Below, piece by piece: positions 1 to 64,000 of a stretch of DNA of 64,000 nt. The position numbers and the translations under genes are program-made. Under the pieces are notes generated by a model. That model did no database searches. It was not told where the DNA came from and saw only the letters and a program-made list of their open reading frames with translations. Position 1 is the stretch's first letter; the number at the start of each line of letters is the position of its first letter. The DNA is from Gammaproteobacteria bacterium (GTDB lineage: Bacteria; Pseudomonadota; Gammaproteobacteria; Steroidobacterales; Steroidobacteraceae), in contig CANGBB010000002.1 of the NCBI GenBank assembly GCA_947452065.1, positions 310,001-374,000 of the forward strand, given 5' to 3'.

Positions 1-1545
1 TTTTCCTACGAAGTGTCGCGCAGTCTGGCGGCCTGCGATGGTGCGCTGCTCGTGGTGGATGCCTCCCAAGGTGTGGAGGCGCAGAGTGTCGCCAACTGCT
101 ACACCGCCACCGAGCTCGGCCTTGAGGTGCTGCCGGTCATCAACAAGATTGACCTGCCTTCGGCCGATCCGGCCAAGGTGATCACCGAGATCGAGGAGAT
201 CATCGGCATTCCCGCTCAGGACGCCGTGCGTGTCAGCGCCAAGACGGGCGAGGGCGTGCCGGATTTGCTGGAAGCCATCGTACATCGCATACCGGCGCCG
301 AAAGGGGATACCGAAGCACCGCTGCAGGCGCTGATTGTCGACTCATGGTTCGACAACTACCTCGGCGTGGTGTCGCTGGTACGCGTGGTCAACGGCGCCA
401 TGAAGCCGGGCGACAAAATCCGTGTGATGTCCACGGGCCGTGCGCATGAGATCGATCGCATCGGTCGCTTCACGCCCAAGCCAGTTTCGCTGCCGAGTTT
501 GTCGGCGGGCGAGGTGGGCTTCATGGTCGCCGGCATCAAGGAAATCAACGGTGCGCCAGTGGGCGATACCATTACGCTCGACGCCCGTCCGGCCGATGCG
601 CCGCTGCCGGGATTCAAGCAGGTGCAGCCTCGAGTGTTTGCCGGCGTGTTCCCGGTCAACTCCGAAGACTATGAAGACTTTCGCGACGCGCTGGCCAAAC
701 TCAAGCTCAATGATTCCGCGCTTCACTACGAGCCGGAAGTGTCAGCGGCGCTGGGCTTTGGTTTCCGCATCGGCTTCCTTGGCCTGCTGCACATGGACGT
801 GGTGCAGGAGCGCCTGGAGCGTGAATACGAACTGACGCTGATCACCAGCGCACCGACAGTGGTTTACGAGGTGCTGCAGACCGACGGCAAGGTGCTGGAG
901 ATCGACAGTCCTTCCAAACTGCCGACGCCAGACAAGATTGCCGAGATTCGCGAGCCCATCATCACGGCCAATATTCTGGTGCCGCCGGATTATGTGGGTG
1001 GCGTGCTCGGACTGTGCAGTGAGAAGCGTGGCGTGCAGAAGAAGATGCAGTACCTCGGCACGCAGGTATCGCTGCAGTATCAGTTGCCATTGGCTGAGGT
1101 GGTGCTCGATTTCTTCGACCGGCTGAAATCCACCAGCCGTGGCTATGCCTCATTCGACTACGAATTCAGCCATTTCCAGAACGCGCCGCTGGTCAAGCTC
1201 GACATCCTGATCAATGGCGACAAGGTCGATGCGCTCTCCATCATCTCGCACCGCGACAGCGCCTATCAGCGTGGTCGCGAACTGGTCGATAAGATGCATG
1301 AGTTGATTCCGCGCCAGATGTTTGAGGTGGCGGTGCAAGCAGCAATCGGCGCGCACATCATCGCGCGTGCCACGGTCAAGGCGTTGCGCAAGAACGTGCT
1401 CGCGAAGTGCTACGGCGGTGACATCACCCGTAAGCGCAAGTTGCTCGAGAAGCAGAAAGAGGGCAAGAAGCGCATGAAACAGGTCGGCTCGGTGGAAATT
1501 CCCCAGGAAGCCTTCCTGGCGGTACTGAAAGTGGGGCGGAAGTAA
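1..1545 (+). CDS. lepA: Elongation factor 4 (LepA), 5' end truncated by window edge
   Basis: Frame open from base 1 ([28 protein letters not shown]..), typical LepA GTPase and C-terminal sequence; the ORF-track start at 13 is an internal GTG. Confidence 0.97.
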
Positions 1546-2630
1546 TGTTTCAGCAAATCCTGCAGTGGCTGACGTGGGTGGCGTTCGTGGCAGTGCCGAT
1601 TGCTGTCGTCGACGACTGGTTCCTGCGTCCGCGGCGGCGTATCGCGGCACTGCCGGCGGTGGCTCAGGATCCGGCATGGCTCCGAGCGATGTATGCCGCG
1701 CTGCCGGTGACCATCATTGGCGCCATCCTTCACATGCTGCAGTCTGAGCGCTTGGACTTCAGTCTGGTGCTGGTGCTGGTCATCACGGTTGCCGGCGTGG
1801 TTTGGGTGGCCGATTGGCTGGTGGGCGCACCGCTGCGCGCTCGCGCCGCGCAGGCGCGCGGCGTCGGGATCAATGCCATCGAGTTGCCGACCACAGTCGA
1901 CTACGCGCACAGTTTCCTGCCGGTGTTCCTGCTGGTGCTGGTGATCCGCTCATTCATCTTCGAGCCCTTCCGCATCCCGTCGGACTCCATGATGCCGACG
2001 CTGCAAGACGGTGACTTCATCGCGGTGAACAAGTTCGCTTATGGATTGCGACTGCCCGTGGTCAATACCATCATCGTGCCGGTGGGTACGCCGCAGCGAG
2101 GCGATGTGGTGGTCTTCCGCTATCCGCCGGACCCTTCGCAGAACTACATCAAACGACTGGTGGGCCTGCCGGGCGATCGGGTGGCAGTGAAGGATGATCA
2201 GCTGATTATCAATGGCACGCCGGTGCCGCTGCAGTCTGAGGGCCGTTACAACGACGGCTGCTACCAGGACATGCGTCTAGCCACCGAGCAGCTGGGCGAG
2301 CATCGGCATCGCACGCTGGCCTGCCTGACGCCGGGCGGTTTGGCCGCAGCACCCGTTGCCTCCTGCAATCGTCAGATCGGTCGCAGCTACCAGTGTGATG
2401 AGCCCAATGATCCACTGTTGGGTGACAGCAATGATTTCGCGGAAGTCATTGTGCCGGCCGGTCACTACCTGATGATCGGTGACAATCGTGACAACAGCGC
2501 CGATGGTCGTATCTGGGGCTTTGTGCCGGATGCGAATATCATCGGCCGGGCGGCGCGGATCTGGTTCAACTGGGATCTGGGTCGCAGCGGAGGTCCGCAA
2601 TGGAGTCGCGTTGGTCGCGCCATTGAGTGA
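1545..2630 (+). CDS. lepB: Signal peptidase I
   Basis: PSDSMMPTLQDGDFIAVNKFAYG catalytic Ser motif, FRYPPDPSQNYIKRLVGLPGD, GDNRDNSADGR; TAATG overlap with lepA. Confidence 0.95.
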   Translation: MFQQILQWLTWVAFVAVPIAVVDDWFLRPRRRIAALPAVAQDPAWLRAMYAALPVTIIGAILHMLQSERLDFSLVLVLVITVAGVVWVADWLVGAPLRARAAQARGVGINAIELPTTVDYAHSFLPVFLLVLVIRSFIFEPFRIPSDSMMPTLQDGDFIAVNKFAYGLRLPVVNTIIVPVGTPQRGDVVVFRYPPDPSQNYIKRLVGLPGDRVAVKDDQLIINGTPVPLQSEGRYNDGCYQDMRLATEQLGEHRHRTLACLTPGGLAAAPVASCNRQIGRSYQCDEPNDPLLGDSNDFAEVIVPAGHYLMIGDNRDNSADGRIWGFVPDANIIGRAARIWFNWDLGRSGGPQWSRVGRAIE

Positions 2631-2640
2631 CGGAGGAAGC

Positions 2641-2724
2641 ATGCGCGAGTCGCACCGCAGCGTGTGGTTTGGGCTGGCCGGCAGTGATGGCGTCGCCGGT
2701 CGAATGCAGGTGACACGGCAATAA
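2641..2724 (+). CDS. Possible 27-aa small ORF between lepB and rnc
   Basis: ATG preceded by GGAGG (gacggaggaagcATG); MRESHRSVWFGLAGSDGVAGRMQVTRQ; no homology judged. Confidence 0.25.
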   Translation: MRESHRSVWFGLAGSDGVAGRMQVTRQ

Positions 2725-2738
2725 ACGTCACCCCGGAA

Positions 2739-3416
2739 ATGTCTGTGGCCTGTGTCGCGTGGCTGCAGCGCGAGTTGCGCTATCAGCCGAAGGATGCAGC
2801 GCTTTTCCTGCGCGCGCTGACGCATCGCAGTGCCGCTTCGGCCAACAACGAGCGTCTGGAATTTCTGGGTGATGCAGTGCTGAGCCTGGTGGTTGCCGAG
2901 GAGCTGTACCAACGTTTTCCGAAGGCTGATGAAGGTGCGCTCAGCCGGTTGCGTGCCAGCGTAGTCAAGGGCGAGTCCCTGGCGCGGGTGGCCGCAGGTC
3001 TGCATATCGGCGATGTGATGGCGCTTGGGCCCGGTGAGTTGAAAAGCGGCGGTTTCCGGCGCGAATCCATCCTTGCCGATGCCTTCGAGGCCGTGTGCGG
3101 CGCGCTGTATCTGGATGCGGGTCTGGAGGCGGCGCGACCGCTTCTTTTGCAGTGGTTGCAGCCGCTGCTCGATGCACCGGAACTGGCCGAGGCGACCAAG
3201 GATGCGAAAACGCGGCTGCAGGAGTGGCTGCAGGGGCGCGGACTGGCACTGCCGCGGTATACCCTTGAGCGCGTCACAGGTGAGGCGCACGAACAATATT
3301 TCACGATCCGCTGCGAATTGGACGTGCCGGCTGTTGTCGGTACGGGCGAGGGCAGCAGTCGGCGCCGCGCTGAGCAGCGGGCCGCACAAAAGGTACTAGA
3401 ACAGGTGATGCAGTGA
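2739..3416 (+). CDS. rnc: Ribonuclease III
   Basis: [21 protein letters not shown] signature and C-terminal dsRBD; operon context. Confidence 0.97.
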
Positions 3417-4303
3417 GCGAATTTCACAGTGGTGCAGTGGCCTTGGTTGGTCGTCCCAACGTCGGCAAATCCACGCTGCTCAATGCATTGCTGGGTCAGA
3501 AACTGTCGATCGTGACACCGCGCCCGCAGACGACGCGGCATCGTGTGCTGGGTCTGGGCAACTATCCGCAGGGCCAGATCGCCTATGTCGATACGCCGGG
3601 TCTGCACCTCGGGCAGAAGCGAGCGCTGAACCGCGCGATGAACCGCACGGCAGCCAGTGCCATGGCGGATGCCGATCTGGTCGCGATGGTCGTTGAGGCG
3701 CTGGTGTGGACTGAAGAGGACCAGATGGTGCTCGAACGAGTCCGCGACAGCGGTCTGCCGGCGGTATGCATCATCAACAAGGTGGACAAGGCTCGGCCCC
3801 GCGAGCGGCTGTTGCCGTTTCTTGCGCACCTGTCGGGTCTGCATCAGTTCCTCGAGCTCGTGCCGGTGTCGGCACTCAAGGGTGATCAGCTTGAGCCGCT
3901 GGTGCGAGCACTGCTCAATCACCTGCCGGCTGGCGAGGCGATGTATCCACCGGAGATGGTCACCGACAAGGGCGAACGCTTCCGGATTGCAGAGATCATT
4001 CGCGAGAAGCTGACGCTCGAACTGGTGGAAGAGCTGCCCTACGGCATCGCGGTGGAAGTGGAATCCATCGAAGCGATGCCGGACGATCGCACCGAGATAC
4101 ACGCGGTCATCTACGTGGATCGCGAAGGCCAGAAGCCCATCGTGATCGGCGCCGGCGGCGAGCGACTCAAGCGAGTGGGCCGCGCTGCACGCAACGAACT
4201 CAATGCGCTGTTCGGCAAACGTTATCACCTCAACCTGTGGGTCAAGGTGCGCGAGAACTGGGCGGATGATGCCCGCGCACTGGCGCAGCTGGGGCTGGAA
4301 TGA
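3413..4303 (+). CDS. era: GTPase Era
   Basis: [46 protein letters not shown]-terminal KH domain. Confidence 0.98.
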
Positions 4304-5070
4304 ATGCGGGCGCGCAGCGTGTTTCGCTGACGCCCGGTTATGTTCTGCACCGGCGGCCGTTTCGCGACACCAGTCTTATCGTCGAGGTCTTTGCGCGCGA
4401 TCACGGTCGCCTGACCAGCTTCGCGCGTGGGGCGCGGGGTGGGAAGCCCGGTAGCACCGGTCGATTCGCCGGACTGCAATCCTTCCAGCGTTTGCTGCTG
4501 TCCTGGCAGGGCCGCGGTGAGGCGCCGTCGCTGACGGGTGCTGAGAACGATGGTCCGCCGCTATTTCTGCCGGCCTCGCAGTGGATCAGCGGCTGCTATC
4601 TGAACGAGTTGCTCCTCAAGCTCACCGCACTGCACGACCCTCAGCCGGAGCTTTTCTCGCTGTACGAAACCACACTGCTGCAGCTGGCCTCGGGCGCTGC
4701 AGCGGAGCCGGTGCTGCGCGTGTTCGAGAAGCGGCTGCTGGAATTGCTGGGCTTTGGTCTGGAGCTGGATGTAGAGGCCGAGACGGGTGAGCCCGTTGCC
4801 GCGGATGTGCGCTACCGTTTTGCCCCGGGCGAGGGACTGTATCGCATGAATGCGCCTTCACAGGCCGCGACATTTGCGGGCTCCATGCTGCTCGCGCTGG
4901 CCGCTGGTGAGCCGTTGCAGGATGCGCAGTCGCTACTGGAAGCGCGAGCGCTGATGCGTCTGGCCATTGATCATTGTCTCGAGGGTCGCGAGCTGCGCTC
5001 GCGTACCGTCGCACGTTCGATGGCACGGATCGGGCAGGCAAAAAATATCGGAGAGGAGTTGCAGGGATGA
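4300..5070 (+). CDS. recO: DNA repair protein RecO
   Basis: N-terminal [26 protein letters not shown]; overlaps era and pdxJ. Confidence 0.92.
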
Positions 5071-5798
5071 GCCCCCGGATCGAACTCGGCGTGAACATCG
5101 ACCATGTCGCAACGCTGCGCCAGCAGCGGCATACCGTCTATCCGGATCCGGTGCGCGCGGCGCTGATCGCGGAACAGGCCGGGGCCGACAACATCACGCT
5201 ACATCTGCGCGAGGACCGGCGGCACATTCAGGAAAGCGATGTGCGGGCGCTGGCCGGGCAGCTAAAAACGCGCATGAATCTTGAGATGGCAGCCAGCGAA
5301 GAGCTGATCGCACTGGCCTGCGAACTGCGGCCGGCCGACTGCTGCTTGGTGCCTGAGCGTCGTGCCGAGTTGACCACCGAGGGTGGGCTGGATGTGATTT
5401 CAGTCGCGGCGTCTCTGCGTGGGCAGTGCGCACGACTCCGCTCGGCGGGAGTGCGTGTGGCGTTGTTCATCGCGGCCGACTTCGCGCAAATCGACGCGGC
5501 TGCCGACTGCGGTGCGCAGGTCATAGAGCTGCACACGGGCACGTATGCGGATACGGACGGTGCCGAGCAGCAGGCTGAACTCCGGCGGCTTCAGGCAGCG
5601 GCACGTCATGCGCAGCTGCGGGGTCTGGAGGTGCATGCCGGTCATGGGCTGCATTACCGCAACGTTCAGCCGGTGGCGGCAATTGCCGAGATCGTGGAAT
5701 TGAACATCGGTCACGCCATCATCGCGCAGGCCATATTTGATGGTCTTCCCGCTGCCGTCATCGAAATGAAGCGTCTGATGTTGGAGGCACGCGCATGA
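5067..5798 (+). CDS. pdxJ: Pyridoxine 5'-phosphate synthase
   Basis: [55 protein letters not shown]; start at 5067 preferred over the longer track ORF. Confidence 0.96.
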
Positions 5799-6289
5799 TC
5801 TTTGGTATCGGCGTGGACGTACTGAAAGCCAAGCGTATGGCACAGATGTACAAGCGCTTCGGTGATCGCACGGCCGAACGTATGCTGATGCCAGCGGAGA
5901 TGGTTCAGTACCGGCGCACCAAGCGGCCCGAACGCTTTCTTGGACTGCGCTTCGCGGCCAAGGAGGCCATCGTCAAGGCTCTGGGTACCGGCTTTGCCCA
6001 CGGCGTGTGGTTGCGCGATGTGGGTGTTGTGCAGAACGCATGGGGCCGACCCGAGGTGGTTTATTCGGCGCGGGGCGATGCCCTGCGTCGCAAGATGGGC
6101 GTGGGCGAAGGACATGTGACACTGACCGACGAGGATGGGCTGATCGTCGCCGTGGCAGTGCTGTTGCAGGCGAGCAAGTCTGCGCCCAAGTCGGCGGCCG
6201 GTGCCAGAAAGAAACCGGCGACGAAGACGGTTCGTAAAGTAGTGGCCAAGCGGCAGCGTCCGGTGAGGCACGCCGGGAGCAAGCGATAA
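5795..6289 (+). CDS. acpS: Holo-ACP synthase with basic C-terminal extension
   Basis: [45 protein letters not shown]; extra ~38 residue K/R/A-rich tail. Confidence 0.93.
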
Positions 6290-7080
6290 TGGTGCTGGTA
6301 TTCGACATCGAGACGATTCCGGATGTGGCGCTCGGCCGCCGTGCTCTCGGCTTGCACGACCTGTCGGATGAGCAGGTGGCCAAGGCCATGTTCACCCAGG
6401 CGCGGGCGCAGACCGGATCGGATTTTCTGCCCTACGAGCAGCATCAGGTGGTCGCGATTTCCTGCGTGATGCGCAGCGGTGATCAGCTCAAGGTCTGGAG
6501 TCTCGGAGACGAGCAGTCGGACGAAAAAGATCTGCTGCAGCGCTTCTTCGACGGCATTGAGCGTTACTCGCCCGAACTTGTGTCCTGGAACGGCGCCGGC
6601 TTCGATCTGCCGGTGCTGCACTATCGTGCGCTGCGCGCTGGGATTCAGGCGCCGCGTTACTGGGAGGTGGGCGACGAGGATCGTGAGTTCCGCTACAACA
6701 ACTACCTCAGCCGTTATCACTGGCGTCACATGGATCTCATGGACATCCTTTCCGGATTCCAAGGGCGGGCGCGCGCGTCGCTGGAAGACATGGCGGCGTT
6801 GCTGGAACTGCCGGGTAAGCTGGGTTTCTCCGGCGATCAGGTGTGGGATGCGGTTCGGCGCGGCGAACTGACTGCGGTGCGCAACTACTGCGAGACTGAC
6901 GTGCTGAACACCTACCTGATCTACCTCCGCTTCCAGTTCCTGCGCGGCCGGCTCGATGCCTCTGCGCTGGCCAGCGAGCAGCAGCGCGTGCGTGACATGC
7001 TGCAAGCCTCGGGCGCGGCGCATCATCTGGAATTCCTGCGCGCCTTCACCACGCACCCGACAGGCACGGCAGCACAGTGA
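6289..7080 (+). CDS. Predicted 3'-5' exonuclease related to the PolB exonuclease domain
   Basis: VFDIETIPD, SWNGAGFDLPVLHYRAL, YCETDVLNTYLIYLRFQFLRG. Confidence 0.87.
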   Translation: MVLVFDIETIPDVALGRRALGLHDLSDEQVAKAMFTQARAQTGSDFLPYEQHQVVAISCVMRSGDQLKVWSLGDEQSDEKDLLQRFFDGIERYSPELVSWNGAGFDLPVLHYRALRAGIQAPRYWEVGDEDREFRYNNYLSRYHWRHMDLMDILSGFQGRARASLEDMAALLELPGKLGFSGDQVWDAVRRGELTAVRNYCETDVLNTYLIYLRFQFLRGRLDASALASEQQRVRDMLQASGAAHHLEFLRAFTTHPTGTAAQ

Positions 7081-8393
7081 GCAGGCAGCTTCCCGCGACG
7101 CCGGAAACCGGCGTCGTCGACGCATTGACCCATGACGGCGAGGGTGTGGTTCACGCCGGCAAGGCCGCATTCATCCCTGGCGCGCTGCCGGGCGAGACAG
7201 TGGTTTATCTGCGGCGCAAGCGCTTCCGCAGCCACGACGAGGCGGAGTTGCGCGAAGTCCTTCAGGCCTCGCCGCTGCGGGTCACGCCGCATTGCCCGCA
7301 TTTCGCTCAGTGCGGAGGTTGCGCGCTGCAGCACCTCAGTGCGGCCAGTCAGGTCGAGGTCAAGTTCCAGCAGCTGCGCGACAATCTCCAGCGTCTCGGT
7401 CACGTCGAGCCGGAGCGGTGGCTGCAGCCGATCACGGATGTGGTGTGGAACTACCGTCGGCGTGCGCGGCTTGGTGCTCGCTATGTCCACAAGCGCGAGC
7501 GTTCGCTGGTGGGCTTCCGCGAGCGGCAGGGCAGCTTCATCGCCGCCATCGACGCCTGTGAGGTGCTGGCCGAGCCGGCCAATCGACTGATCGCACCGCT
7601 GTCCGAGCTGTTTACATCACTGTCGATCCGCGAGCGTCTGCCGCAGGTTGAACTGGCGGTGGGCGAGAATGCGACGGCGCTGGTGTTGCGTGTACTCTCG
7701 CCGCCGTCACCTCAGGATCTCGACGCGCTGCGTGCTTTCGAGCTGCAGCATGGCGTCAGTCTGTTCCTGCAAAGCGGTGGTTTGAACACGGTGCAGCCGC
7801 TCACGCCGCCGGCGCCGGCATTGGCCTATACGCTGCCAGAGTTCGACGTGCGTCTCGAATTTTTGCCTACGGATTTTGTGCAGGTGAATGCGGCCATCAA
7901 CCGCCAGCTCGTCGGGCGCGTCATCGAACTGTTGGAGCTTGAACCGAAGTCGCGGGTGCTCGACTTGTTCTGCGGTCTGGGCAATTTCTCGCTGCCGCTG
8001 GCCCGGCGGGCGGGTGCCGTCGTGGCCGTTGAAGGCGATGCCGGTCTGGTCGAGCGGGCTAAGGCCAATGCGCATCGCAATGGCCTGCCCAACGTCGACT
8101 TCCACGTCGCTGATCTGTTTGCCGCCACCGCGCTTGAGGCGAAGTGGTGGCAGGGTGATTTCAGCCATGTGGTGCTCGATCCGCCACGCGCTGGCGCACG
8201 CGAATTGCTGCCGCGAGTGGCGCAGCTCCGGCCGAAGCGTCTGGCCTATGTCTCGTGTCACCCGGCGACCCTGGCCCGCGATCTTGGTCTGCTGGTGCAC
8301 GAGCACGGCTTCCGGCTGCTGGCGGCGGGGGTTGCGGACATGTTCCCTCATACCGCTCACATTGAGTCCATCGCGCTGCTGGAGCCGGGCTGA
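7077..8393 (+). CDS. rlmD: 23S rRNA (uracil-1939-C5)-methyltransferase
   Basis: CPHFAQCGGCALQHL Fe-S motif, DLFCGLGNFSLPLARRA, DPPRAGARELLP, YVSCHPATLARDL. Confidence 0.95.
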   Translation: MSRQLPATPETGVVDALTHDGEGVVHAGKAAFIPGALPGETVVYLRRKRFRSHDEAELREVLQASPLRVTPHCPHFAQCGGCALQHLSAASQVEVKFQQLRDNLQRLGHVEPERWLQPITDVVWNYRRRARLGARYVHKRERSLVGFRERQGSFIAAIDACEVLAEPANRLIAPLSELFTSLSIRERLPQVELAVGENATALVLRVLSPPSPQDLDALRAFELQHGVSLFLQSGGLNTVQPLTPPAPALAYTLPEFDVRLEFLPTDFVQVNAAINRQLVGRVIELLELEPKSRVLDLFCGLGNFSLPLARRAGAVVAVEGDAGLVERAKANAHRNGLPNVDFHVADLFAATALEAKWWQGDFSHVVLDPPRAGARELLPRVAQLRPKRLAYVSCHPATLARDLGLLVHEHGFRLLAAGVADMFPHTAHIESIALLEPG

Positions 8394-8479
8394 GCGCAAT
8401 TCCCGGCGATGTCGCCTGCATTCAATGAGAACTGTGGCGGTGATTGTGAATCCGATCCGGTGCACAATCGGACTCACGC

Positions 8480-8602
8480 ATGACACTCGACGATCCGCAT
8501 CCCGCTTTGGCATTCACCGCCACCTGGCCGGACGGCCTTGGCGTGCGCGCCGTTTCCTGCGGTGACATCGCGCGGTCTGCTACACGCGGAGTTTTAACAT
8601 GA
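8480..8602 (+). CDS. Candidate 40-aa small ORF coupled to the PAS/GGDEF gene
   Basis: ATG 8480 to TGA 8602 (MTLDDPHPALAFTATWPDGLGVRAVSCGDIARSATRGVLT), ATGA overlap with the downstream start at 8599. Confidence 0.3.
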   Translation: MTLDDPHPALAFTATWPDGLGVRAVSCGDIARSATRGVLT

Positions 8603-9585
8603 TCGGTTGGAGTGCCGATTTCATTCGTCGCGTACTCGACAAGGCGCCAGAGGGTGTCGTGGTCTGCGAGGCCCGCGGTGGTGAGCAGCCTGTGGTGTAC
8701 GTCAACGATTACTTCCAGCAGCTCACTGGCTACACCGCAGCGGAGTTGCTGGGAACCGACCTGCGTCGCTTGCAGGGCGGTGATCGCGATCAGCCGGGAC
8801 GTGAGCGGTTGCGTCGTGCCATGCAGGCCGGGACCGCAGGACGCGCGCTGCTGCGCAATTACCGCAAGGATGGTCGGCTGTTCCTGAACGATGTGCTGAT
8901 CGAGCCGGTACACGATGACGGCGGTCGACTCACGCATTTCGTCGGCTTCCATCGTGAGTTCGCCATTCAGAATCCGCGCGCTACACCGCAGGGCGTACCT
9001 GCGCCTGCGCCTGCGCCCGCGGCTGCGCCTGCGGCTGCACCCTGGCAGCGCGAGGATGCATTGACCGGACTTCTCGCGCGTGAACATTTCATGGAATTAC
9101 TGCGACTGCAGTGGGCGCTGGGACAGCGTGAACTGCGCGCAGTGACGCTGCTGATGTTCGATATCAAGGGACTGGGGCAATACAACCGGAGTGCCGGACA
9201 AAGCGGTGGTGATGCCGCGATTCGGCGCATCGCGGGCCTGCTGACCAGTGCCTTCCGCCGCGGTGCGGATGTCATCGGGCGCTGGGAAGGTGGCACCTTC
9301 TGTGTGCTGGCCCAGAGCGCCGAGATGGCCCCGACCGTTGCCCATGCGCGCGCCGTGGTGCAGCGTGTGATTGACCTGCAGATCGATTTCCCGCTCTCTC
9401 CGCGTGGCGAAGTGCTTACCCTGAGCGGCGGCGCAGCGCGCCTGATGCCGGGTGATGGCGTCACCGTCGATACGCTGCTGATGCTGGCGCAGCGTGCGCT
9501 GGATGCTGCGCGTGCCGAGCCAGAGAGCCGGGTGATGGTCGCCTCGGCAGAGTCGTGCGGCCAGTCGTCGGTATCGCTAGACTAG
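8599..9585 (+). CDS. PAS/LOV-like plus degenerate GGDEF protein
   Basis: LOV-like ELLGTDLRRLQGGDRDQ..LLRNYRKDGRLFLNDVLIEPVHDDGGRLTHFVGFHREF; GGDEF-like EDALTGLLAREHF..RWEGGTFCVLAQ. Confidence 0.85.
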   Translation: MIGWSADFIRRVLDKAPEGVVVCEARGGEQPVVYVNDYFQQLTGYTAAELLGTDLRRLQGGDRDQPGRERLRRAMQAGTAGRALLRNYRKDGRLFLNDVLIEPVHDDGGRLTHFVGFHREFAIQNPRATPQGVPAPAPAPAAAPAAAPWQREDALTGLLAREHFMELLRLQWALGQRELRAVTLLMFDIKGLGQYNRSAGQSGGDAAIRRIAGLLTSAFRRGADVIGRWEGGTFCVLAQSAEMAPTVAHARAVVQRVIDLQIDFPLSPRGEVLTLSGGAARLMPGDGVTVDTLLMLAQRALDAARAEPESRVMVASAESCGQSSVSLD

Positions 9586-9592
9586 ATTCAAC

Positions 9593-10255
9593 GTGCACCG
9601 ACTCTTCTCCATCCGTCTCAAAACCGGGACCCTTTTCGTCACGGGGCTGCTGGCATTTTTCGTCGCGCCTGCTCGGGCCGCGCTGCCACCGAATGCTGCG
9701 ACCGCAGTGATCGCAGCCTGTGGTGTGGCCGCTACGGAAGGGGTGAGCATCGAGCCCCGTGGCCATGATCAGGTGCAGGTGACGTGCTCAAGCGTCGAGC
9801 GTGTTGCTAACCATGCTGTGCGCGTACGGAGCGATTGCCGTCGCGTGCGCGGCGGATGGGAGTGTCGAGCGCGCAGCAAACACATGCAGCTCGAACTCAA
9901 CGGCCGTACAGTGGCAGTGGAGTTTCCAGAGCCGATGAACACCTGGTCTGCTTATCAGATGGTGCAGGCGATCGGGCCGATGACTGTGCCCAAGGCGCTA
10001 CCTAGGCCAAAAGATCCGCGTGACCGTCAGGATCGCTGCGTGCTGGAAGGCGATGACCGCGATCCAAGGGTGGCGCGCATGACATTGCGCTGCGCGATCT
10101 GGATGGTCGAGTTCGTGAAGCTGTGTGTCGAGCCAGGCAACTGCCGCTACGAGCCTGCAATCCGGCGCGGCACCGATGCGCCGGGTGTCAGCGGGACTGA
10201 GTCACCTGAACGACGACGCCGAAGGCCGGATGGTCCAGATAATGCCTCTCATTGA
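9593..10255 (+). CDS. Hypothetical exported protein
   Basis: N-terminal signal-peptide-like GTLFVTGLLAFFVAPARAALPP; long ORF with GTG start. Confidence 0.6.
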   Translation: MHRLFSIRLKTGTLFVTGLLAFFVAPARAALPPNAATAVIAACGVAATEGVSIEPRGHDQVQVTCSSVERVANHAVRVRSDCRRVRGGWECRARSKHMQLELNGRTVAVEFPEPMNTWSAYQMVQAIGPMTVPKALPRPKDPRDRQDRCVLEGDDRDPRVARMTLRCAIWMVEFVKLCVEPGNCRYEPAIRRGTDAPGVSGTESPERRRRRPDGPDNASH

Positions 10256-10790
10256 GGCGCACCTTGCGTAGTTCGCTGAGCGTATAGACCGGTGCGTTGC
10301 CAAGCTGCAGCCAGGCACCGAAATGCAGCAGATCGCCGCGTTCCAGATAAAGCGTGCCACGCAGGTTAGGAACCTCAATACCCAGATCGGTCAGCGGCAG
10401 TCCGACATGTCGGCCCCATGCGGTGGCGGTCTGCAACCAACCCTTGTGGACCAGCACCTGCACCGAGCCACTCTTGCGCATCGTCTGCGCGAGCGCACTC
10501 ATCTGCAGTTCGTTGTCCTCCAGCGGTCGTACAACCGTCGGTGGTCCGCTGCCAACATCACGCTTGTCACCGAAGCCGCGGCCCTCGGGCTGGGCGGTGA
10601 AATCCTCGCTACCGCCGGGAGCCTGCGATTGGCGAAAGATGATCACTTCAACGCGGTAGAGATTACGCGCATTCAGTGCCGTTGCAGCCGAGCCGGCGGC
10701 TGGAGTCTCCGGGGTGGCGGGCGCATCAGCAGCCTGCAGCACCAGCGGTGCCAGTAGGGTCAGCAGCGTCAATGAGCGGCGCGTGATCAT
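10188..10790 (-). CDS. CsiV-family protein
   Basis: YRVEVIIFRQSQ N-terminal motif, LYLERGDLLHFGAWLQLGN, LNERHYLDHPAFGVVVQVT; upstream gene is mfd. Confidence 0.72.
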   Translation of the reverse strand: MITRRSLTLLTLLAPLVLQAADAPATPETPAAGSAATALNARNLYRVEVIIFRQSQAPGGSEDFTAQPEGRGFGDKRDVGSGPPTVVRPLEDNELQMSALAQTMRKSGSVQVLVHKGWLQTATAWGRHVGLPLTDLGIEVPNLRGTLYLERGDLLHFGAWLQLGNAPVYTLSELRKVRLNERHYLDHPAFGVVVQVTQSR

Positions 10791-13700
10791 TTGCGCAGTT
10801 TATCAGGACGGCGTTGCCCGGGCGTTACGGGTGGCGTCGGGGTATCCGGCTGCCTGAGACGTTCCAGCAGTTGCTGCGCGAAGGTAAAGCGCTCGGCCGG
10901 CGTCTCGATGTCGTGGTTCACACGCAGTTTGAGTGAGCCTTCCAGCCGGTAGGTGTGCGGCTCGCGCTGGATCAGTCGCAGGACAGTGGTCGGCTCAACA
11001 CGGTTCTGTGCCTCGAAAAGGATGCTCCCGCCTTCGGGGCCAAGCTCCAGACGGCGCACCCCGAGTGCGCGTGCGCTCAGACGCAGGTGTGCCAGCTGCA
11101 GCAGGTGATTGCCCGGTTCCGGCAGCGGGCCGAAGCGGTCTACCAGCTCGGTGGCCAGGTCGTGCAACTGACTCACATCGGCAGCGACGATGCGCTGGTA
11201 CAGCGCCAGGCGCAGATGCATGTCGGGCACATAGTCCGGCGGGAGTAGGGCCGGGACATGCAACTCCACCTCGCTGACCGCCGCCAACGGGATCTCGGCC
11301 GCAGCGGCCCCACCATCGGCGCGTAGTCGATGTACGCAACGCTCCAGCATGTCGAGATACATCGCCAGTCCAACTTCGGCGAGTTCGCCGCTCTGGCGCT
11401 CGCCGAGGAACTCACCGGCGCCGCGGATTTCCAGATCATGCGTCGCGAGCATGAAGCCGGCGCCGAGCTCCTCCATCGACTCGATGGCCTCAAGGCGCTT
11501 GGCGGCATCCGCGGTGAGCGACTTGCGGTTAGGAACCAGCAGATAGGCATAGGCGCGATGATGTGAGCGGCCAACGCGGCCGCGCAGCTGGTGCAGTTGC
11601 GCGAGGCCAAGGCGGTCGGCGCGGTCGATGATGATGGTGTTGGCGGTGGGTACGTCGATACCGCTCTCGATGATCGTGGTGCACACCAGCGTGTTGAATC
11701 GCCGGTGACTGAAGTCCACCATCAGCTGTTCGAGTTCGCGCTCACGCATCTGGCCGTGACCGACGCGCACTTCGGCCTCGGGCACCAGGCGCTGGAATTC
11801 GGCCGCAACCTTCTCGATATCCTGCACCTCGTTGTGCATCAGATAGATCTGGCCACCGCGGCGCAGTTCGCGCAGTGCTGCCTCGCGCAGCGTGGGACCG
11901 TGCCATTCAGTCACAAAGGTTTTGATGGCGGTGCGGGCCACCGGCGGTGTGCTGATCAGCGACAGTTCGCGTAGACCCCCGAGCGCCATATTCAGGGTGC
12001 GCGGGATCGGTGTGGCCGTCAGCGTCAGTACATGCACCTCAGCGCGCAGTGTCTTGAGCTGCTCTTTATCGCGCACACCGAAGCGATGTTCTTCGTCGAC
12101 AATCACCAGTCCAAGTCGTTTGAAGCGCGGGTGGGCGTGCAGCAGCCGATGAGTGGCTACAACAATGTCCACTGAACCGTTTTCCAGTCCTTCCAGTACC
12201 GCATTCGATTCCTTGCTGGAACGAAAGCGTGACAGCGCTTCGATCCGCACCGGCCAGTCGGCAAATCGATCGCGAAAACTCTGCGCGTGCTGTTCGGCCA
12301 GCAGCGTCGTGGGCACCAGCACTGCCACTTGATGACCGGCCGCCGTGGCAACGAAGGCGGCGCGCATCGCCACTTCGGTCTTGCCGAATCCGACATCGCC
12401 GCAGACGATGCGATCCATCGGCGTTTCCTTGCCAAGGTCCGCCACCACCTGAGCAATCGCTTCGGCCTGGTCCGGTGTCTCTTCGAAGCGGAAGGCGTTG
12501 GCGAAGCTCTGATATTCGAGCTCGCCCGTCACCAGCGGGGCAGTGCGTCGCGCCTGACGGCGGGCGTGCAGATCCAGTAGCTCGGCCGCCACGTCGCGCA
12601 CCGCTTCGGCCGCGCGCGCCTTGGCCTTGCTCCATTGGTCCGTGCCCAGCTTGTGCAGCGGTGCAGTCTCGGGCGCGCCGCCGGTGTAGCGACCCACCAG
12701 ATGCAGGGCGTGTACCGGTACGTAGATGCGATCACCGCCGCGGTATTCGATCTGCAGGAATTCGCCGGTATCGCCGCCCACGTTCATGACTTGCAGTCCG
12801 AGGTAGCGGCCGACGCCATAGACCTCGTGCACCACCGGTGCGCCGATCTCCAGATTCTGCAGATCGCGCAGGATTGCAGCCGGGTCAGCCTGTACGCGGC
12901 GACGGCGTCGCGCCTGCTGAACGCGCGCGCCGAACAGTTGCGCCTCGCCCAGTACTAGGAGCGGTGGATCGTCCAGCGCCACGCCGGCCAGATCCTCGGC
13001 CACCGTGATCGCCAGTCGTGCACTGCCGTCGCGGAATGTGGCCCAGTCCGCCACGGGCCGTGGTGGCTTGCCGTGCGCACTGAGCATCTGCGCAATCACT
13101 TCGCGGCGCCCGGCCGAGTCAGCAGCGATCAGGACCCGTGCGGCGTGGCCGGAGAGATAGTCCAAGAGCGGTGCCAGCGGTTGGGCCGCGCGCGCATCGA
13201 GGTGAAAATCCCGCGGCTTGTGGCTGCCGGCATCATAGTCGCCGGCCTCAGTGCTACCCGGCACGGCGCGAAACGGCTGCAGCTGCACACGGGCGTGAGC
13301 GGCGTAACTGTGCTGAATCTGTTGCGGCTCAATGAAGGCCTCAGCGGGTGGCAGTAGCGGGCGCTCAATGTCGTGGGCGCGATCTTCGAAGCGCACGCCG
13401 ATTGAGTCCCACGCAGACTGCAGCGCCGTGGGCAGGTCCGCCGTGGTGGCCATGACCGCATCAGCCGGCAGATAGTCGAACAGGCTGGCTGTCTGATCGA
13501 AGAATAGCGGCAGGTAGAACTCGATGCCCGGCGGTGCCAGTCCCTCGGTGACGCCGCGGTACACCGGCATGCGTGTCAGATCACCTTGGAAGCGCGCGCG
13601 GAAGCGCTGGCGGAAGTCGCGCACGGCATTGGCGTCGAGCGGGAATTCACGTGCTGGCAGCAGACGGAATTCTTCGATCACCTCCAGCGAGCGCTGCGTC

Positions 13701-14299
13701 TCGGCATCAAAGCAGCGGATGCTGTCGATGCAATCATCGAACAGATCGACGCGTAGCGGCGTCTGCGCGCCCATGGGCCAGACATCGAACAGCGAGCCGC
13801 GCAGGGCATATTCACCGGGAGCGGAAACCTGTCCGACACTGGCATAGCCGCCACTGGACAGTCGCAACCGCAGCGGATCGACGGCGAGTTGGGCGCCGCG
13901 ACGGAGCTCGAAGGTGCGAGCACCCACATAGTCCACCGGCGGCAGGCGCGAGAGCAGCCCCTCAACGGTCAGCAGCAACACGCCATGCTTCAGGTCGGGC
14001 AATCGCGCCAGCGTGCTCAGCCGTCCCGAGACAATATCCGGATGCGGCGAGAACACGTCGTAGGGCAGTACCTCCCAGTCGGGCAGCGTGAGAATCTCGA
14101 ACGCGTCAGCGGCGAAGAAGCGCAGTTCGCTCGCCATGCGTTCCAGTTCGCGCGCATCCGCCGCGACATACACCCAGGCGCGCTGATCGGCGGCTACGGC
14201 CTCGCTGAGGGACAGCGCACCCGCACTGCCATGCAATCCATGCCAATGACAAAGGGAGGGCGCCCCGGCTGGCAGCGATAGCCCCGGTAGAACTTTCAT
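10787..14299 (-). CDS. mfd: Transcription-repair coupling factor
   Basis: CGDVGFGKTEVAMRAAFVA, DEEHRFGVRDKEQLK, TATPIPRTLNMAL, LHQLRGRVGRSHHRAYAYLL; start could be 14299 (MKVLPG) or 14332. Confidence 0.97.
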   Translation of the reverse strand: MKVLPGLSLPAGAPSLCHWHGLHGSAGALSLSEAVAADQRAWVYVAADARELERMASELRFFAADAFEILTLPDWEVLPYDVFSPHPDIVSGRLSTLARLPDLKHGVLLLTVEGLLSRLPPVDYVGARTFELRRGAQLAVDPLRLRLSSGGYASVGQVSAPGEYALRGSLFDVWPMGAQTPLRVDLFDDCIDSIRCFDAETQRSLEVIEEFRLLPAREFPLDANAVRDFRQRFRARFQGDLTRMPVYRGVTEGLAPPGIEFYLPLFFDQTASLFDYLPADAVMATTADLPTALQSAWDSIGVRFEDRAHDIERPLLPPAEAFIEPQQIQHSYAAHARVQLQPFRAVPGSTEAGDYDAGSHKPRDFHLDARAAQPLAPLLDYLSGHAARVLIAADSAGRREVIAQMLSAHGKPPRPVADWATFRDGSARLAITVAEDLAGVALDDPPLLVLGEAQLFGARVQQARRRRRVQADPAAILRDLQNLEIGAPVVHEVYGVGRYLGLQVMNVGGDTGEFLQIEYRGGDRIYVPVHALHLVGRYTGGAPETAPLHKLGTDQWSKAKARAAEAVRDVAAELLDLHARRQARRTAPLVTGELEYQSFANAFRFEETPDQAEAIAQVVADLGKETPMDRIVCGDVGFGKTEVAMRAAFVATAAGHQVAVLVPTTLLAEQHAQSFRDRFADWPVRIEALSRFRSSKESNAVLEGLENGSVDIVVATHRLLHAHPRFKRLGLVIVDEEHRFGVRDKEQLKTLRAEVHVLTLTATPIPRTLNMALGGLRELSLISTPPVARTAIKTFVTEWHGPTLREAALRELRRGGQIYLMHNEVQDIEKVAAEFQRLVPEAEVRVGHGQMRERELEQLMVDFSHRRFNTLVCTTIIESGIDVPTANTIIIDRADRLGLAQLHQLRGRVGRSHHRAYAYLLVPNRKSLTADAAKRLEAIESMEELGAGFMLATHDLEIRGAGEFLGERQSGELAEVGLAMYLDMLERCVHRLRADGGAAAAEIPLAAVSEVELHVPALLPPDYVPDMHLRLALYQRIVAADVSQLHDLATELVDRFGPLPEPGNHLLQLAHLRLSARALGVRRLELGPEGGSILFEAQNRVEPTTVLRLIQREPHTYRLEGSLKLRVNHDIETPAERFTFAQQLLERLRQPDTPTPPVTPGQRRPDKLRK

Positions 14300-14360
14300 G
14301 CGCGCATTGTAGCCTGCGATCGCGCCATTCATGCGCCGCGCGGGCCCGCCAACATGACCC

Positions 14361-14406
14361 GGGGGTCGGGGCTCTCGGTGCGGGGTTGGCCGCCGCGGGG
14401 GCGGGG
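14361..14406 (+). other. G-tract cluster (possible G-quadruplex) between divergent mfd and lolC
   Basis: GGGGG-TC-GGGG-N10-GGGG-N11-GGGGG-C-GGGG read directly. Confidence 0.5.
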
Positions 14407-14460
14407 CCCATTGATCTCGGCAATCACCTTTGTCCGCGCTGTGGTCTAATTCCGCTCCAT

Positions 14461-15756
14461 ATGTTCCGGCCGCTCTCGCTGTTCATTGGCCTGCGCTATG
14501 CGCGTGCCCGCAATCACAAGTTTTTCGTGTCCTTCATCACGTGGGTGGCACTGGCGGGCATTGCGCTGGGCGTGGCGGCACTGATCGTCGTGCTGTCGGT
14601 GATGAACGGCTTTGGTGGCGAACTGCGCAACCGCTTGCTGTCGCTGACTGCGCATGCGCGGGTCGAATGGTCGGCCGCGGCGCTGGCGGGAATGCCGGCC
14701 GATGAGGCGGCGAGCCGCAGTGCGGAGCTTGCCACCCGGCTGCGTGCCATCCCGGGCGTCGCCGGCGTGGCACCGGTGCTGGAGTTGACGGCACTCGGTG
14801 TGCATCAACCGGACATGGTGCCGCTGCAGTTGCGGGGCATCGACCCTGGAGCCGAAGCGCAGGTGACATCGATTGCGGCGCTGCTTAAACAGGGTTCGCT
14901 GGCCGATCTGGTGCCGGGAAGCAATCATGTGATTCTCGGCATCGCGCTCGCGCAGCAGCTGGGCGTGCAAAGCGGTGAGCGTGTGATGCTGCTGGTACCG
15001 GTGGCACAGCCCGGTGCGCCGCCCAGTCCGCGGCTGCGTGAGTTCACCGTAGTCGGCGTTATCGAGGCCGGGCTCAGCGATCACGACAGCACATTGGCAC
15101 TGGCTCATCTGGACGATGTGGCCGCGTTGCTGCCGCCAACGGCGCGCTACAGCACGCTGCGACTGCGCTTCAATGACGCGCTGGCAGCGCCAGCGCTCAT
15201 GCCGGCTGTGCGAGCGGCGGCGCGTGCTGCCACTGGCCAGAGCGCTGGTGCCGACGTCCTCGTGCGTGACTGGACCGAAGACCATGCCAGCTATTTCCGC
15301 GCCCTGCGTGTGGAGAAGACCATGATGGCCGTGCTGCTGCTGCTGATCGTCGGCGTCGCAGCCTTCAATATCGTGGCGATGCTGGTGATGGTGGTGAACG
15401 AGAAGCGCACCGATATCGCCATCCTGCGTACGCTCGGCGCATCGCCGGGAACAATTTTGCGCGCCTTCATCGCGCAGGGTCTGGTGATTGGCTGGCTGGG
15501 TGTGGGTGTGGGCGTTGCGCTCGGTGTGCTGGTGGCGCGTAATGTGGCCCGCATCATGCCCGTGTTGGAGCGCGCTCTGGGCTTCCGTTTCCTGGATCCG
15601 GACACTTACTACATCACCACCGTGCCCTCGATCCTCGAGCGTAGCGACGTGATCTGGATCGCCTCACTGGCGCTGGCGATGACGCTGGCCGCAACGATTT
15701 ATCCGGCACTGCGCGCTGCCGCCACCGCACCGGCCGAGGCGTTGCGCTACGAATGA
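14461..15756 (+). CDS. lolC: Lipoprotein-releasing ABC transporter permease (LolC/E family)
   Basis: [59 protein letters not shown]; start at 14461 preferred. Confidence 0.9.
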   Translation: MFRPLSLFIGLRYARARNHKFFVSFITWVALAGIALGVAALIVVLSVMNGFGGELRNRLLSLTAHARVEWSAAALAGMPADEAASRSAELATRLRAIPGVAGVAPVLELTALGVHQPDMVPLQLRGIDPGAEAQVTSIAALLKQGSLADLVPGSNHVILGIALAQQLGVQSGERVMLLVPVAQPGAPPSPRLREFTVVGVIEAGLSDHDSTLALAHLDDVAALLPPTARYSTLRLRFNDALAAPALMPAVRAAARAATGQSAGADVLVRDWTEDHASYFRALRVEKTMMAVLLLLIVGVAAFNIVAMLVMVVNEKRTDIAILRTLGASPGTILRAFIAQGLVIGWLGVGVGVALGVLVARNVARIMPVLERALGFRFLDPDTYYITTVPSILERSDVIWIASLALAMTLAATIYPALRAAATAPAEALRYE

Positions 15757-17012
15757 GCCATTGGCTTCGCAATCGTTACGAGTGGCTGCTGGGCACGCGT
15801 TACCTGCGTTCGCGGCAACAGGAGGGTTTCCTGTCGCTGATTTCGCTGGTTTCGATGGCTGGTCTGGCCGTGGGCGTCGCGGTGCTGATCGTGGTGCTTT
15901 CGGTGATGAACGGCTTTGAACGCGAGTTGCGCACGCGCATCCTCGCCGTGACCTCGCATGCGACGCTAATGGGTCTGAATGGTCAGTTGAACGACTGGCA
16001 CGAGGCACAGCAGGCCGCGCAAGCGCTGCCCGGTGTACTCGCAGCCGTGCCCTTCGTCGAACAGCAGGCCATGTTGAGCCATGAGTCCAAGATCGTCGCG
16101 AGCCAGATCCGCGGCATCCTGCCGGAAGAAGAGCAGCGCGCCGTCGGACTGGTGCAGCAGCTCTCGCCCGATGTACTGCAACAGCTTCAGCCCGGCGGAT
16201 TCAGTGTGGTGCTTGGGGACGTGCTGGCGCAGCAGCTGGGCCTGCGCGTCGGCGATCGCGTAGTGATGATGGCTGCGGAGGGCAGTGTGACGCCCGCCGG
16301 GCTCATGCCGCGCATGCGCCGACTGACACTCGTTGGCACCTTCCACAGTGGCATGTACGAATACGACAGCGCACTGGCACTGATGCACATCGACGATGTC
16401 CGGCTGATCTATCGCCTCGGCGATGGCGTCACCGGGCTGCGGCTGGCACTGGCCGATCCGTTACGTGCCCCTGCAGTGGTCCGCGAGCTGGCGCTCAAGC
16501 GCGGCGGCGGCTTTTATGTGAGCGACTGGACTCGTGTGCACGCGGGTTTCTTCCAGTCGATACAGATGACCAAATCACTCCTGTTCGTCGTGCTCTCCAG
16601 TCTCGTTGCCGTGGCAGCGTTCAACATCGTGGCCGCGCTGGTGCTGGTAGTGAAGGACAAACGCCGTGACATCGCACTGCTGCGCACGCTTGGCGCCGGA
16701 CCGCGCAATGTGTTGCTGGCCTTCCTGATTCAGGGTTCGTTGATCGGCCTGATCGGCACCTTCAGTGGTGCGGCACTTGGCTGGCTGATCGCCAGTCACC
16801 TGAGCACTCTGGTCAGAGTCGTGGAGCAACTGGCCCATACGCAGTTCATGGATGCGCGGATCTATTTCATGAGTGATCTACCGACCTGGGTGCAGTGGGG
16901 CGACGTACTGCGCGTCACGGGCATTGCTTTCCTGTTGTGCACACTCGCCACCATTTATCCCGCTTGGCGTGCGGCGCAGATGGCGCCATCGGAGGGACTG
17001 CGTCATGAATGA
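15753..17012 (+). CDS. lolE: Lipoprotein-releasing ABC transporter permease (LolC/E family), second copy
   Basis: [57 protein letters not shown]. Confidence 0.88.
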
Positions 17013-17700
17013 AACGAACATCGCGGTATTGGAGGCGCGCGATGTGTCGCGCTCCTTCCAGCAGGGCGCGACGCGACTGGATGTGCTGCGCGGCTTGCAG
17101 CTGCGCGTGGCACCGGCCGAGCGTCTGGCCATCATCGGTGCTTCGGGCTCCGGCAAGACCACATTGCTGCAGATCCTCGGCGGACTGGATCGCCCGGACA
17201 TCGGACAGGTATACATCGAAGGTCGTGACATCCATCAGCTCAGCGAAAGCGAGCGCGGGTTGCTGCGCAACCGGACCATGGGCTTTGTCTACCAGTTTCA
17301 TCATCTGCTGCCGGAGTTCACGGCGCTGGAGAATGTCGCGATGCCGCTGCTGGTGGCCCGCTGCCCAGTGCGTGAAGCACGCGAACGTGCGGCAGCCATG
17401 CTGGAGCGCGTCGGACTGGCCGCGCGACTTGAGCATCGGCCGCATCAGCTGTCCGGTGGTGAGCGCCAGCGCGCGGCGGTGGCGCGTGCATTGGTCACCG
17501 CGCCACGCCTGGTGTTAGCTGACGAGCCGACCGGCAATCTGGATGGTCGCAATGCCGAACAAGTGTTCGCGCTGCTGCTGCAACTGAATCGCGAGCTGGG
17601 TACCAGTCTGGTGGTGGTCACGCACGATGTTCGACTGGCAGCACGCATGGACCGCGTGCTCGAGCTGGTCGACGGAAATCTACAGATTCCCGCCGGTTAA
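17005..17700 (+). CDS. lolD: Lipoprotein-releasing ABC transporter ATPase
   Basis: [43 protein letters not shown]; start 17005. Confidence 0.95.
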
Positions 17701-18219
17701 TCGGCTCGCGCGCCTGGCTTGGCGCAGCCGATATTGACGCACGACGGCCAAGCGCCACAGCCAGTTCACCAGCAGCCGGCTGAGCACGCTGCCGATCACG
17801 GCCAGAATCAGGCAGCCAAGCAGAAAGGCCTTCCAGCGAGGGCCCAGTCCGCTTTCCAGCCATCGCCAGCTCATCTCGAACTGGAAGTGTCGTGAGGGCT
17901 CCCGCAACACCCATGCGCCGGTGCGGAACGCCGCGTAATACAGCGGCACCACCGACAGGGGGTTGAGCAACATCGTGCTGGCCACGGTCACCGGCAGGTT
18001 GAGTCGCCAGATGATTGCTACCACCACTGCAGTCACCGTATGCACCGGCAGGGGCACGAAGGCGATGGCGACGCCGGCTGCTACGCCGCTGGCCACGGCG
18101 CGTCGATTCAGCGCCCACAGATGGCTCTCGGCAATGCGATGGCCCCAGATGCGCAGATACCAGCGGTCACGCCTGCTGTGCATCCAATCGGCAGCTTTTC
18201 TGGCGAGCTCGCGGGGCAT
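17680..18219 (-). CDS. DUF2062-family membrane protein
   Basis: [51 protein letters not shown]. Confidence 0.82.
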
Positions 18220-18221
18220 GG

Positions 18222-20600
18222 GTGGCGCACTCTAGCAGCAAGTGGCCGTCGCTGGCAGACGGTGGACTGGAATTGGGGCGTGTGGCTGCGGCCCTGCTTG
18301 CCGGCACCGTTTTGGCCCTGTTCATCGAGGCCGCCGGCCTGCTGGACGCGATCCTGCTCCCGGCCGGCTTGCTGGCCCAGCGATGGGCGCTGGCGGGCTT
18401 TCTGGTCATCCTGATCGCGTGGGGCATACCTCGACCGATCCGCTTGCCGCTGGCTGGCTTTTTGGTCGGACTGTGGATGGCGCTGTCACCGCTGGCCGAG
18501 TACCACCGACACCTGTTGAGTGAGACCCACGCCGCAGCAGATCGGTGGTTGGTCGCGGCACGCGTGCTCTCCATCCCGGAACGCAGTGGTGCTGATATGA
18601 GCTTCATTGCCGAGCTCGTGCCGGCACGGCCGCCCGTTGTCAATGCGAGCGCTGCACCCGCGGAGCCTTCGTGGCCACTGCGGGTGCGGTTGCAGTGGCG
18701 GCGGGCGCCTAGGGTCTTGGTGGGCGAGATCTGGCAGTTGCCCGTCACCCTCAGTCCGCTGAGCAGCCCTCGCAATCCGGGGCAGGGCTGGTTCGATCGC
18801 CAGTCGTTACGCGCCGGTCTGCATGCCAGCGGTACGGTGCTCGACTCGCGTCTGATCACGCGCTTGAATTCTGCACCGCTCTCCATCGACGCGGTCCGTT
18901 CCTGGTTCGCAACGCGCATCCATGCCGCCATACCCGAGCGTGACAGCGCCGCATTGCTGGTGGCACTGGCGGTCGGCGATACGCAATACGTGTCACGTGA
19001 ACAGTGGCGTGTGTTCAATGCCACAGGCATCACACACCTGATTGCCATCTCCGGTCTGCATGTCACGCTATTCAGCCTGCTGACGGCGGCGCTGGCTCGC
19101 CGTGTCTGGGCTGGCCTGCCAAGGTTGTGGCCACGCGTGCGACGCGAACACTGCGCGGCACTCACCGGTGTGATGGCCGCCTGGGGCTATGCGCTGCTGT
19201 CGGGATTTTCAGTGCCCGCCCAACGCACGCTGATCATGCTGGCCACCTGGCATGGGCTGCGCTGTCTGGCCCGTCCCGCTGCCGCCGCTCCGGCGCTGGC
19301 TGTCGCGGTCATTGTCGTGCTGCTGCTTGATCCGCTGGCACCACTGGGCGCCGGCTTCTGGTTGTCATTCTCGGCCGTCGCAGTGCTGATACACGCCTTG
19401 CCGATCGCTGCCGCGCCTCAAGGCAGGAATCTCATGCAGCGCGCTGTGCATGCCGCCAAGGAACTCTGGCGCACGCAGTGGCGTGTGGCGCTCGGACTGC
19501 TGCCGGTGACGCTGGCCGTGTTCGGCAGCGCCTCAGTAGCGGGGCTGTACGTGAACCTTCTGGCCATACCGCTGTTCAGCTTCGCGCTGGTACCGCTGAT
19601 CCTGTGCAGTCTGCCGCTGTTGCCTCTTTGGGCTTCAGCTGCGCATGGGTTATTGCAGGCTGCGGCCCATATCGCCACCTTGATGATGCCCTGGCTGACG
19701 CGCGCCGCTGATTGGGATCATGCGCTGTGGCGTATGCAGGCCCCGCCCTGGGCGGTGCTGTTGGCGGTGCCGGCCGTGTGGCTGCTACTACTGCCGGGAC
19801 GATGGTTCGTGCGCAGCAGCGCCTGTTGCGCTTTATTGCCACTGCTGTGGCCGCAGTCCACTTCGCCTGCGTCCGGCGAGTTCATCGCCACCGTGCTCGA
19901 TACCGGCATCAGTCAGTCCATCATCGTGCGCACTGCTCACCATGCGCTGCTCTACGACAACGGTGAGCACTGGGGCAGTGACGGGATGCTCACTCGCAAT
20001 GTGTTATTGCCCGCCTTGCGCGACATGCGGCTGCGCGAACTCGATCGTGTCGTGATGCCGCGCTTGGACAACGATCGCGCTGCCGGGCTGGCTGCACTGG
20101 CCTCCGAGAATGCAGTCACTCGTTGGCAGGCGAGTGGTGCGGTGCTGGATTTGCCACCTGAATTCGCGCCCTGTCTGGCTGGCGAGCGCTGGCTGTGGGA
20201 TGGCGTGCAGTTCGAGAGCCTGTTGGATGACGAGTGCGTGATTCGTATCAGCGTTCCGCGCAAAGATCAGTCAGCCGGCGGCGCTACGATGCTTCTGGCC
20301 CCCGAGATTGATCGCGCCGCGCAGCAGCGCCTTCTGGACAACGGTCCGGTGCACAGTGATGTGTTGCTGGTGCCGCGCCATGCTGCCGCTATTGCCCATC
20401 TGCCTGCGTTCCGCGCGGCCACTGGTGCGCGCTGGGCCGTAGTGGCGCAGTCGCGTCGCGGTGCCAGCACGGCCGCCGTGCAGCGCACGCTGACGGCCTG
20501 GCAGCAGGGTGGGGCGCAGCTGTGGATCACGGGCGTCTCCGGTGCCGTCGAGATCCACGGCCGGGGCGGACAGATCGACCTGCGGCCGGCCGGGCGCTGA
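18222..20600 (+). CDS. comEC: ComEC/Rec2-family DNA internalization protein with degenerate metallo-beta-lactamase domain
   Basis: Competence domain FNATGITHLIAISGLHVTLFSLL; C-terminal VLDTGISQSIIVRTAHHALLYDNG; start (GTG 18222) uncertain. Confidence 0.88.
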   Translation: MAHSSSKWPSLADGGLELGRVAAALLAGTVLALFIEAAGLLDAILLPAGLLAQRWALAGFLVILIAWGIPRPIRLPLAGFLVGLWMALSPLAEYHRHLLSETHAAADRWLVAARVLSIPERSGADMSFIAELVPARPPVVNASAAPAEPSWPLRVRLQWRRAPRVLVGEIWQLPVTLSPLSSPRNPGQGWFDRQSLRAGLHASGTVLDSRLITRLNSAPLSIDAVRSWFATRIHAAIPERDSAALLVALAVGDTQYVSREQWRVFNATGITHLIAISGLHVTLFSLLTAALARRVWAGLPRLWPRVRREHCAALTGVMAAWGYALLSGFSVPAQRTLIMLATWHGLRCLARPAAAAPALAVAVIVVLLLDPLAPLGAGFWLSFSAVAVLIHALPIAAAPQGRNLMQRAVHAAKELWRTQWRVALGLLPVTLAVFGSASVAGLYVNLLAIPLFSFALVPLILCSLPLLPLWASAAHGLLQAAAHIATLMMPWLTRAADWDHALWRMQAPPWAVLLAVPAVWLLLLPGRWFVRSSACCALLPLLWPQSTSPASGEFIATVLDTGISQSIIVRTAHHALLYDNGEHWGSDGMLTRNVLLPALRDMRLRELDRVVMPRLDNDRAAGLAALASENAVTRWQASGAVLDLPPEFAPCLAGERWLWDGVQFESLLDDECVIRISVPRKDQSAGGATMLLAPEIDRAAQQRLLDNGPVHSDVLLVPRHAAAIAHLPAFRAATGARWAVVAQSRRGASTAAVQRTLTAWQQGGAQLWITGVSGAVEIHGRGGQIDLRPAGR

Positions 20601-20654
20601 CAAAGGCGGTTATCCGGGACGCTGTTTGGGTATCATCCCGGGCTGGCATCGGGA

Positions 20655-21290
20655 GTGGTTGCAGCAGCAATGTGGGAGATAGTGCGCGCCGGCGGGCCCA
20701 TGATGTGGCCCATCATCGCCTGCTCGGTGGTTGCCGCCGCCATCATCTTGGAACGTCTCTGGACGCTGCAGAAAAAGCGCGTCCTGCCGCCGGATCTAAC
20801 CCGTAAAGCCTCCGCGCTGCTGGAGGCCGGCCAGGTCAGCGACAAGGTGGTGCAGGCGCTGGCGCGCAATTCGCCGCTCGGCGGTGTGCTGGCCGCTTTG
20901 CTTGAATCGCGCCATCTGCCCCATGCGGCCATGGTTGAACGGGTCCAGGACACGGGGCGTCATGTGGCCTTTGAACTCGAGCGCTACCTCAATACCTTGG
21001 GCACCATCGCAGGTGTCTCGCCGCTCTTGGGTCTGCTGGGCACGGTGTCGGGCATCATCAAGTCATTCAATGCCATCACTGCAGGCGGCCTCGGTGACCC
21101 GCAGGTGTTGTCCGGCGGCATCGCCGAAGCGCTGATCTGTACTGCCGCCGGTCTCAGCGTCGCAATCCCCTCCCTGATCGCCTTCCGTTATCTCCGGGGA
21201 CGGGTGGAGCGACTGATCATCGACATCGAAAAAGAAGTGATGCGCTTGTCCGACACCGTCGGCAGCTTGGCATCTGCGGGCAAATCATGA
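20655..21290 (+). CDS. exbB: MotA/TolQ/ExbB proton channel family protein
   Basis: LNTLGTIAGVSPLLGLLGTVSGIIKSFNAI, GGIAEALICTAAGLSVAIPSLIAFRYL. Confidence 0.9.
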   Translation: MVAAAMWEIVRAGGPMMWPIIACSVVAAAIILERLWTLQKKRVLPPDLTRKASALLEAGQVSDKVVQALARNSPLGGVLAALLESRHLPHAAMVERVQDTGRHVAFELERYLNTLGTIAGVSPLLGLLGTVSGIIKSFNAITAGGLGDPQVLSGGIAEALICTAAGLSVAIPSLIAFRYLRGRVERLIIDIEKEVMRLSDTVGSLASAGKS

Positions 21291-21721
21291 ACCTGCGGCC
21301 ACGACGCAGCGAAGATCCCGAGATCAACCTGATTTCGCTGATCGATATCCTGCTCGTGCTGGTTTTGTTTTTCCTGCTCTCGACCACCTTTGCCGTCGAT
21401 GGTCGTCTGCGCATCAAGCTGCCGCAGGCCAGCTCGGTGCCGCTGCAGCGCACCGGCAACGAACCGCTCATCATCACGGTCACGGCTGCGGGCACCTACC
21501 TCGTCAACGGGCGCGAGCTGGTGAATGCCAGCGCTGACACGCTGCGTGCCGCCATTCTCAAGCTCGCCGGTGAGCGGCGTGATCTGAGTACCAGCATCCG
21601 CGCCGACGGCCATGCCACGCACCAGACCGTGGTCACCGCGATGGATGTGCTCTCGCAGCTGGGTTTCACGCAGCTGAACATTGTCACCACCACGCGCGAT
21701 GCGGACACCGGCAGGTCCTGA
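21287..21721 (+). CDS. exbD: ExbD/TolR family biopolymer transport protein
   Basis: EDPEINLISLIDILLVLVLFFLLSTTFA. Confidence 0.92.
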   Translation: MNLRPRRSEDPEINLISLIDILLVLVLFFLLSTTFAVDGRLRIKLPQASSVPLQRTGNEPLIITVTAAGTYLVNGRELVNASADTLRAAILKLAGERRDLSTSIRADGHATHQTVVTAMDVLSQLGFTQLNIVTTTRDADTGRS

Positions 21722-21728
21722 CTCAGCC

Positions 21729-23495
21729 ATGAGCACTGATTCCAAGCGCAACACGGTTGCTGATCCACGCTACGCACCCGGTACGGTGTATCGGCGCCTG
21801 CTGAGCTATGTCTGGCCGCACTGGCGCATGTATGCGTTTGGCGTCGTGGGCATGCTGCTGTACTCGGGCAGCCAGTTCTACACCGTGAGGCTTGTGCAGC
21901 TGCTAGCTGAAAGACTCTCGGTGGGTGATCACCACATCCTCAAATGGCTGCCGTTGATGATGATGGGCTTGTTCGTGCTGCGTGGTCTCGGCGACTTCAT
22001 GGCCAACTACTTCCCGGGCTGGGTGGGGCGACAGGTCATCAAATCGCTCCGCACCGAACTGTTCGCCAAGTACATGACTCTGCCGACCGGTTACTACGAC
22101 CGCGAGTCCTCCGGCCAAATGCTCACGCGACTGACCTACACCATCGAACTGCTGGCCGAGTCCGTCACCAACTCCGTCACGGTGCTGTTCCGCGATTCAA
22201 TCACGGTGGCCGGACTGATCGGTTACCTGTTCTACCTTGACTGGAAACTGACCTGCGCCTCATTAATGGTTGCGCCGCTCATCGCTGCCATGGTCCGCGG
22301 CGTCAACCAGCGTCTGCGCCGCTACAGCGCTCGCATCATGCAATCGGTCAGTGACGTCACGCGGGTTGCCAAGGAAGCGCTGGATGCACACCGGGTGGTG
22401 AAGGTCTTCAATGCGCAGCGCCATCTGGCTGCCACGCTGGAGGCGGCCAACGAGCGCAACCGCCACAGCAACATGCGGCTCGTGTCGGTGCGTTCCAGCA
22501 GCAATCCCATCGTGCAAATGATCTCCGTATTGGGACTGGCGACGATGTTGTACATCGCCTGGCTCCGCATCGAAGTCGGCAGCATGGAGGTCAAGAGTCT
22601 CGCCACCTATCTGGCCGCGCTCATGCTGATTCCTGAAGCGCTCAAGCGCCTGATGAGTGTCGTCGGCCCGCTGCAGCAGGGCATCGCTGCCGGTGCCGAT
22701 GTCTTCACTGCGCTCGACACGCCCGCCGAACCCGCCGGCGGCGAACGCGTCATGGTGCGTGCCCGCGGCGAGGTCGAGTTCCGCGGTCTGAGTTTCGCCT
22801 ATGCGTCGGACCGGCCCGCGGTTCTCGACAATATCAACCTGCGCGTGCCGGCCGGCTCCACCGTGGCCATCGTCGGGCGCTCGGGCAGCGGCAAGAGCAC
22901 GCTGGTGTCGCTGCTACCGCGCTTCTATGACCCTTCGGCCGGCCAAATTCTGCTCGATGGCATCGACATCCGCGATCTGTCGCTGCATGACCTGCGCGCT
23001 CAGATGAGCATGGTCAGTCAGGAGATCGTGGTCTTCGACGACACCATCCGTAACAACATCCTCTTCGGTGCCCAGGGTGTCAGCGACGCCGACGTGGAGG
23101 CTGCGGCATTCGCAGCCCATGTGAGTGAATTCGTCGCAGACATGCCGCTGAAGCTCGATACGCCCACCGGTGATCGCGGTATGCAGCTCTCTGGCGGGCA
23201 GCGCCAGCGCATCGCGATCGCTCGCGCCCTGTTGCGCAACACGCCGCTGCTGATCCTCGACGAAGCCACTTCCTCGCTGGATACTGCGGCCGAACGTCAT
23301 ATTCAATCCGCGCTTGAGGAACTGGTGAAGAACCGCACGACGTTCATCATCGCGCATCGTCTCTCGACCATTGAGCACGCCGACCTGATCGTCGTCATGC
23401 AGGAAGGGCGCATCGTCGAGACGGGTACACACACCGAACTGCTGGCCCGCGCGGGTGCCTACGCCACGCTGCACCGTCTGCAGTTCAACGTCTGA
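21729..23495 (+). CDS. msbA: Lipid A export ABC transporter ATPase/permease
   Basis: GRSGSGKSTLVSLLPRFYDP, LSGGQRQRIAIARALLRNTPLLILDEATSSLD; context exbBD-lpxK; start 21729. Confidence 0.95.
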   Translation: MSTDSKRNTVADPRYAPGTVYRRLLSYVWPHWRMYAFGVVGMLLYSGSQFYTVRLVQLLAERLSVGDHHILKWLPLMMMGLFVLRGLGDFMANYFPGWVGRQVIKSLRTELFAKYMTLPTGYYDRESSGQMLTRLTYTIELLAESVTNSVTVLFRDSITVAGLIGYLFYLDWKLTCASLMVAPLIAAMVRGVNQRLRRYSARIMQSVSDVTRVAKEALDAHRVVKVFNAQRHLAATLEAANERNRHSNMRLVSVRSSSNPIVQMISVLGLATMLYIAWLRIEVGSMEVKSLATYLAALMLIPEALKRLMSVVGPLQQGIAAGADVFTALDTPAEPAGGERVMVRARGEVEFRGLSFAYASDRPAVLDNINLRVPAGSTVAIVGRSGSGKSTLVSLLPRFYDPSAGQILLDGIDIRDLSLHDLRAQMSMVSQEIVVFDDTIRNNILFGAQGVSDADVEAAAFAAHVSEFVADMPLKLDTPTGDRGMQLSGGQRQRIAIARALLRNTPLLILDEATSSLDTAAERHIQSALEELVKNRTTFIIAHRLSTIEHADLIVVMQEGRIVETGTHTELLARAGAYATLHRLQFNV

Positions 23496-23516
23496 TCGCA
23501 CGACGGCCGGCAGCGC

Positions 23517-24686
23517 ATGGAAGCCTGGCTGAATTCCATCTGGTACGGACCACGCAAGGCGCCATGGCTGCTGAGGCCACTGGCGTGGCTGTTCGCGGCG
23601 CTGGTTGCGCTGCGACGCCTCGCCTATGCGCGAGGCTGGTTTCGCTCCACGCGATTACCGCTCCCGGTCATCGTGGTCGGTAACCTCACCGTCGGCGGCA
23701 CCGGCAAGACGCCGCTGACGCTGTGGTTGGTCGAACAGTTGCAGCAGCGCGGTCTGCGACCCGCTGTAGTAATGCGTGGCTATGGCGGCTCCTGCGCCCG
23801 CAGCGGCCGGACAACGCGTGTGACCGCCACGCATTCCGCGGCAGAAGTGGGTGACGAAGCATTGCTGATCGCGCAGCGATCGGGCTGCATCGTGGTGGTC
23901 GCGCGAGATCGTGTGGCCGCTGCGCGTCACGCCATCGATGAAGGCGCGCAGCTCATCATTGCGGACGACGGCTTGCAGCACCTGCGGTTGCGGCGTGATC
24001 TGGAGATCATCGTCGTGGACGGCGTGCGCCGCTTTGGCAATGGCTGGATGCTGCCCGCCGGTCCGCTGCGCGAGCCACTGCAGCGGCTCGGCGGTAACGC
24101 AATCGTGGTGCAGAACGGTGGCGAGACGCCGGTATGCGCCGGCGCTTTGCGTATGCAGGTGACCGGCAACAGTTTGCGGCGTGTGGATGGTCAGGGCAGT
24201 CCCGAGCCCTTGAGCGCATGGCGTCATCGGTCGGTGCATGCGCTGGCCGCAATCGGCAATCCCGATCGCTTCTTCGCGCTGCTCGAGTCGGCTGGCCTGC
24301 AGCTCGACCGCCATGTCCTGCCTGACCATCACGCACTGACGCCGCAGGTGCTGCAGCGACACCAGGGTCATCCGCTGCTGATGACTGAGAAGGATGCAGT
24401 AAAATGCCGCGGCTTTGCTCAACCTGAACACTGGTATCTACCGGTTCAGGCCATATTTTCGGACACCGACACGCACCGCCTGCTGGGGAGAATCATGATG
24501 GAAGCACGTCTGCTGGATCTGCTGGTATGTCCCCTGTGCAAGGGCCCGCTGGTCTTCGACAAGTCATCGCAGGAACTGGTGTGCCGTGCCGAGCGGCTGG
24601 CCTATCCGGTGCGCGACGGCATCCCCGTGATGCTCGAAGAAGAGGCGCGTCAGCTCCCCGCCGACGATCCGCGCCTGGCGCGTTGA
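23517..24686 (+). CDS. lpxK: Tetraacyldisaccharide 4'-kinase fused in frame to a Trm112/YcaR-like zinc-binding domain
   Basis: [26 protein letters not shown]-terminal [52 protein letters not shown] without intervening stop. Confidence 0.92.
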
Positions 24687-24721
24687 GCAGCTCCGGCACG
24701 CACGCTCGACGGCCAGCCATC

Positions 24722-25483
24722 ATGAGCACTGCCTTCAAGATCGTCATTCCGGCCCGCTACGCATCTACACGTCTGCCCGGCAAGCCGCTGATCGAACTCG
24801 CTGGCCGACCGATGATCCAGTGGGTCTACGAGCGGGCCTGCTACGCCGGCGCAGCGCACGTGGTGGTCGCAACCGATGACGAACGCATTGCCAGCGTCGC
24901 GCGCGGCTTCGGTGCCGATGTGTCCATGACCGATGCCAGCCATGTCTCCGGATCGGATCGCATCGCAGAGGTGGCTCGCACGCGTGGCTGGGGCGCGCAG
25001 GACATTGTGGTCAATGTGCAGGGCGACGAGCCGATGCTGCCCGCCGTGTTGATCGCACAGGCCGCCGCTCTGCTGGCCACTTGGCCACAAGCGGACATCG
25101 CCACTCTGGCCACGCCGATCACCAGCCTGAAAGCATTCATGGATCCGAATGTGGTGAAGGTGGTGACTGATCGCACGCAGCGTGCGTTGTACTTCAGTCG
25201 TGCGCCCATCCCCTGGCAGCGCGATGGTGCTCCCGCGGGAATCAGCAGTCAGCAGAGCTTTGCTGATGCGCGCCGGCACATCGGTTTGTACGCCTACCGC
25301 GTCGCATCGCTGCTGCGGCTCTCATCGTTGGCGCCCACGCCTCACGAACAAGCCGAAAAGCTCGAGCAACTCCGGGCGCTGGAGAACGGCATGGACATCC
25401 GGGTCGCGGACGCGGCTGAACCGCCGGGCCCGGACGTCAATACCGCCGACGATCTGCAGCGCGTGCAGTCACTGCTGCGCTGA
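24722..25483 (+). CDS. kdsB: 3-deoxy-manno-octulosonate cytidylyltransferase
   Basis: MSTAFKIVIPARYASTRLPGKPLIELAGRPMIQWVYERA; VNVQGDEPM; start 24722 preferred. Confidence 0.96.
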   Translation: MSTAFKIVIPARYASTRLPGKPLIELAGRPMIQWVYERACYAGAAHVVVATDDERIASVARGFGADVSMTDASHVSGSDRIAEVARTRGWGAQDIVVNVQGDEPMLPAVLIAQAAALLATWPQADIATLATPITSLKAFMDPNVVKVVTDRTQRALYFSRAPIPWQRDGAPAGISSQQSFADARRHIGLYAYRVASLLRLSSLAPTPHEQAEKLEQLRALENGMDIRVADAAEPPGPDVNTADDLQRVQSLLR

Positions 25484-25506
25484 GCTGCAGATCGCTGACG
25501 TTTCGC

Positions 25507-28107
25507 TTACTCGTCGCGGCGCTGGCCGTCGCTGCGCCAAACCGTCGGCGAGGGTGAGGAAGACCACACCACCTGCTTGGGTTCAGCCGGTGCCGCTGCG
25601 GGCGTCGGTGAAGCGACGGGTGCCACTGCGGGTGCCGGCGAGGGCGCCGGTGCCGGTACAGGTGCTGGTGCAGGCGCCGGCGCCGGTGCCGGAGCACTGG
25701 CTGGCTCGGACGACCACGACGACACTTCCGGTGCGCGCGGTGCTGCGGTTTCCGTAGCGCCACCAGTCCAGCTCATTGGGCTGCGCGGCAGCGGCGGTGC
25801 ATCCAGATGCGTCTCCGGAGCCCGCGACACCTCACCCGATGAGCTGAAGCCCACATCGCCACCCGCCGGAGCACTGCTCTGGCCAGCGGATGCATCGCCA
25901 CCTTCCGTGGCGCCGGTCAGCTCACGCTGAGCGCGATTGGCTCCACCGCGGCGGCGACGACCGCCGCGACGCGAACGGCGTCCAGTGCGCTCGCCTTCCT
26001 CGCGCGGCGGTGCGCCTTCCGCACCGTTGGTCGGCAAGGCTGCGCCGCGATTCTCAGTGTCTGCTGCTGCGTTCTCGCGGCTGCTTTCACGCGGGGGTGC
26101 TTCACGACGTGATTCCTGACGCGGCTGCTGTTCACGCCGCGCGTTGCCGGAGCGCTCACCGCGCTTCTCGCCGTCCTCACGGTCACGGCCCTGACGCGAA
26201 CGATCGCCGCGCTCCTGCCGCTCACCGTGCTCGCCACGGCCACCACGCTCACCACGTTCGCCGCGCTCATGGCGACGCGAGTCACCGTGTCCATCACGAC
26301 GTCCGCCGCTGCGATGCTCTGAACGACGCTCGCCGCGGCCTTCGCCGCCGCCGCGCTGTCCGCGCTTGCGAGCCGTGCCATCGTTGGCGGCCTCGGCGAC
26401 CACGCCGGTGCCAAACAGATAACGCCAGGCGCGCACCAGTATCCCGGTCTGCGACTGAGCGTCGGTACCCGCCGCAGCCCGTGAAGGCGCGGCGATGATC
26501 GGAGCGGGCGGGGGCACGATCGGCTGCACTGCCGGTGCCTCGGTCGGTGGCTTCTTCTCGCCGACGCTGGTCGGATCCGCCACCACCGGCGGCTGCGGAA
26601 TCTGGAAGCTCAGCTGATTGTTCTCGGGCAGACCCGCCTCGTCATCACGGACCCGGCGGATCGAATATTCCGGGGTCTGGATGTGCGGGTTCGGCACGAT
26701 GATGACTTCGGTGTGTGTCCGCGCGCCCAGCTCGTTGAGCCAGTCGCGCTTCTCGTTGATGAGGTAGGTGGCCACATCCACCGGCACCTGCACCACCACG
26801 CGGGAGGTGCGATCCTTGCGCGCATCCTCACCGATCAGGCGCAGGATCGACAGCGCCAGCGATTCCACGCTGCGGATGCTGCCGATGCCCGAGCAGCGCG
26901 GGCAGACCAGATGACTGGAGTCGCCGAGGCTGGGGCGCAGACGCTGCCGCGACATCTCCAGCAGCCCGAAGCGCGACAGCCGGCCGATCTGGATGCGTGC
27001 CTTGTCAGCGCGCATCGCATCGCGCAGCCGATCCTCGACGGCGCGCTGGTTCTTGCCGTCTTCCATGTCGATGAAGTCGATGACGATCAGGCCGCCGATG
27101 TCGCGGATGCGCAGCTGTCGCGCAATCTCGTCAGCCGCCTCGAGGTTGGTGTTGGTCGCCGTCGCCTCGATATCGCTCCCGCGCGTGGCGCGCGCCGAGT
27201 TGATGTCGATGGAGACCAGAGCCTCGGTGTAGTCGATGACCAGCGAGCCACCCGAGGGCAGCTGCACCTTGTGTGCATAGGCCGACTCGATCTGGTTCTC
27301 GATCTGATAGCGCGTGAACAGCGGAATGTCGTCGGTGTAGACCTTCAGCTTGCGCAGCATGTCCGCGGGCATCGAGCGCTGCATGTATTCGGCGGCCTTC
27401 TTGAAGGCCACCTCGTCGTCCACCAGGATCTCGCCGATGTCGTCGCTGAAGTAGTCGCGGAGCGAGCGGGTGACGGCATCGCCTTCCTGCCAGACCAGGA
27501 ACGGGGCCGGACGATCCTTGACCGCCAGCTCAATGGCATCCCACTGGCTCTTGAGGTTATCCAGATCCCACTGCAGCTCTTCGGCGCTGCGTCCCACGCC
27601 GGCCGTACGCACGATGGCGCCCATGCCTTCGGGCACCTTCAGCTGGTTCATGGCGTCCCGCAGTGCGTCGCGCTCCTCGCCCTCGACACGGCGGGACACG
27701 CCGCCCGCGCGCGGGTTGTTCGGCATCAGCACCAGGTACCGGCCGGCCAGGCTGATGAAGGTGGTCAGCGCTGCACCCTTGTTGCCGCGCTCCTCCTTCT
27801 CGACCTGAACCAGCAGTTCCTGACCCTCGGTGAGCAGGTCACGGATGCCGCGATTGCTGCCGCTGCCGGGGCGGAAATATTCCTTGGAGATTTCCTTCAG
27901 CGGCAGGAAGCCGTGGCGCTGCGCGCCGTAATCAACGAAGCAGGCTTCGAGCGACTGTTCGACGCGCGAGATGCGCGCCTTGTAGATGTTGGACTTCTTC
28001 TGTTCCCGCGAGGGGATTTCGATGCTGAGGTCGAATAGTTTCTGACCATCAACCAGAGCGACACGCAACTCTTCCTGCTGAGTTGCATTGACAAGCATTC
28101 TTTTCAT
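25507..28107 (-). CDS. rne: Ribonuclease E/G
   Basis: [49 protein letters not shown] zinc link; Arg/Gly/Glu-rich and Ala-Pro-rich C-terminal tail. Confidence 0.96.
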
Positions 28108-28477
28108 TGGACCCTACCGATTGGGCAAGCAGGGCCGACGACGGGTCGGGAATCCCAGAGATTATTGGGCGGCGCGGAAGCAAGTGCTTTGATAGCATCA
28201 CTTTTTGCATTGTCGCCGCGCGCTTTGCAGTTGCTCACAACAGCGAAGGCGGGCGCGCCGGAATCCTTGAGGGTCCACTGACCGGGTGCGTCCTGATGGC
28301 TCTGGTCTTATTTCTGGAGCCAGGTAGAGGACGCGACAGACAGGTCGGCCGACTCTTGCGCGATGGTCTCGTCACCGAGAACCAACTAACATGCGGCGTT
28401 CTGCCGCGATCTTGTGCCCGCCTTGAGCTGCGAGCGCCTTGGCGCCGGCCTAGGTCGGGACTTCCGGATTATAGGGT

Positions 28478-29596
28478 TTGACATACGTTAATTCAATGGT
28501 TTACCCACCTCACACACCCCCAGAGCCAGCAAACAGGTCCCAGGCACAGCAGATTCCGGTCAGCGATGAGCAGGCTGGGCAGCGCCTAGACCGGGTCCTG
28601 AGCGCCCTGCTGCCCGAGGTCCCGCGGACCCGGATCTTCCGCCTGATCCGCAAGGGCGAGGTCCGTGTGAACGGCAAGCGTTCCAGCCCCGAACACCGCG
28701 TTCAGGCCGGGGATATGGTTCGCGTGCCACCCGTGCGCCTAGAGGCCACGGAGGCCGGTACCACCACCGGTGCCGAGGGCGAGGTGCGGGCGTCCGGTCC
28801 GCGTGTGCCGCGCGCCCTGATCGAGCAGTTGGAGAGCGCCATCCTCTACGAGGACGACCGCCTGCTGGTGCTGAACAAGCCTTCCGGCGTGGCCGTACAC
28901 GGGGGCAGCGGCCTGAGCTTCGGCGTGATCGAGGCCCTGCGTGCGAGCCGTCCCGGCGAGACGCTGGAGCTGGCACACCGCCTAGATCGCGATACCAGCG
29001 GCTGCCTGCTGGTGGCCCGCAAAGCCTCGGCCTTGCGCGAACTGCATGCGCTGCTGCGCGAGAATCAGGTGCACAAGCAGTATCTGGTGCTGGTGTGCGG
29101 TCGCTGGGAGCTGGGCCACAAACATGTGCGGGCGGCGTTGCGCACGGATACGCGCGTGGGCGGTGAGCGCACCGTGCGTGTCGATGCGCAGGGCAAAGAG
29201 GCCCACACCGAGTTTCGCCTGGTGCAGCAGTTCGGCGCGCGTGCCTCACTGCTTGAGGCCACGCTGCACAGCGGGCGCACGCATCAGATCCGCGTACACG
29301 CCGCCTATTGCGGCCACCCCGTGGCTGGCGACGAAAAGTACGGCGACGATGCCGCCAACCAGGAATTCAAGACGCTGGGTCTGCGGCGGCTGTTCCTGCA
29401 TGCCCACAGCTGCTCATTCGATTGGCCTCGGGGTGGCGGGCATAGCTTCAGCGCGCCGCTCCCAGACGATCTGCGTGCGGTGCTCGATGCCTTCGCCGCC
29501 AGTCGGCCGGTCAGGGCAGGGCATAGCCCATCACGCGCAGGCTCGAAGCCAGGCGGATCAGCGGCAGGCCGACGAGGCCGGTCGGATCGTCGCTGA
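28478..29596 (+). CDS. rluC: RluC-type 23S rRNA pseudouridine synthase
   Basis: S4 domain plus LAHRLDRDTSGCLLVARK, GRTHQIRVHAAYCGHPVAGDEKYG; ATG 28496 is an alternative start. Confidence 0.92.
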   Translation: MTYVNSMVYPPHTPPEPANRSQAQQIPVSDEQAGQRLDRVLSALLPEVPRTRIFRLIRKGEVRVNGKRSSPEHRVQAGDMVRVPPVRLEATEAGTTTGAEGEVRASGPRVPRALIEQLESAILYEDDRLLVLNKPSGVAVHGGSGLSFGVIEALRASRPGETLELAHRLDRDTSGCLLVARKASALRELHALLRENQVHKQYLVLVCGRWELGHKHVRAALRTDTRVGGERTVRVDAQGKEAHTEFRLVQQFGARASLLEATLHSGRTHQIRVHAAYCGHPVAGDEKYGDDAANQEFKTLGLRRLFLHAHSCSFDWPRGGGHSFSAPLPDDLRAVLDAFAASRPVRAGHSPSRAGSKPGGSAAGRRGRSDRR

Positions 29597-30098
29597 GCAC
29601 CGCCTCGAACAGGGCGCTGCCCAACGCCTCCGAACGAAAGCTCCCGGCGCAGTCCAGCGGCGCGTCCGCTGCGACATAGCGTTCAATTTCGCCGCTCGAA
29701 AGCGTCCGGAAGCGCACTTCCGTCAGATGGGTGAAACAGTCTTGTCGCGCGCTATTCCGGTGCACCACGGCGACCGCTGAATGGAAAACCGCCGACCGAC
29801 CGGACAGACGGTGCAGCTGCGCCACGGCCGTGGCTGCGGTGCCTGGCTTGTCCAGCACCACGCCCTCACACAGCGCAACCTGATCACTCCCGATCACCAC
29901 GGCCCCGGGGTACTGCGCCGAAACGGCCTCCGCCTTGGCCAGGGCCAGTCGCGCCGCCCGCTCAGCGGCCGCCTCGCCGCTGCGATGGGCCTCGTCCACC
30001 TGTGGGGCAATGGCGCGGAAGGGCAGCCGCAGGCGCTCCAGCAGCTGGCGCCGATAAGGGGAGGTTGAGGCGAGGATCAGCTCCGGCAACGGGTTCAA
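29511..30098 (-). CDS. Maf-family nucleotide pyrophosphatase
   Basis: LILASTSPYRRQLLERLRLPF, VIGSDQVA; 3' end overlaps rluC convergently. Confidence 0.9.
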   Translation of the reverse strand: MNPLPELILASTSPYRRQLLERLRLPFRAIAPQVDEAHRSGEAAAERAARLALAKAEAVSAQYPGAVVIGSDQVALCEGVVLDKPGTAATAVAQLHRLSGRSAVFHSAVAVVHRNSARQDCFTHLTEVRFRTLSSGEIERYVAADAPLDCAGSFRSEALGSALFEAVLSDDPTGLVGLPLIRLASSLRVMGYALP

Positions 30099-30143
30099 GA
30101 CGTCTCCAGCTCAAAAAAACAAAGGGTTACGGCCACAGTGCTT

Positions 30144-30172
30144 TTGACTTGGGGCCGGCTGGTACCTATCAT
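30144..30172 (+). promoter_or_regulatory. Candidate sigma70 promoter for yceD-rpmF(-fabH)
   Basis: TTGACT (30144-30149), 17-nt spacer, TATCAT (30167-30172). Confidence 0.65.
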
Positions 30173-30181
30173 ACGCGGCCC

Positions 30182-30715
30182 ATGCCCGGCGGCTGGTCAA
30201 AGCAGCAAGATGTCAACCGACTGGCGGATGCGCAGACGGAGTTGGAGTATTCCATCCCCGTCAGCGATTTGCCCGGTCTGGCTGACAAAGTGTCCGCGGA
30301 TAGCGGACCGCTGCAGGCACGCCTGAGTTTCGGGCGCGAGCAGGGAATGCCGGTCGTGGACATCGCGGTCGGCGGTGCGGTGTGGTTGCAGTGCCAGCGT
30401 TGTATGCGCCGCTACGAGCAGCCGCTGGATCTGCACTCGCGGGCAGCGCTGCTGCAGAGCGAGGAGGATGCCGATCGCGCCCCGGCGAGCCTGGAGACAG
30501 TCCTGGCGCCGGAAGGTCGAGTCAGCGCTGCGGCGCTGGTGAATGAAGAGGTGTTGCTGGCCATTCCATTGGCTCCGCGACACCTGGATGAATCGCAGTG
30601 TGCCACTGAGGTGGTCGCTGTCACCGTTGCCCCGCCCGCGGAGGTAACGGAGGAGGCTGACACGCGTCGGCCGTTTGCAGATTTGCAGGCATTGCTCAAA
30701 AAAGGCCGTGCCTGA
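30182..30715 (+). CDS. yceD: YceD/DUF177 family protein
   Basis: CQRCMRRYEQPL motif, position directly upstream of rpmF; start 30182. Confidence 0.88.
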   Translation: MPGGWSKQQDVNRLADAQTELEYSIPVSDLPGLADKVSADSGPLQARLSFGREQGMPVVDIAVGGAVWLQCQRCMRRYEQPLDLHSRAALLQSEEDADRAPASLETVLAPEGRVSAAALVNEEVLLAIPLAPRHLDESQCATEVVAVTVAPPAEVTEEADTRRPFADLQALLKKGRA

Positions 30716-30744
30716 TTAGGTATTGATCAACAGGAGTCAGGAAC

Positions 30745-30936
30745 ATGCCCGTACAAAAGAGCCGCAAGACCCCGTCCAAGCGTGGCATGCACCGCTCACA
30801 CGACCGGCTGAGCGGGCCGGCGCTGTCCATCGATTCGCAGAGCGGTGAAACGCATCTGCGTCATTGCATCACCCCGGACGGCTTCTATCGCGGCAAGCGC
30901 GTGATCGAGAAGGCCGCCACCGACAAGCAGGACTGA
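30745..30936 (+). CDS. rpmF: 50S ribosomal protein L32
   Basis: [22 protein letters not shown]. Confidence 0.98.
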
Positions 30937-30947
30937 CGGTCCTGCCG

Positions 30948-31904
30948 ATGTACTCGCGGATCGCTGGAACCGGCAGCTACCTGCCGGCCGCGGTTGTCAG
31001 CAATGCTGATCTGGAACAGCGCATGGAGACCACTGACGAGTGGATCCGTGAACGCACCGGCATTCAGCGGCGGCATCGTGCGGCACCCGGCGAAACCACT
31101 GTCGACATGGCTGAGCATGCGGCCCGCGCCGCTTTGCTGGCCGCAGGTCGTGACGCGCGCGACGTTGATCTGATCATCGTTGCCACCTGCACGCCCGACC
31201 TGGTGTTTCCGAACCCCGGCGTGATGCTGCAAAAGCGACTCGGTTGCGTCGGTGGTCCGGCCTTCAGTGTCGAGGCCGCCTGCAGCGGCTTCATCTATGC
31301 CATGTCGCTGGCCGACAAGTTCATCCGCGCCGGCGAATCCAAGTGTGCGCTGGTGGTGGGATCCGAGACGCTCTCGCGCATCACCAATCACGACGATCGA
31401 GGCACGGCCATCCTCTTCGGTGACGGTGCCGGCGCCGTGTTGCTCGAAGCCCATGCGGAGCAGGGGATCATTTCGACCCACCTGCGTGCCGACGGCAACT
31501 ATCAGGATCTGCTGTACTGCTCAGGTGGCATCTCCCGCGGACATGCGCCGGGCGGTGATCACATCGTCATGGCCGGCTCTGAGGTGTTCAAGATGGCCGT
31601 CACGATGCTCGGACGCATCGTCGATGAAACACTCGCGGCCAATGGTCTGCCCAAGTCGGCGGTGGACTGGCTGGTGCCGCATCAGGCCAACATCCGCATC
31701 ATTCAGGCCACGGCGAAAAAGCTCGACATGCCGATGGAGCGGGTGATCGTCACGGTGCAGGAGCATGGCAACACTTCCACCGCATCGGTGCCGCTGGCGC
31801 TGGATGCCGGTGTGCGAGACGGGCGCATCAAGCGCGGTGAACTGCTGCTTCTGGAAGCCTTCGGTGGTGGTTTCACCTGGGGCTCGGCACTGGTCCGTTA
31901 CTGA
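30948..31904 (+). CDS. fabH: Beta-ketoacyl-ACP synthase III
   Basis: ETTDEWIRERTGIQRRH, VEAACSGFIYAMSLA, VPHQANIRII, GNTSTASVPLAL; start 30948. Confidence 0.97.
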   Translation: MYSRIAGTGSYLPAAVVSNADLEQRMETTDEWIRERTGIQRRHRAAPGETTVDMAEHAARAALLAAGRDARDVDLIIVATCTPDLVFPNPGVMLQKRLGCVGGPAFSVEAACSGFIYAMSLADKFIRAGESKCALVVGSETLSRITNHDDRGTAILFGDGAGAVLLEAHAEQGIISTHLRADGNYQDLLYCSGGISRGHAPGGDHIVMAGSEVFKMAVTMLGRIVDETLAANGLPKSAVDWLVPHQANIRIIQATAKKLDMPMERVIVTVQEHGNTSTASVPLALDAGVRDGRIKRGELLLLEAFGGGFTWGSALVRY

Positions 31905-31932
31905 TCGTTTATCGATCCGTCTTCATGCTGCC

Positions 31933-33372
31933 TTACTGACCACTGAGGTCAGGCAGCAACTTCCCAGGATTCATGATGCCGCGCGGATCAATCGCCGCCT
32001 TGAGCTGTGCCATGAGGGCCAGCTTCACTGGTGAGGCGCGGCGCTGCAGTTCAATCAGCTTGGATTGACCAATACCGTGCTCGGCACTGATGCTGCCCCG
32101 GAACTGCATCACCAGATCGTGGATGAATGACTGCACCGCGCTCTCGCGTGCCTTGAATGTCGCCATATCCGCGCCGGGGCGCGCACTCAGGTTGCAATGT
32201 AGATTGCCATCGCCGGCATGTCCGTAGCAGATCAGCACGGACTCCGGGGCCGACTGCAAGACCCAATCCGATACACGCTGCATGAAGGATGGAATGGCAT
32301 CCAGCGGCACAGAGACATCGTGCTTGAAGCTCGGTCCGTGGCGGCGCTGCGCCTCCGGAATACTCTCGCGCATTTGCCACAGCGCCATCCGCTCCGCCTC
32401 GGAGCGTGCCAGCACCGCATCGAGGATGTCCGCCTGCGCATTGGGCGCCAGCAGCGCTGCCTGTAGCAGTTCGTCGAGCGGTTCGATGGCGGCCGAGGTC
32501 AGTTCGCACAACACCAGACATGGCGGCGTCGGCGTGAAGGGCATGCGCACTTCGGGCACCTGTGTTCGCACCAGTTCGACAGCGTCGTGCGGCATGAGCT
32601 CGAATGAGGTCAGTCGCTCTCCGACATGCTCGCGCAGCACCGACAGCAGCCGTATGGCCGCCGCGGGCGTTTCAATGGCCAGCAGTGCCGTGGCGCTGCT
32701 GCGCTGTGCGGGCCACAGCTTCAGCGTGGCAGCTGTGATGATGCCCAAAGTGCCTTCTGATCCGATCAGCAGGGACTTCAGGTCGTAGCCGGTGTTGTCC
32801 TTGCGCAGGCCCGTGAGGCCGTCCAGCACACTGCCATCGGGCAGCACTGCTTCGATGCCCAGCGTCAGTTCGCGCATCATCCCGAAGCGCAGCACATTCA
32901 GACCGCCGGCATTGGTCGCCAGATTGCCGCCGATCTGGCAGCTCTGCTGAGAGCCCAGACTCAACGGGAAGAAGCGTTGCGCGGCTTCAGCCGCATCCTG
33001 CACGGCCTGCAGCGTACAGCCGGCCTCCGCTGTGAGGCTGAAGTTGGCTGCATCGACTGCGCGGATCCGATTCATGCGCCGCAGTGAAACCAAGACCTGC
33101 GTGCCACTGCCATCGGGCGTGGCACCGCCGTTGTAGCTGGTGTTGCCGCCTTGTGGGACCACGCCGATGCGTCGCTCAAAGCAGAAGCGCAGCAGCGTTG
33201 AAACCTGCGCGGTGTCACGCGGCAGGAGCAGTGCCAGGGCGCGACCCTGATAGCGGCGACGGTAGTCGCGCAGCTCTGGGGCATCGTCGGCCAGCGGTGC
33301 ACGCACACAATCTTCGCCCAGTGCTGCGCGCAGCGCAGCGAGGAGCATGGACGGATCGTGTTTCAGCGTCAT
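31933..33372 (-). CDS. FAD-binding oxidoreductase (GlcD/D-2-hydroxyacid dehydrogenase type)
   Basis: GVVPQGGNTSYNGGATPDGSGTQVLVSLRRMN, SAEHGIGQSKL, CYGHAGDGNLHCN. Confidence 0.9.
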   Translation of the reverse strand: MTLKHDPSMLLAALRAALGEDCVRAPLADDAPELRDYRRRYQGRALALLLPRDTAQVSTLLRFCFERRIGVVPQGGNTSYNGGATPDGSGTQVLVSLRRMNRIRAVDAANFSLTAEAGCTLQAVQDAAEAAQRFFPLSLGSQQSCQIGGNLATNAGGLNVLRFGMMRELTLGIEAVLPDGSVLDGLTGLRKDNTGYDLKSLLIGSEGTLGIITAATLKLWPAQRSSATALLAIETPAAAIRLLSVLREHVGERLTSFELMPHDAVELVRTQVPEVRMPFTPTPPCLVLCELTSAAIEPLDELLQAALLAPNAQADILDAVLARSEAERMALWQMRESIPEAQRRHGPSFKHDVSVPLDAIPSFMQRVSDWVLQSAPESVLICYGHAGDGNLHCNLSARPGADMATFKARESAVQSFIHDLVMQFRGSISAEHGIGQSKLIELQRRASPVKLALMAQLKAAIDPRGIMNPGKLLPDLSGQ

Positions 33373-34704
33373 TCAGCGACCGGCGCCGGCCATGCCGCGA
33401 TGATGTGGTTTGGTGAGCAGCATCTGTACGTCACCCAGGTGACGTTCCTCGAAGCCCGCCTCGCAGTAGCTGAGATAGAACTCCCACAGCCGGATGAAGT
33501 CGTCGGCAAAACCCAGTCGCCGGACCTCATCGAGTTGTGCATGGAAATTCTTGCGCCACAGCGCCAGCGTACGCGCGTAATGCGGCCCGATGTCCTCGAG
33601 ATCAAAAATCTTCAGATCGGTGACCCGCCGCAGCGAGTCGGCAATCGCATTGATCGACGGAATGAAGCTGCCGGGGAAAATGAAGCGCTGGATGAAATCC
33701 ACCTGACGCAGTGCTCGCTCGTACATTTGATCCTGCAGGGTGATGGCCTGCAGCAGCATGGCGCCCTGATCCTTGAGTAGCGAGGCGCACTTCTGCAGAT
33801 AGGTGTCCAGAAAATTGGCGCCCACGGCTTCGATCATCTCGATCGAGACCAGCTTGTCGTACTGGCCCTTGAGGTCGCGATAATCCTCCAGCAGCACCTC
33901 AATGCGATGCGTCAGTCCCAGCTCGGCGATGCGCTGCACGGCATAGCGATGTTGCTCGCGCGAGATGGTTGTCGTTGTGACGCGGCAGCCGTAATGCTCG
34001 GCGGCGTGGATGGCCAGTCCGCCCCAGCCCGTGCCGATCTCCAGCAGATGATCATCGGGCCGCAGTTCCAGCTTGCGGCAGACAGCGTCAAACTTGGCGC
34101 GTGAGGCATCGCCGAGTGTTGCGTCAGGCCGCGTGAAGATGCCGCTGGAGTAGGCCATGGTCTCATCAAGCATCAGCCGGTAGAACTCGTTGCCGAGATC
34201 GTAGTGGGCGGAGATGTTGCGCTCGCTCCCGCGACGCGTGTTGCTCTGCAGCCAGTGCACAACACGCAAAAGTGGTTGGGCCAAGCGCGCCAAGCCACTG
34301 TCCAGACCCTCTAGCGTGGCGCGGTTGCGCAGCACGATGCGCACCAGCTGGGTCAGGTCATCGCATTGCCAGTCGCCCTGGATGTACGACTCGCCCACAC
34401 CCACGGTGCCACTGAATGCCGTCAGTGCATAGAAGCGGTGATGCAGGACGGTGAGTGTGACCGCAAGCGGAAAGGCCGCATCTCGGCGACCGAAGCGCAG
34501 GACCTCATCGCCATCAATGATGGTGAGTTCGCCCACCTGAATCTTGGCCAGTGTTGCCAGCAGGACGCGGCGACCCAGACCGGCCAACAGGCCTGGCCCG
34601 GTGACGCGCTGCGGGTCTCCGGCTGCAGGAATAATGGTGTTTTTCATCGGCGCCCCATCGGCGGCTATTCTGCCTGTGGCCAGCTTGCGCGCCAATGGTG
34701 GCAA
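33373..34704 (-). CDS. cfa: Cyclopropane-fatty-acyl-phospholipid synthase family protein
   Basis: SAHYDLGNEFYRLMLDETMAYSSGIF, LEIGTGWGGLAIHAAEHYGCRVTTTTIS. Confidence 0.9.
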   Translation of the reverse strand: MPPLARKLATGRIAADGAPMKNTIIPAAGDPQRVTGPGLLAGLGRRVLLATLAKIQVGELTIIDGDEVLRFGRRDAAFPLAVTLTVLHHRFYALTAFSGTVGVGESYIQGDWQCDDLTQLVRIVLRNRATLEGLDSGLARLAQPLLRVVHWLQSNTRRGSERNISAHYDLGNEFYRLMLDETMAYSSGIFTRPDATLGDASRAKFDAVCRKLELRPDDHLLEIGTGWGGLAIHAAEHYGCRVTTTTISREQHRYAVQRIAELGLTHRIEVLLEDYRDLKGQYDKLVSIEMIEAVGANFLDTYLQKCASLLKDQGAMLLQAITLQDQMYERALRQVDFIQRFIFPGSFIPSINAIADSLRRVTDLKIFDLEDIGPHYARTLALWRKNFHAQLDEVRRLGFADDFIRLWEFYLSYCEAGFEERHLGDVQMLLTKPHHRGMAGAGR

Positions 34705-34741
34705 GCACTCCAGCGTCTGAATACTGGAGTGGATTCGGGAA

Positions 34742-35704
34742 TCAGTCCCGGTCGAATCGGCGGCGCGGATTCTCGCGCACCGCCAGAGGCACGGGCTTGA
34801 GATCCCAGACCAGTCCGAACCAGCTCAGAACCTTCAGAATGTAGAAGGTGATGTCGTACTCGTACCAGTAAAAGCCCTGACGGGTCGAGTTCGGATAGTA
34901 GTGATGGTTGTTATGCCAGCCTTCGCCCAGCGTCAGAATGGCCAGCAGCCAGTTATTGCGGCTGGTGTCAGTGGTGCGATAGCGCTGCCGGCCGAATACA
35001 TGCGAGAGCGAGTTGATGGTGTAGGTCGCGTGCCAGCACACCACCGTGGAAATGAAAAAACCCCACACCAGCATCTGTCCGCCGCTGGTGCCCAGCTCCG
35101 GATGATGCTGCTGCAGCACGGATCCAAGGCCGAACATCAGCGCGCCGAGAGCCACCGGGACCAACAGGTCGAAGCGATCCAGAAAGCGCAGTTCCGGAAA
35201 CCGCAAAAGATCCTTGATCAGGCGCTGATCGGACACGAAGCCCTTGCTGGTCAGGAACCAACCGAAATGCGAGTACCAGAAGCCGCGCTGCAAGGGTGAG
35301 TGCGTGTCGGTGGGCTGATCCGAATGCGCGTGATGATGACGGTGGTGCGCCGCCCACCACAGTGGACCGCGCTGCACCGCTGCGGCACCGAGTACCCCGA
35401 ACAGGAACTGGCCGACACGCGAAGTCTTGAAGCTGCGGTGCGAGAAGTAACGGTGGTAGAAGCCGGTGATGGCGAACATGCGCACCAGGTAGGCAATCAG
35501 CGCCACCAGCAGTGCCACTGGGCTGACCCCGGTCCAGAAGGCAGCCAGACAGGCCAGATGCACCAGCACGAAGGGCACGATACGCGTCCAGTCGACGCGA
35601 TCCTCGGCCACAGCTGCGTTCTCATTCTGCGAGTTGTCGAACCAGCGGAACAGGTGGTGCAACACGGCGCCGAGGCGCTGCCCCAAACCAAGACCTTGCT
35701 TCAT
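34742..35704 (-). CDS. Acyl-CoA/fatty-acid delta-9 desaturase
   Basis: His boxes HRYFSHR, HRHHHAHSD, HNNHHYYP; start 35704 preferred. Confidence 0.93.
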   Translation of the reverse strand: MKQGLGLGQRLGAVLHHLFRWFDNSQNENAAVAEDRVDWTRIVPFVLVHLACLAAFWTGVSPVALLVALIAYLVRMFAITGFYHRYFSHRSFKTSRVGQFLFGVLGAAAVQRGPLWWAAHHRHHHAHSDQPTDTHSPLQRGFWYSHFGWFLTSKGFVSDQRLIKDLLRFPELRFLDRFDLLVPVALGALMFGLGSVLQQHHPELGTSGGQMLVWGFFISTVVCWHATYTINSLSHVFGRQRYRTTDTSRNNWLLAILTLGEGWHNNHHYYPNSTRQGFYWYEYDITFYILKVLSWFGLVWDLKPVPLAVRENPRRRFDRD

Positions 35705-35708
35705 GGTG

Positions 35709-36587
35709 TCAGTTACCGGCGCGCAGTGCGGCAATGCGTTCGTCGAGCGGCGGGTGGCTCATGAACAGTCGGCTGATGCCACCGCCGCCGGAGATGCCGA
35801 AGGCGGCCATCTTGTCCGGCAGGGGCTCGCTCTGCGCGGACTTGAGGCGTTCGAGCGCGGCGATCATGGCATTGCGGCCAGCGAGGCGGGCGCCGCCAGC
35901 GTCCGCGCGGAACTCACGCTGCCGCGAGAACCACATCACGATCATGCTGGCCAGGAAGCCCAGGACCACCTGCGCCACCATGACGGTGACGAAGTAGCCG
36001 ATGCCGCCGCCACGGCGCTCGCCGTCACGCGATGAGAGGGCAGAATCGACGATGCTGCCGATGACGCGCGACAGGAAGAAGACGAAGGTGTTCACCACGC
36101 CTTGAATCAACGTCAGCGTGACCATATCGCCGTTGGCGATGTGCGAGACCTCGTGACCGAGCACCGCCTCGACTTCCTGACGGCTCATGTTCTGCAGCAG
36201 TCCCGTGCTGACCGCCACCAGCGCGGCATCGCGCCGTGCGCCAGTCGCGAAGGCATTGGGGGTGGGCGAGTCAAAGATGCCCACTTCCGGCATGCCGATG
36301 CCGGCCTGCTGCGACAGCGTACGCACCGTGGAAACCAGCCACTGCTCTTCGGCATTGGCTGGCTGCTCGATGACCTGCACGCCCATCATCTGCTTGGCCA
36401 TCCACTTGGACATGGCCAGCGAGATCAGCGCGCCGCCGAAGCCAAAGAAAGCCGCCATGACCAGCAGCCCCCCGTAGCTGGAGCCGTGGGCTGCGAGCCA
36501 GCGATCCAGCCCCGTGATGCGTAGCACCACGGAGAGCACCAGCATGACCGCCAAGTTGGTCAGTACAAACAGAAATATGCGTTTCAT
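35709..36587 (-). CDS. htpX: Membrane protease HtpX
   Basis: [46 protein letters not shown]. Confidence 0.96.
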
Positions 36588-36669
36588 GATGCCCTGAATG
36601 GTAGCGGTAAAGCCGATTTCAAGCTTGGATTAATATCCTTAAAAATCAGAGACTTGAAAGGATTTGAAC

Positions 36670-37026
36670 TCAGTAGTTCTCATCCTCTTCCTCGTCGTCC
36701 CCGTCCTCATCGTCATCCTCGTCGTCATCGAAATCGTCGTCATCGTCCCAGTCGTCGTCCTCATCGTCCTCGTCGTCCTCGTCCTCGTCCTCGTCCTCAT
36801 CCTCGTCGTCGTCCGCGAGGTCATCGCCCGACCAGCCCTCAGGCTGATCGATTCTTTCGAGGTCGAACTCGGCCCAGGTGTCCATGTCCAGTTCCTCGGT
36901 GTCGCCATCGAGGTATTCGACTTCGACCAGCAGCGCGTCTTCGTCGACAGAGATGACGCGGAACTGCTCATCCTCTTCGACGTTCTCGTACCACTGACCG
37001 ACAACGGGTTCGAAATCTCGCGACAC
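36670..37026 (-). CDS. Small acidic protein with poly-Asp/Glu C-terminus (DUF6763-like N-terminus)
   Basis: VVGQWYENVEEDEQFRVISVDEDALLVEVEYLDGDTEELD then a ~50 residue D/E run. Confidence 0.8.
   Translation of the reverse strand: MSRDFEPVVGQWYENVEEDEQFRVISVDEDALLVEVEYLDGDTEELDMDTWAEFDLERIDQPEGWSGDDLADDDEDEDEDEDEDDEDDEDDDWDDDDDFDDDEDDDEDGDDEEEDENY
36679..36825. repeat. Low-complexity TCG/TCC/TCA triplet tract encoding the acidic tail
   Basis: Near-continuous tcg/tcc/tca triplets read directly. Confidence 0.85.
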
Positions 37027-37135
37027 GGTGGAATCCTCTACGCCACGAAGGATGCGGCTATGGCTCCAAGTGTAGGGGCCGCCGCCCGGTGAGGCAATTG
37101 GTCAGTCATGCGCTCGCACCAGTACACTAGCGGGC

Positions 37136-38263
37136 ATGGTGGACAGGCAACATCCCCTCGCGGCCGCACGCCGCGTGGTGGTCAAAGTAGGTTCGGCGCT
37201 GCTGGTGGACGGCGCGTCCGGGCGGCTCAATCGCGCGTGGCTGGAGACGCTGTGCTCAGACCTGCTGCGACTGAAGCGGCGCGGTCAGCAGGTGATCCTG
37301 GTCTCCTCCGGTGCCATCGCGCTGGGGCGCCGGCATCTGGGCCTCCCGCCCGGACCACTGCAACTGGAGCAGAGCCAGGCGGCCGCTGCCGTGGGCCAGA
37401 TCCGCCTCGCGCATGCCTATAAGGAATTGCTGGAGCCGGCGGATGTCACCGTGGCGCAGGTGCTGCTGACGCTTGAGGACAGCGAACAGCGGGAGCGCTA
37501 TCTCAATGCGCGCGCCACGCTGGAGACGCTGCTGTCACTGAATGCCATTCCGGTCATCAACGAGAATGACACGGTGGCCACGGCTGAAATTCGTTACGGC
37601 GACAACGACCGCCTCGCGGCTCGCGTAGCGCAGATGGCCAGTGCCGACTGCCTCGTGCTGCTCTCGGATGTGGACGGGTTGTACACCGGCGATCCTAATC
37701 GCGATCCGGCGGCGCAGTTCATCCCGACTGTCGAACGCATCACCCCCGAGATCGAGGGGATGGCTGGTGGGTCGGCCTCCGCGGTTGGCAGCGGTGGCAT
37801 GGCAACGAAGATCGCCGCGGCGCGGATTGCCGTGGGCGCGGGCTGCCATATGTGCATCGCTGCCGGCCATCACCTTCATCCGCTCAAGCGATTGGAAGGC
37901 AAGAAGGTGCGCTGCACCTGGTTTCGGCCGCTGTCCACGCCGGTCGCTGCGCGCAAGCAATGGATCGCGGGCACGCTGCGCCCGGCCGGTGCCGTGCAGA
38001 TCGATGCCGGTGCGCTGCGTGCGCTCCGCGAGGGTCGCAGCCTGTTGCCGGCTGGCGTCACGCACACTCAGGGGCAGTTCGCTGCCGGCGACACCGTCAG
38101 TGTGCTGGGCAGTGATGGCGCGGAAGTGGCGCGTGGCATCGCGGGCTACTCGGATGCCGATACCCGTCGCATCATGGGACACAAGAGCGCAGAGATCGAA
38201 GCCGTGCTCGGCTTCCGCGCTCGTGCCGAATTCATTCATCGTGACGATCTGGTGATTCTGTGA
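37136..38263 (+). CDS. proB: Glutamate 5-kinase
   Basis: [40 protein letters not shown]-terminal PUA domain. Confidence 0.97.
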
Positions 38264-39543
38264 ACGCAAATCCGCAAGCTGTTGTCGACATCAAAGCCCT
38301 GATGCGGAACCTGGGTGAGGCGGCTGTGGCCGCTGGTCCGCAACTGGCCCTGGCCGATAGCGCGCGCAAGAATCAGGCGCTGGCTGCGATGGCGGCGGCC
38401 ATCCGCGCGCGTGCCGCGGAAATCATTGCGGCCAATGAACAAGACGTACGAGCCGCCACCGAGGCGCAACTCGGTGCGGCCATGATCGATCGTCTGAAGC
38501 TGGACGAGAAACGCGTCGAGGCGATGGCGCGCGGCGTCGAAGAAATCATTGCAATGCCCGATCCCATCGGTACCGTGGCTGCAGAGTGGACGCGGCCGAA
38601 CGGGTTGCGTATCCAGCGTGTGCGTGTGCCGCTGGGCGTGATTGGCATCATCTACGAGAGTCGGCCGAATGTGACCGCGGATGCTGGCGCGCTTTGCCTC
38701 AAGTCCGGCAATCCCGTCATTCTGCGCGGCGGCTCAGAGAGTGCCCGATCAAATGCCGTAATTCACGCTTGTCTGGTGGAGGGTCTGACCGCCGCAGGGT
38801 TGCCTCCGGCCTGCATTCAGCGAGTGCCAGTGACGGATCGTGCTGCAGTGGGTGAGATGCTGTCCGGCATGACCGATTACATCGATGTGCTGGTGCCGCG
38901 CGGTGGCAAGAGCCTGGTGGCGCGTGTGCAGGCCGAAGCGCGGGTGCCGGTGATCGGGCATCTGGAGGGCAACTGCCATGTCTACGTGGATCGCGAAGCG
39001 GACATAGAGATGGCGCGCAAGGTGGTGCTCAACGCCAAGATGCGGCGCACGGGCATCTGTGGTGCCGCTGAAACCCTGCTTGTCGATTCTGCCTGCGCAG
39101 CGACGCATCTGCCGCTGATCATCGCGGATCTGTTCGCGGCGCGTTGCGAGGTGCGCGGCGATGCGGCGGTCTGTGCGCTCGATGCGCGGGTGAAGCCGGC
39201 GAACGAGCAGGATTGGTACACCGAATATCTGGACGCCATCATCGCGGTGCGCGTGGTGGAGGGTGTGGATGCGGCGATCGAGCACATCGCGCGCTATGGC
39301 TCATCGCACACGGATTCCATCGTCACGGGAAATCCGGCCACGGCCGAGCGTTTTCTCACGCGCGTCGATTCGGCCATTGTTCTGCACAACGCCTCCACGC
39401 AGTTTGCCGACGGCGGCGAATTCGGCATGGGCGCCGAGATTGGCATTTCCACCGATCGCTTCCACGCCCGCGGACCCGTGGGTGTGGAGCAGCTCACCAG
39501 CTATAAATACGTGGTGCGGGGAAGCGGGCAAACGCGCAGCTGA
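38260..39543 (+). CDS. proA: Gamma-glutamyl phosphate reductase
   Basis: [41 protein letters not shown] start overlapping proB. Confidence 0.97.
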
Positions 39544-39593
39544 GTCGCTGCGCGCTGCCCGATTCTGTCAGCCAACCAAATAAGACATCGTAT

Positions 39594-40184
39594 TCATCGG
39601 CCCTGTTTATGCAGGGCGCGGTGATAAAGCTTCATCGTCGGAATTTCCGGTTTGAAGGCCTGATGGCAGCTCTCGCAGATGTCGATGAGCTTGTTGCCGG
39701 CGGCTTGGAACCCCTTGGCATCCTTTTTCTCTGTCAGGGCTAGCATGTCCATGCCCACCGCAGACAGTGAATCGGCGAAGGCCCGGTACTGCGGGTTCGC
39801 GGCCCACTCAGCATCCTTCGGGCCCGTGCCGGGCAGTTGGATCACCTTGCCCAGAATCACCATCTGATACGCATGGAACTGGACCTCGGCCCAGTCCGCG
39901 TCGGACCTCGGTATTTTGCCGCTGCCGTACATGGCATTGCCGACGCCGAACAGCGGATCGGAGGCATGATCGATGGCGCCAACCATGACCGCGTTCAAAC
40001 TAACGGGCAACGACAGCGGCGGTGTGGCTGCTGCGGAACTGCTCGCAGCCGTAGCGGCCGGCGTGGCTGTATCTGCGTTGGTCTGGGTGGGTGGCGACGT
40101 GGGATTTGTGCAGCCAACCATGAACAGCGCTGCGGCGGCCGTTGCAGCGATTCCGTTAAGTACTGAGACGACTGGCTTGGGCAT
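39594..40184 (-). CDS. Cytochrome c'-like lipoprotein
   Basis: CESCHQ heme motif near the C-terminus; lipobox-like ALFMVGC after M at 40184. Confidence 0.75.
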   Translation of the reverse strand: MPKPVVSVLNGIAATAAAALFMVGCTNPTSPPTQTNADTATPAATAASSSAAATPPLSLPVSLNAVMVGAIDHASDPLFGVGNAMYGSGKIPRSDADWAEVQFHAYQMVILGKVIQLPGTGPKDAEWAANPQYRAFADSLSAVGMDMLALTEKKDAKGFQAAGNKLIDICESCHQAFKPEIPTMKLYHRALHKQGR

Positions 40185-40335
40185 GGAGCACTCCCTGAAA
40201 CCTGATCGACGTGTAGGGCGATTATCGGGCGGCGTAAAACCGCGTCGACTGTGGATGTCCGGGGTCGTATCGCGATGAGTACGGATACGACTTCCTGATA
40301 CTCTAGGGATCCCTGATGTCAGACACGAAAAGCCC

Positions 40336-41421
40336 ATGCGCAATTCGATGACCCTCAGACCCCGTTCCGCGCTGCTGTGCGCGCTGCTGGTCGCGCTGAG
40401 CTGTCCGCTGCGCGCCGCGACACCGGCGAGCGAGGGTGCAACGGCTCAGAGTGTGGCGGTGACGGCTCCAGTGCCCACCCAGCTGGTGCGCCGACTGGTC
40501 GCCACCGGTTCCATTCAGGCATGGCAAGAAGTGATCATCGCGCCTGAGGTGGGCGGCTATCAGGTGGCCACGATGCGGGTTGAGATTGGCGACCGCGTCA
40601 AAAAGGGCCAGGAACTGGCCACGCTGTCGGCGGGCATTCTCGAATCGCAGGTGGCTATTGCACGCGCTGGTGTTAAGCAATCCGAGGCGGCGCTAACCCA
40701 TTCGCGTGCCGCCCTCGGCCGCGGCGAGGCCATGTTCGCCAGCGGCAACTTTGCCCGCGCCGACCTCGATAATTTGCGTACCAATGCCATCTCCGCTGAG
40801 GCTGCACTGGCCACGGCGCAAGCCAATCTCGATGCCGCCGAACTGCGCCTGCGTTATACGCATGTGTTGGCGCCGGATGATGGTGTGATCACAGCGCGCA
40901 GCGCTGTTGTGGGGCAGGTGGTGCAGGCGGGCACGGAGATGCTGCGTCTCCTGCGTCAGGAGCGCGTTGAATGGCGCGCCGAAGTGCCCGAGGCCGATAT
41001 GCGCAGTGTCCGCGCCGGGCAGAGCGTCAGCATTCAGACCTCCGAGGGTACGGCACTCTCCGGCAAGGTTCGCAGCGTCGCGCCCACAGTGCAGACCGGT
41101 AATCGCACCGGCATCGTTTATGTCGACGTGGCTGCGCGCGGTGTGGCGCGCCCCGGCATGTTTGCCCGCGGCGAAATCGAAACCGGCAAGGTCAAAGCCT
41201 TGATGGTGCCCTTGTCAGCGGTGCTGGTACAGGATGGCTACAGCTATGTGTTTCTGGTGAACGGGAACACCACCGTGCAGCGGCGTCGTGTCGAGACCGG
41301 AACCGTACAGGGCGGACAAATTGAGATCACTTCCGGGCTGACCGCAAAGGATCAGTTGGTGAGCAGCGGCGTGGCCTTCCTGAGTGACGGGCAGCGCGTG
41401 TCCGTCAAGCCAGCGCCCTGA
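40336..41421 (+). CDS. RND efflux periplasmic adaptor (membrane fusion protein)
   Basis: LVATGSIQAWQEVIIAPEVGGYQV, coiled-coil hairpin, YTHVLAPDDGVITAR. Confidence 0.92.
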   Translation: MRNSMTLRPRSALLCALLVALSCPLRAATPASEGATAQSVAVTAPVPTQLVRRLVATGSIQAWQEVIIAPEVGGYQVATMRVEIGDRVKKGQELATLSAGILESQVAIARAGVKQSEAALTHSRAALGRGEAMFASGNFARADLDNLRTNAISAEAALATAQANLDAAELRLRYTHVLAPDDGVITARSAVVGQVVQAGTEMLRLLRQERVEWRAEVPEADMRSVRAGQSVSIQTSEGTALSGKVRSVAPTVQTGNRTGIVYVDVAARGVARPGMFARGEIETGKVKALMVPLSAVLVQDGYSYVFLVNGNTTVQRRRVETGTVQGGQIEITSGLTAKDQLVSSGVAFLSDGQRVSVKPAP

Positions 41422-41431
41422 GTCTGAAGCC

Positions 41432-44400
41432 ATGAACTTCGTCACCTGGGCCATCCGCAATCCGGTGCCGGTGCTGATGCTGTTCGTCGTGCTGACGGTG
41501 GGCGGCCTGTTCTCATTCCGCTCCTTGGATATCCAGGACCGGCCCGACATCGCGTTTCCGTATATCTCGGTATCGATGAGCTATGCCGGCGCGCCGCCGG
41601 ATCAATTGGAAACCGAGATCACGCGCAAGATCGAAGATGCGCTGGCCAATGTCGCAGGTGTCACGCACATCACCTCAAGCGTCTCGATGGGAAGTTCAAA
41701 CACCATCATCGAGTTTGAGTTCGGTACGGATCTTTCTCAGGCCACGGACGATGTGCGTGACGCGATCACCCGCATCCGCTCCAATCTCCCGGCTGATGCG
41801 CTCGAACCGGTGATCTCGCGTGCCACGACGGCAGGCGGTGCCATCCTCACTTACGCCGTGAGCTCCGAGGATCCGATCAGCGACGAGGAGCTTTCCTGGT
41901 TTGTTGATCAGTCGGTGTTGCGGCCCATTGCGGCGCTGCCCGGAGTGGGGCGCGTGTCGCGCATCGGCGGTGTGGAGCGCGAGATCCGCGTCAGTCTGGA
42001 TCCGGATCGAATGTCGGCGCTGGGTGCCACGGCCACAGATGTGTCGCGTCAACTGCGCCGCATTCAGGCTGATTTGCCTGCGGGCACCGCACGGGTCGGT
42101 GGACTGGAGCAAAACGTCCGCGCAATCGGCACGCTCAGCGGGGCCAGTGAACTCGAGGCACTGCCCATCGTGCTCAGCGACGGGCGCTCGATCCAGCTGC
42201 GTGCCATCGCCAAAGTCACCGACCAGAGCGCTGAGCGCCGCGAACTGGCGCTACTGGATGGCAAGCCCGTGGTGGCCTTTGGTGTCACGCGTGCCTGGGG
42301 CGCAGGCGTCGCCGCGGTGGCGGAAAACACCGAGAAAACCGTTGCCGAGCTGCGGAAGCAATATCCGCGCATGCGTTTCACGGTCATCGATGACAGTGAA
42401 GTGCGCAATGTGCGCGAGTCCTACACCAGTTCGATGGAGATGCTGGTCGAAGGCGCGCTGCTCGCCATCCTGGTGGTGTGGATATTCCTGCGCGACTGGC
42501 GGGCAACGCTGATCTCAGCCTCCGCACTGCCGCTGGCCATCATCCCGACATTCCTCGGCATGGCACTGCTGGGCTATACGCTGAATCTCCTGACGCTGCT
42601 GGCGCTGACGCTGGTGGTGGGCATGCTGGTCGATGACGCCATCGTTGAGGTTGAGAACATCGTGCGTCATCTGCGGCAGGGCAAGCCGCCGCTGTCTGCG
42701 GCGACGGACGCCGCCATCGAGATTGGTCTGGCCGTCATCGCTACCTCGCTGACGCTCTGCGCGGTGTACGTGCCGGTGGCATTCATGGGTGGTGTGGCCG
42801 GAGAGTTTTTCCGACCGTTTGCTTTCACCGCAGCGCTCGCTGTGCTCTGTTCATTGCTGGTGGCGCGTCTGCTTACGCCAACGATGGCGGCTTATTGGAT
42901 GAAGCCGCACCACGGAGAGGAAAAGCCGCCGCGCGGACTGGCGACTTACCTGCGCATCATCGGTTGGTGCTTGAATCATCGGCGCATCACGTTACTGACC
43001 GCCACGGTGCTGTTTATCGGATCCATGGCGCTGGGTCGCTTCGTGCCGCAGGGCTTCGCGCCGGGCGGGGACTTCGGTGCGGCGGAGTTGGTGTTGCAGT
43101 TGCCCCCCGGTGCCACGCTGCAGCAGTCGCTGGATGTCACGCATCAGGCGCTGGAGAGGTTGGCCGACAATCCCGGCATCCAGCGTACCTTTGCCGTGAT
43201 CGGCAATGGCTCAACGGTGAACAGCACTTCGCTGGCCCTGATCTGGGTGCCGCGCGAGAAGCGTCGTGACACTGTGCAAGTCTTGCAGCGGCGTGCCGTG
43301 CAGGCCGTATCGGAAATCCCCGGAGTACGCGTTCAAACTCGCAGCCGCGGCAGCGTGGTGCAGTTCAATCTGGTTGGCGATGACACGGTCACCTTAAATG
43401 CTGCGGCGGCCCGCGTCAGTGATGAGATGCGCGCGACGCCGGGCTTCAGTGCTGCGCAGTCCGGAGCCAGTCTGCTGCAGCCGGAGATCGAGATTCGGCC
43501 GCGCCCGGAACGTGCTGCCGAGTTGGGTGTAACCACCGAAGCGATCTCCACAGCCATCCGTTTTGCGACCAGCGGCGACGTGGAACTGGGCTTGCCGAAA
43601 TTGAACCTTCCGAGTCGCCAGGTGCCGATCCGTGTGCGTCTCGACGATGCCGCGCGTGCTGATATCGACCATCTGCGGCTGCTGCCCGTGCCGGGTCGAG
43701 GAGGCGCCGTACCGCTGGCCAATGTGGCTGATATCCGCATGGGAACGGCACCGGCCACCATCAGTCGCTACGACCGGATGCGTCGCGTCAGCATCACCGC
43801 GGATTTGGATGGTATTGCACTCGGCGAGGCGCTCAAGCGCGTTGAGGCACTGCCATCCATGAAGAGTCTGCCGACTGGGGTGCATCGCGTTAACACCGGC
43901 GAATCGCAGTTCTTTACGCAGCTCATCGCCAGTTTCGTGCTGGCCATGTTTATTGGTGTGTTGTGCGTGTATGCGTTGCTGGTGCTGCTGTTCCACGACT
44001 TCATCCAGCCGATCACCATCCTCAGTGCGCTGCCGCCGTCGGTGGGCGGTGCGTTCGTGGCGCTGCTGCTGTTCAAATACGAGCTGTCGATTTCCTCGCT
44101 GATCGGCATGCTGACGCTCATGGGTATCGTCACCAAGAACTCCATTCTCTTGGTGGAATACGCGGTCATGGCGCGGCGCGATCACGGTATGGAGCGTCAT
44201 GCAGCGCTGATCGATGCCTGTGCCAAACGTGCGCGGCCGATCATCATGACGACCATCGCCATGGGTGCGGGCATGCTGCCCATTGCGCTGGGGCTTTCCG
44301 GTGATCCCAGCTTCCGTGCGCCGATGGGTGTGGCAGTGATCGGTGGCCTGCTGGCCTCCACGGTGCTGAGTCTGCTGGTCGTACCGGTGGCCTACACCCT

Positions 44401-44473
44401 CATGGATGATCTGCAATCCTGGCTGAAGAAGCGCTTCAGCTTTGGTCGCGGCAAGTCGGCCAGCGCCGACTGA
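41432..44473 (+). CDS. RND efflux transporter permease
   Basis: IRNPVPVLMLFVVLTVGGLFSFRSLDIQDRPDIAFPYISVSMSYAGAPPDQLE, 12-TM RND architecture; start 41432. Confidence 0.95.
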   Translation: MNFVTWAIRNPVPVLMLFVVLTVGGLFSFRSLDIQDRPDIAFPYISVSMSYAGAPPDQLETEITRKIEDALANVAGVTHITSSVSMGSSNTIIEFEFGTDLSQATDDVRDAITRIRSNLPADALEPVISRATTAGGAILTYAVSSEDPISDEELSWFVDQSVLRPIAALPGVGRVSRIGGVEREIRVSLDPDRMSALGATATDVSRQLRRIQADLPAGTARVGGLEQNVRAIGTLSGASELEALPIVLSDGRSIQLRAIAKVTDQSAERRELALLDGKPVVAFGVTRAWGAGVAAVAENTEKTVAELRKQYPRMRFTVIDDSEVRNVRESYTSSMEMLVEGALLAILVVWIFLRDWRATLISASALPLAIIPTFLGMALLGYTLNLLTLLALTLVVGMLVDDAIVEVENIVRHLRQGKPPLSAATDAAIEIGLAVIATSLTLCAVYVPVAFMGGVAGEFFRPFAFTAALAVLCSLLVARLLTPTMAAYWMKPHHGEEKPPRGLATYLRIIGWCLNHRRITLLTATVLFIGSMALGRFVPQGFAPGGDFGAAELVLQLPPGATLQQSLDVTHQALERLADNPGIQRTFAVIGNGSTVNSTSLALIWVPREKRRDTVQVLQRRAVQAVSEIPGVRVQTRSRGSVVQFNLVGDDTVTLNAAAARVSDEMRATPGFSAAQSGASLLQPEIEIRPRPERAAELGVTTEAISTAIRFATSGDVELGLPKLNLPSRQVPIRVRLDDAARADIDHLRLLPVPGRGGAVPLANVADIRMGTAPATISRYDRMRRVSITADLDGIALGEALKRVEALPSMKSLPTGVHRVNTGESQFFTQLIASFVLAMFIGVLCVYALLVLLFHDFIQPITILSALPPSVGGAFVALLLFKYELSISSLIGMLTLMGIVTKNSILLVEYAVMARRDHGMERHAALIDACAKRARPIIMTTIAMGAGMLPIALGLSGDPSFRAPMGVAVIGGLLASTVLSLLVVPVAYTLMDDLQSWLKKRFSFGRGKSASAD

Positions 44474-44986
44474 TCAGCCTTTGTGATGCGCGGAGTGCGA
44501 CTCGTGCGCGGAGTGCGGCTCGTGCGCTGAGTGCGAGTGTGTTGCGTGCTGTGCGCCATCCGCGGCGCAGCGCTCGCAGTTGACCCAGCCGGAGTCACCG
44601 TTGACGTAGTGTTCTTTCTTCCAGATCGGCACGCGATGCTTCACGGCATCGATCACATAGCGGCAGGCGCGGAAGGCCTCGTCACGATGCGGTGCGCTGA
44701 CGCCCACCCAAACGGCCAGCTCGCCGATGGCCAGTTCGCCCACCCGATGCACACAGAGCACATGCGTGACGCCAAAGCGCTCGCAGGCCTCAGCGGCAAT
44801 GCGTTCGCCCTCGCGCTGTGCCAACGGTGCATACACTTCGTATTCGAGCCGGCGCACTTCGAGCCCTTCATTATGGTTTCGCACCCAACCCTCAAAGGCG
44901 ACAAAGCCGCCACAGGTCGGATCGAACAGCTCGGCGCGCAATGCGGCGGTGTCGACTGGCACCGCACTGATGCGGAAGCGGCTCAT
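44474..44986 (-). CDS. moaE: Molybdopterin synthase catalytic subunit with His-rich tail
   Basis: GGFVAFEGWVRNHNEGLEVRRLEYEVY, CVHRVGELAIGELAVWVGVSAPHR, PIWKKE; tail HATHSHSAHEPHSAHESHSAHHKG. Confidence 0.94.
   Translation of the reverse strand: MSRFRISAVPVDTAALRAELFDPTCGGFVAFEGWVRNHNEGLEVRRLEYEVYAPLAQREGERIAAEACERFGVTHVLCVHRVGELAIGELAVWVGVSAPHRDEAFRACRYVIDAVKHRVPIWKKEHYVNGDSGWVNCERCAADGAQHATHSHSAHEPHSAHESHSAHHKG
44485..44538. repeat. Three 18-bp tandem units encoding the His-rich MoaE tail
   Basis: gatgcgcggagtgcgact / cgtgcgcggagtgcggct / cgtgcgctgagtgcgagt. Confidence 0.85.
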
Positions 44987-45852
44987 CCGCCGGCCACCGG
45001 CGGCAGGAACACCACTGTATCGCCAGCAGCTAAGGGCTGGTTCCATTCGGCGAAGTCTTCATTGATGGCCACACGCAGTTGCTCGGCGCGCAGCTGCAAG
45101 CCGCGCAGAGCGCGCAACTCATCGAAGAGGGCGCGCGGAGTGTTCGCCTGTGTGGTGAGGGTTTCCTCGCTGCGCCCAGCCTGATCGCGCAGGGCAGCAA
45201 AGTACTGCACTCGCAGCGTGATCGGCTCGCTCGCCTGGGCTTGCGGCGCCGTGCCGGATGCAGTGCCACCCGTCACAGCGGACAGTGCCTCGAGGTATTC
45301 GGCCGAGGTGTTGATGTTGTCCAGTGCGCGCGGGTTGTGCAGGTCCAGTAGCAATATGTCGTGGCTCATCATGAACGAGCGCGGACAGCGGTTGTCTGCG
45401 GCAATCCAGGCGTCAACGGCGGCGCGACTGTGCGGCTCCCAGATCGCGCACAGCGGCTCTGGTTTGCCGTCGAAGCGGCTGCGGAATGCGGTGGCCAGGC
45501 GCTGCGGATCGCGTGCCGCGATCAGCTGTTGCAATGTGGCGGCGTCGAGAAAGGGCAGGTCAATGGCGAGTACCAGCCAAGCTGCCTGCGGATGACCATG
45601 GAGCGCAGCATGAATCCCGCCGATCGGGCCGATATCCGTGATTCGGTCGGCAATCTGCGCATGACCGGCGCGCAACGGGTCCTGCTGCTGGTCTGATCGT
45701 ACCGACACGAACAGCTGCGACACCATGGGTTGCAACAGCGTCATGGCGCGCTGCAGTTGCGTCCGGCCTTCATATTCCAGCGCGGCCTTGTCACGCTGCA
45801 TGCGGCGGCTATGGCCGCCGGTCAGCAACAGGCCGAACAGCGGCGCACTCAT
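44983..45852 (-). CDS. MobA-like Mo cofactor nucleotidyltransferase fused to a C-terminal MoaD-like domain
   Basis: [32 protein letters not shown] (MobA); [34 protein letters not shown] (MoaD ending GG). Confidence 0.9.
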
Positions 45853-46364
45853 GAGCGACTCCGGCGCCGGGTGGTTGGCCCAACATCCCGTTTACCACCG
45901 CGCTTGCTGACCAGTTTCACCTGCACGATGCGAATGTTGTGCGAGAGCGCCTTGCACATGTCGTAAATGGTGAGCGCTGCAACACTGGCTCCCGTCAGCG
46001 CCTCCATCTCCACGCCAGTCTTGTGCGTGGTGCTGACCTGGCAGCGTACGCGTAGTCGATTGCGCGGGAGTGCATCGATCTGCACCTGCGCATGTTCGAT
46101 GGGTAGCGGGTGACAGAAGGGAATCATGCTGGCGGTGTTCTTGACCGCCATCACTCCCGCAATGATCGCGGTATCGAAAATCGGACCCTTGCGAGTGCGA
46201 TGACCCGAGCGGCGCAGGGCCGCGGCCACATCCGCTGGCAAGGCGATTAGCGCCTCCGCTTCGGCGGAGCGCGCAGTGGCTGTTTTGTCGCTGACATCCA
46301 CCATGGTTGGTCGGCGTGCGGCATCCAGATGGGTGAGGCCGGCATTACGGGCAGCGCGGACCAT
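45849..46364 (-). CDS. moaC: Cyclic pyranopterin monophosphate synthase
   Basis: [57 protein letters not shown]. Confidence 0.95.
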
Positions 46365-46368
46365 GGCA

Positions 46369-47418
46369 TCAGCCTCCGATGTGATTCATTTCGACGCGCT
46401 GACCATGCCGGTCGGCATGGCCACGCTGCTCGCTGTAACGATCCTGCCGCGCCGTCCAACAATCGCGCAGCAGCGCGAGCAGTTCGTCATCGCTAGCCCC
46501 CGCACGCAGCGGGGCGCGCAGATCAAGACCCGAGGTGGCAAACAGACAGGTGTACAGCACGCCGTCCGAGGACAGCCGGGCGCGCGAGCAATCACCACAG
46601 AATGGCTGCGTGATCGATGAGATGAAACCCAGTTCGCCGGCACCGTCTTCATAGACATAGCGTGAGGCCACTTCGCCGCGGTATTGCGCATCAGTCGCTC
46701 GCAGCGGCCAGCGCGCCGCAATGCGAGCAATCAGTTCGCGCGATGGAACAACCTGATCAGCGTGCCAGTCATTGCGACTGCCGACGTCCATGTATTCGAT
46801 GAAGCGCACGATATGCCCGCTGCCGCGGAAGTGTTCGGCCAGGTCCAGCGCGGCGTGATCGTTGACACCCCGCTGCACGACCACATTGATCTTGATGGGC
46901 GTCAGGCCCGCGCGTGTTGCGGCGTCGATGCCGGCCAGCACTTCGGTGGGCGATCCCAGATCGCCGGCCATCCGCGCGAATATGGCCGGATCTAAACTAT
47001 CGAGGCTGACGGTGATGCGATGCAGCCCTGCCGCGCGCAGCGCCACTGCATGCTGGGCCAGCAGCACGCCGTTGGTGGTCAGTGCAATGTCCTCGATTCC
47101 GGGCAGGGTGCTCAGATCGCCGATCAAATCGGTCAGTCCGGCGCGCAGCAGCGGCTCGCCGCCGGTGATGCGCAATTTGCGCGCACCGAGCTGCACGAAC
47201 AGACGAGTGAGCCGCACAATTTCCTCAAAGCTCAACCGTTCGGCCGATTTCAGAAAGCGGTAATGCTCGTGGTACCGCTCGCGCGGCATGCAGTACGGGC
47301 AGCGGAAATTGCAGCGGTCCGTGACCGAGATGCGCAGGTCATGCAGTGGACGACCGAGCGCATCACGCACGCGTGAGTTGCGCAGGGCGGCGGCGGGATG
47401 CAGCGGGACCACGTCCAT
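46369..47418 (-). CDS. moaA: GTP 3',8-cyclase
   Basis: [52 protein letters not shown]. Confidence 0.97.
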
Positions 47419-47457
47419 GCCGCTACATTACCAGAGCATGGCCCGCAGGACGTTGGC

Positions 47458-48657
47458 CTACCAGCGGTGCAGGCGTGTGACAAATCCCTTATTGAATTGC
47501 GCGGGACCTGGCGGCAGTTCAACGAACCCCTGCGTCTGCGCCAGTGTGCTGAAGTCACCCGAGCCATTGGGCGGGGCCGGCACCGCCCAGACGCGCCCCC
47601 AATCATCGGCCTGTAGTGTCACGGGCAGAAAGCCGGTCAGCGACGGCGTCCAGTTGACGTTCTCCGCCAGCGCCAGTCGTTCAGGCGCAGCCGGCTGGCA
47701 CCCCATGGCCACATACAGCGCCGGCAGCACATAACGCGTCAGGCAGACCAGCGTGGATACGGGATTGCCCGGCAGCGCGAACACCGCGGTGCCATTGGGT
47801 GCGATACCAAACCACATCGGTTTCCCAGGTCGCTGTGCAATGCCGTGGAACACACATTCCACGCCCAGCTCGGCCAACACTTTTGGGAGCAGATCGAAGC
47901 GACCCATGGAAACGCCGCCCGAGAGCACCAGCGCTTCATGCGTGCGCAGATGAAAATCCAGACGCTCGCGAAGTTGAGCGGCATCGTCCGGCAGATGATC
48001 GTCGGCCACACGACGGAAGCCATGCTCGCGCAACGCCGAAGCCACTGCATAGGCATTGGAGCGGCGGATCTGATGCGGCGCGATGGGCGCACCGGGTTCG
48101 ATCAGTTCATTGCCGGTGGAGATCACAACCACCGCCGGTTGCGCACTGACGCGCAGCCGGGCCATGCCGGCGGAAGCCGCCACAGCAATTTCCGGAGCGT
48201 GCAGACGAATGCCGGCTGAGAGCAGCAGCGCACCCTGCGCCCGGTCGCTGCCGCGGCGATGCACATTGCTGCCCGACTGCGGCTTGGCCTCCGCGGTGAG
48301 CCGCGCGATTCCGGCATGCACCTCGATTTGCTCCACCGGCACCACCGCATCGCAGCCTTCGGGCAACACCGCGCCGGTCATGATCTCGATGCAGTGAGCA
48401 TCCGAGTCCAGCGTCAGAGGCGGTTCGCCGGCGGCCTGCGTGGCCTGCATCTCGAAGCTGCGGCGACCACGCTGTACGGCCGCGGCCGACAAGGCGATGC
48501 CGTCCATCGACACGCGATCGAAGGGCGGCTGATCACGCTCTGCATAGACATTCTCGCGCAGCACCGCACCGGCACATTGCGCCAACGGGAGCGACTCAAT
48601 CGGCAGGCAGATCAGCCGTTCACAAATCAGCTTTTCGGCGGCGGCGGGAGTGAGCAT
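47458..48657 (-). CDS. moeA: Molybdopterin molybdenumtransferase
   Basis: RVSMDGIALSA, VISTGNELIEPG, LSGGVSMGRFD, FALPGNPVSTLV. Confidence 0.95.
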   Translation of the reverse strand: MLTPAAAEKLICERLICLPIESLPLAQCAGAVLRENVYAERDQPPFDRVSMDGIALSAAAVQRGRRSFEMQATQAAGEPPLTLDSDAHCIEIMTGAVLPEGCDAVVPVEQIEVHAGIARLTAEAKPQSGSNVHRRGSDRAQGALLLSAGIRLHAPEIAVAASAGMARLRVSAQPAVVVISTGNELIEPGAPIAPHQIRRSNAYAVASALREHGFRRVADDHLPDDAAQLRERLDFHLRTHEALVLSGGVSMGRFDLLPKVLAELGVECVFHGIAQRPGKPMWFGIAPNGTAVFALPGNPVSTLVCLTRYVLPALYVAMGCQPAAPERLALAENVNWTPSLTGFLPVTLQADDWGRVWAVPAPPNGSGDFSTLAQTQGFVELPPGPAQFNKGFVTRLHRW

Positions 48658-48692
48658 GGTTCGATGCTAACCAAAACACCCCACGCCGGGCA

Positions 48693-50702
48693 TCATAAAT
48701 CGTACTTAATGCCAAAGCGCAGCGTGCGCGGCTCAGAGGGGCGCGAGAGGCGTCCGTTCACCTCTAGCCCCGCGGGATCCACGCCATCCACATGGCTGGG
48801 GTAGTAGTACTCAATGTCTCGGGCATCGCGATTGAACACATTCAGCAGCTCGCCATAGAGCATCACGCGCTGCGTCTTCCAAGCCGCGCGCAGATTGACC
48901 AAAGACTCCGCACCCGAGCGCTGCGAATTATCCGGCAGCAGAGGGTAGGGGCCCAGATAACGTAGTCGCGCACTCACTTCCCACGGCCCCTTGATGGCCG
49001 AGAACCCCACTTCGCCAGCCTGCTCAACGCTGCCCTGGATGAAGCGGCCCACAAAGCCGTTATCTTCCTGCGGGTCATCAAAGCGCGAGTGACTGCCTGT
49101 GAACACAGCGTCCACGGCCAGCCAGTCGATGGGGCGCCAGAAGCCCACCAGCTCGTAGCCGTGCCGCTTGCCCGCGCCCTTGGGCTCCACCGCATTGGAG
49201 TCGCCAACGAACACCAGTTCGCTGCCCAGGTTCAGCCACCAGTACGCGGCCGTCAGACGTAGCGCACCCACTTCATAGCGCGCACCGGCCTCATAGCCCG
49301 TGCCCTGCGAGAGCGCGGGCACCGGATCGGTCTTGCTGACCACACCGCGCCCATCATTGGAGTGAAAGCCGCGGCCCCAGTTACCGTAGAACTCGAGTCG
49401 GTCACCCACGGCATACGCCACACCCAGCTTGGGCGAGATCTGCGTCGCATCCGCGCTGCCGGCATTGCTCGAGCCGGTTCGCGCCACCACATCGTAGCGG
49501 TAGTAATCAGCGCGCAGGCCGCCCGTCACGCGCAGCGCCTTCAGCGGCGTCCACGTCGCTTCACTGTAGCCAGCCAGCGATCCCTCACGGACGCTGTTGT
49601 TGCTGATGTTGTCGGCGTACACGCCGTTTTCCGTGTGATCGACACCCACACTGGCAATGTCGTCATAGCGAAGATCCGAGCCCACCGAGACCCGGAACTG
49701 ATCCGTACGCAGCACCGTGCGCGTGGCCCGTCCACCCAAGGTGGTGCGACGGTCAAACTGCCGGATCTGATAGTCGTAGGTCGGGTCTGAAATCATGTTC
49801 CAGTGGTAGTACTGGCCGTAGCCATCCAGCTCCCAGTCATCAGCGATGAGCTGCGAGCCTAGGATCCAGCGGTCGGTGTGACCGGTGGCGGTGGGATCGA
49901 GCGAACAGAACTCATTCGGACACACCTTTGTGCCATAGGCACGCTCGGGCGCCTGCTCGGTCGGATGCCAGTCCGCCAGATAGCCCGACAGCGTGAGATT
50001 GAGCGTCCCCCGCGAAGTCGGCGCCGAGTACTTGGCCCAGCCCGAGTAATGCTGCAGGCCTTCCGCCAATTGCCACGGCCCGTCATAGGTCTTCCACTGA
50101 CCCAGATAGGTCAGCTGCCCCGAGCCCACGCCATTGCTGCCGCCGCCCGCAAGCCGCCGCCAGCCGTACTGGCCACCTTCCGCAGCCACAAACGGCCGCT
50201 TCAGCGAGTCGATTGTGGTGATGTAGGAAGCACCCGCCAGCGAGAAGTCACCCACATCAGCCCGATACGGACCCTTGCGGTAATCGATGCGTTCCACCGC
50301 TTCCGGAATCAAGCCGTTCACATCCAGATAACCCTGGCCATGCCCATGCGTGCGCAGGTTCCAAGGCACCCCGTCCACATAGGTGGAGAAGTCCGTGCCG
50401 TGGTCCAGATTAAAGCCGCGCAGGAAATACTGATTCGCCTTGCCACTGCCCGAATGCTGGGCGGCAATCAGGCCCGGCACCGCCTCCAGCAGCTCGGCCA
50501 CACGCAGCATCGGCCGGACCGACAAATCCGCGCCACCGACTGCACCCTCGCTGGCCGCAGCCGCCAGGCCGATCTGCTGCTCACCACGCGCAAAGACAAT
50601 GACCTCCTGCAGCTCCTCGGACTCATCGGCCGCATGGAGCGGCGCGGACAGGAGCAGGGCAGTGGAGGTGGCCAGCAGCGCGCGGCCGAGAATGATTCGC
50701 AT
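48693..50702 (-). CDS. TonB-dependent outer membrane receptor
   Basis: Signal peptide, plug domain (VAELLEAVPGLIAAQHSGSGKANQYFLRGFNLDHGTDFSTYVDGVPWN), C-terminal beta-barrel sequence RTLRFGIKYDL. Confidence 0.93.
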   Translation of the reverse strand: MRIILGRALLATSTALLLSAPLHAADESEELQEVIVFARGEQQIGLAAAASEGAVGGADLSVRPMLRVAELLEAVPGLIAAQHSGSGKANQYFLRGFNLDHGTDFSTYVDGVPWNLRTHGHGQGYLDVNGLIPEAVERIDYRKGPYRADVGDFSLAGASYITTIDSLKRPFVAAEGGQYGWRRLAGGGSNGVGSGQLTYLGQWKTYDGPWQLAEGLQHYSGWAKYSAPTSRGTLNLTLSGYLADWHPTEQAPERAYGTKVCPNEFCSLDPTATGHTDRWILGSQLIADDWELDGYGQYYHWNMISDPTYDYQIRQFDRRTTLGGRATRTVLRTDQFRVSVGSDLRYDDIASVGVDHTENGVYADNISNNSVREGSLAGYSEATWTPLKALRVTGGLRADYYRYDVVARTGSSNAGSADATQISPKLGVAYAVGDRLEFYGNWGRGFHSNDGRGVVSKTDPVPALSQGTGYEAGARYEVGALRLTAAYWWLNLGSELVFVGDSNAVEPKGAGKRHGYELVGFWRPIDWLAVDAVFTGSHSRFDDPQEDNGFVGRFIQGSVEQAGEVGFSAIKGPWEVSARLRYLGPYPLLPDNSQRSGAESLVNLRAAWKTQRVMLYGELLNVFNRDARDIEYYYPSHVDGVDPAGLEVNGRLSRPSEPRTLRFGIKYDL

Positions 50703-50828
50703 CCGTCAATTCCTTGTGGATCGTCGCGACGAGTGGGTTACTCCACCTAGTATGCCCGGAAATCCGGGCCAGGACTTAACCCGGCAAGACTGGTGCCCGC
50801 GACGGCGGCGTGCCACCATGCGCGCCAC

Positions 50829-50905
50829 GCGCCCGTAGCTCAGTTGGATAGAGTACTTGGCTTCGAACCAAGTGGTCGGGAGTTCGAATCTCTCCGGGCG
50901 CGCCA
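50829..50905 (+). tRNA. tRNA-Arg (anticodon TCG), CCA encoded
   Basis: GCGCCCG...CGGGCGC acceptor pairing, anticodon loop CTTCGAA flanked by CTTGG/CCAAG, T-loop TTCGAAT, encoded CCA. Confidence 0.97.
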
Positions 50906-52519
50906 TTTGTGAACAGAACCACGAACTCGGGCGCTGGGGTCAACAACAGCCTCCGCCAAGTCTGTTTTGTCCCCGATTACTCGGATCCGCTCATCTCCGA
51001 CCTCGATGCAAGAGATGACGGCGCGCAGGTACGCCTTGCGGGCCTGAATATCTCCGGTGTCGAGCTTCTCTCTCATCAAATCCGTGAAAGCAGCAATCCG
51101 CCCAGGGGTGATTACCGGTACTTGGTCGGCGCTTGTTGTGATCCGGTCCAGAGCTGCTTGAGCGATGTCTCGTTCCGTCTTGAGTGATTCGATACGTGTC
51201 TTGAGCTCTGCATCCAAATCAATGACCCCGTCCTCAATTGCGCGGTACAAGCGGGTCAGCTTGTCCTTGATCATCGCAATCTGGTCTAGGAGTGTTTGTT
51301 GGCGTCGAGTCACTTCCTCGGAACGGGTGTGTTGACGCCGAACCAGAGCGTCCAGAATCGCTGACATCCGTTCCGGCACCAAGAGTTGGTCCTTAATGTT
51401 CTGAACGATGAGTTGATCAAGCTTCTCCATCGGTACGTGGCGACCCGGGCAAGTGGTCTCGCCTTGCCGATGGGCACCGCCGCAGCTGTAGTAGGTGTAG
51501 GAGCGGTGACGTTTGCGCGTGCCCGTGCGCGTCATCCCGGCGCCGCAAGTTGCGCACACGGCCAGCCCTGTGAGTAGGATTGGTCCGTTTACGATGCGCG
51601 ACGGTGTTACGCGCGGATTGTTGTTCTTCAGTTTGGTTTGAACGCGCTCGAACAGATTCATCGGCAGGATCGCGGGAATGTTGATTTCCACAATGCTGCT
51701 GGGATCATGGGGCTGGCCGGTTTTTGAGTTACGGATCCCGTACGGCCACTTGCCGGTAGCGTAGAAGCGGTGCGTGAGAATCCTGTACAGCGGACCGACC
51801 CCAAACGGCCGGCCGCGGCGAGTCCGGTAACCATGTTTGTTCAGCCATTTGGCTGACTCTTTGACGCCGAGTGGTGGGAGTGAGTCAATGCCATCAGCGT
51901 GGAGTGTAAAAATCAGTCGCACCAGTTCTGCTTCGACAGGATCAACAGCCACTCGCTTCTTAATCTTCGATCCGCGCCGCTCGGCCTCAACAACCCGATA
52001 CCCGAGAGGAGGTGTGGCTCCATTCCAAAACCCCTGCTTGGCCGACTCGCGCATCGCGCGCAGGACGTTCTTGCCGTTTTCCCGAGACGTGTATTCGTCG
52101 AAGATGCCGATGATTTGGCGCATCAGCGCCTGAGACGGATCGTCCCCTGTTGGCTGGGTCACAGAGATCACCTCGACGCCTGACTTGCGCAGCCTGCGTA
52201 TCGTCAGCTCCATCTCCGCGCCATTCCGGTAGAAGCGCGAGAAGGCGTGAACGCAGATCACGTCGAACTGCCGATCTGGGCTGTGGGCGTCTTCGAGCAT
52301 GCGCTGGAATACCGGCCTGCGATCATCTGTGGCCGAGGCCCCCGGTTCCACGTATTCCTCGGTCACGGTCCAGCCCTGCGTCTCACAGAAGCGGCGTGTG
52401 AGGTCGCGCTGTGAGGGGATGGAAACATCGCCGGCTGCCTGTCGACCCGTACTGACGCGTAAGTAGAGGGCAGCGCGGCGTCGTGCGCCGGGTGGAGTAA
52501 GCGGGGCGTGCTTCTTCAT
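50840..52519 (-). CDS. Large serine recombinase (resolvase/recombinase/zinc ribbon); 3' end runs antisense through tRNA-Arg
   Basis: AALYLRVSTGRQAAGDVSIPSQ, VHAFSRFYRNGAE, LTGLAVCATCGAGM..YYSCGGAHRQGETTCPG; terminal WRARRDSNSRPLGSKPSTLSN is tRNA antisense. Confidence 0.95.
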   Translation of the reverse strand: MKKHAPLTPPGARRRAALYLRVSTGRQAAGDVSIPSQRDLTRRFCETQGWTVTEEYVEPGASATDDRRPVFQRMLEDAHSPDRQFDVICVHAFSRFYRNGAEMELTIRRLRKSGVEVISVTQPTGDDPSQALMRQIIGIFDEYTSRENGKNVLRAMRESAKQGFWNGATPPLGYRVVEAERRGSKIKKRVAVDPVEAELVRLIFTLHADGIDSLPPLGVKESAKWLNKHGYRTRRGRPFGVGPLYRILTHRFYATGKWPYGIRNSKTGQPHDPSSIVEINIPAILPMNLFERVQTKLKNNNPRVTPSRIVNGPILLTGLAVCATCGAGMTRTGTRKRHRSYTYYSCGGAHRQGETTCPGRHVPMEKLDQLIVQNIKDQLLVPERMSAILDALVRRQHTRSEEVTRRQQTLLDQIAMIKDKLTRLYRAIEDGVIDLDAELKTRIESLKTERDIAQAALDRITTSADQVPVITPGRIAAFTDLMREKLDTGDIQARKAYLRAVISCIEVGDERIRVIGDKTDLAEAVVDPSARVRGSVHKWRARRDSNSRPLGSKPSTLSN

Positions 52520-52594
52520 GATGAGGTCCTCATGGACAGACGGTGCGCGGAGGAGTTGAGCGGGGCGTCGCCGACAGAGGCGGTCTGCTCAGGG

Positions 52595-52849
52595 TCAGTT
52601 GTGCGGCGTTAGGAAAGGCGCCAGTGATGCGCCTAGCAACTGTTCGATGGCGCCGAGTTCGGCTTCTGTGATCGGCGCATTGGAGGACGTTGCCCATTCG
52701 ATGGGCTGTGAGATCTCCGTCTGTCCGGGGCGCTTGCGGCGCACCAACGGACAGCGCGGTGCGGGGTTGCTGAGTGCAACCTCGCTGATTCGCGCTGATC
52801 TGTTCCGCTGATGCTTTCGCATGTGCGCAGAGTGCCCAGCGCCAGCCAA
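52595..52849 (-). CDS. Possible small hypothetical protein
   Basis: 84 codons; C-terminal part (ISQPIEWATSSNAPITEAELGAIEQLLGASLAPFLTPHN) looks protein-like. Confidence 0.3.
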   Translation of the reverse strand: MAGAGHSAHMRKHQRNRSARISEVALSNPAPRCPLVRRKRPGQTEISQPIEWATSSNAPITEAELGAIEQLLGASLAPFLTPHN

Positions 52850-52920
52850 GGTAGATAGGGCAAATCCGTCCCATAACCAAATGGAATTGAGCTGCGGTTT
52901 TGTTTAACTGCTTCACGGTG

Positions 52921-53682
52921 CTATGAGTGCTTCTGGCCGATACCTGCTCGCTTAAGAGTTCTGTATCGCCGAGCAACATTTCGGGCGATCGCAGGCTTTG
53001 CGCCATGCATGCTCAGTCCGCACATCTTTATGATGATTTCTCCCAAATCGAGAAATCGCTTAGGCGCATGTGATGACAAGACTATTCCGAATATCTCTTC
53101 CGAATTGTTGGCCAATTCAGTGATGAGGAGATCGCGCACCGCTTGTTGCGGGCGCCCGCCGCGGTTCTCTCGGCGCTCGATCTCTAGAAAATCCGTGAGC
53201 GGTTTGCGCAAGGTCCGAATGAAGTGCTGGATCAGTTGTGGTCCATGCGTAAGGCCAAGAGTCCTTTTTTTGTAGTCAGGCAGGCCCGCTGCCGGGCGCT
53301 TCTTTGTGCGTCGGCCATATAGCTGCTTTTTGCCTAAAAAACTGCTCAAAGCCTCATCAGAGAACAAGAGGCCAATATTCCAGAGACATTCCGTGGGGAA
53401 CGCGTCCGCCAAAATTCCAGAGTGTGTTGAGGTGAAGGATTCAATCTTAGCCAACGCTTTCTCGAACTCCTTCATGCGGCGCACGATGGTGTTCCGATCC
53501 GGACGCGATGCGCGTGTCTGGTTATAGCGAATGATTTGTTCGCGCACATCCAGCAAGACTTGCTGGAGCATCCTCGCCGCTCTTGGAGTGAGGGAGGCAT
53601 ATTCGATCAGGGCTTCCCATTTTTCCTCTGATGGAATTGTTATCACTGGAAGTGAAGACGAGGTTTGCTTCGGGCGCATCAT
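52921..53682 (-). CDS. Unknown 253-aa protein, third gene of the tyrosine recombinase cassette
   Basis: ATGA overlap with upstream recombinase, strong GGAGGA SD within that gene (gcaaaaaggaggaaATGATG). Confidence 0.75.
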   Translation of the reverse strand: MMRPKQTSSSLPVITIPSEEKWEALIEYASLTPRAARMLQQVLLDVREQIIRYNQTRASRPDRNTIVRRMKEFEKALAKIESFTSTHSGILADAFPTECLWNIGLLFSDEALSSFLGKKQLYGRRTKKRPAAGLPDYKKRTLGLTHGPQLIQHFIRTLRKPLTDFLEIERRENRGGRPQQAVRDLLITELANNSEEIFGIVLSSHAPKRFLDLGEIIIKMCGLSMHGAKPAIARNVARRYRTLKRAGIGQKHS

Positions 53683-54758
53683 TTCCTCCTTTTTGCATCA
53701 GCTACGACACGTACAAACTCGGCATGGCTGATAGTAGCCTGAGCGTGCAGATAGTGTCGTTCAGTGGTGCTGAATGTTCTGTGTCCAAGGAGTGGTGCCG
53801 CAACCCTCACGCGTGCGGGGTCTGCAATGGCCAGCGTTGTGGCTGCGGCGTCACGGAACAGGTGTGGGTTGATCGCCTCGCCGAAAGCCTCGCGCGTGCA
53901 GGCGCGTATCCGGTCATAGATCGCCATCTGTGTCATCGGAGATCCGTCCTTTGAGGCCCACAAAGCGGACTCCAACGGCTTGGTCCAACGCCCGGTCCGA
54001 GCTCTCAGCAGTTCGCGATAGTGCGATACATACCGATCCAGTCGTTCGGTCAGCGCAGCCGGCACCGGAGCCTCATAGGCCGCATGCGTCTTCGTCTCCT
54101 CGGGCGATAGCCAGACCAGCCAATGGCTGGCTTGGCGGCGCAGCGATATACCGAGACGAAGCTCCGCGAGATTCCGTCGCCGTAACGGTACGAGGGCGAG
54201 AAACGCGATGATCAAACCATCCCGGTACGTCATTGCGGCTCTAAGCTCCTCGAGGGCTTCTGCCTGATCCATGAGAGTCATGCCGAGGGCTAGGAGCTCA
54301 TTCGAGTGGCGCAGGTGCCGCTTACTCCGAGCTGGAACGTGGCGCGCTCGGACCTTGGAGGCGATGCGGTGAATGATGCTCCAGCGTCGCCCCGGAGCCA
54401 TGATGTGCGCTACTTCACCCAATTCCTGCAGCCGGGCGAGGATCGTCTGGGTGCTGTTGCCAAGGCTTGCGAGGTGGGTGGCGTAGGCGCGTACCCGCTC
54501 AGCTGTGATCCGTTCTTCAGGAGGCAGGCACAAGGCCGCTGCGTCGTGGCGCCCCAGATAAGTGATCCAGCGGCCATACCCCTTGGCCGCCTTGGTGTTG
54601 GATATCACCGTGTGGTTGGCCCGTGCGCCACCCTCATCGAGGACATCTGCCGGCTCAAGGGCCTTGAGCCACCGCACACGGTCACTTGCCGGCCACTGCT
54701 CAACGGGCAGGCATCTGCGCTCAGGCGCTTTACCCCGGCCGTACTGACCACCGCTCAT
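53679..54758 (-). CDS. Tyrosine recombinase (359 aa)
   Basis: Catalytic set: PLRRRNLAEL, EETKTHAAY, HLFRDAAATTL, LLGHRTFSTTERHYLHA. Confidence 0.92.
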   Translation of the reverse strand: MSGGQYGRGKAPERRCLPVEQWPASDRVRWLKALEPADVLDEGGARANHTVISNTKAAKGYGRWITYLGRHDAAALCLPPEERITAERVRAYATHLASLGNSTQTILARLQELGEVAHIMAPGRRWSIIHRIASKVRARHVPARSKRHLRHSNELLALGMTLMDQAEALEELRAAMTYRDGLIIAFLALVPLRRRNLAELRLGISLRRQASHWLVWLSPEETKTHAAYEAPVPAALTERLDRYVSHYRELLRARTGRWTKPLESALWASKDGSPMTQMAIYDRIRACTREAFGEAINPHLFRDAAATTLAIADPARVRVAAPLLGHRTFSTTERHYLHAQATISHAEFVRVVADAKRRK

Positions 54759-56446
54759 GGACGCGACCAGTCCCCGCCGCGTCGAGCGCGGCGCGAGGGT
54801 TTAGGTGTTTGCTTCACACGCGCGCTGACAACGGATGCAAAGTGGGCCGTGGCAGTACGCGTCTCGGCACCGGTGTAAATGGAGGTGGTGGTCTGCATCG
54901 ATCGATGCCCGAGTACTTGCCGCACGACTTCGTATTCGCCAGGTCGGCGGTCGAGGAAAATCTTGGCGCCCGCATGCCGAAAGAGATGAGCATGCATTCT
55001 CAGCCCGAGATAGCGGTGTATGACCTTGCCCATCTGTGAGCCCAGGAGGCTCGAGGACTTGGTACGGCCGGCCTCGCCGGGAAAGAGCGCATTCGTGGGG
55101 CTGTTCAGTAGCGTCGGTCGATGCTCGCGGATATACCAAGCCAGAATGGTTCGCGTGTGATCCGGGATCTGCGCTTCGATGGGCTGTCCGTTCTTGGTCT
55201 CCTCCTCATTGAAAACCAAGTAGACCGTGCCGCTTCGCTCGATCAGATGTTTGTCCAGCTCGATGCTAGCCAGATTACTAATACGGAGCGGAATAGCCTG
55301 CTGTATCGCAATCGCAGCGGCAGCCTGCGCGAGCAGCGCCTTGGGTTTTGCGGCACGTGCGCTCTGCTGCAGTTCCGCTCGGATGCGCTCTGGCAGACTC
55401 AGGAACGCCTCCACGGTCTGCGGGTCATTGAAGGGGCGCAGGCGTTCGCGGTTGCGCGGCGTCAGGCCGCGTTTGTTGCTAAGCAGTTTGCTCGTGAGCT
55501 TCTTCAGGGTCAGGACTGAGGCGTCGTCGAGCTCAAGATACTTATCGGCAACATATTTGAGGAACGCTGCCATGTAGCCGATGCTCGGTACGGGCTTGCG
55601 CTCATGCCTGTCTAATAGGAAGTTCAAGATCGTGAAAACGTTCTCGGCCGTCACTACATCGCGTAACGATCGAAGGGACTCAATCGGATGCCCGCTGTGC
55701 ACCAGAGCGGATGCGGCCACGCGCAACTGATATTCGCGCGTCTTGAGTGTGCTCACCCGAGCCGGTCGGCTCGGGCTGTGCTCTGAGAGATCAAAACCTC
55801 CTCGCCAGTCGAGGAAGGCGTCCACGTTCGCTTTGAGCTCGGGCAGGAAGCTGGACCAGGGCAGGGCATAGGTATCCCGGCGCGACTCGCGTGTAATCTC
55901 GATAGCAGGCCAGCCGGGTATCTCGCGTACACAGGCATTCCAAGCCCACGTTAGACCGTCCCAAGCCTTCTCCGGATGGGCCCTAAGGCGGTCATTCAGC
56001 AGCGCATCACGATAGCTTTCCAAGTGGGCGAGGGTCACTGACGCGGGGTCCAGCTTCAGGCTGCTCAGATATCGCACGAGAGCTCTCAGGCGGGTGGATC
56101 GATTGCGATCGAGTCCAGTCAGCAGCGTTTCCCACGCCTCCGATATTGGGGCCCTGTTGCGGCCGGGCTGGATGGGCCGAACCTGTCCCAGTGCGCGGCC
56201 GAACAGGGAGCGGATGTTCGCCCAGCGGCCAGCCGAGACCCCGGCCGCACCGGGGGAGAGTTCCTGCAGACGCTTGCGCAATCGCTGAACGTCGACCGGT
56301 ATGGCCTCAGGCGGTGCCCCGAGCAGGCGGCTGACGGTCCGGACCGCGGAGACCTGATCTCGACGCTGCCCATCGGTGAGATTGGCCTGTAAAACAGCCG
56401 AAATCACATCCGCGAGCGTCTGTCGTGATGGGGCGATTGTGTGCAT
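54755..56446 (-). CDS. Tyrosine recombinase (563 aa)
   Basis: Catalytic set: PLRISNLASIEL, EETKNGQP, HLFRHAGAKIFL, LGHRSMQTTTSIYTG; ATGA overlap with next gene. Confidence 0.93.
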   Translation of the reverse strand: MHTIAPSRQTLADVISAVLQANLTDGQRRDQVSAVRTVSRLLGAPPEAIPVDVQRLRKRLQELSPGAAGVSAGRWANIRSLFGRALGQVRPIQPGRNRAPISEAWETLLTGLDRNRSTRLRALVRYLSSLKLDPASVTLAHLESYRDALLNDRLRAHPEKAWDGLTWAWNACVREIPGWPAIEITRESRRDTYALPWSSFLPELKANVDAFLDWRGGFDLSEHSPSRPARVSTLKTREYQLRVAASALVHSGHPIESLRSLRDVVTAENVFTILNFLLDRHERKPVPSIGYMAAFLKYVADKYLELDDASVLTLKKLTSKLLSNKRGLTPRNRERLRPFNDPQTVEAFLSLPERIRAELQQSARAAKPKALLAQAAAAIAIQQAIPLRISNLASIELDKHLIERSGTVYLVFNEEETKNGQPIEAQIPDHTRTILAWYIREHRPTLLNSPTNALFPGEAGRTKSSSLLGSQMGKVIHRYLGLRMHAHLFRHAGAKIFLDRRPGEYEVVRQVLGHRSMQTTTSIYTGAETRTATAHFASVVSARVKQTPKPSRRARRGGDWSRP

Positions 56447-56486
56447 TGTGGTCTCGTTAAGACTCGGGTGTACAAATCCTAGGAAA

Positions 56487-56539
56487 CGTTAATACCACAA
56501 AAAAAGGACTAACGCCGTTACCACATACAGGTATTAACG
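56487..56539. repeat. 10-bp inverted repeat CGTTAATACC...GGTATTAACG with an intermediate partial copy
   Basis: 56487-56496 and 56530-56539 exact reverse complements; related CGTTACCAC between them. Confidence 0.7.
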
Positions 56540-56545
56540 AAAAGC

Positions 56546-56878
56546 TCATTTGGTGCTCTCCCTGGCTTTTTCAGAGATAAAAGCCTCTAGGTCCGCTCTG
56601 CGGACTCGAACTGATCGCCCGACGTTGAATGAGCGGATCTGCCGCGCCGTGACCAAGCGCCGGATCGTTTTGAGCGAGACGCGTAAGCAGGCGGCGGTTT
56701 CTGAAAGCGTAAGGATCTCTGGTGCTGCTACGATTGGCTTGCTGAGTAGCCCGGATTCGGTAGTGGTCAGAGGGGGTCTATTGCCCGGTTCGTCTGTCGC
56801 TGCCGCCCAAGATGGGATGAGAGCGCACTCCACCGCTTCAGCGGCGCATTTGGGCTCTCGATGACGGCGAATGTTCAT
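56546..56878 (-). CDS. Excisionase/MerR-like helix-turn-helix protein
   Basis: EILTLSETAACLRVSLKTIRRLVTARQIRSFNVGRSVRVRRADLEAFISEKA; true start may be internal. Confidence 0.82.
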   Translation of the reverse strand: MNIRRHREPKCAAEAVECALIPSWAAATDEPGNRPPLTTTESGLLSKPIVAAPEILTLSETAACLRVSLKTIRRLVTARQIRSFNVGRSVRVRRADLEAFISEKARESTK

Positions 56879-56997
56879 GCGCCGATTCTGAATCTGCCGG
56901 GTAAACGGGCGCCACGTAAAACCGACCCGAAACCTCTAGGGAAATTGAAGAGGTTTTGTGAGATTCATGCCGGCTGGAGTAGAATCCTAAAAACACT

Positions 56998-57025
56998 GAG
57001 AGTTCGAAACTCTATCGATCCGCCA
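56998..57025 (+). other. tRNA 3'-end-like fragment (T-arm, acceptor 3' strand, CCA)
   Basis: GAGAGTTCGAAACTCTATCGATCCGCCA; no matching 5' half found upstream. Confidence 0.45.
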
Positions 57026-57070
57026 GAACAAGTCCTGCAAACTCGCTCAGTTGGGTTGTCAGGCGCTCAG

Positions 57071-57096
57071 AGCCCCGCACCATGCGGGGCTTTTTG
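57071..57096 (+). terminator. Rho-independent terminator
   Basis: AGCCCCGCA-(c/ca)-TGCGGGGCT hairpin followed by TTTTT. Confidence 0.85.
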
Positions 57097-57187
57097 CTAT
57101 GGGCTCCTGACTGACCCCGTAGCCACCCACCCCCGTAAACCGTCTCAAACCCCGTTTCGTCTCAGAACCTCCTGACTTTTTCGCCGT

Positions 57188-57236
57188 GGTACGGCAGGAG
57201 GGGTGTGACAAAAAATCGGCGTTTCGGTGCCGTACC
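57188..57236. repeat. 9-bp inverted repeat GGTACGGCA/TGCCGTACC downstream of the 129-aa gene
   Basis: 57188-57196 and 57228-57236 exact reverse complements. Confidence 0.6.
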
Positions 57237-57273
57237 GTTTGAACAAGTCCAAGGTGAACCGTTCCCTCCCGTG

Positions 57274-57663
57274 CTAGTCATCGCCTGCAACGTCGGGTTT
57301 GGGAACCTCCGGTGCCTCGGGTAAAAGATCGAGAAGCTCCAGGAGCGCCTGTACGTCGAAGTCGATCGAAGTGTCGCCTTGCTCGATCCACCAGCCAGCC
57401 CCCATGCCGCCAAAACTGCCCCAGTACGTCTCCTGCCATTCGTAGACTTTGGCGTCGCCAACCCAGAGTTCACTGTACTGGACCACTTCGGTGTAGGAAT
57501 TTGGGTCAGTGATGAATTCAGGTTCATCGGGGTTCGTCACAACCTTTAGTTCAATTCCCTGTTCCCGTAGCTGCTGGATTCTTTCGGGCAATTGATCGTC
57601 CAACTCGCTGTCGGCTAGATCGCAAAGTTCTTTGAAGATCTCAGAGGGATTTAAGTTGCTCAT
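57274..57663 (-). CDS. Unknown highly acidic 129-aa protein, third gene of the methylase/helicase operon
   Basis: Same strand, 17 nt after the methylase stop; abundant D/E, few K/R; plausible globular sequence. Confidence 0.75.
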   Translation of the reverse strand: MSNLNPSEIFKELCDLADSELDDQLPERIQQLREQGIELKVVTNPDEPEFITDPNSYTEVVQYSELWVGDAKVYEWQETYWGSFGGMGAGWWIEQGDTSIDFDVQALLELLDLLPEAPEVPKPDVAGDD

Positions 57664-57680
57664 AGGTCTAACTAGACTAT

Positions 57681-60600
57681 TTACGCCCCATCACTCGACT
57701 GGAAAGCATCTGGCCAACCGCCATGCTGCTCGATCACCTTGTCGATCTCTGCCATGAGCCGGATCGTCTCGGACAGGGCGACGATGACTTTCTGGTAGTG
57801 GGTGATGTCTTTCTTCGAGAGCATGCGGCCTTTGCGGTCCTTGATCCATTTCTCGCAGACCTGGTAGCTGCCAACGTGAAAGTTCCATACCTCTTCGCAC
57901 ACACCCTGGAAGCCAGTGGTCTGAGCCTTGTCAAGCCAGACGGTGTCTCGCGACCACGAGACCTTTTCCACTACTGGGTCCCGTCCGCCAATAAACTCAG
58001 TTATTTGATGCTCCAGCCTAGGTGATTCCAGTAGATGTAGGGAGATAAGCTCACTGCCGAGCCTAGCAAGCGGTCGGAACAGTGCCAAATTACCGGTCAA
58101 AGGCAGACGCGGAAAGTCTGACTTAAGCAAACTCGCGTAGCGAGCGCGATAGTTCTGAGAATAGAGAATGGAGTAGACATAATCGAAGACTTCACTAGAG
58201 TTTAACGGTTCTATTCCAAGCCGCTCGGCAAACACTTTCAAAAAGCCAGGCGTGTAGTTACTTTGAATTTCGGCATCGGCGAATAGTTCGCTGTCTCGTC
58301 TTCCAGCGCCGTCGCTTTTAAGGTACAGAGGAAAAGCACTGGTGCTTTCTCGGCTCTTGTTCGAAACGGAACAACAGTCGGAAGGAATCCGGGTTACGAA
58401 GGCATGTGCGAACCCCTCAGTTATTTGCTGCTGTGAAACCAGCAGCGCCAAATTTCTCTGACCATCAAGATGCTGCATCGTCGGACGCGCGGTGTATCGA
58501 ACTATGTCATCAGAATATATGATAGTACGAGTATCGAACGGCCTGCAGAGAGCGGGTACTATTGGACTCTCAGTCTTGGAATCGCGTAGCTTTTGCCGTG
58601 CTGGTTTGAGCTGCCAAAGCGGGGTATCTTTGAGCTCGTATGCTTCGCGTAGTTGGCTTTCTGGCACCTCAAAATCAATGAACTCTTCCAATCGACTCCG
58701 CATTTCCTGCGCGGTAAAAGCATATGCAAACTTGTCCTTGTGCGTCTTGATGCCGCTTGAGAACTTTATGACGGAATCGCGCAATGAGGGCCATGACAAG
58801 TATTCCGCCCCCATCTTGTTTTCAACTGGGGCCAAGAGGTAAAAAGGCGATGCTGGAGAGAGTGCTGTCCAAGTTGTCGTGCCGAATGAATGCTTGGCTA
58901 AGAAGTCATACTTCGCGCTGCGCTGCCCGATACTTTCAGATCGATCGATTCGTGAGATAGTTTTGGAGCCAGCGTTGTTCCGCATCAAAGAGATGCAGAC
59001 ACCTTGCTGAATATCGAACACATTTTCATCCCGACTCCCGTGCTCATCGACTTCGGACTTTTTTTGACTGCCGTGTAAGTCAAAAATGCTTATGGCGGGA
59101 AACGACACAACGAGGTGTTGGCGCATTCCACGAAAGCTTCTGCTGTCTAAAAAGGAATTGTTCGAGATGTAGCCAACTATTCCTCTACCAGCTGTGAGAA
59201 TTCCACACTCTGCTAATCGGATGAACTTGATGTAATCGTCCTGAAGATTTTTCTCGAACTGAAGTGCATTTCGCTCTTTTATTCTCTCGCCATCTACAAA
59301 CTTGTAGTCTTTAATCAACTTCCTAGCTGTCTCGTTCAAGTTTGCCGATTGAATGCTGTAGGGCGGGTTGCCGATGATGACGGTGAAACGTTTGTGGCGT
59401 TTGATTTCGTTCACGGCGGCAGCTTCGTGGGCGAGGGCGTCGAAGCCGATGAGGGGGAGCTGTTTCACCCACGGCTCGAGCGCATTGGTTAGGTATATGC
59501 GGGCGCGTTCCTCGGTGTCAAAGCGGTAGCCGGTCTCGGCAAGCTTGAGCCCGATCTTCATATGGGCGATGGCGTAGGGGGCCATCATCAGCTCGAAGGC
59601 GTGGAGGCGCGGGAGGAGGTGCTGCGGCACGTAGTCGTTCCACGCGGCGCGCTGCTGGGCTTCGGTGAGGCGCTGCTGCTTCCACTTCGCCGCGAGGGTG
59701 CGGTGGATCACGTCGATGGCTTCGACGAGGAAGGTGGCTGTGCCAGTGGCAGGGTCGAGAATCTGGACGAAGGGCTCGTCCGGGGAGATCGTCCGCGTCT
59801 CATTGGGATCATCCGTGTGAGGCGGAAGTTTCAGACCGGGGTGTTTTTTAAGCATCTCACCCCAAGTGGTGGTGTCAGCGAGACCGTCCTCCAGCCCGAA
59901 CTCGGTCTGCAGTAGTTCATGCACGCTGCGCACTATGTAAGAAACGACCGGCTGCGGCGTGTAAAAAACACCGCGGTCCTTGCGGATGCGCTTGTCGTAG
60001 GCCTGCAGGAATCCTTCAAAGAAGTGGACGACCGGATCTTCTTGGCGATTGCGGTCGCCAAAGTCGCGCAGGACCGCCTCCATCTTGGCTTCGTCGAGAA
60101 GCTCCACGACATCTGACACGCCGAGTTCGTCGAAGTCGATACCTGCTCCATCTACTTTTCCTTGCCGCCCCCCTACCTTGAGGAAGGTCTGCATCAGCTC
60201 CCTAAGGAAGGGACTGGTCCGCATGTGGGCCGCAAAGTCGTCCGCCGTCTTTTTGGTCGGGTCCGCGATGCGTGATGACAGAAGGCCGTAAGAGATTGTC
60301 TGCGCGTACATGTCCGCGAAGCCCTCAGCATCCAGGTCATGGATCAGGGACTCCTGGAAAGCTTTCATCAACTTGGTCAAGGGGCCACGGGAAGACTCGA
60401 TAGAAATCGCAGCACGGATGCGGTCGCGAATCGCGCAGGCAAGCTCGGCCAGTCGGATGGAGAGCCGCTCTGCCGTGGTGATGACCTCGCGATGGCCCAG
60501 CGTGAACGCACTGCGCCAGCGGCGGCGCCATTCGTCGACGTTGTTGTCATCTTGTGGCCAGGCGAGGTTTTCCGTTAGTTCGCGGGCCACCGCGTCCAGG

Positions 60601-61082
60601 TGCAGGGGAGTGTCCTGATGGTCCCAACCCAGGACCTTCAAAGTGGGCAAGTCCTGCCGACTGGCGGGCCTTGCGAAGTGCGCAAAGCTTATCTGGCGAG
60701 AGCCACCTAGACCATAGTTAGATACGAAGAGCAGATCATCGGCCTCCCAGCCTGCACGATCCGCAATATTGGCCGACGCGCGTTTTTTGATTGCTACTTG
60801 GCTAAGAACACGTCGCAATGCCACCACAGGAAGGCTTTTGGGCTCGAACTTGACGAAGAAGATGCCCCAAGGTTGCCGTGCAGAGAGTGGACGAAGGCGC
60901 TTTATTTCCTGGATCTTTGCAGCGTTCTCAGGGTTGATGCCAAGCTCCTCCGCTGTGTAATCGAAGGTCAGTTCTTCAAAGTCATCGCCGTCTATTGGCC
61001 AGCCCATGTGATCGCGTAGATAGCGCACAAGCTGATCAAAGCGCTGGATGCGTGCGAGCTCGGCTCGGTGATCAATTGCCAT
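57681..61082 (-). CDS. N6-adenine DNA methyltransferase, Eco57I/type-ISP-like, 1133 aa
   Basis: Motif I ILDPATGTATFLVEAIDVI, motif IV IIGNPPYS, helical region FADMYAQTISYGLLSSRIAD, GVFYTPQPVVSYIVRSV. Confidence 0.92.
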   Translation of the reverse strand: MAIDHRAELARIQRFDQLVRYLRDHMGWPIDGDDFEELTFDYTAEELGINPENAAKIQEIKRLRPLSARQPWGIFFVKFEPKSLPVVALRRVLSQVAIKKRASANIADRAGWEADDLLFVSNYGLGGSRQISFAHFARPASRQDLPTLKVLGWDHQDTPLHLDAVARELTENLAWPQDDNNVDEWRRRWRSAFTLGHREVITTAERLSIRLAELACAIRDRIRAAISIESSRGPLTKLMKAFQESLIHDLDAEGFADMYAQTISYGLLSSRIADPTKKTADDFAAHMRTSPFLRELMQTFLKVGGRQGKVDGAGIDFDELGVSDVVELLDEAKMEAVLRDFGDRNRQEDPVVHFFEGFLQAYDKRIRKDRGVFYTPQPVVSYIVRSVHELLQTEFGLEDGLADTTTWGEMLKKHPGLKLPPHTDDPNETRTISPDEPFVQILDPATGTATFLVEAIDVIHRTLAAKWKQQRLTEAQQRAAWNDYVPQHLLPRLHAFELMMAPYAIAHMKIGLKLAETGYRFDTEERARIYLTNALEPWVKQLPLIGFDALAHEAAAVNEIKRHKRFTVIIGNPPYSIQSANLNETARKLIKDYKFVDGERIKERNALQFEKNLQDDYIKFIRLAECGILTAGRGIVGYISNNSFLDSRSFRGMRQHLVVSFPAISIFDLHGSQKKSEVDEHGSRDENVFDIQQGVCISLMRNNAGSKTISRIDRSESIGQRSAKYDFLAKHSFGTTTWTALSPASPFYLLAPVENKMGAEYLSWPSLRDSVIKFSSGIKTHKDKFAYAFTAQEMRSRLEEFIDFEVPESQLREAYELKDTPLWQLKPARQKLRDSKTESPIVPALCRPFDTRTIIYSDDIVRYTARPTMQHLDGQRNLALLVSQQQITEGFAHAFVTRIPSDCCSVSNKSRESTSAFPLYLKSDGAGRRDSELFADAEIQSNYTPGFLKVFAERLGIEPLNSSEVFDYVYSILYSQNYRARYASLLKSDFPRLPLTGNLALFRPLARLGSELISLHLLESPRLEHQITEFIGGRDPVVEKVSWSRDTVWLDKAQTTGFQGVCEEVWNFHVGSYQVCEKWIKDRKGRMLSKKDITHYQKVIVALSETIRLMAEIDKVIEQHGGWPDAFQSSDGA

Positions 61083-61086
61083 TGCT

Positions 61087-64000
61087 TCAACCCTCGTTTA
61101 GTTCCATCCAGCACTTGAGCACGGGTTTGACGCCGACGGGTGCATCGACACGCTTGAGATAACTGCTCTTGATGTGCTTCTCAATCTTGTTTCGGACATC
61201 CATAAGAGTCTGGGCAGGCGTCTTGCATAAGCGAGGTGTTTCCACCGCGCTGCGGATGCTGACTACGATATCCCCGGCCTCCTCGCGGATGGCATCTCGG
61301 CCCAGGTCGTAGAGGTACCATCGGGTGGTGCCAGCGGCCTCAGTGAATTCGCCAGCTTCCTTATCCAGGGCCGGCAGGGCGTAGCAGAAGAAGACGCCCA
61401 CGGTGCCGCGGGCCACCTTCTTTCGCCCACTGAAGAGCGAGCCGGGCAGCGCATTCAGGCGCGCTTCCAGCGATGGGTCGGCCTGCAGGAGGTCTTGGTA
61501 CTCCAGGTGCATGTCCTCCACGGCCGTACGGGTGCCTTCGTAGGCGTGGTTGAACTCCTTGAGCGCCTCGAAGTTGTCCTCCGGCGTCAGGAGCTTCTTG
61601 CCCTCGATACCCAGGGTCTTGGAAATCAGCAGCGTCTTCTGCGTGACCTTGCTATAAAGCGTGAGGATGGCGTTTAGCTCGTCGGGGGGCAGGAAGTTCC
61701 AAAAGATCACCTTGCCACGTGAGGGAGCCATCTCTGGGTGATCGGCTACGAGCCGTTTCTCGACCTCAGGGTTCATCCGGCGGTCCACCCGGCCGATACG
61801 CTGCATGAGCCGAACTGGATTCCAGTGGATGTCGTAGTTGATCATCCTGCAGGCGTCCTGGAGGTTGAGTCCTTCGGACAGGACGTCGGTGGAGATCAGC
61901 ACGCGAATCTCCTGCCTGCCTTTCGCAATCAACTCTGCCGAAGTCGTGCCGTTGTAGTAGGGCGCGAAGCGCTTGATGACGTCTGCGCGATTTCCCTTGG
62001 TAGCACTGTCCACCTCGCCCACGCCTTGAATGCCTGCCTTGTCGAGCTCCCGCTTCAGATAGCGGGCCGTGTCGGCAAACTCGGTGAACACCAGCACCTT
62101 CTCGTTGACGAGATCCTTCGTGCCAAGAAGCCGGATGAGCTTCTGAAGTTTGTCGTCATGCTTGGGCTGGAACTTCTGGGCTTCCTCAATGAAATGGATC
62201 AGTTGGTCGAGATCGCGGTAGGTTTCCGTCAGCATCGCCGCAATGTCGTACTCCTTTGAGTCCAGGCGCACGACGGCGTCTAGCAACTCCAGGGGGACGA
62301 TGTCCTCATCTTCGGCGTCCTCCCCTTCATCTCCCCACAGCTCACGCTGATGCTTCACCGCATATCCCAGCGCTGCGGCGTTATGGAGCTTCCACTGCTC
62401 CAGCTTCTTCTTCTGCGCTGCGGTTTCGCTGTGAATCTCGATGAAAGCCAGCAGCTTCTGGAGCAATCGCTCGCATGACACCTCGAAGGCTGCCACCGAG
62501 CTCTCGAAGCGTTTGAGGAAATTGGTGCGGATCAGGCCTACGACCTGCTTTTGCTGGTTCTGTTCGAAAGGGTTGATCGACGCGTCGGTTCCCTTATACC
62601 AGGCCAAGGGGTAGTACATCGGCAGAGCAAACAGAGGGTTAATTCGCTTAAACGCGTTCTCGAACATATCGAGCAACCGACCATAGGTCTTTTTGATGGA
62701 GTACTCAGCAACTTGCGGAGCCTTGCGGTCCGGAAAAGCAGCGGCCTTGCCCGTCTCCCGAATCTGGCTCTCTCGAGCATATGCGCGGCTACGCTGCACT
62801 ACTAAGTGCTGAAAGATGGTGTCCTTGGCTAAGAGCTCTTCCGCCTCTTCCATGTGCTCCGAAACATCGGTGATGTCGTGCGCGACGCGCTTACGCAGAT
62901 CCCTCTCCATCTGGGCAAAATGCGCCACCAGGTTGTTGACGCCCAGGGTCCGAGCAAAGAATGCGGGGTCTTTGCGTGTGAACAATTCGGCCAAATGCCG
63001 AAAGTCAGTGATCCGGTTATTGATAGGGGTAGCAGTTAGAAGGAATACCGTCTTTCCTCTAAGCTCACCATTGAGAAGTTCGAAAAGGCGGTAGTAGCGA
63101 GAAGGCTCGATGTCCTGTCCGTCGCCGGCGCGGCCTGGGTTCCGGAAGTGGTGAGCCTCGTCAATCACAATTGCATCAGCTAGCTCTGATAAACGTCGGA
63201 ATCGGTCTGGGAACTCGCCCTTTCGACCTAAGTCGGTATGTGCGAACACTGCCAAATTGCTAAAGTCAGAGCCACCACCGATGTGCGGCAACCACTCCTT
63301 GAGGTGTGGTTCCCAAACGCCTTCCTTAGCGGCCTTAGGGGCGAACAAGACCACCCTCTTGTTCTCGTGCAAAACCAGCCGCTCAATGAGCATCAGGCCA
63401 ACAAAGGTCTTGCCTAAGCCTACGCCATCACAGAGAAAGGCTCCGCCATGCTGACGAGCTATCTTCATCAAGGCCCAATAGGCCTCCTTTTGGTAGCGGT
63501 CGATTCTCGGGAACATCTTCGACCGCGTTTCGTCCCATTCGCTTGCGGTGAGCTCGTGACCGCGGAAGAACTCTTGCAAGGCTTTGGCATAAACGTCGAA
63601 AGGCGTGTACTCGCGAACATGCCGCTCGACCACGTCAATCACCGCGTCGGTGATCTCTGAGGCTTCGTTCCAGTGAATCTCGAACCACTCCTGCAGCTGG
63701 GCGACCTCGCGCGCGCTCTGGATCTGTACGTTGAGTTCTATATTTTGGGTGAGCCCAGGCCCTGTGAAATTACTCGAACCAACTAAGGCCTGTGCCCCGA
63801 CCACCTCTAAGCGAGCATGAGTGATGTAAGCCTTGGCGTGGAATTTACTTTTGTCATACACGCGGCATTCGATCTTTTTACTCCGCAGTGCCTCAAGGAT
63901 GGCAGGTACTCTCTCGAGAAAAGGTTCCGGCGTTTTTTGCTGCTCAATGCTTTGATCGAGTACTTGCGATACATCGCTCCTTACCGAATCAAGGAGAGCT
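61087..64000 (-). CDS. PLD-domain plus SNF2/DEAH-type helicase fusion protein, 5' end truncated by window edge
   Basis: HAKAYITHARLEVVGAQALVGSSNFTGPG (PLD), GVGLGKTFVGLMLIERL, DEAHHFRN, MQRIGRVDRRMNPE; frame stays open from 63861 to 64000 (ALLDSVRSDVSQVLDQSIEQQKTPEPFLERVPAILEALRSKKIECR). Confidence 0.93.
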   Translation of the reverse strand, partial: ALLDSVRSDVSQVLDQSIEQQKTPEPFLERVPAILEALRSKKIECRVYDKSKFHAKAYITHARLEVVGAQALVGSSNFTGPGLTQNIELNVQIQSAREVAQLQEWFEIHWNEASEITDAVIDVVERHVREYTPFDVYAKALQEFFRGHELTASEWDETRSKMFPRIDRYQKEAYWALMKIARQHGGAFLCDGVGLGKTFVGLMLIERLVLHENKRVVLFAPKAAKEGVWEPHLKEWLPHIGGGSDFSNLAVFAHTDLGRKGEFPDRFRRLSELADAIVIDEAHHFRNPGRAGDGQDIEPSRYYRLFELLNGELRGKTVFLLTATPINNRITDFRHLAELFTRKDPAFFARTLGVNNLVAHFAQMERDLRKRVAHDITDVSEHMEEAEELLAKDTIFQHLVVQRSRAYARESQIRETGKAAAFPDRKAPQVAEYSIKKTYGRLLDMFENAFKRINPLFALPMYYPLAWYKGTDASINPFEQNQQKQVVGLIRTNFLKRFESSVAAFEVSCERLLQKLLAFIEIHSETAAQKKKLEQWKLHNAAALGYAVKHQRELWGDEGEDAEDEDIVPLELLDAVVRLDSKEYDIAAMLTETYRDLDQLIHFIEEAQKFQPKHDDKLQKLIRLLGTKDLVNEKVLVFTEFADTARYLKRELDKAGIQGVGEVDSATKGNRADVIKRFAPYYNGTTSAELIAKGRQEIRVLISTDVLSEGLNLQDACRMINYDIHWNPVRLMQRIGRVDRRMNPEVEKRLVADHPEMAPSRGKVIFWNFLPPDELNAILTLYSKVTQKTLLISKTLGIEGKKLLTPEDNFEALKEFNHAYEGTRTAVEDMHLEYQDLLQADPSLEARLNALPGSLFSGRKKVARGTVGVFFCYALPALDKEAGEFTEAAGTTRWYLYDLGRDAIREEAGDIVVSIRSAVETPRLCKTPAQTLMDVRNKIEKHIKSSYLKRVDAPVGVKPVLKCWMELNEG

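Follow-up and report, generated by a model that had tools for sequence, protein, structure and literature searches.

The serine recombinase gene of the analysed locus ends antisense within a tRNA-Arg gene. Comparison with relatives makes it highly probable that its element inserts at the tRNA 3′ end, that its attP straddles the 3′ end of the integrase gene, and that insertion exchanges one encoded C-terminal tail for another. The locus lies in a stretch of 64,000 nucleotides (the window) from a draft genome of 10 contigs, and its features are listed in Table 1.

Table 1. Features of the serine recombinase locus and of the adjoining island (coordinates within the window).
Feature	Coordinates	Strand	Basis
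Large serine recombinase (integrase); integrated form of 559 aa	50840..52519	-	Resolvase, Recombinase, Zn_ribbon_recom domains
tRNA-Arg (anticodon TCG), intact native host gene; attB/attL side of the island	50829..50905	+	tRNA call; native in genus
Integrase tail W539-N559 and stop, antisense of the tRNA	50840..50905	-	
TGGCGC core (tRNA 3′ terminus GCGCCA), presumed crossover region	50900..50905	-	S. meliloti and L093/L240 junctions
attP half-site arm CGAGTTCGTGGTTC, within the integrase 3′ coding end	50916..50929	-	
Island, left part; continues beyond the window to a predicted right end at G000:C2:400300	50906..64000	.	inferred
253-aa protein without a Pfam match; conserved together with both tyrosine recombinases	52921..53682	-	
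Tyrosine recombinase, 359 aa	53679..54758	-	
Tyrosine recombinase, 563 aa	54755..56446	-	
HTH protein, excisionase type; putative directionality factor	56546..56878	-	

The preliminary description had placed the recombinase stop in the tRNA D-arm and had read the last approximately 21 residues as the reverse complement of the tRNA. Both readings were borne out: the stop codon TGA is the complement of positions 50840-50842 in the D-arm, and tRNA positions 50843-50905, read antisense, encode the last 21 residues, WRARRDSNSRPLGSKPSTLSN. The first of them, W539 (codon TGG), corresponds to the complement of the tRNA 3′ CCA.

Pfam domains of the window protein follow the order N-terminal resolvase domain, Recombinase domain and Zn ribbon, and the catalytic serine S23 lies inside the stretch R21-V22-S23-T24, which is invariant across 48 homologues. 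For the integrated form, an AlphaFold2 model (mean pLDDT 82) was ordered to about residue 532, with long helices at 390-429 and 437-464 that represent the C-terminal coiled coil of large serine recombinases. Residues 533-559 were disordered, which fits a replaced, non-structural tail. Another serine recombinase in the same genome (G000:C2:263273-263560, L001) matches PF07508.

The tRNA-Arg(TCG) gene is present throughout the order. In same-genus genomes it is preceded by the same molybdopterin-gene neighbourhood, and the sequence 3′ of the tRNA differs. The possibility that the element had brought the tRNA with it was rejected, since the genus natively carries both the tRNA and the genes upstream of it. 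In two same-genus genomes (L053 8825-9970 and L060 2650-3756) a tyrosine phage integrase was found at the 3′ end of the same tRNA, which marks the site as a hot spot for unrelated integrases. The tRNA-Arg(TCG) copies at L053 8749-8823 and L062 1941-2015 are without an encoded CCA, which the others have.

A scan of 84,980 species genomes yielded 73 relatives of the recombinase, mostly from Alphaproteobacteria and with 27-82% identity in the best segment; further relatives were added from viral contigs and plasmids. ARAGORN called a tRNA at the gene end in 45 of the 77 usable homologues of the tree set, and in every one of these the W codon coincided with the start of the tRNA, with zero offset and in one and the same frame. 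W539 itself was invariant in all 48 aligned homologues. The overlapped tRNA species were Arg (several anticodons), Glu, Leu, Ser and Met, with tRNA-Asn in one more distant locus. In about 20 further homologues no tRNA was called and the protein ended in the same DSN-type antisense peptide; a few were cut by contig ends, and about a dozen ended elsewhere.

Antisense strands of tRNA genes often yield spurious open reading frames, which would favor reading the overlap as an accident of the genome or its annotation, with a truncated gene running by chance through an adjoining tRNA. Such an accident is refuted by the family pattern, in which, across many hosts and tRNA species, every homologue that has a tRNA called there places the same codon exactly at the tRNA terminus. 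It is also contradicted by the two empty-site comparisons given below, and its probability was considered negligible.

The integrated tail itself is not conserved. Close enzymes were found in different tRNA genes (L074 in Arg and L083 in Glu; L097 in Arg-ACG and L120 in Arg-CCG) with tails that differed, and the sequence of the integrated tail is therefore set by the host gene. On the integrase tree 20 label changes were counted, with loci without a called tRNA treated as one label. Two plasmid relatives may be mentioned separately. In Brevundimonas (L180 4977-6641) the gene continues into merA across a TGGCGC core; this secondary site supplies a further variant of the integrase tail. In Enterobacter (L179 6001-7644, beside trb conjugation genes) the gene likewise ends without a tRNA, and a possible left end of this locus was noted at L226:19967.

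The position of the crossover was obtained from empty and occupied sites. In S. meliloti, a relative occupies tRNA-Arg(CCG) on pSymB of strain ml21, and pMl9 of strain ml66 carries the empty site. The attB reads aaagac followed by TGGCGCACCCGACAGG; attL reads gtaag followed by TGGCGCACCCGACAGG, identical to attB from TGG on; and attR reads aaagac followed by TGGCGCGCCCGAGAGG, changing to element sequence by the seventh base (TGGCGC, then G). This comparison puts the exchange within TGGCGC, which is complementary to the GCGCCA at the tRNA terminus. The length of the element is 38,553 bp. Its rebuilt attP contains GGAGTGCCCAGTTT ... AAACTGGGCACTCC, a perfect 14-bp inverted repeat with its left arm in the coding sequence of the integrase. 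The tail is WRTRQDSNL in the integrated form and WRAREDETGHSYVIVAPIHF in the reconstructed excised form.

A second empty site was found in L240 (G506) for the occupied locus L093, from a sphingomonad MAG, with flanks about 94% identical. It confirmed, to within a 9-bp shared repeat, the left end of the L093 element. This constitutes an independent check, since that end had been predicted beforehand from the tail motif. In both comparisons the crossover fell within or beside TGGCGC/TGGTGC at the tRNA 3′ terminus. Two expectations of the preliminary description, that the attachment junction lies inside the integrase gene and that the integrated and circular C-termini differ, are thus upheld by these relatives, the second of them in silico. 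Three empty-site candidates for L127 (L228-L230) matched on the tRNA side only.

For the window island, a direct tRNA repeat at the far end, as in tyrosine-integrase islands, was sought first and was not found. When the contig was scanned for the core accompanied by a mirrored arm, a single site, G000:C2:400300 (L012:6300; full coordinate 90300), showed a 10-bp run about the same centre; there the TGGCGC core recurs and 10 bp of the arm CGAGTTCGTGGTTC are mirrored. The probable right end at this position would give an island of 39,395 bp with 56% GC, compared with 64% and 61.5% in the flanks. Immediately beyond this end are a LysR-type gene and recBCD-like genes (named by eye from translations). 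The repeat common to both ends is TGGCGCGCC, about 9 bp long.

Left ends were found likewise in L088 (two), L093, L110, L121, L124 and L127. Combining both junctions rebuilds an attP in the form of an inverted repeat, and the 3′ end of the integrase coding sequence itself serves as its left arm; in nine element ends the arms were mirrored about position +4 around a core of TGGCGC or TGGTGC. Each of the listed left ends extends the integrase frame with a tail that fits W[RC]x7[N/H]x[Y/H][V/T]I exactly or closely, that of the second L088 end being more divergent. When the element ends were joined, the integrase frame stayed open in all nine cases and gave the conserved peptide W..N.YVI, with tails stopping after 18-30 residues. 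The two L088 ends lie 26.0 and 40.9 kb upstream of the integrase, probably as a tandem of two elements at the same tRNA.

Leave-one-out scores of the true ends ranged from 9 to 25, although these are not fully independent because eight tails had initially been chosen by eye and with a loose pattern. The best other site in the same sequences scored at most 3.0, except for the second L088 end at 11.6. The window right end scored 12.9 against a null mean of -14.1 (sd 5.4; 2354 TGGYGC sites), and the only null site above it was the second L088 end, itself an element end. The probable right end located by the mirrored arm is confirmed by a tail motif trained without it. With this end, the predicted circle junction reads ...TTCACAAATGGCGCGCCGCTAAAACATCAGCC, and the circle does not give the same C-terminus as the integrated form: the predicted circular tail is WRAAKTSATNSYVIDLPTISRITQRPK, compared with the integrated tail WRARRDSNSRPLGSKPSTLSN.

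No left end was found in L094, L097, L109, L114, L066 or L075 within the 30-60 kb searched. In L066 and L088, integrase-like copies 5 and 39 kb upstream were considered as the attR arm and rejected as degenerate 80-bp remnants, which are probably leftovers of earlier insertions. A degenerate attP pattern detected no circular form or attP-form gene in the viral contigs or in 385 genomes of the class. One viral contig (L193/L210) was considered as a circle and rejected, as its two integrase ends differ.

Beyond the preliminary description, these comparisons indicate that a conserved coding sequence underlies the circular tail, and that tail exchange holds across a serine recombinase family at many tRNA genes. 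The conservation could instead belong to DNA, the far-end peptide being an attP arm bound by the enzyme and open in that frame by chance. The far end does mirror the integrase 3′ end about a fixed centre, which alone would suffice to fix the register, and the pN/pS of the circular tail is only about 0.6. However, peptide similarity across the nine ends was highest in the integrase frame and reached past the mirrored arm, including codons 12-15, beyond the usual 50-bp attP; none of 2000 codon-column permutations matched it. A stop within 17 codons occurred in none of the nine ends in the integrase frame, and in five and nine of them in the other two frames. A purely DNA-level origin was accordingly judged unlikely.

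The following course of events is proposed, and its anatomy and tail exchange are considered highly probable. The large serine recombinase would insert the island at the 3′ terminus of a tRNA gene, mostly of tRNAs ending in GCGCCA or GCACCA, by means of an attP that spans the integrase 3′ end and uses coding DNA as its left arm. The crossover would come after the last lysine or glutamate codon. In the excised circle the frame would enter the other end of the element and acquire the conserved tail of about 18-30 residues (W..N.YVI..). Integration would remove this tail and substitute an antisense-tRNA peptide of 9-21 residues, disordered in the model.

The most likely effect would be that enzyme made before or just after entry has the full tail, suited to attP x attB, and that the integrated gene supplies a differently ended enzyme. 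The excised-form enzyme would then be the integration-competent one and the integrated form an altered one. That the tail matters by limiting re-integration, or by making the enzyme await an excision factor, is put forward only tentatively. Equal caution applies to the broader view of the gene as a sensor of DNA state, in which only the circle encodes the tail needed for integration, insertion disarms or redirects the enzyme, and the arrangement characterizes a widespread tRNA-3′-end family.

The tail exchange may also be real but passive, with attP placed at the gene end for compactness, the enzyme complete at about residue 532 and either tail tolerated. This reading is a serious possibility, though short of an even chance. 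It is consistent with the model, in which order ceases at about residue 532 and residues 533-559 are disordered, with the free variation of the integrated tail according to the tRNA used, and with the unrelated tails of relatives inserted elsewhere. A free tail, however, would not be expected to keep one frame open in 9/9 ends, nor would the excised-form peptide be conserved in the right frame only, as far as codons 12-15 outside the usual attP.

A further explanation concerns expression rather than the protein: the strong tRNA promoter, head-on to the integrase after insertion and with the tRNA terminator displaced, would drive antisense transcription that lowers integrase synthesis. The integrase was convergent with the tRNA in every relative having a called tRNA, and positions 50600-52700 contain one weak terminator-like site only, no more than expected by chance. 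The same layout is nevertheless present in other tRNA islands with convergent integrases, and this explanation, regarded as rather improbable, leaves the conserved excised-form tail unaccounted for. The consequence favored here is a putative change of enzyme activity like that of phage Mx8, alongside which antisense transcripts from the tRNA promoter might also silence the gene.

The integrase of Mx8 is the nearest precedent for tail exchange. According to PMC6070905, which cites Tojo 1996 and Magrini 1999, this Myxococcus phage (IntP/IntX) has its attP within the integrase gene, whose 3′ end is replaced by a new one on integration; this changed the specificity and did not inactivate the enzyme. 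The likeness consists in an attP within the integrase coding sequence and in integrated and free forms that encode different ends, here by reconstruction.

Mx8 is a single phage whose integrase is of the tyrosine family, whereas here a large serine recombinase family is spread over many hosts, the crossover falls at a tRNA 3′ terminus, and the tail is taken antisense from the tRNA. The window recombinase would work like that of Mx8 yet is not a member of its group, being a serine and not a tyrosine recombinase.

With large serine recombinases of the phiC31, Bxb1 and TP901-1 type, for which the attP/attB principle is established (PMC3783163), the window protein has in common the order Resolvase, Recombinase, Zn ribbon and coiled coil, as well as an inverted-repeat attP with a short core common to attB. 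Unlike in these systems, the integrase gene shares its 3′ end with attP, and insertion is directed at a tRNA gene. Enzymes of this class integrate directionally and require a directionality factor for excision; the excisionase-like HTH protein near the window recombinase is a candidate for that role.

Islander-class tRNA islands resemble the window island in the restored intact tRNA, the adjoining island and the integrase convergent with the tRNA. By definition, however, that class combines a tRNA, a tRNA fragment at the far end and a tyrosine integrase, and the window island departs from it, with a serine recombinase at the junction, a displaced repeat of about 9 bp, and essentially the whole tRNA remaining host DNA. 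The best NCBIfam matches were SCCmec CcrB and CcrC, with 153 and 82 bits, each against a curated cut-off of 900 bits. The target of SCCmec cassettes is the 3′ end of a conserved gene. CcrB/CcrC are thus likewise serine recombinases moving a cassette into such an end, but the target differs and the window protein scores far below the curated family level.

A genomic-island database paper of 2014 stated that serine integrases were not known to target tRNA genes, and Mesorhizobium elements with serine integrases and tRNA sites appear in a list without detail. The antisense-tRNA tail arrangement was not described in the later papers searched, subscription literature being outside the scope, and novelty is therefore provisional. 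If true, the proposal would add a tRNA-targeting family with a built-in, reversible, state-dependent C-terminus to the serine integrases, which are widely used genome-engineering tools. As the two tails are short and defined, C-terminal control of direction or turnover is directly testable. When an integrase of this family is obtained from an integrated genome, its tail may be the wrong one, and the natural integrase of the free element must be reconstructed from attP.

Upstream of the serine recombinase lies a conserved block (window 52921-56878, minus strand) consisting of the HTH protein, two tyrosine recombinases and the 253-aa protein; the trio of the latter three was complete in 16 homologous loci. 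One element thus keeps two kinds of recombinase, serine and tyrosine. The cargo at window 57681-63861 and L011:1613-15719 resembles anti-phage defence in its gene content, with a type ISP/IIG restriction enzyme, a PLD-Snf2 helicase, a C5 methyltransferase (DrmMII-like), a HEPN-Hsp70 protein and a UvrD-like helicase, together with several proteins without any family.
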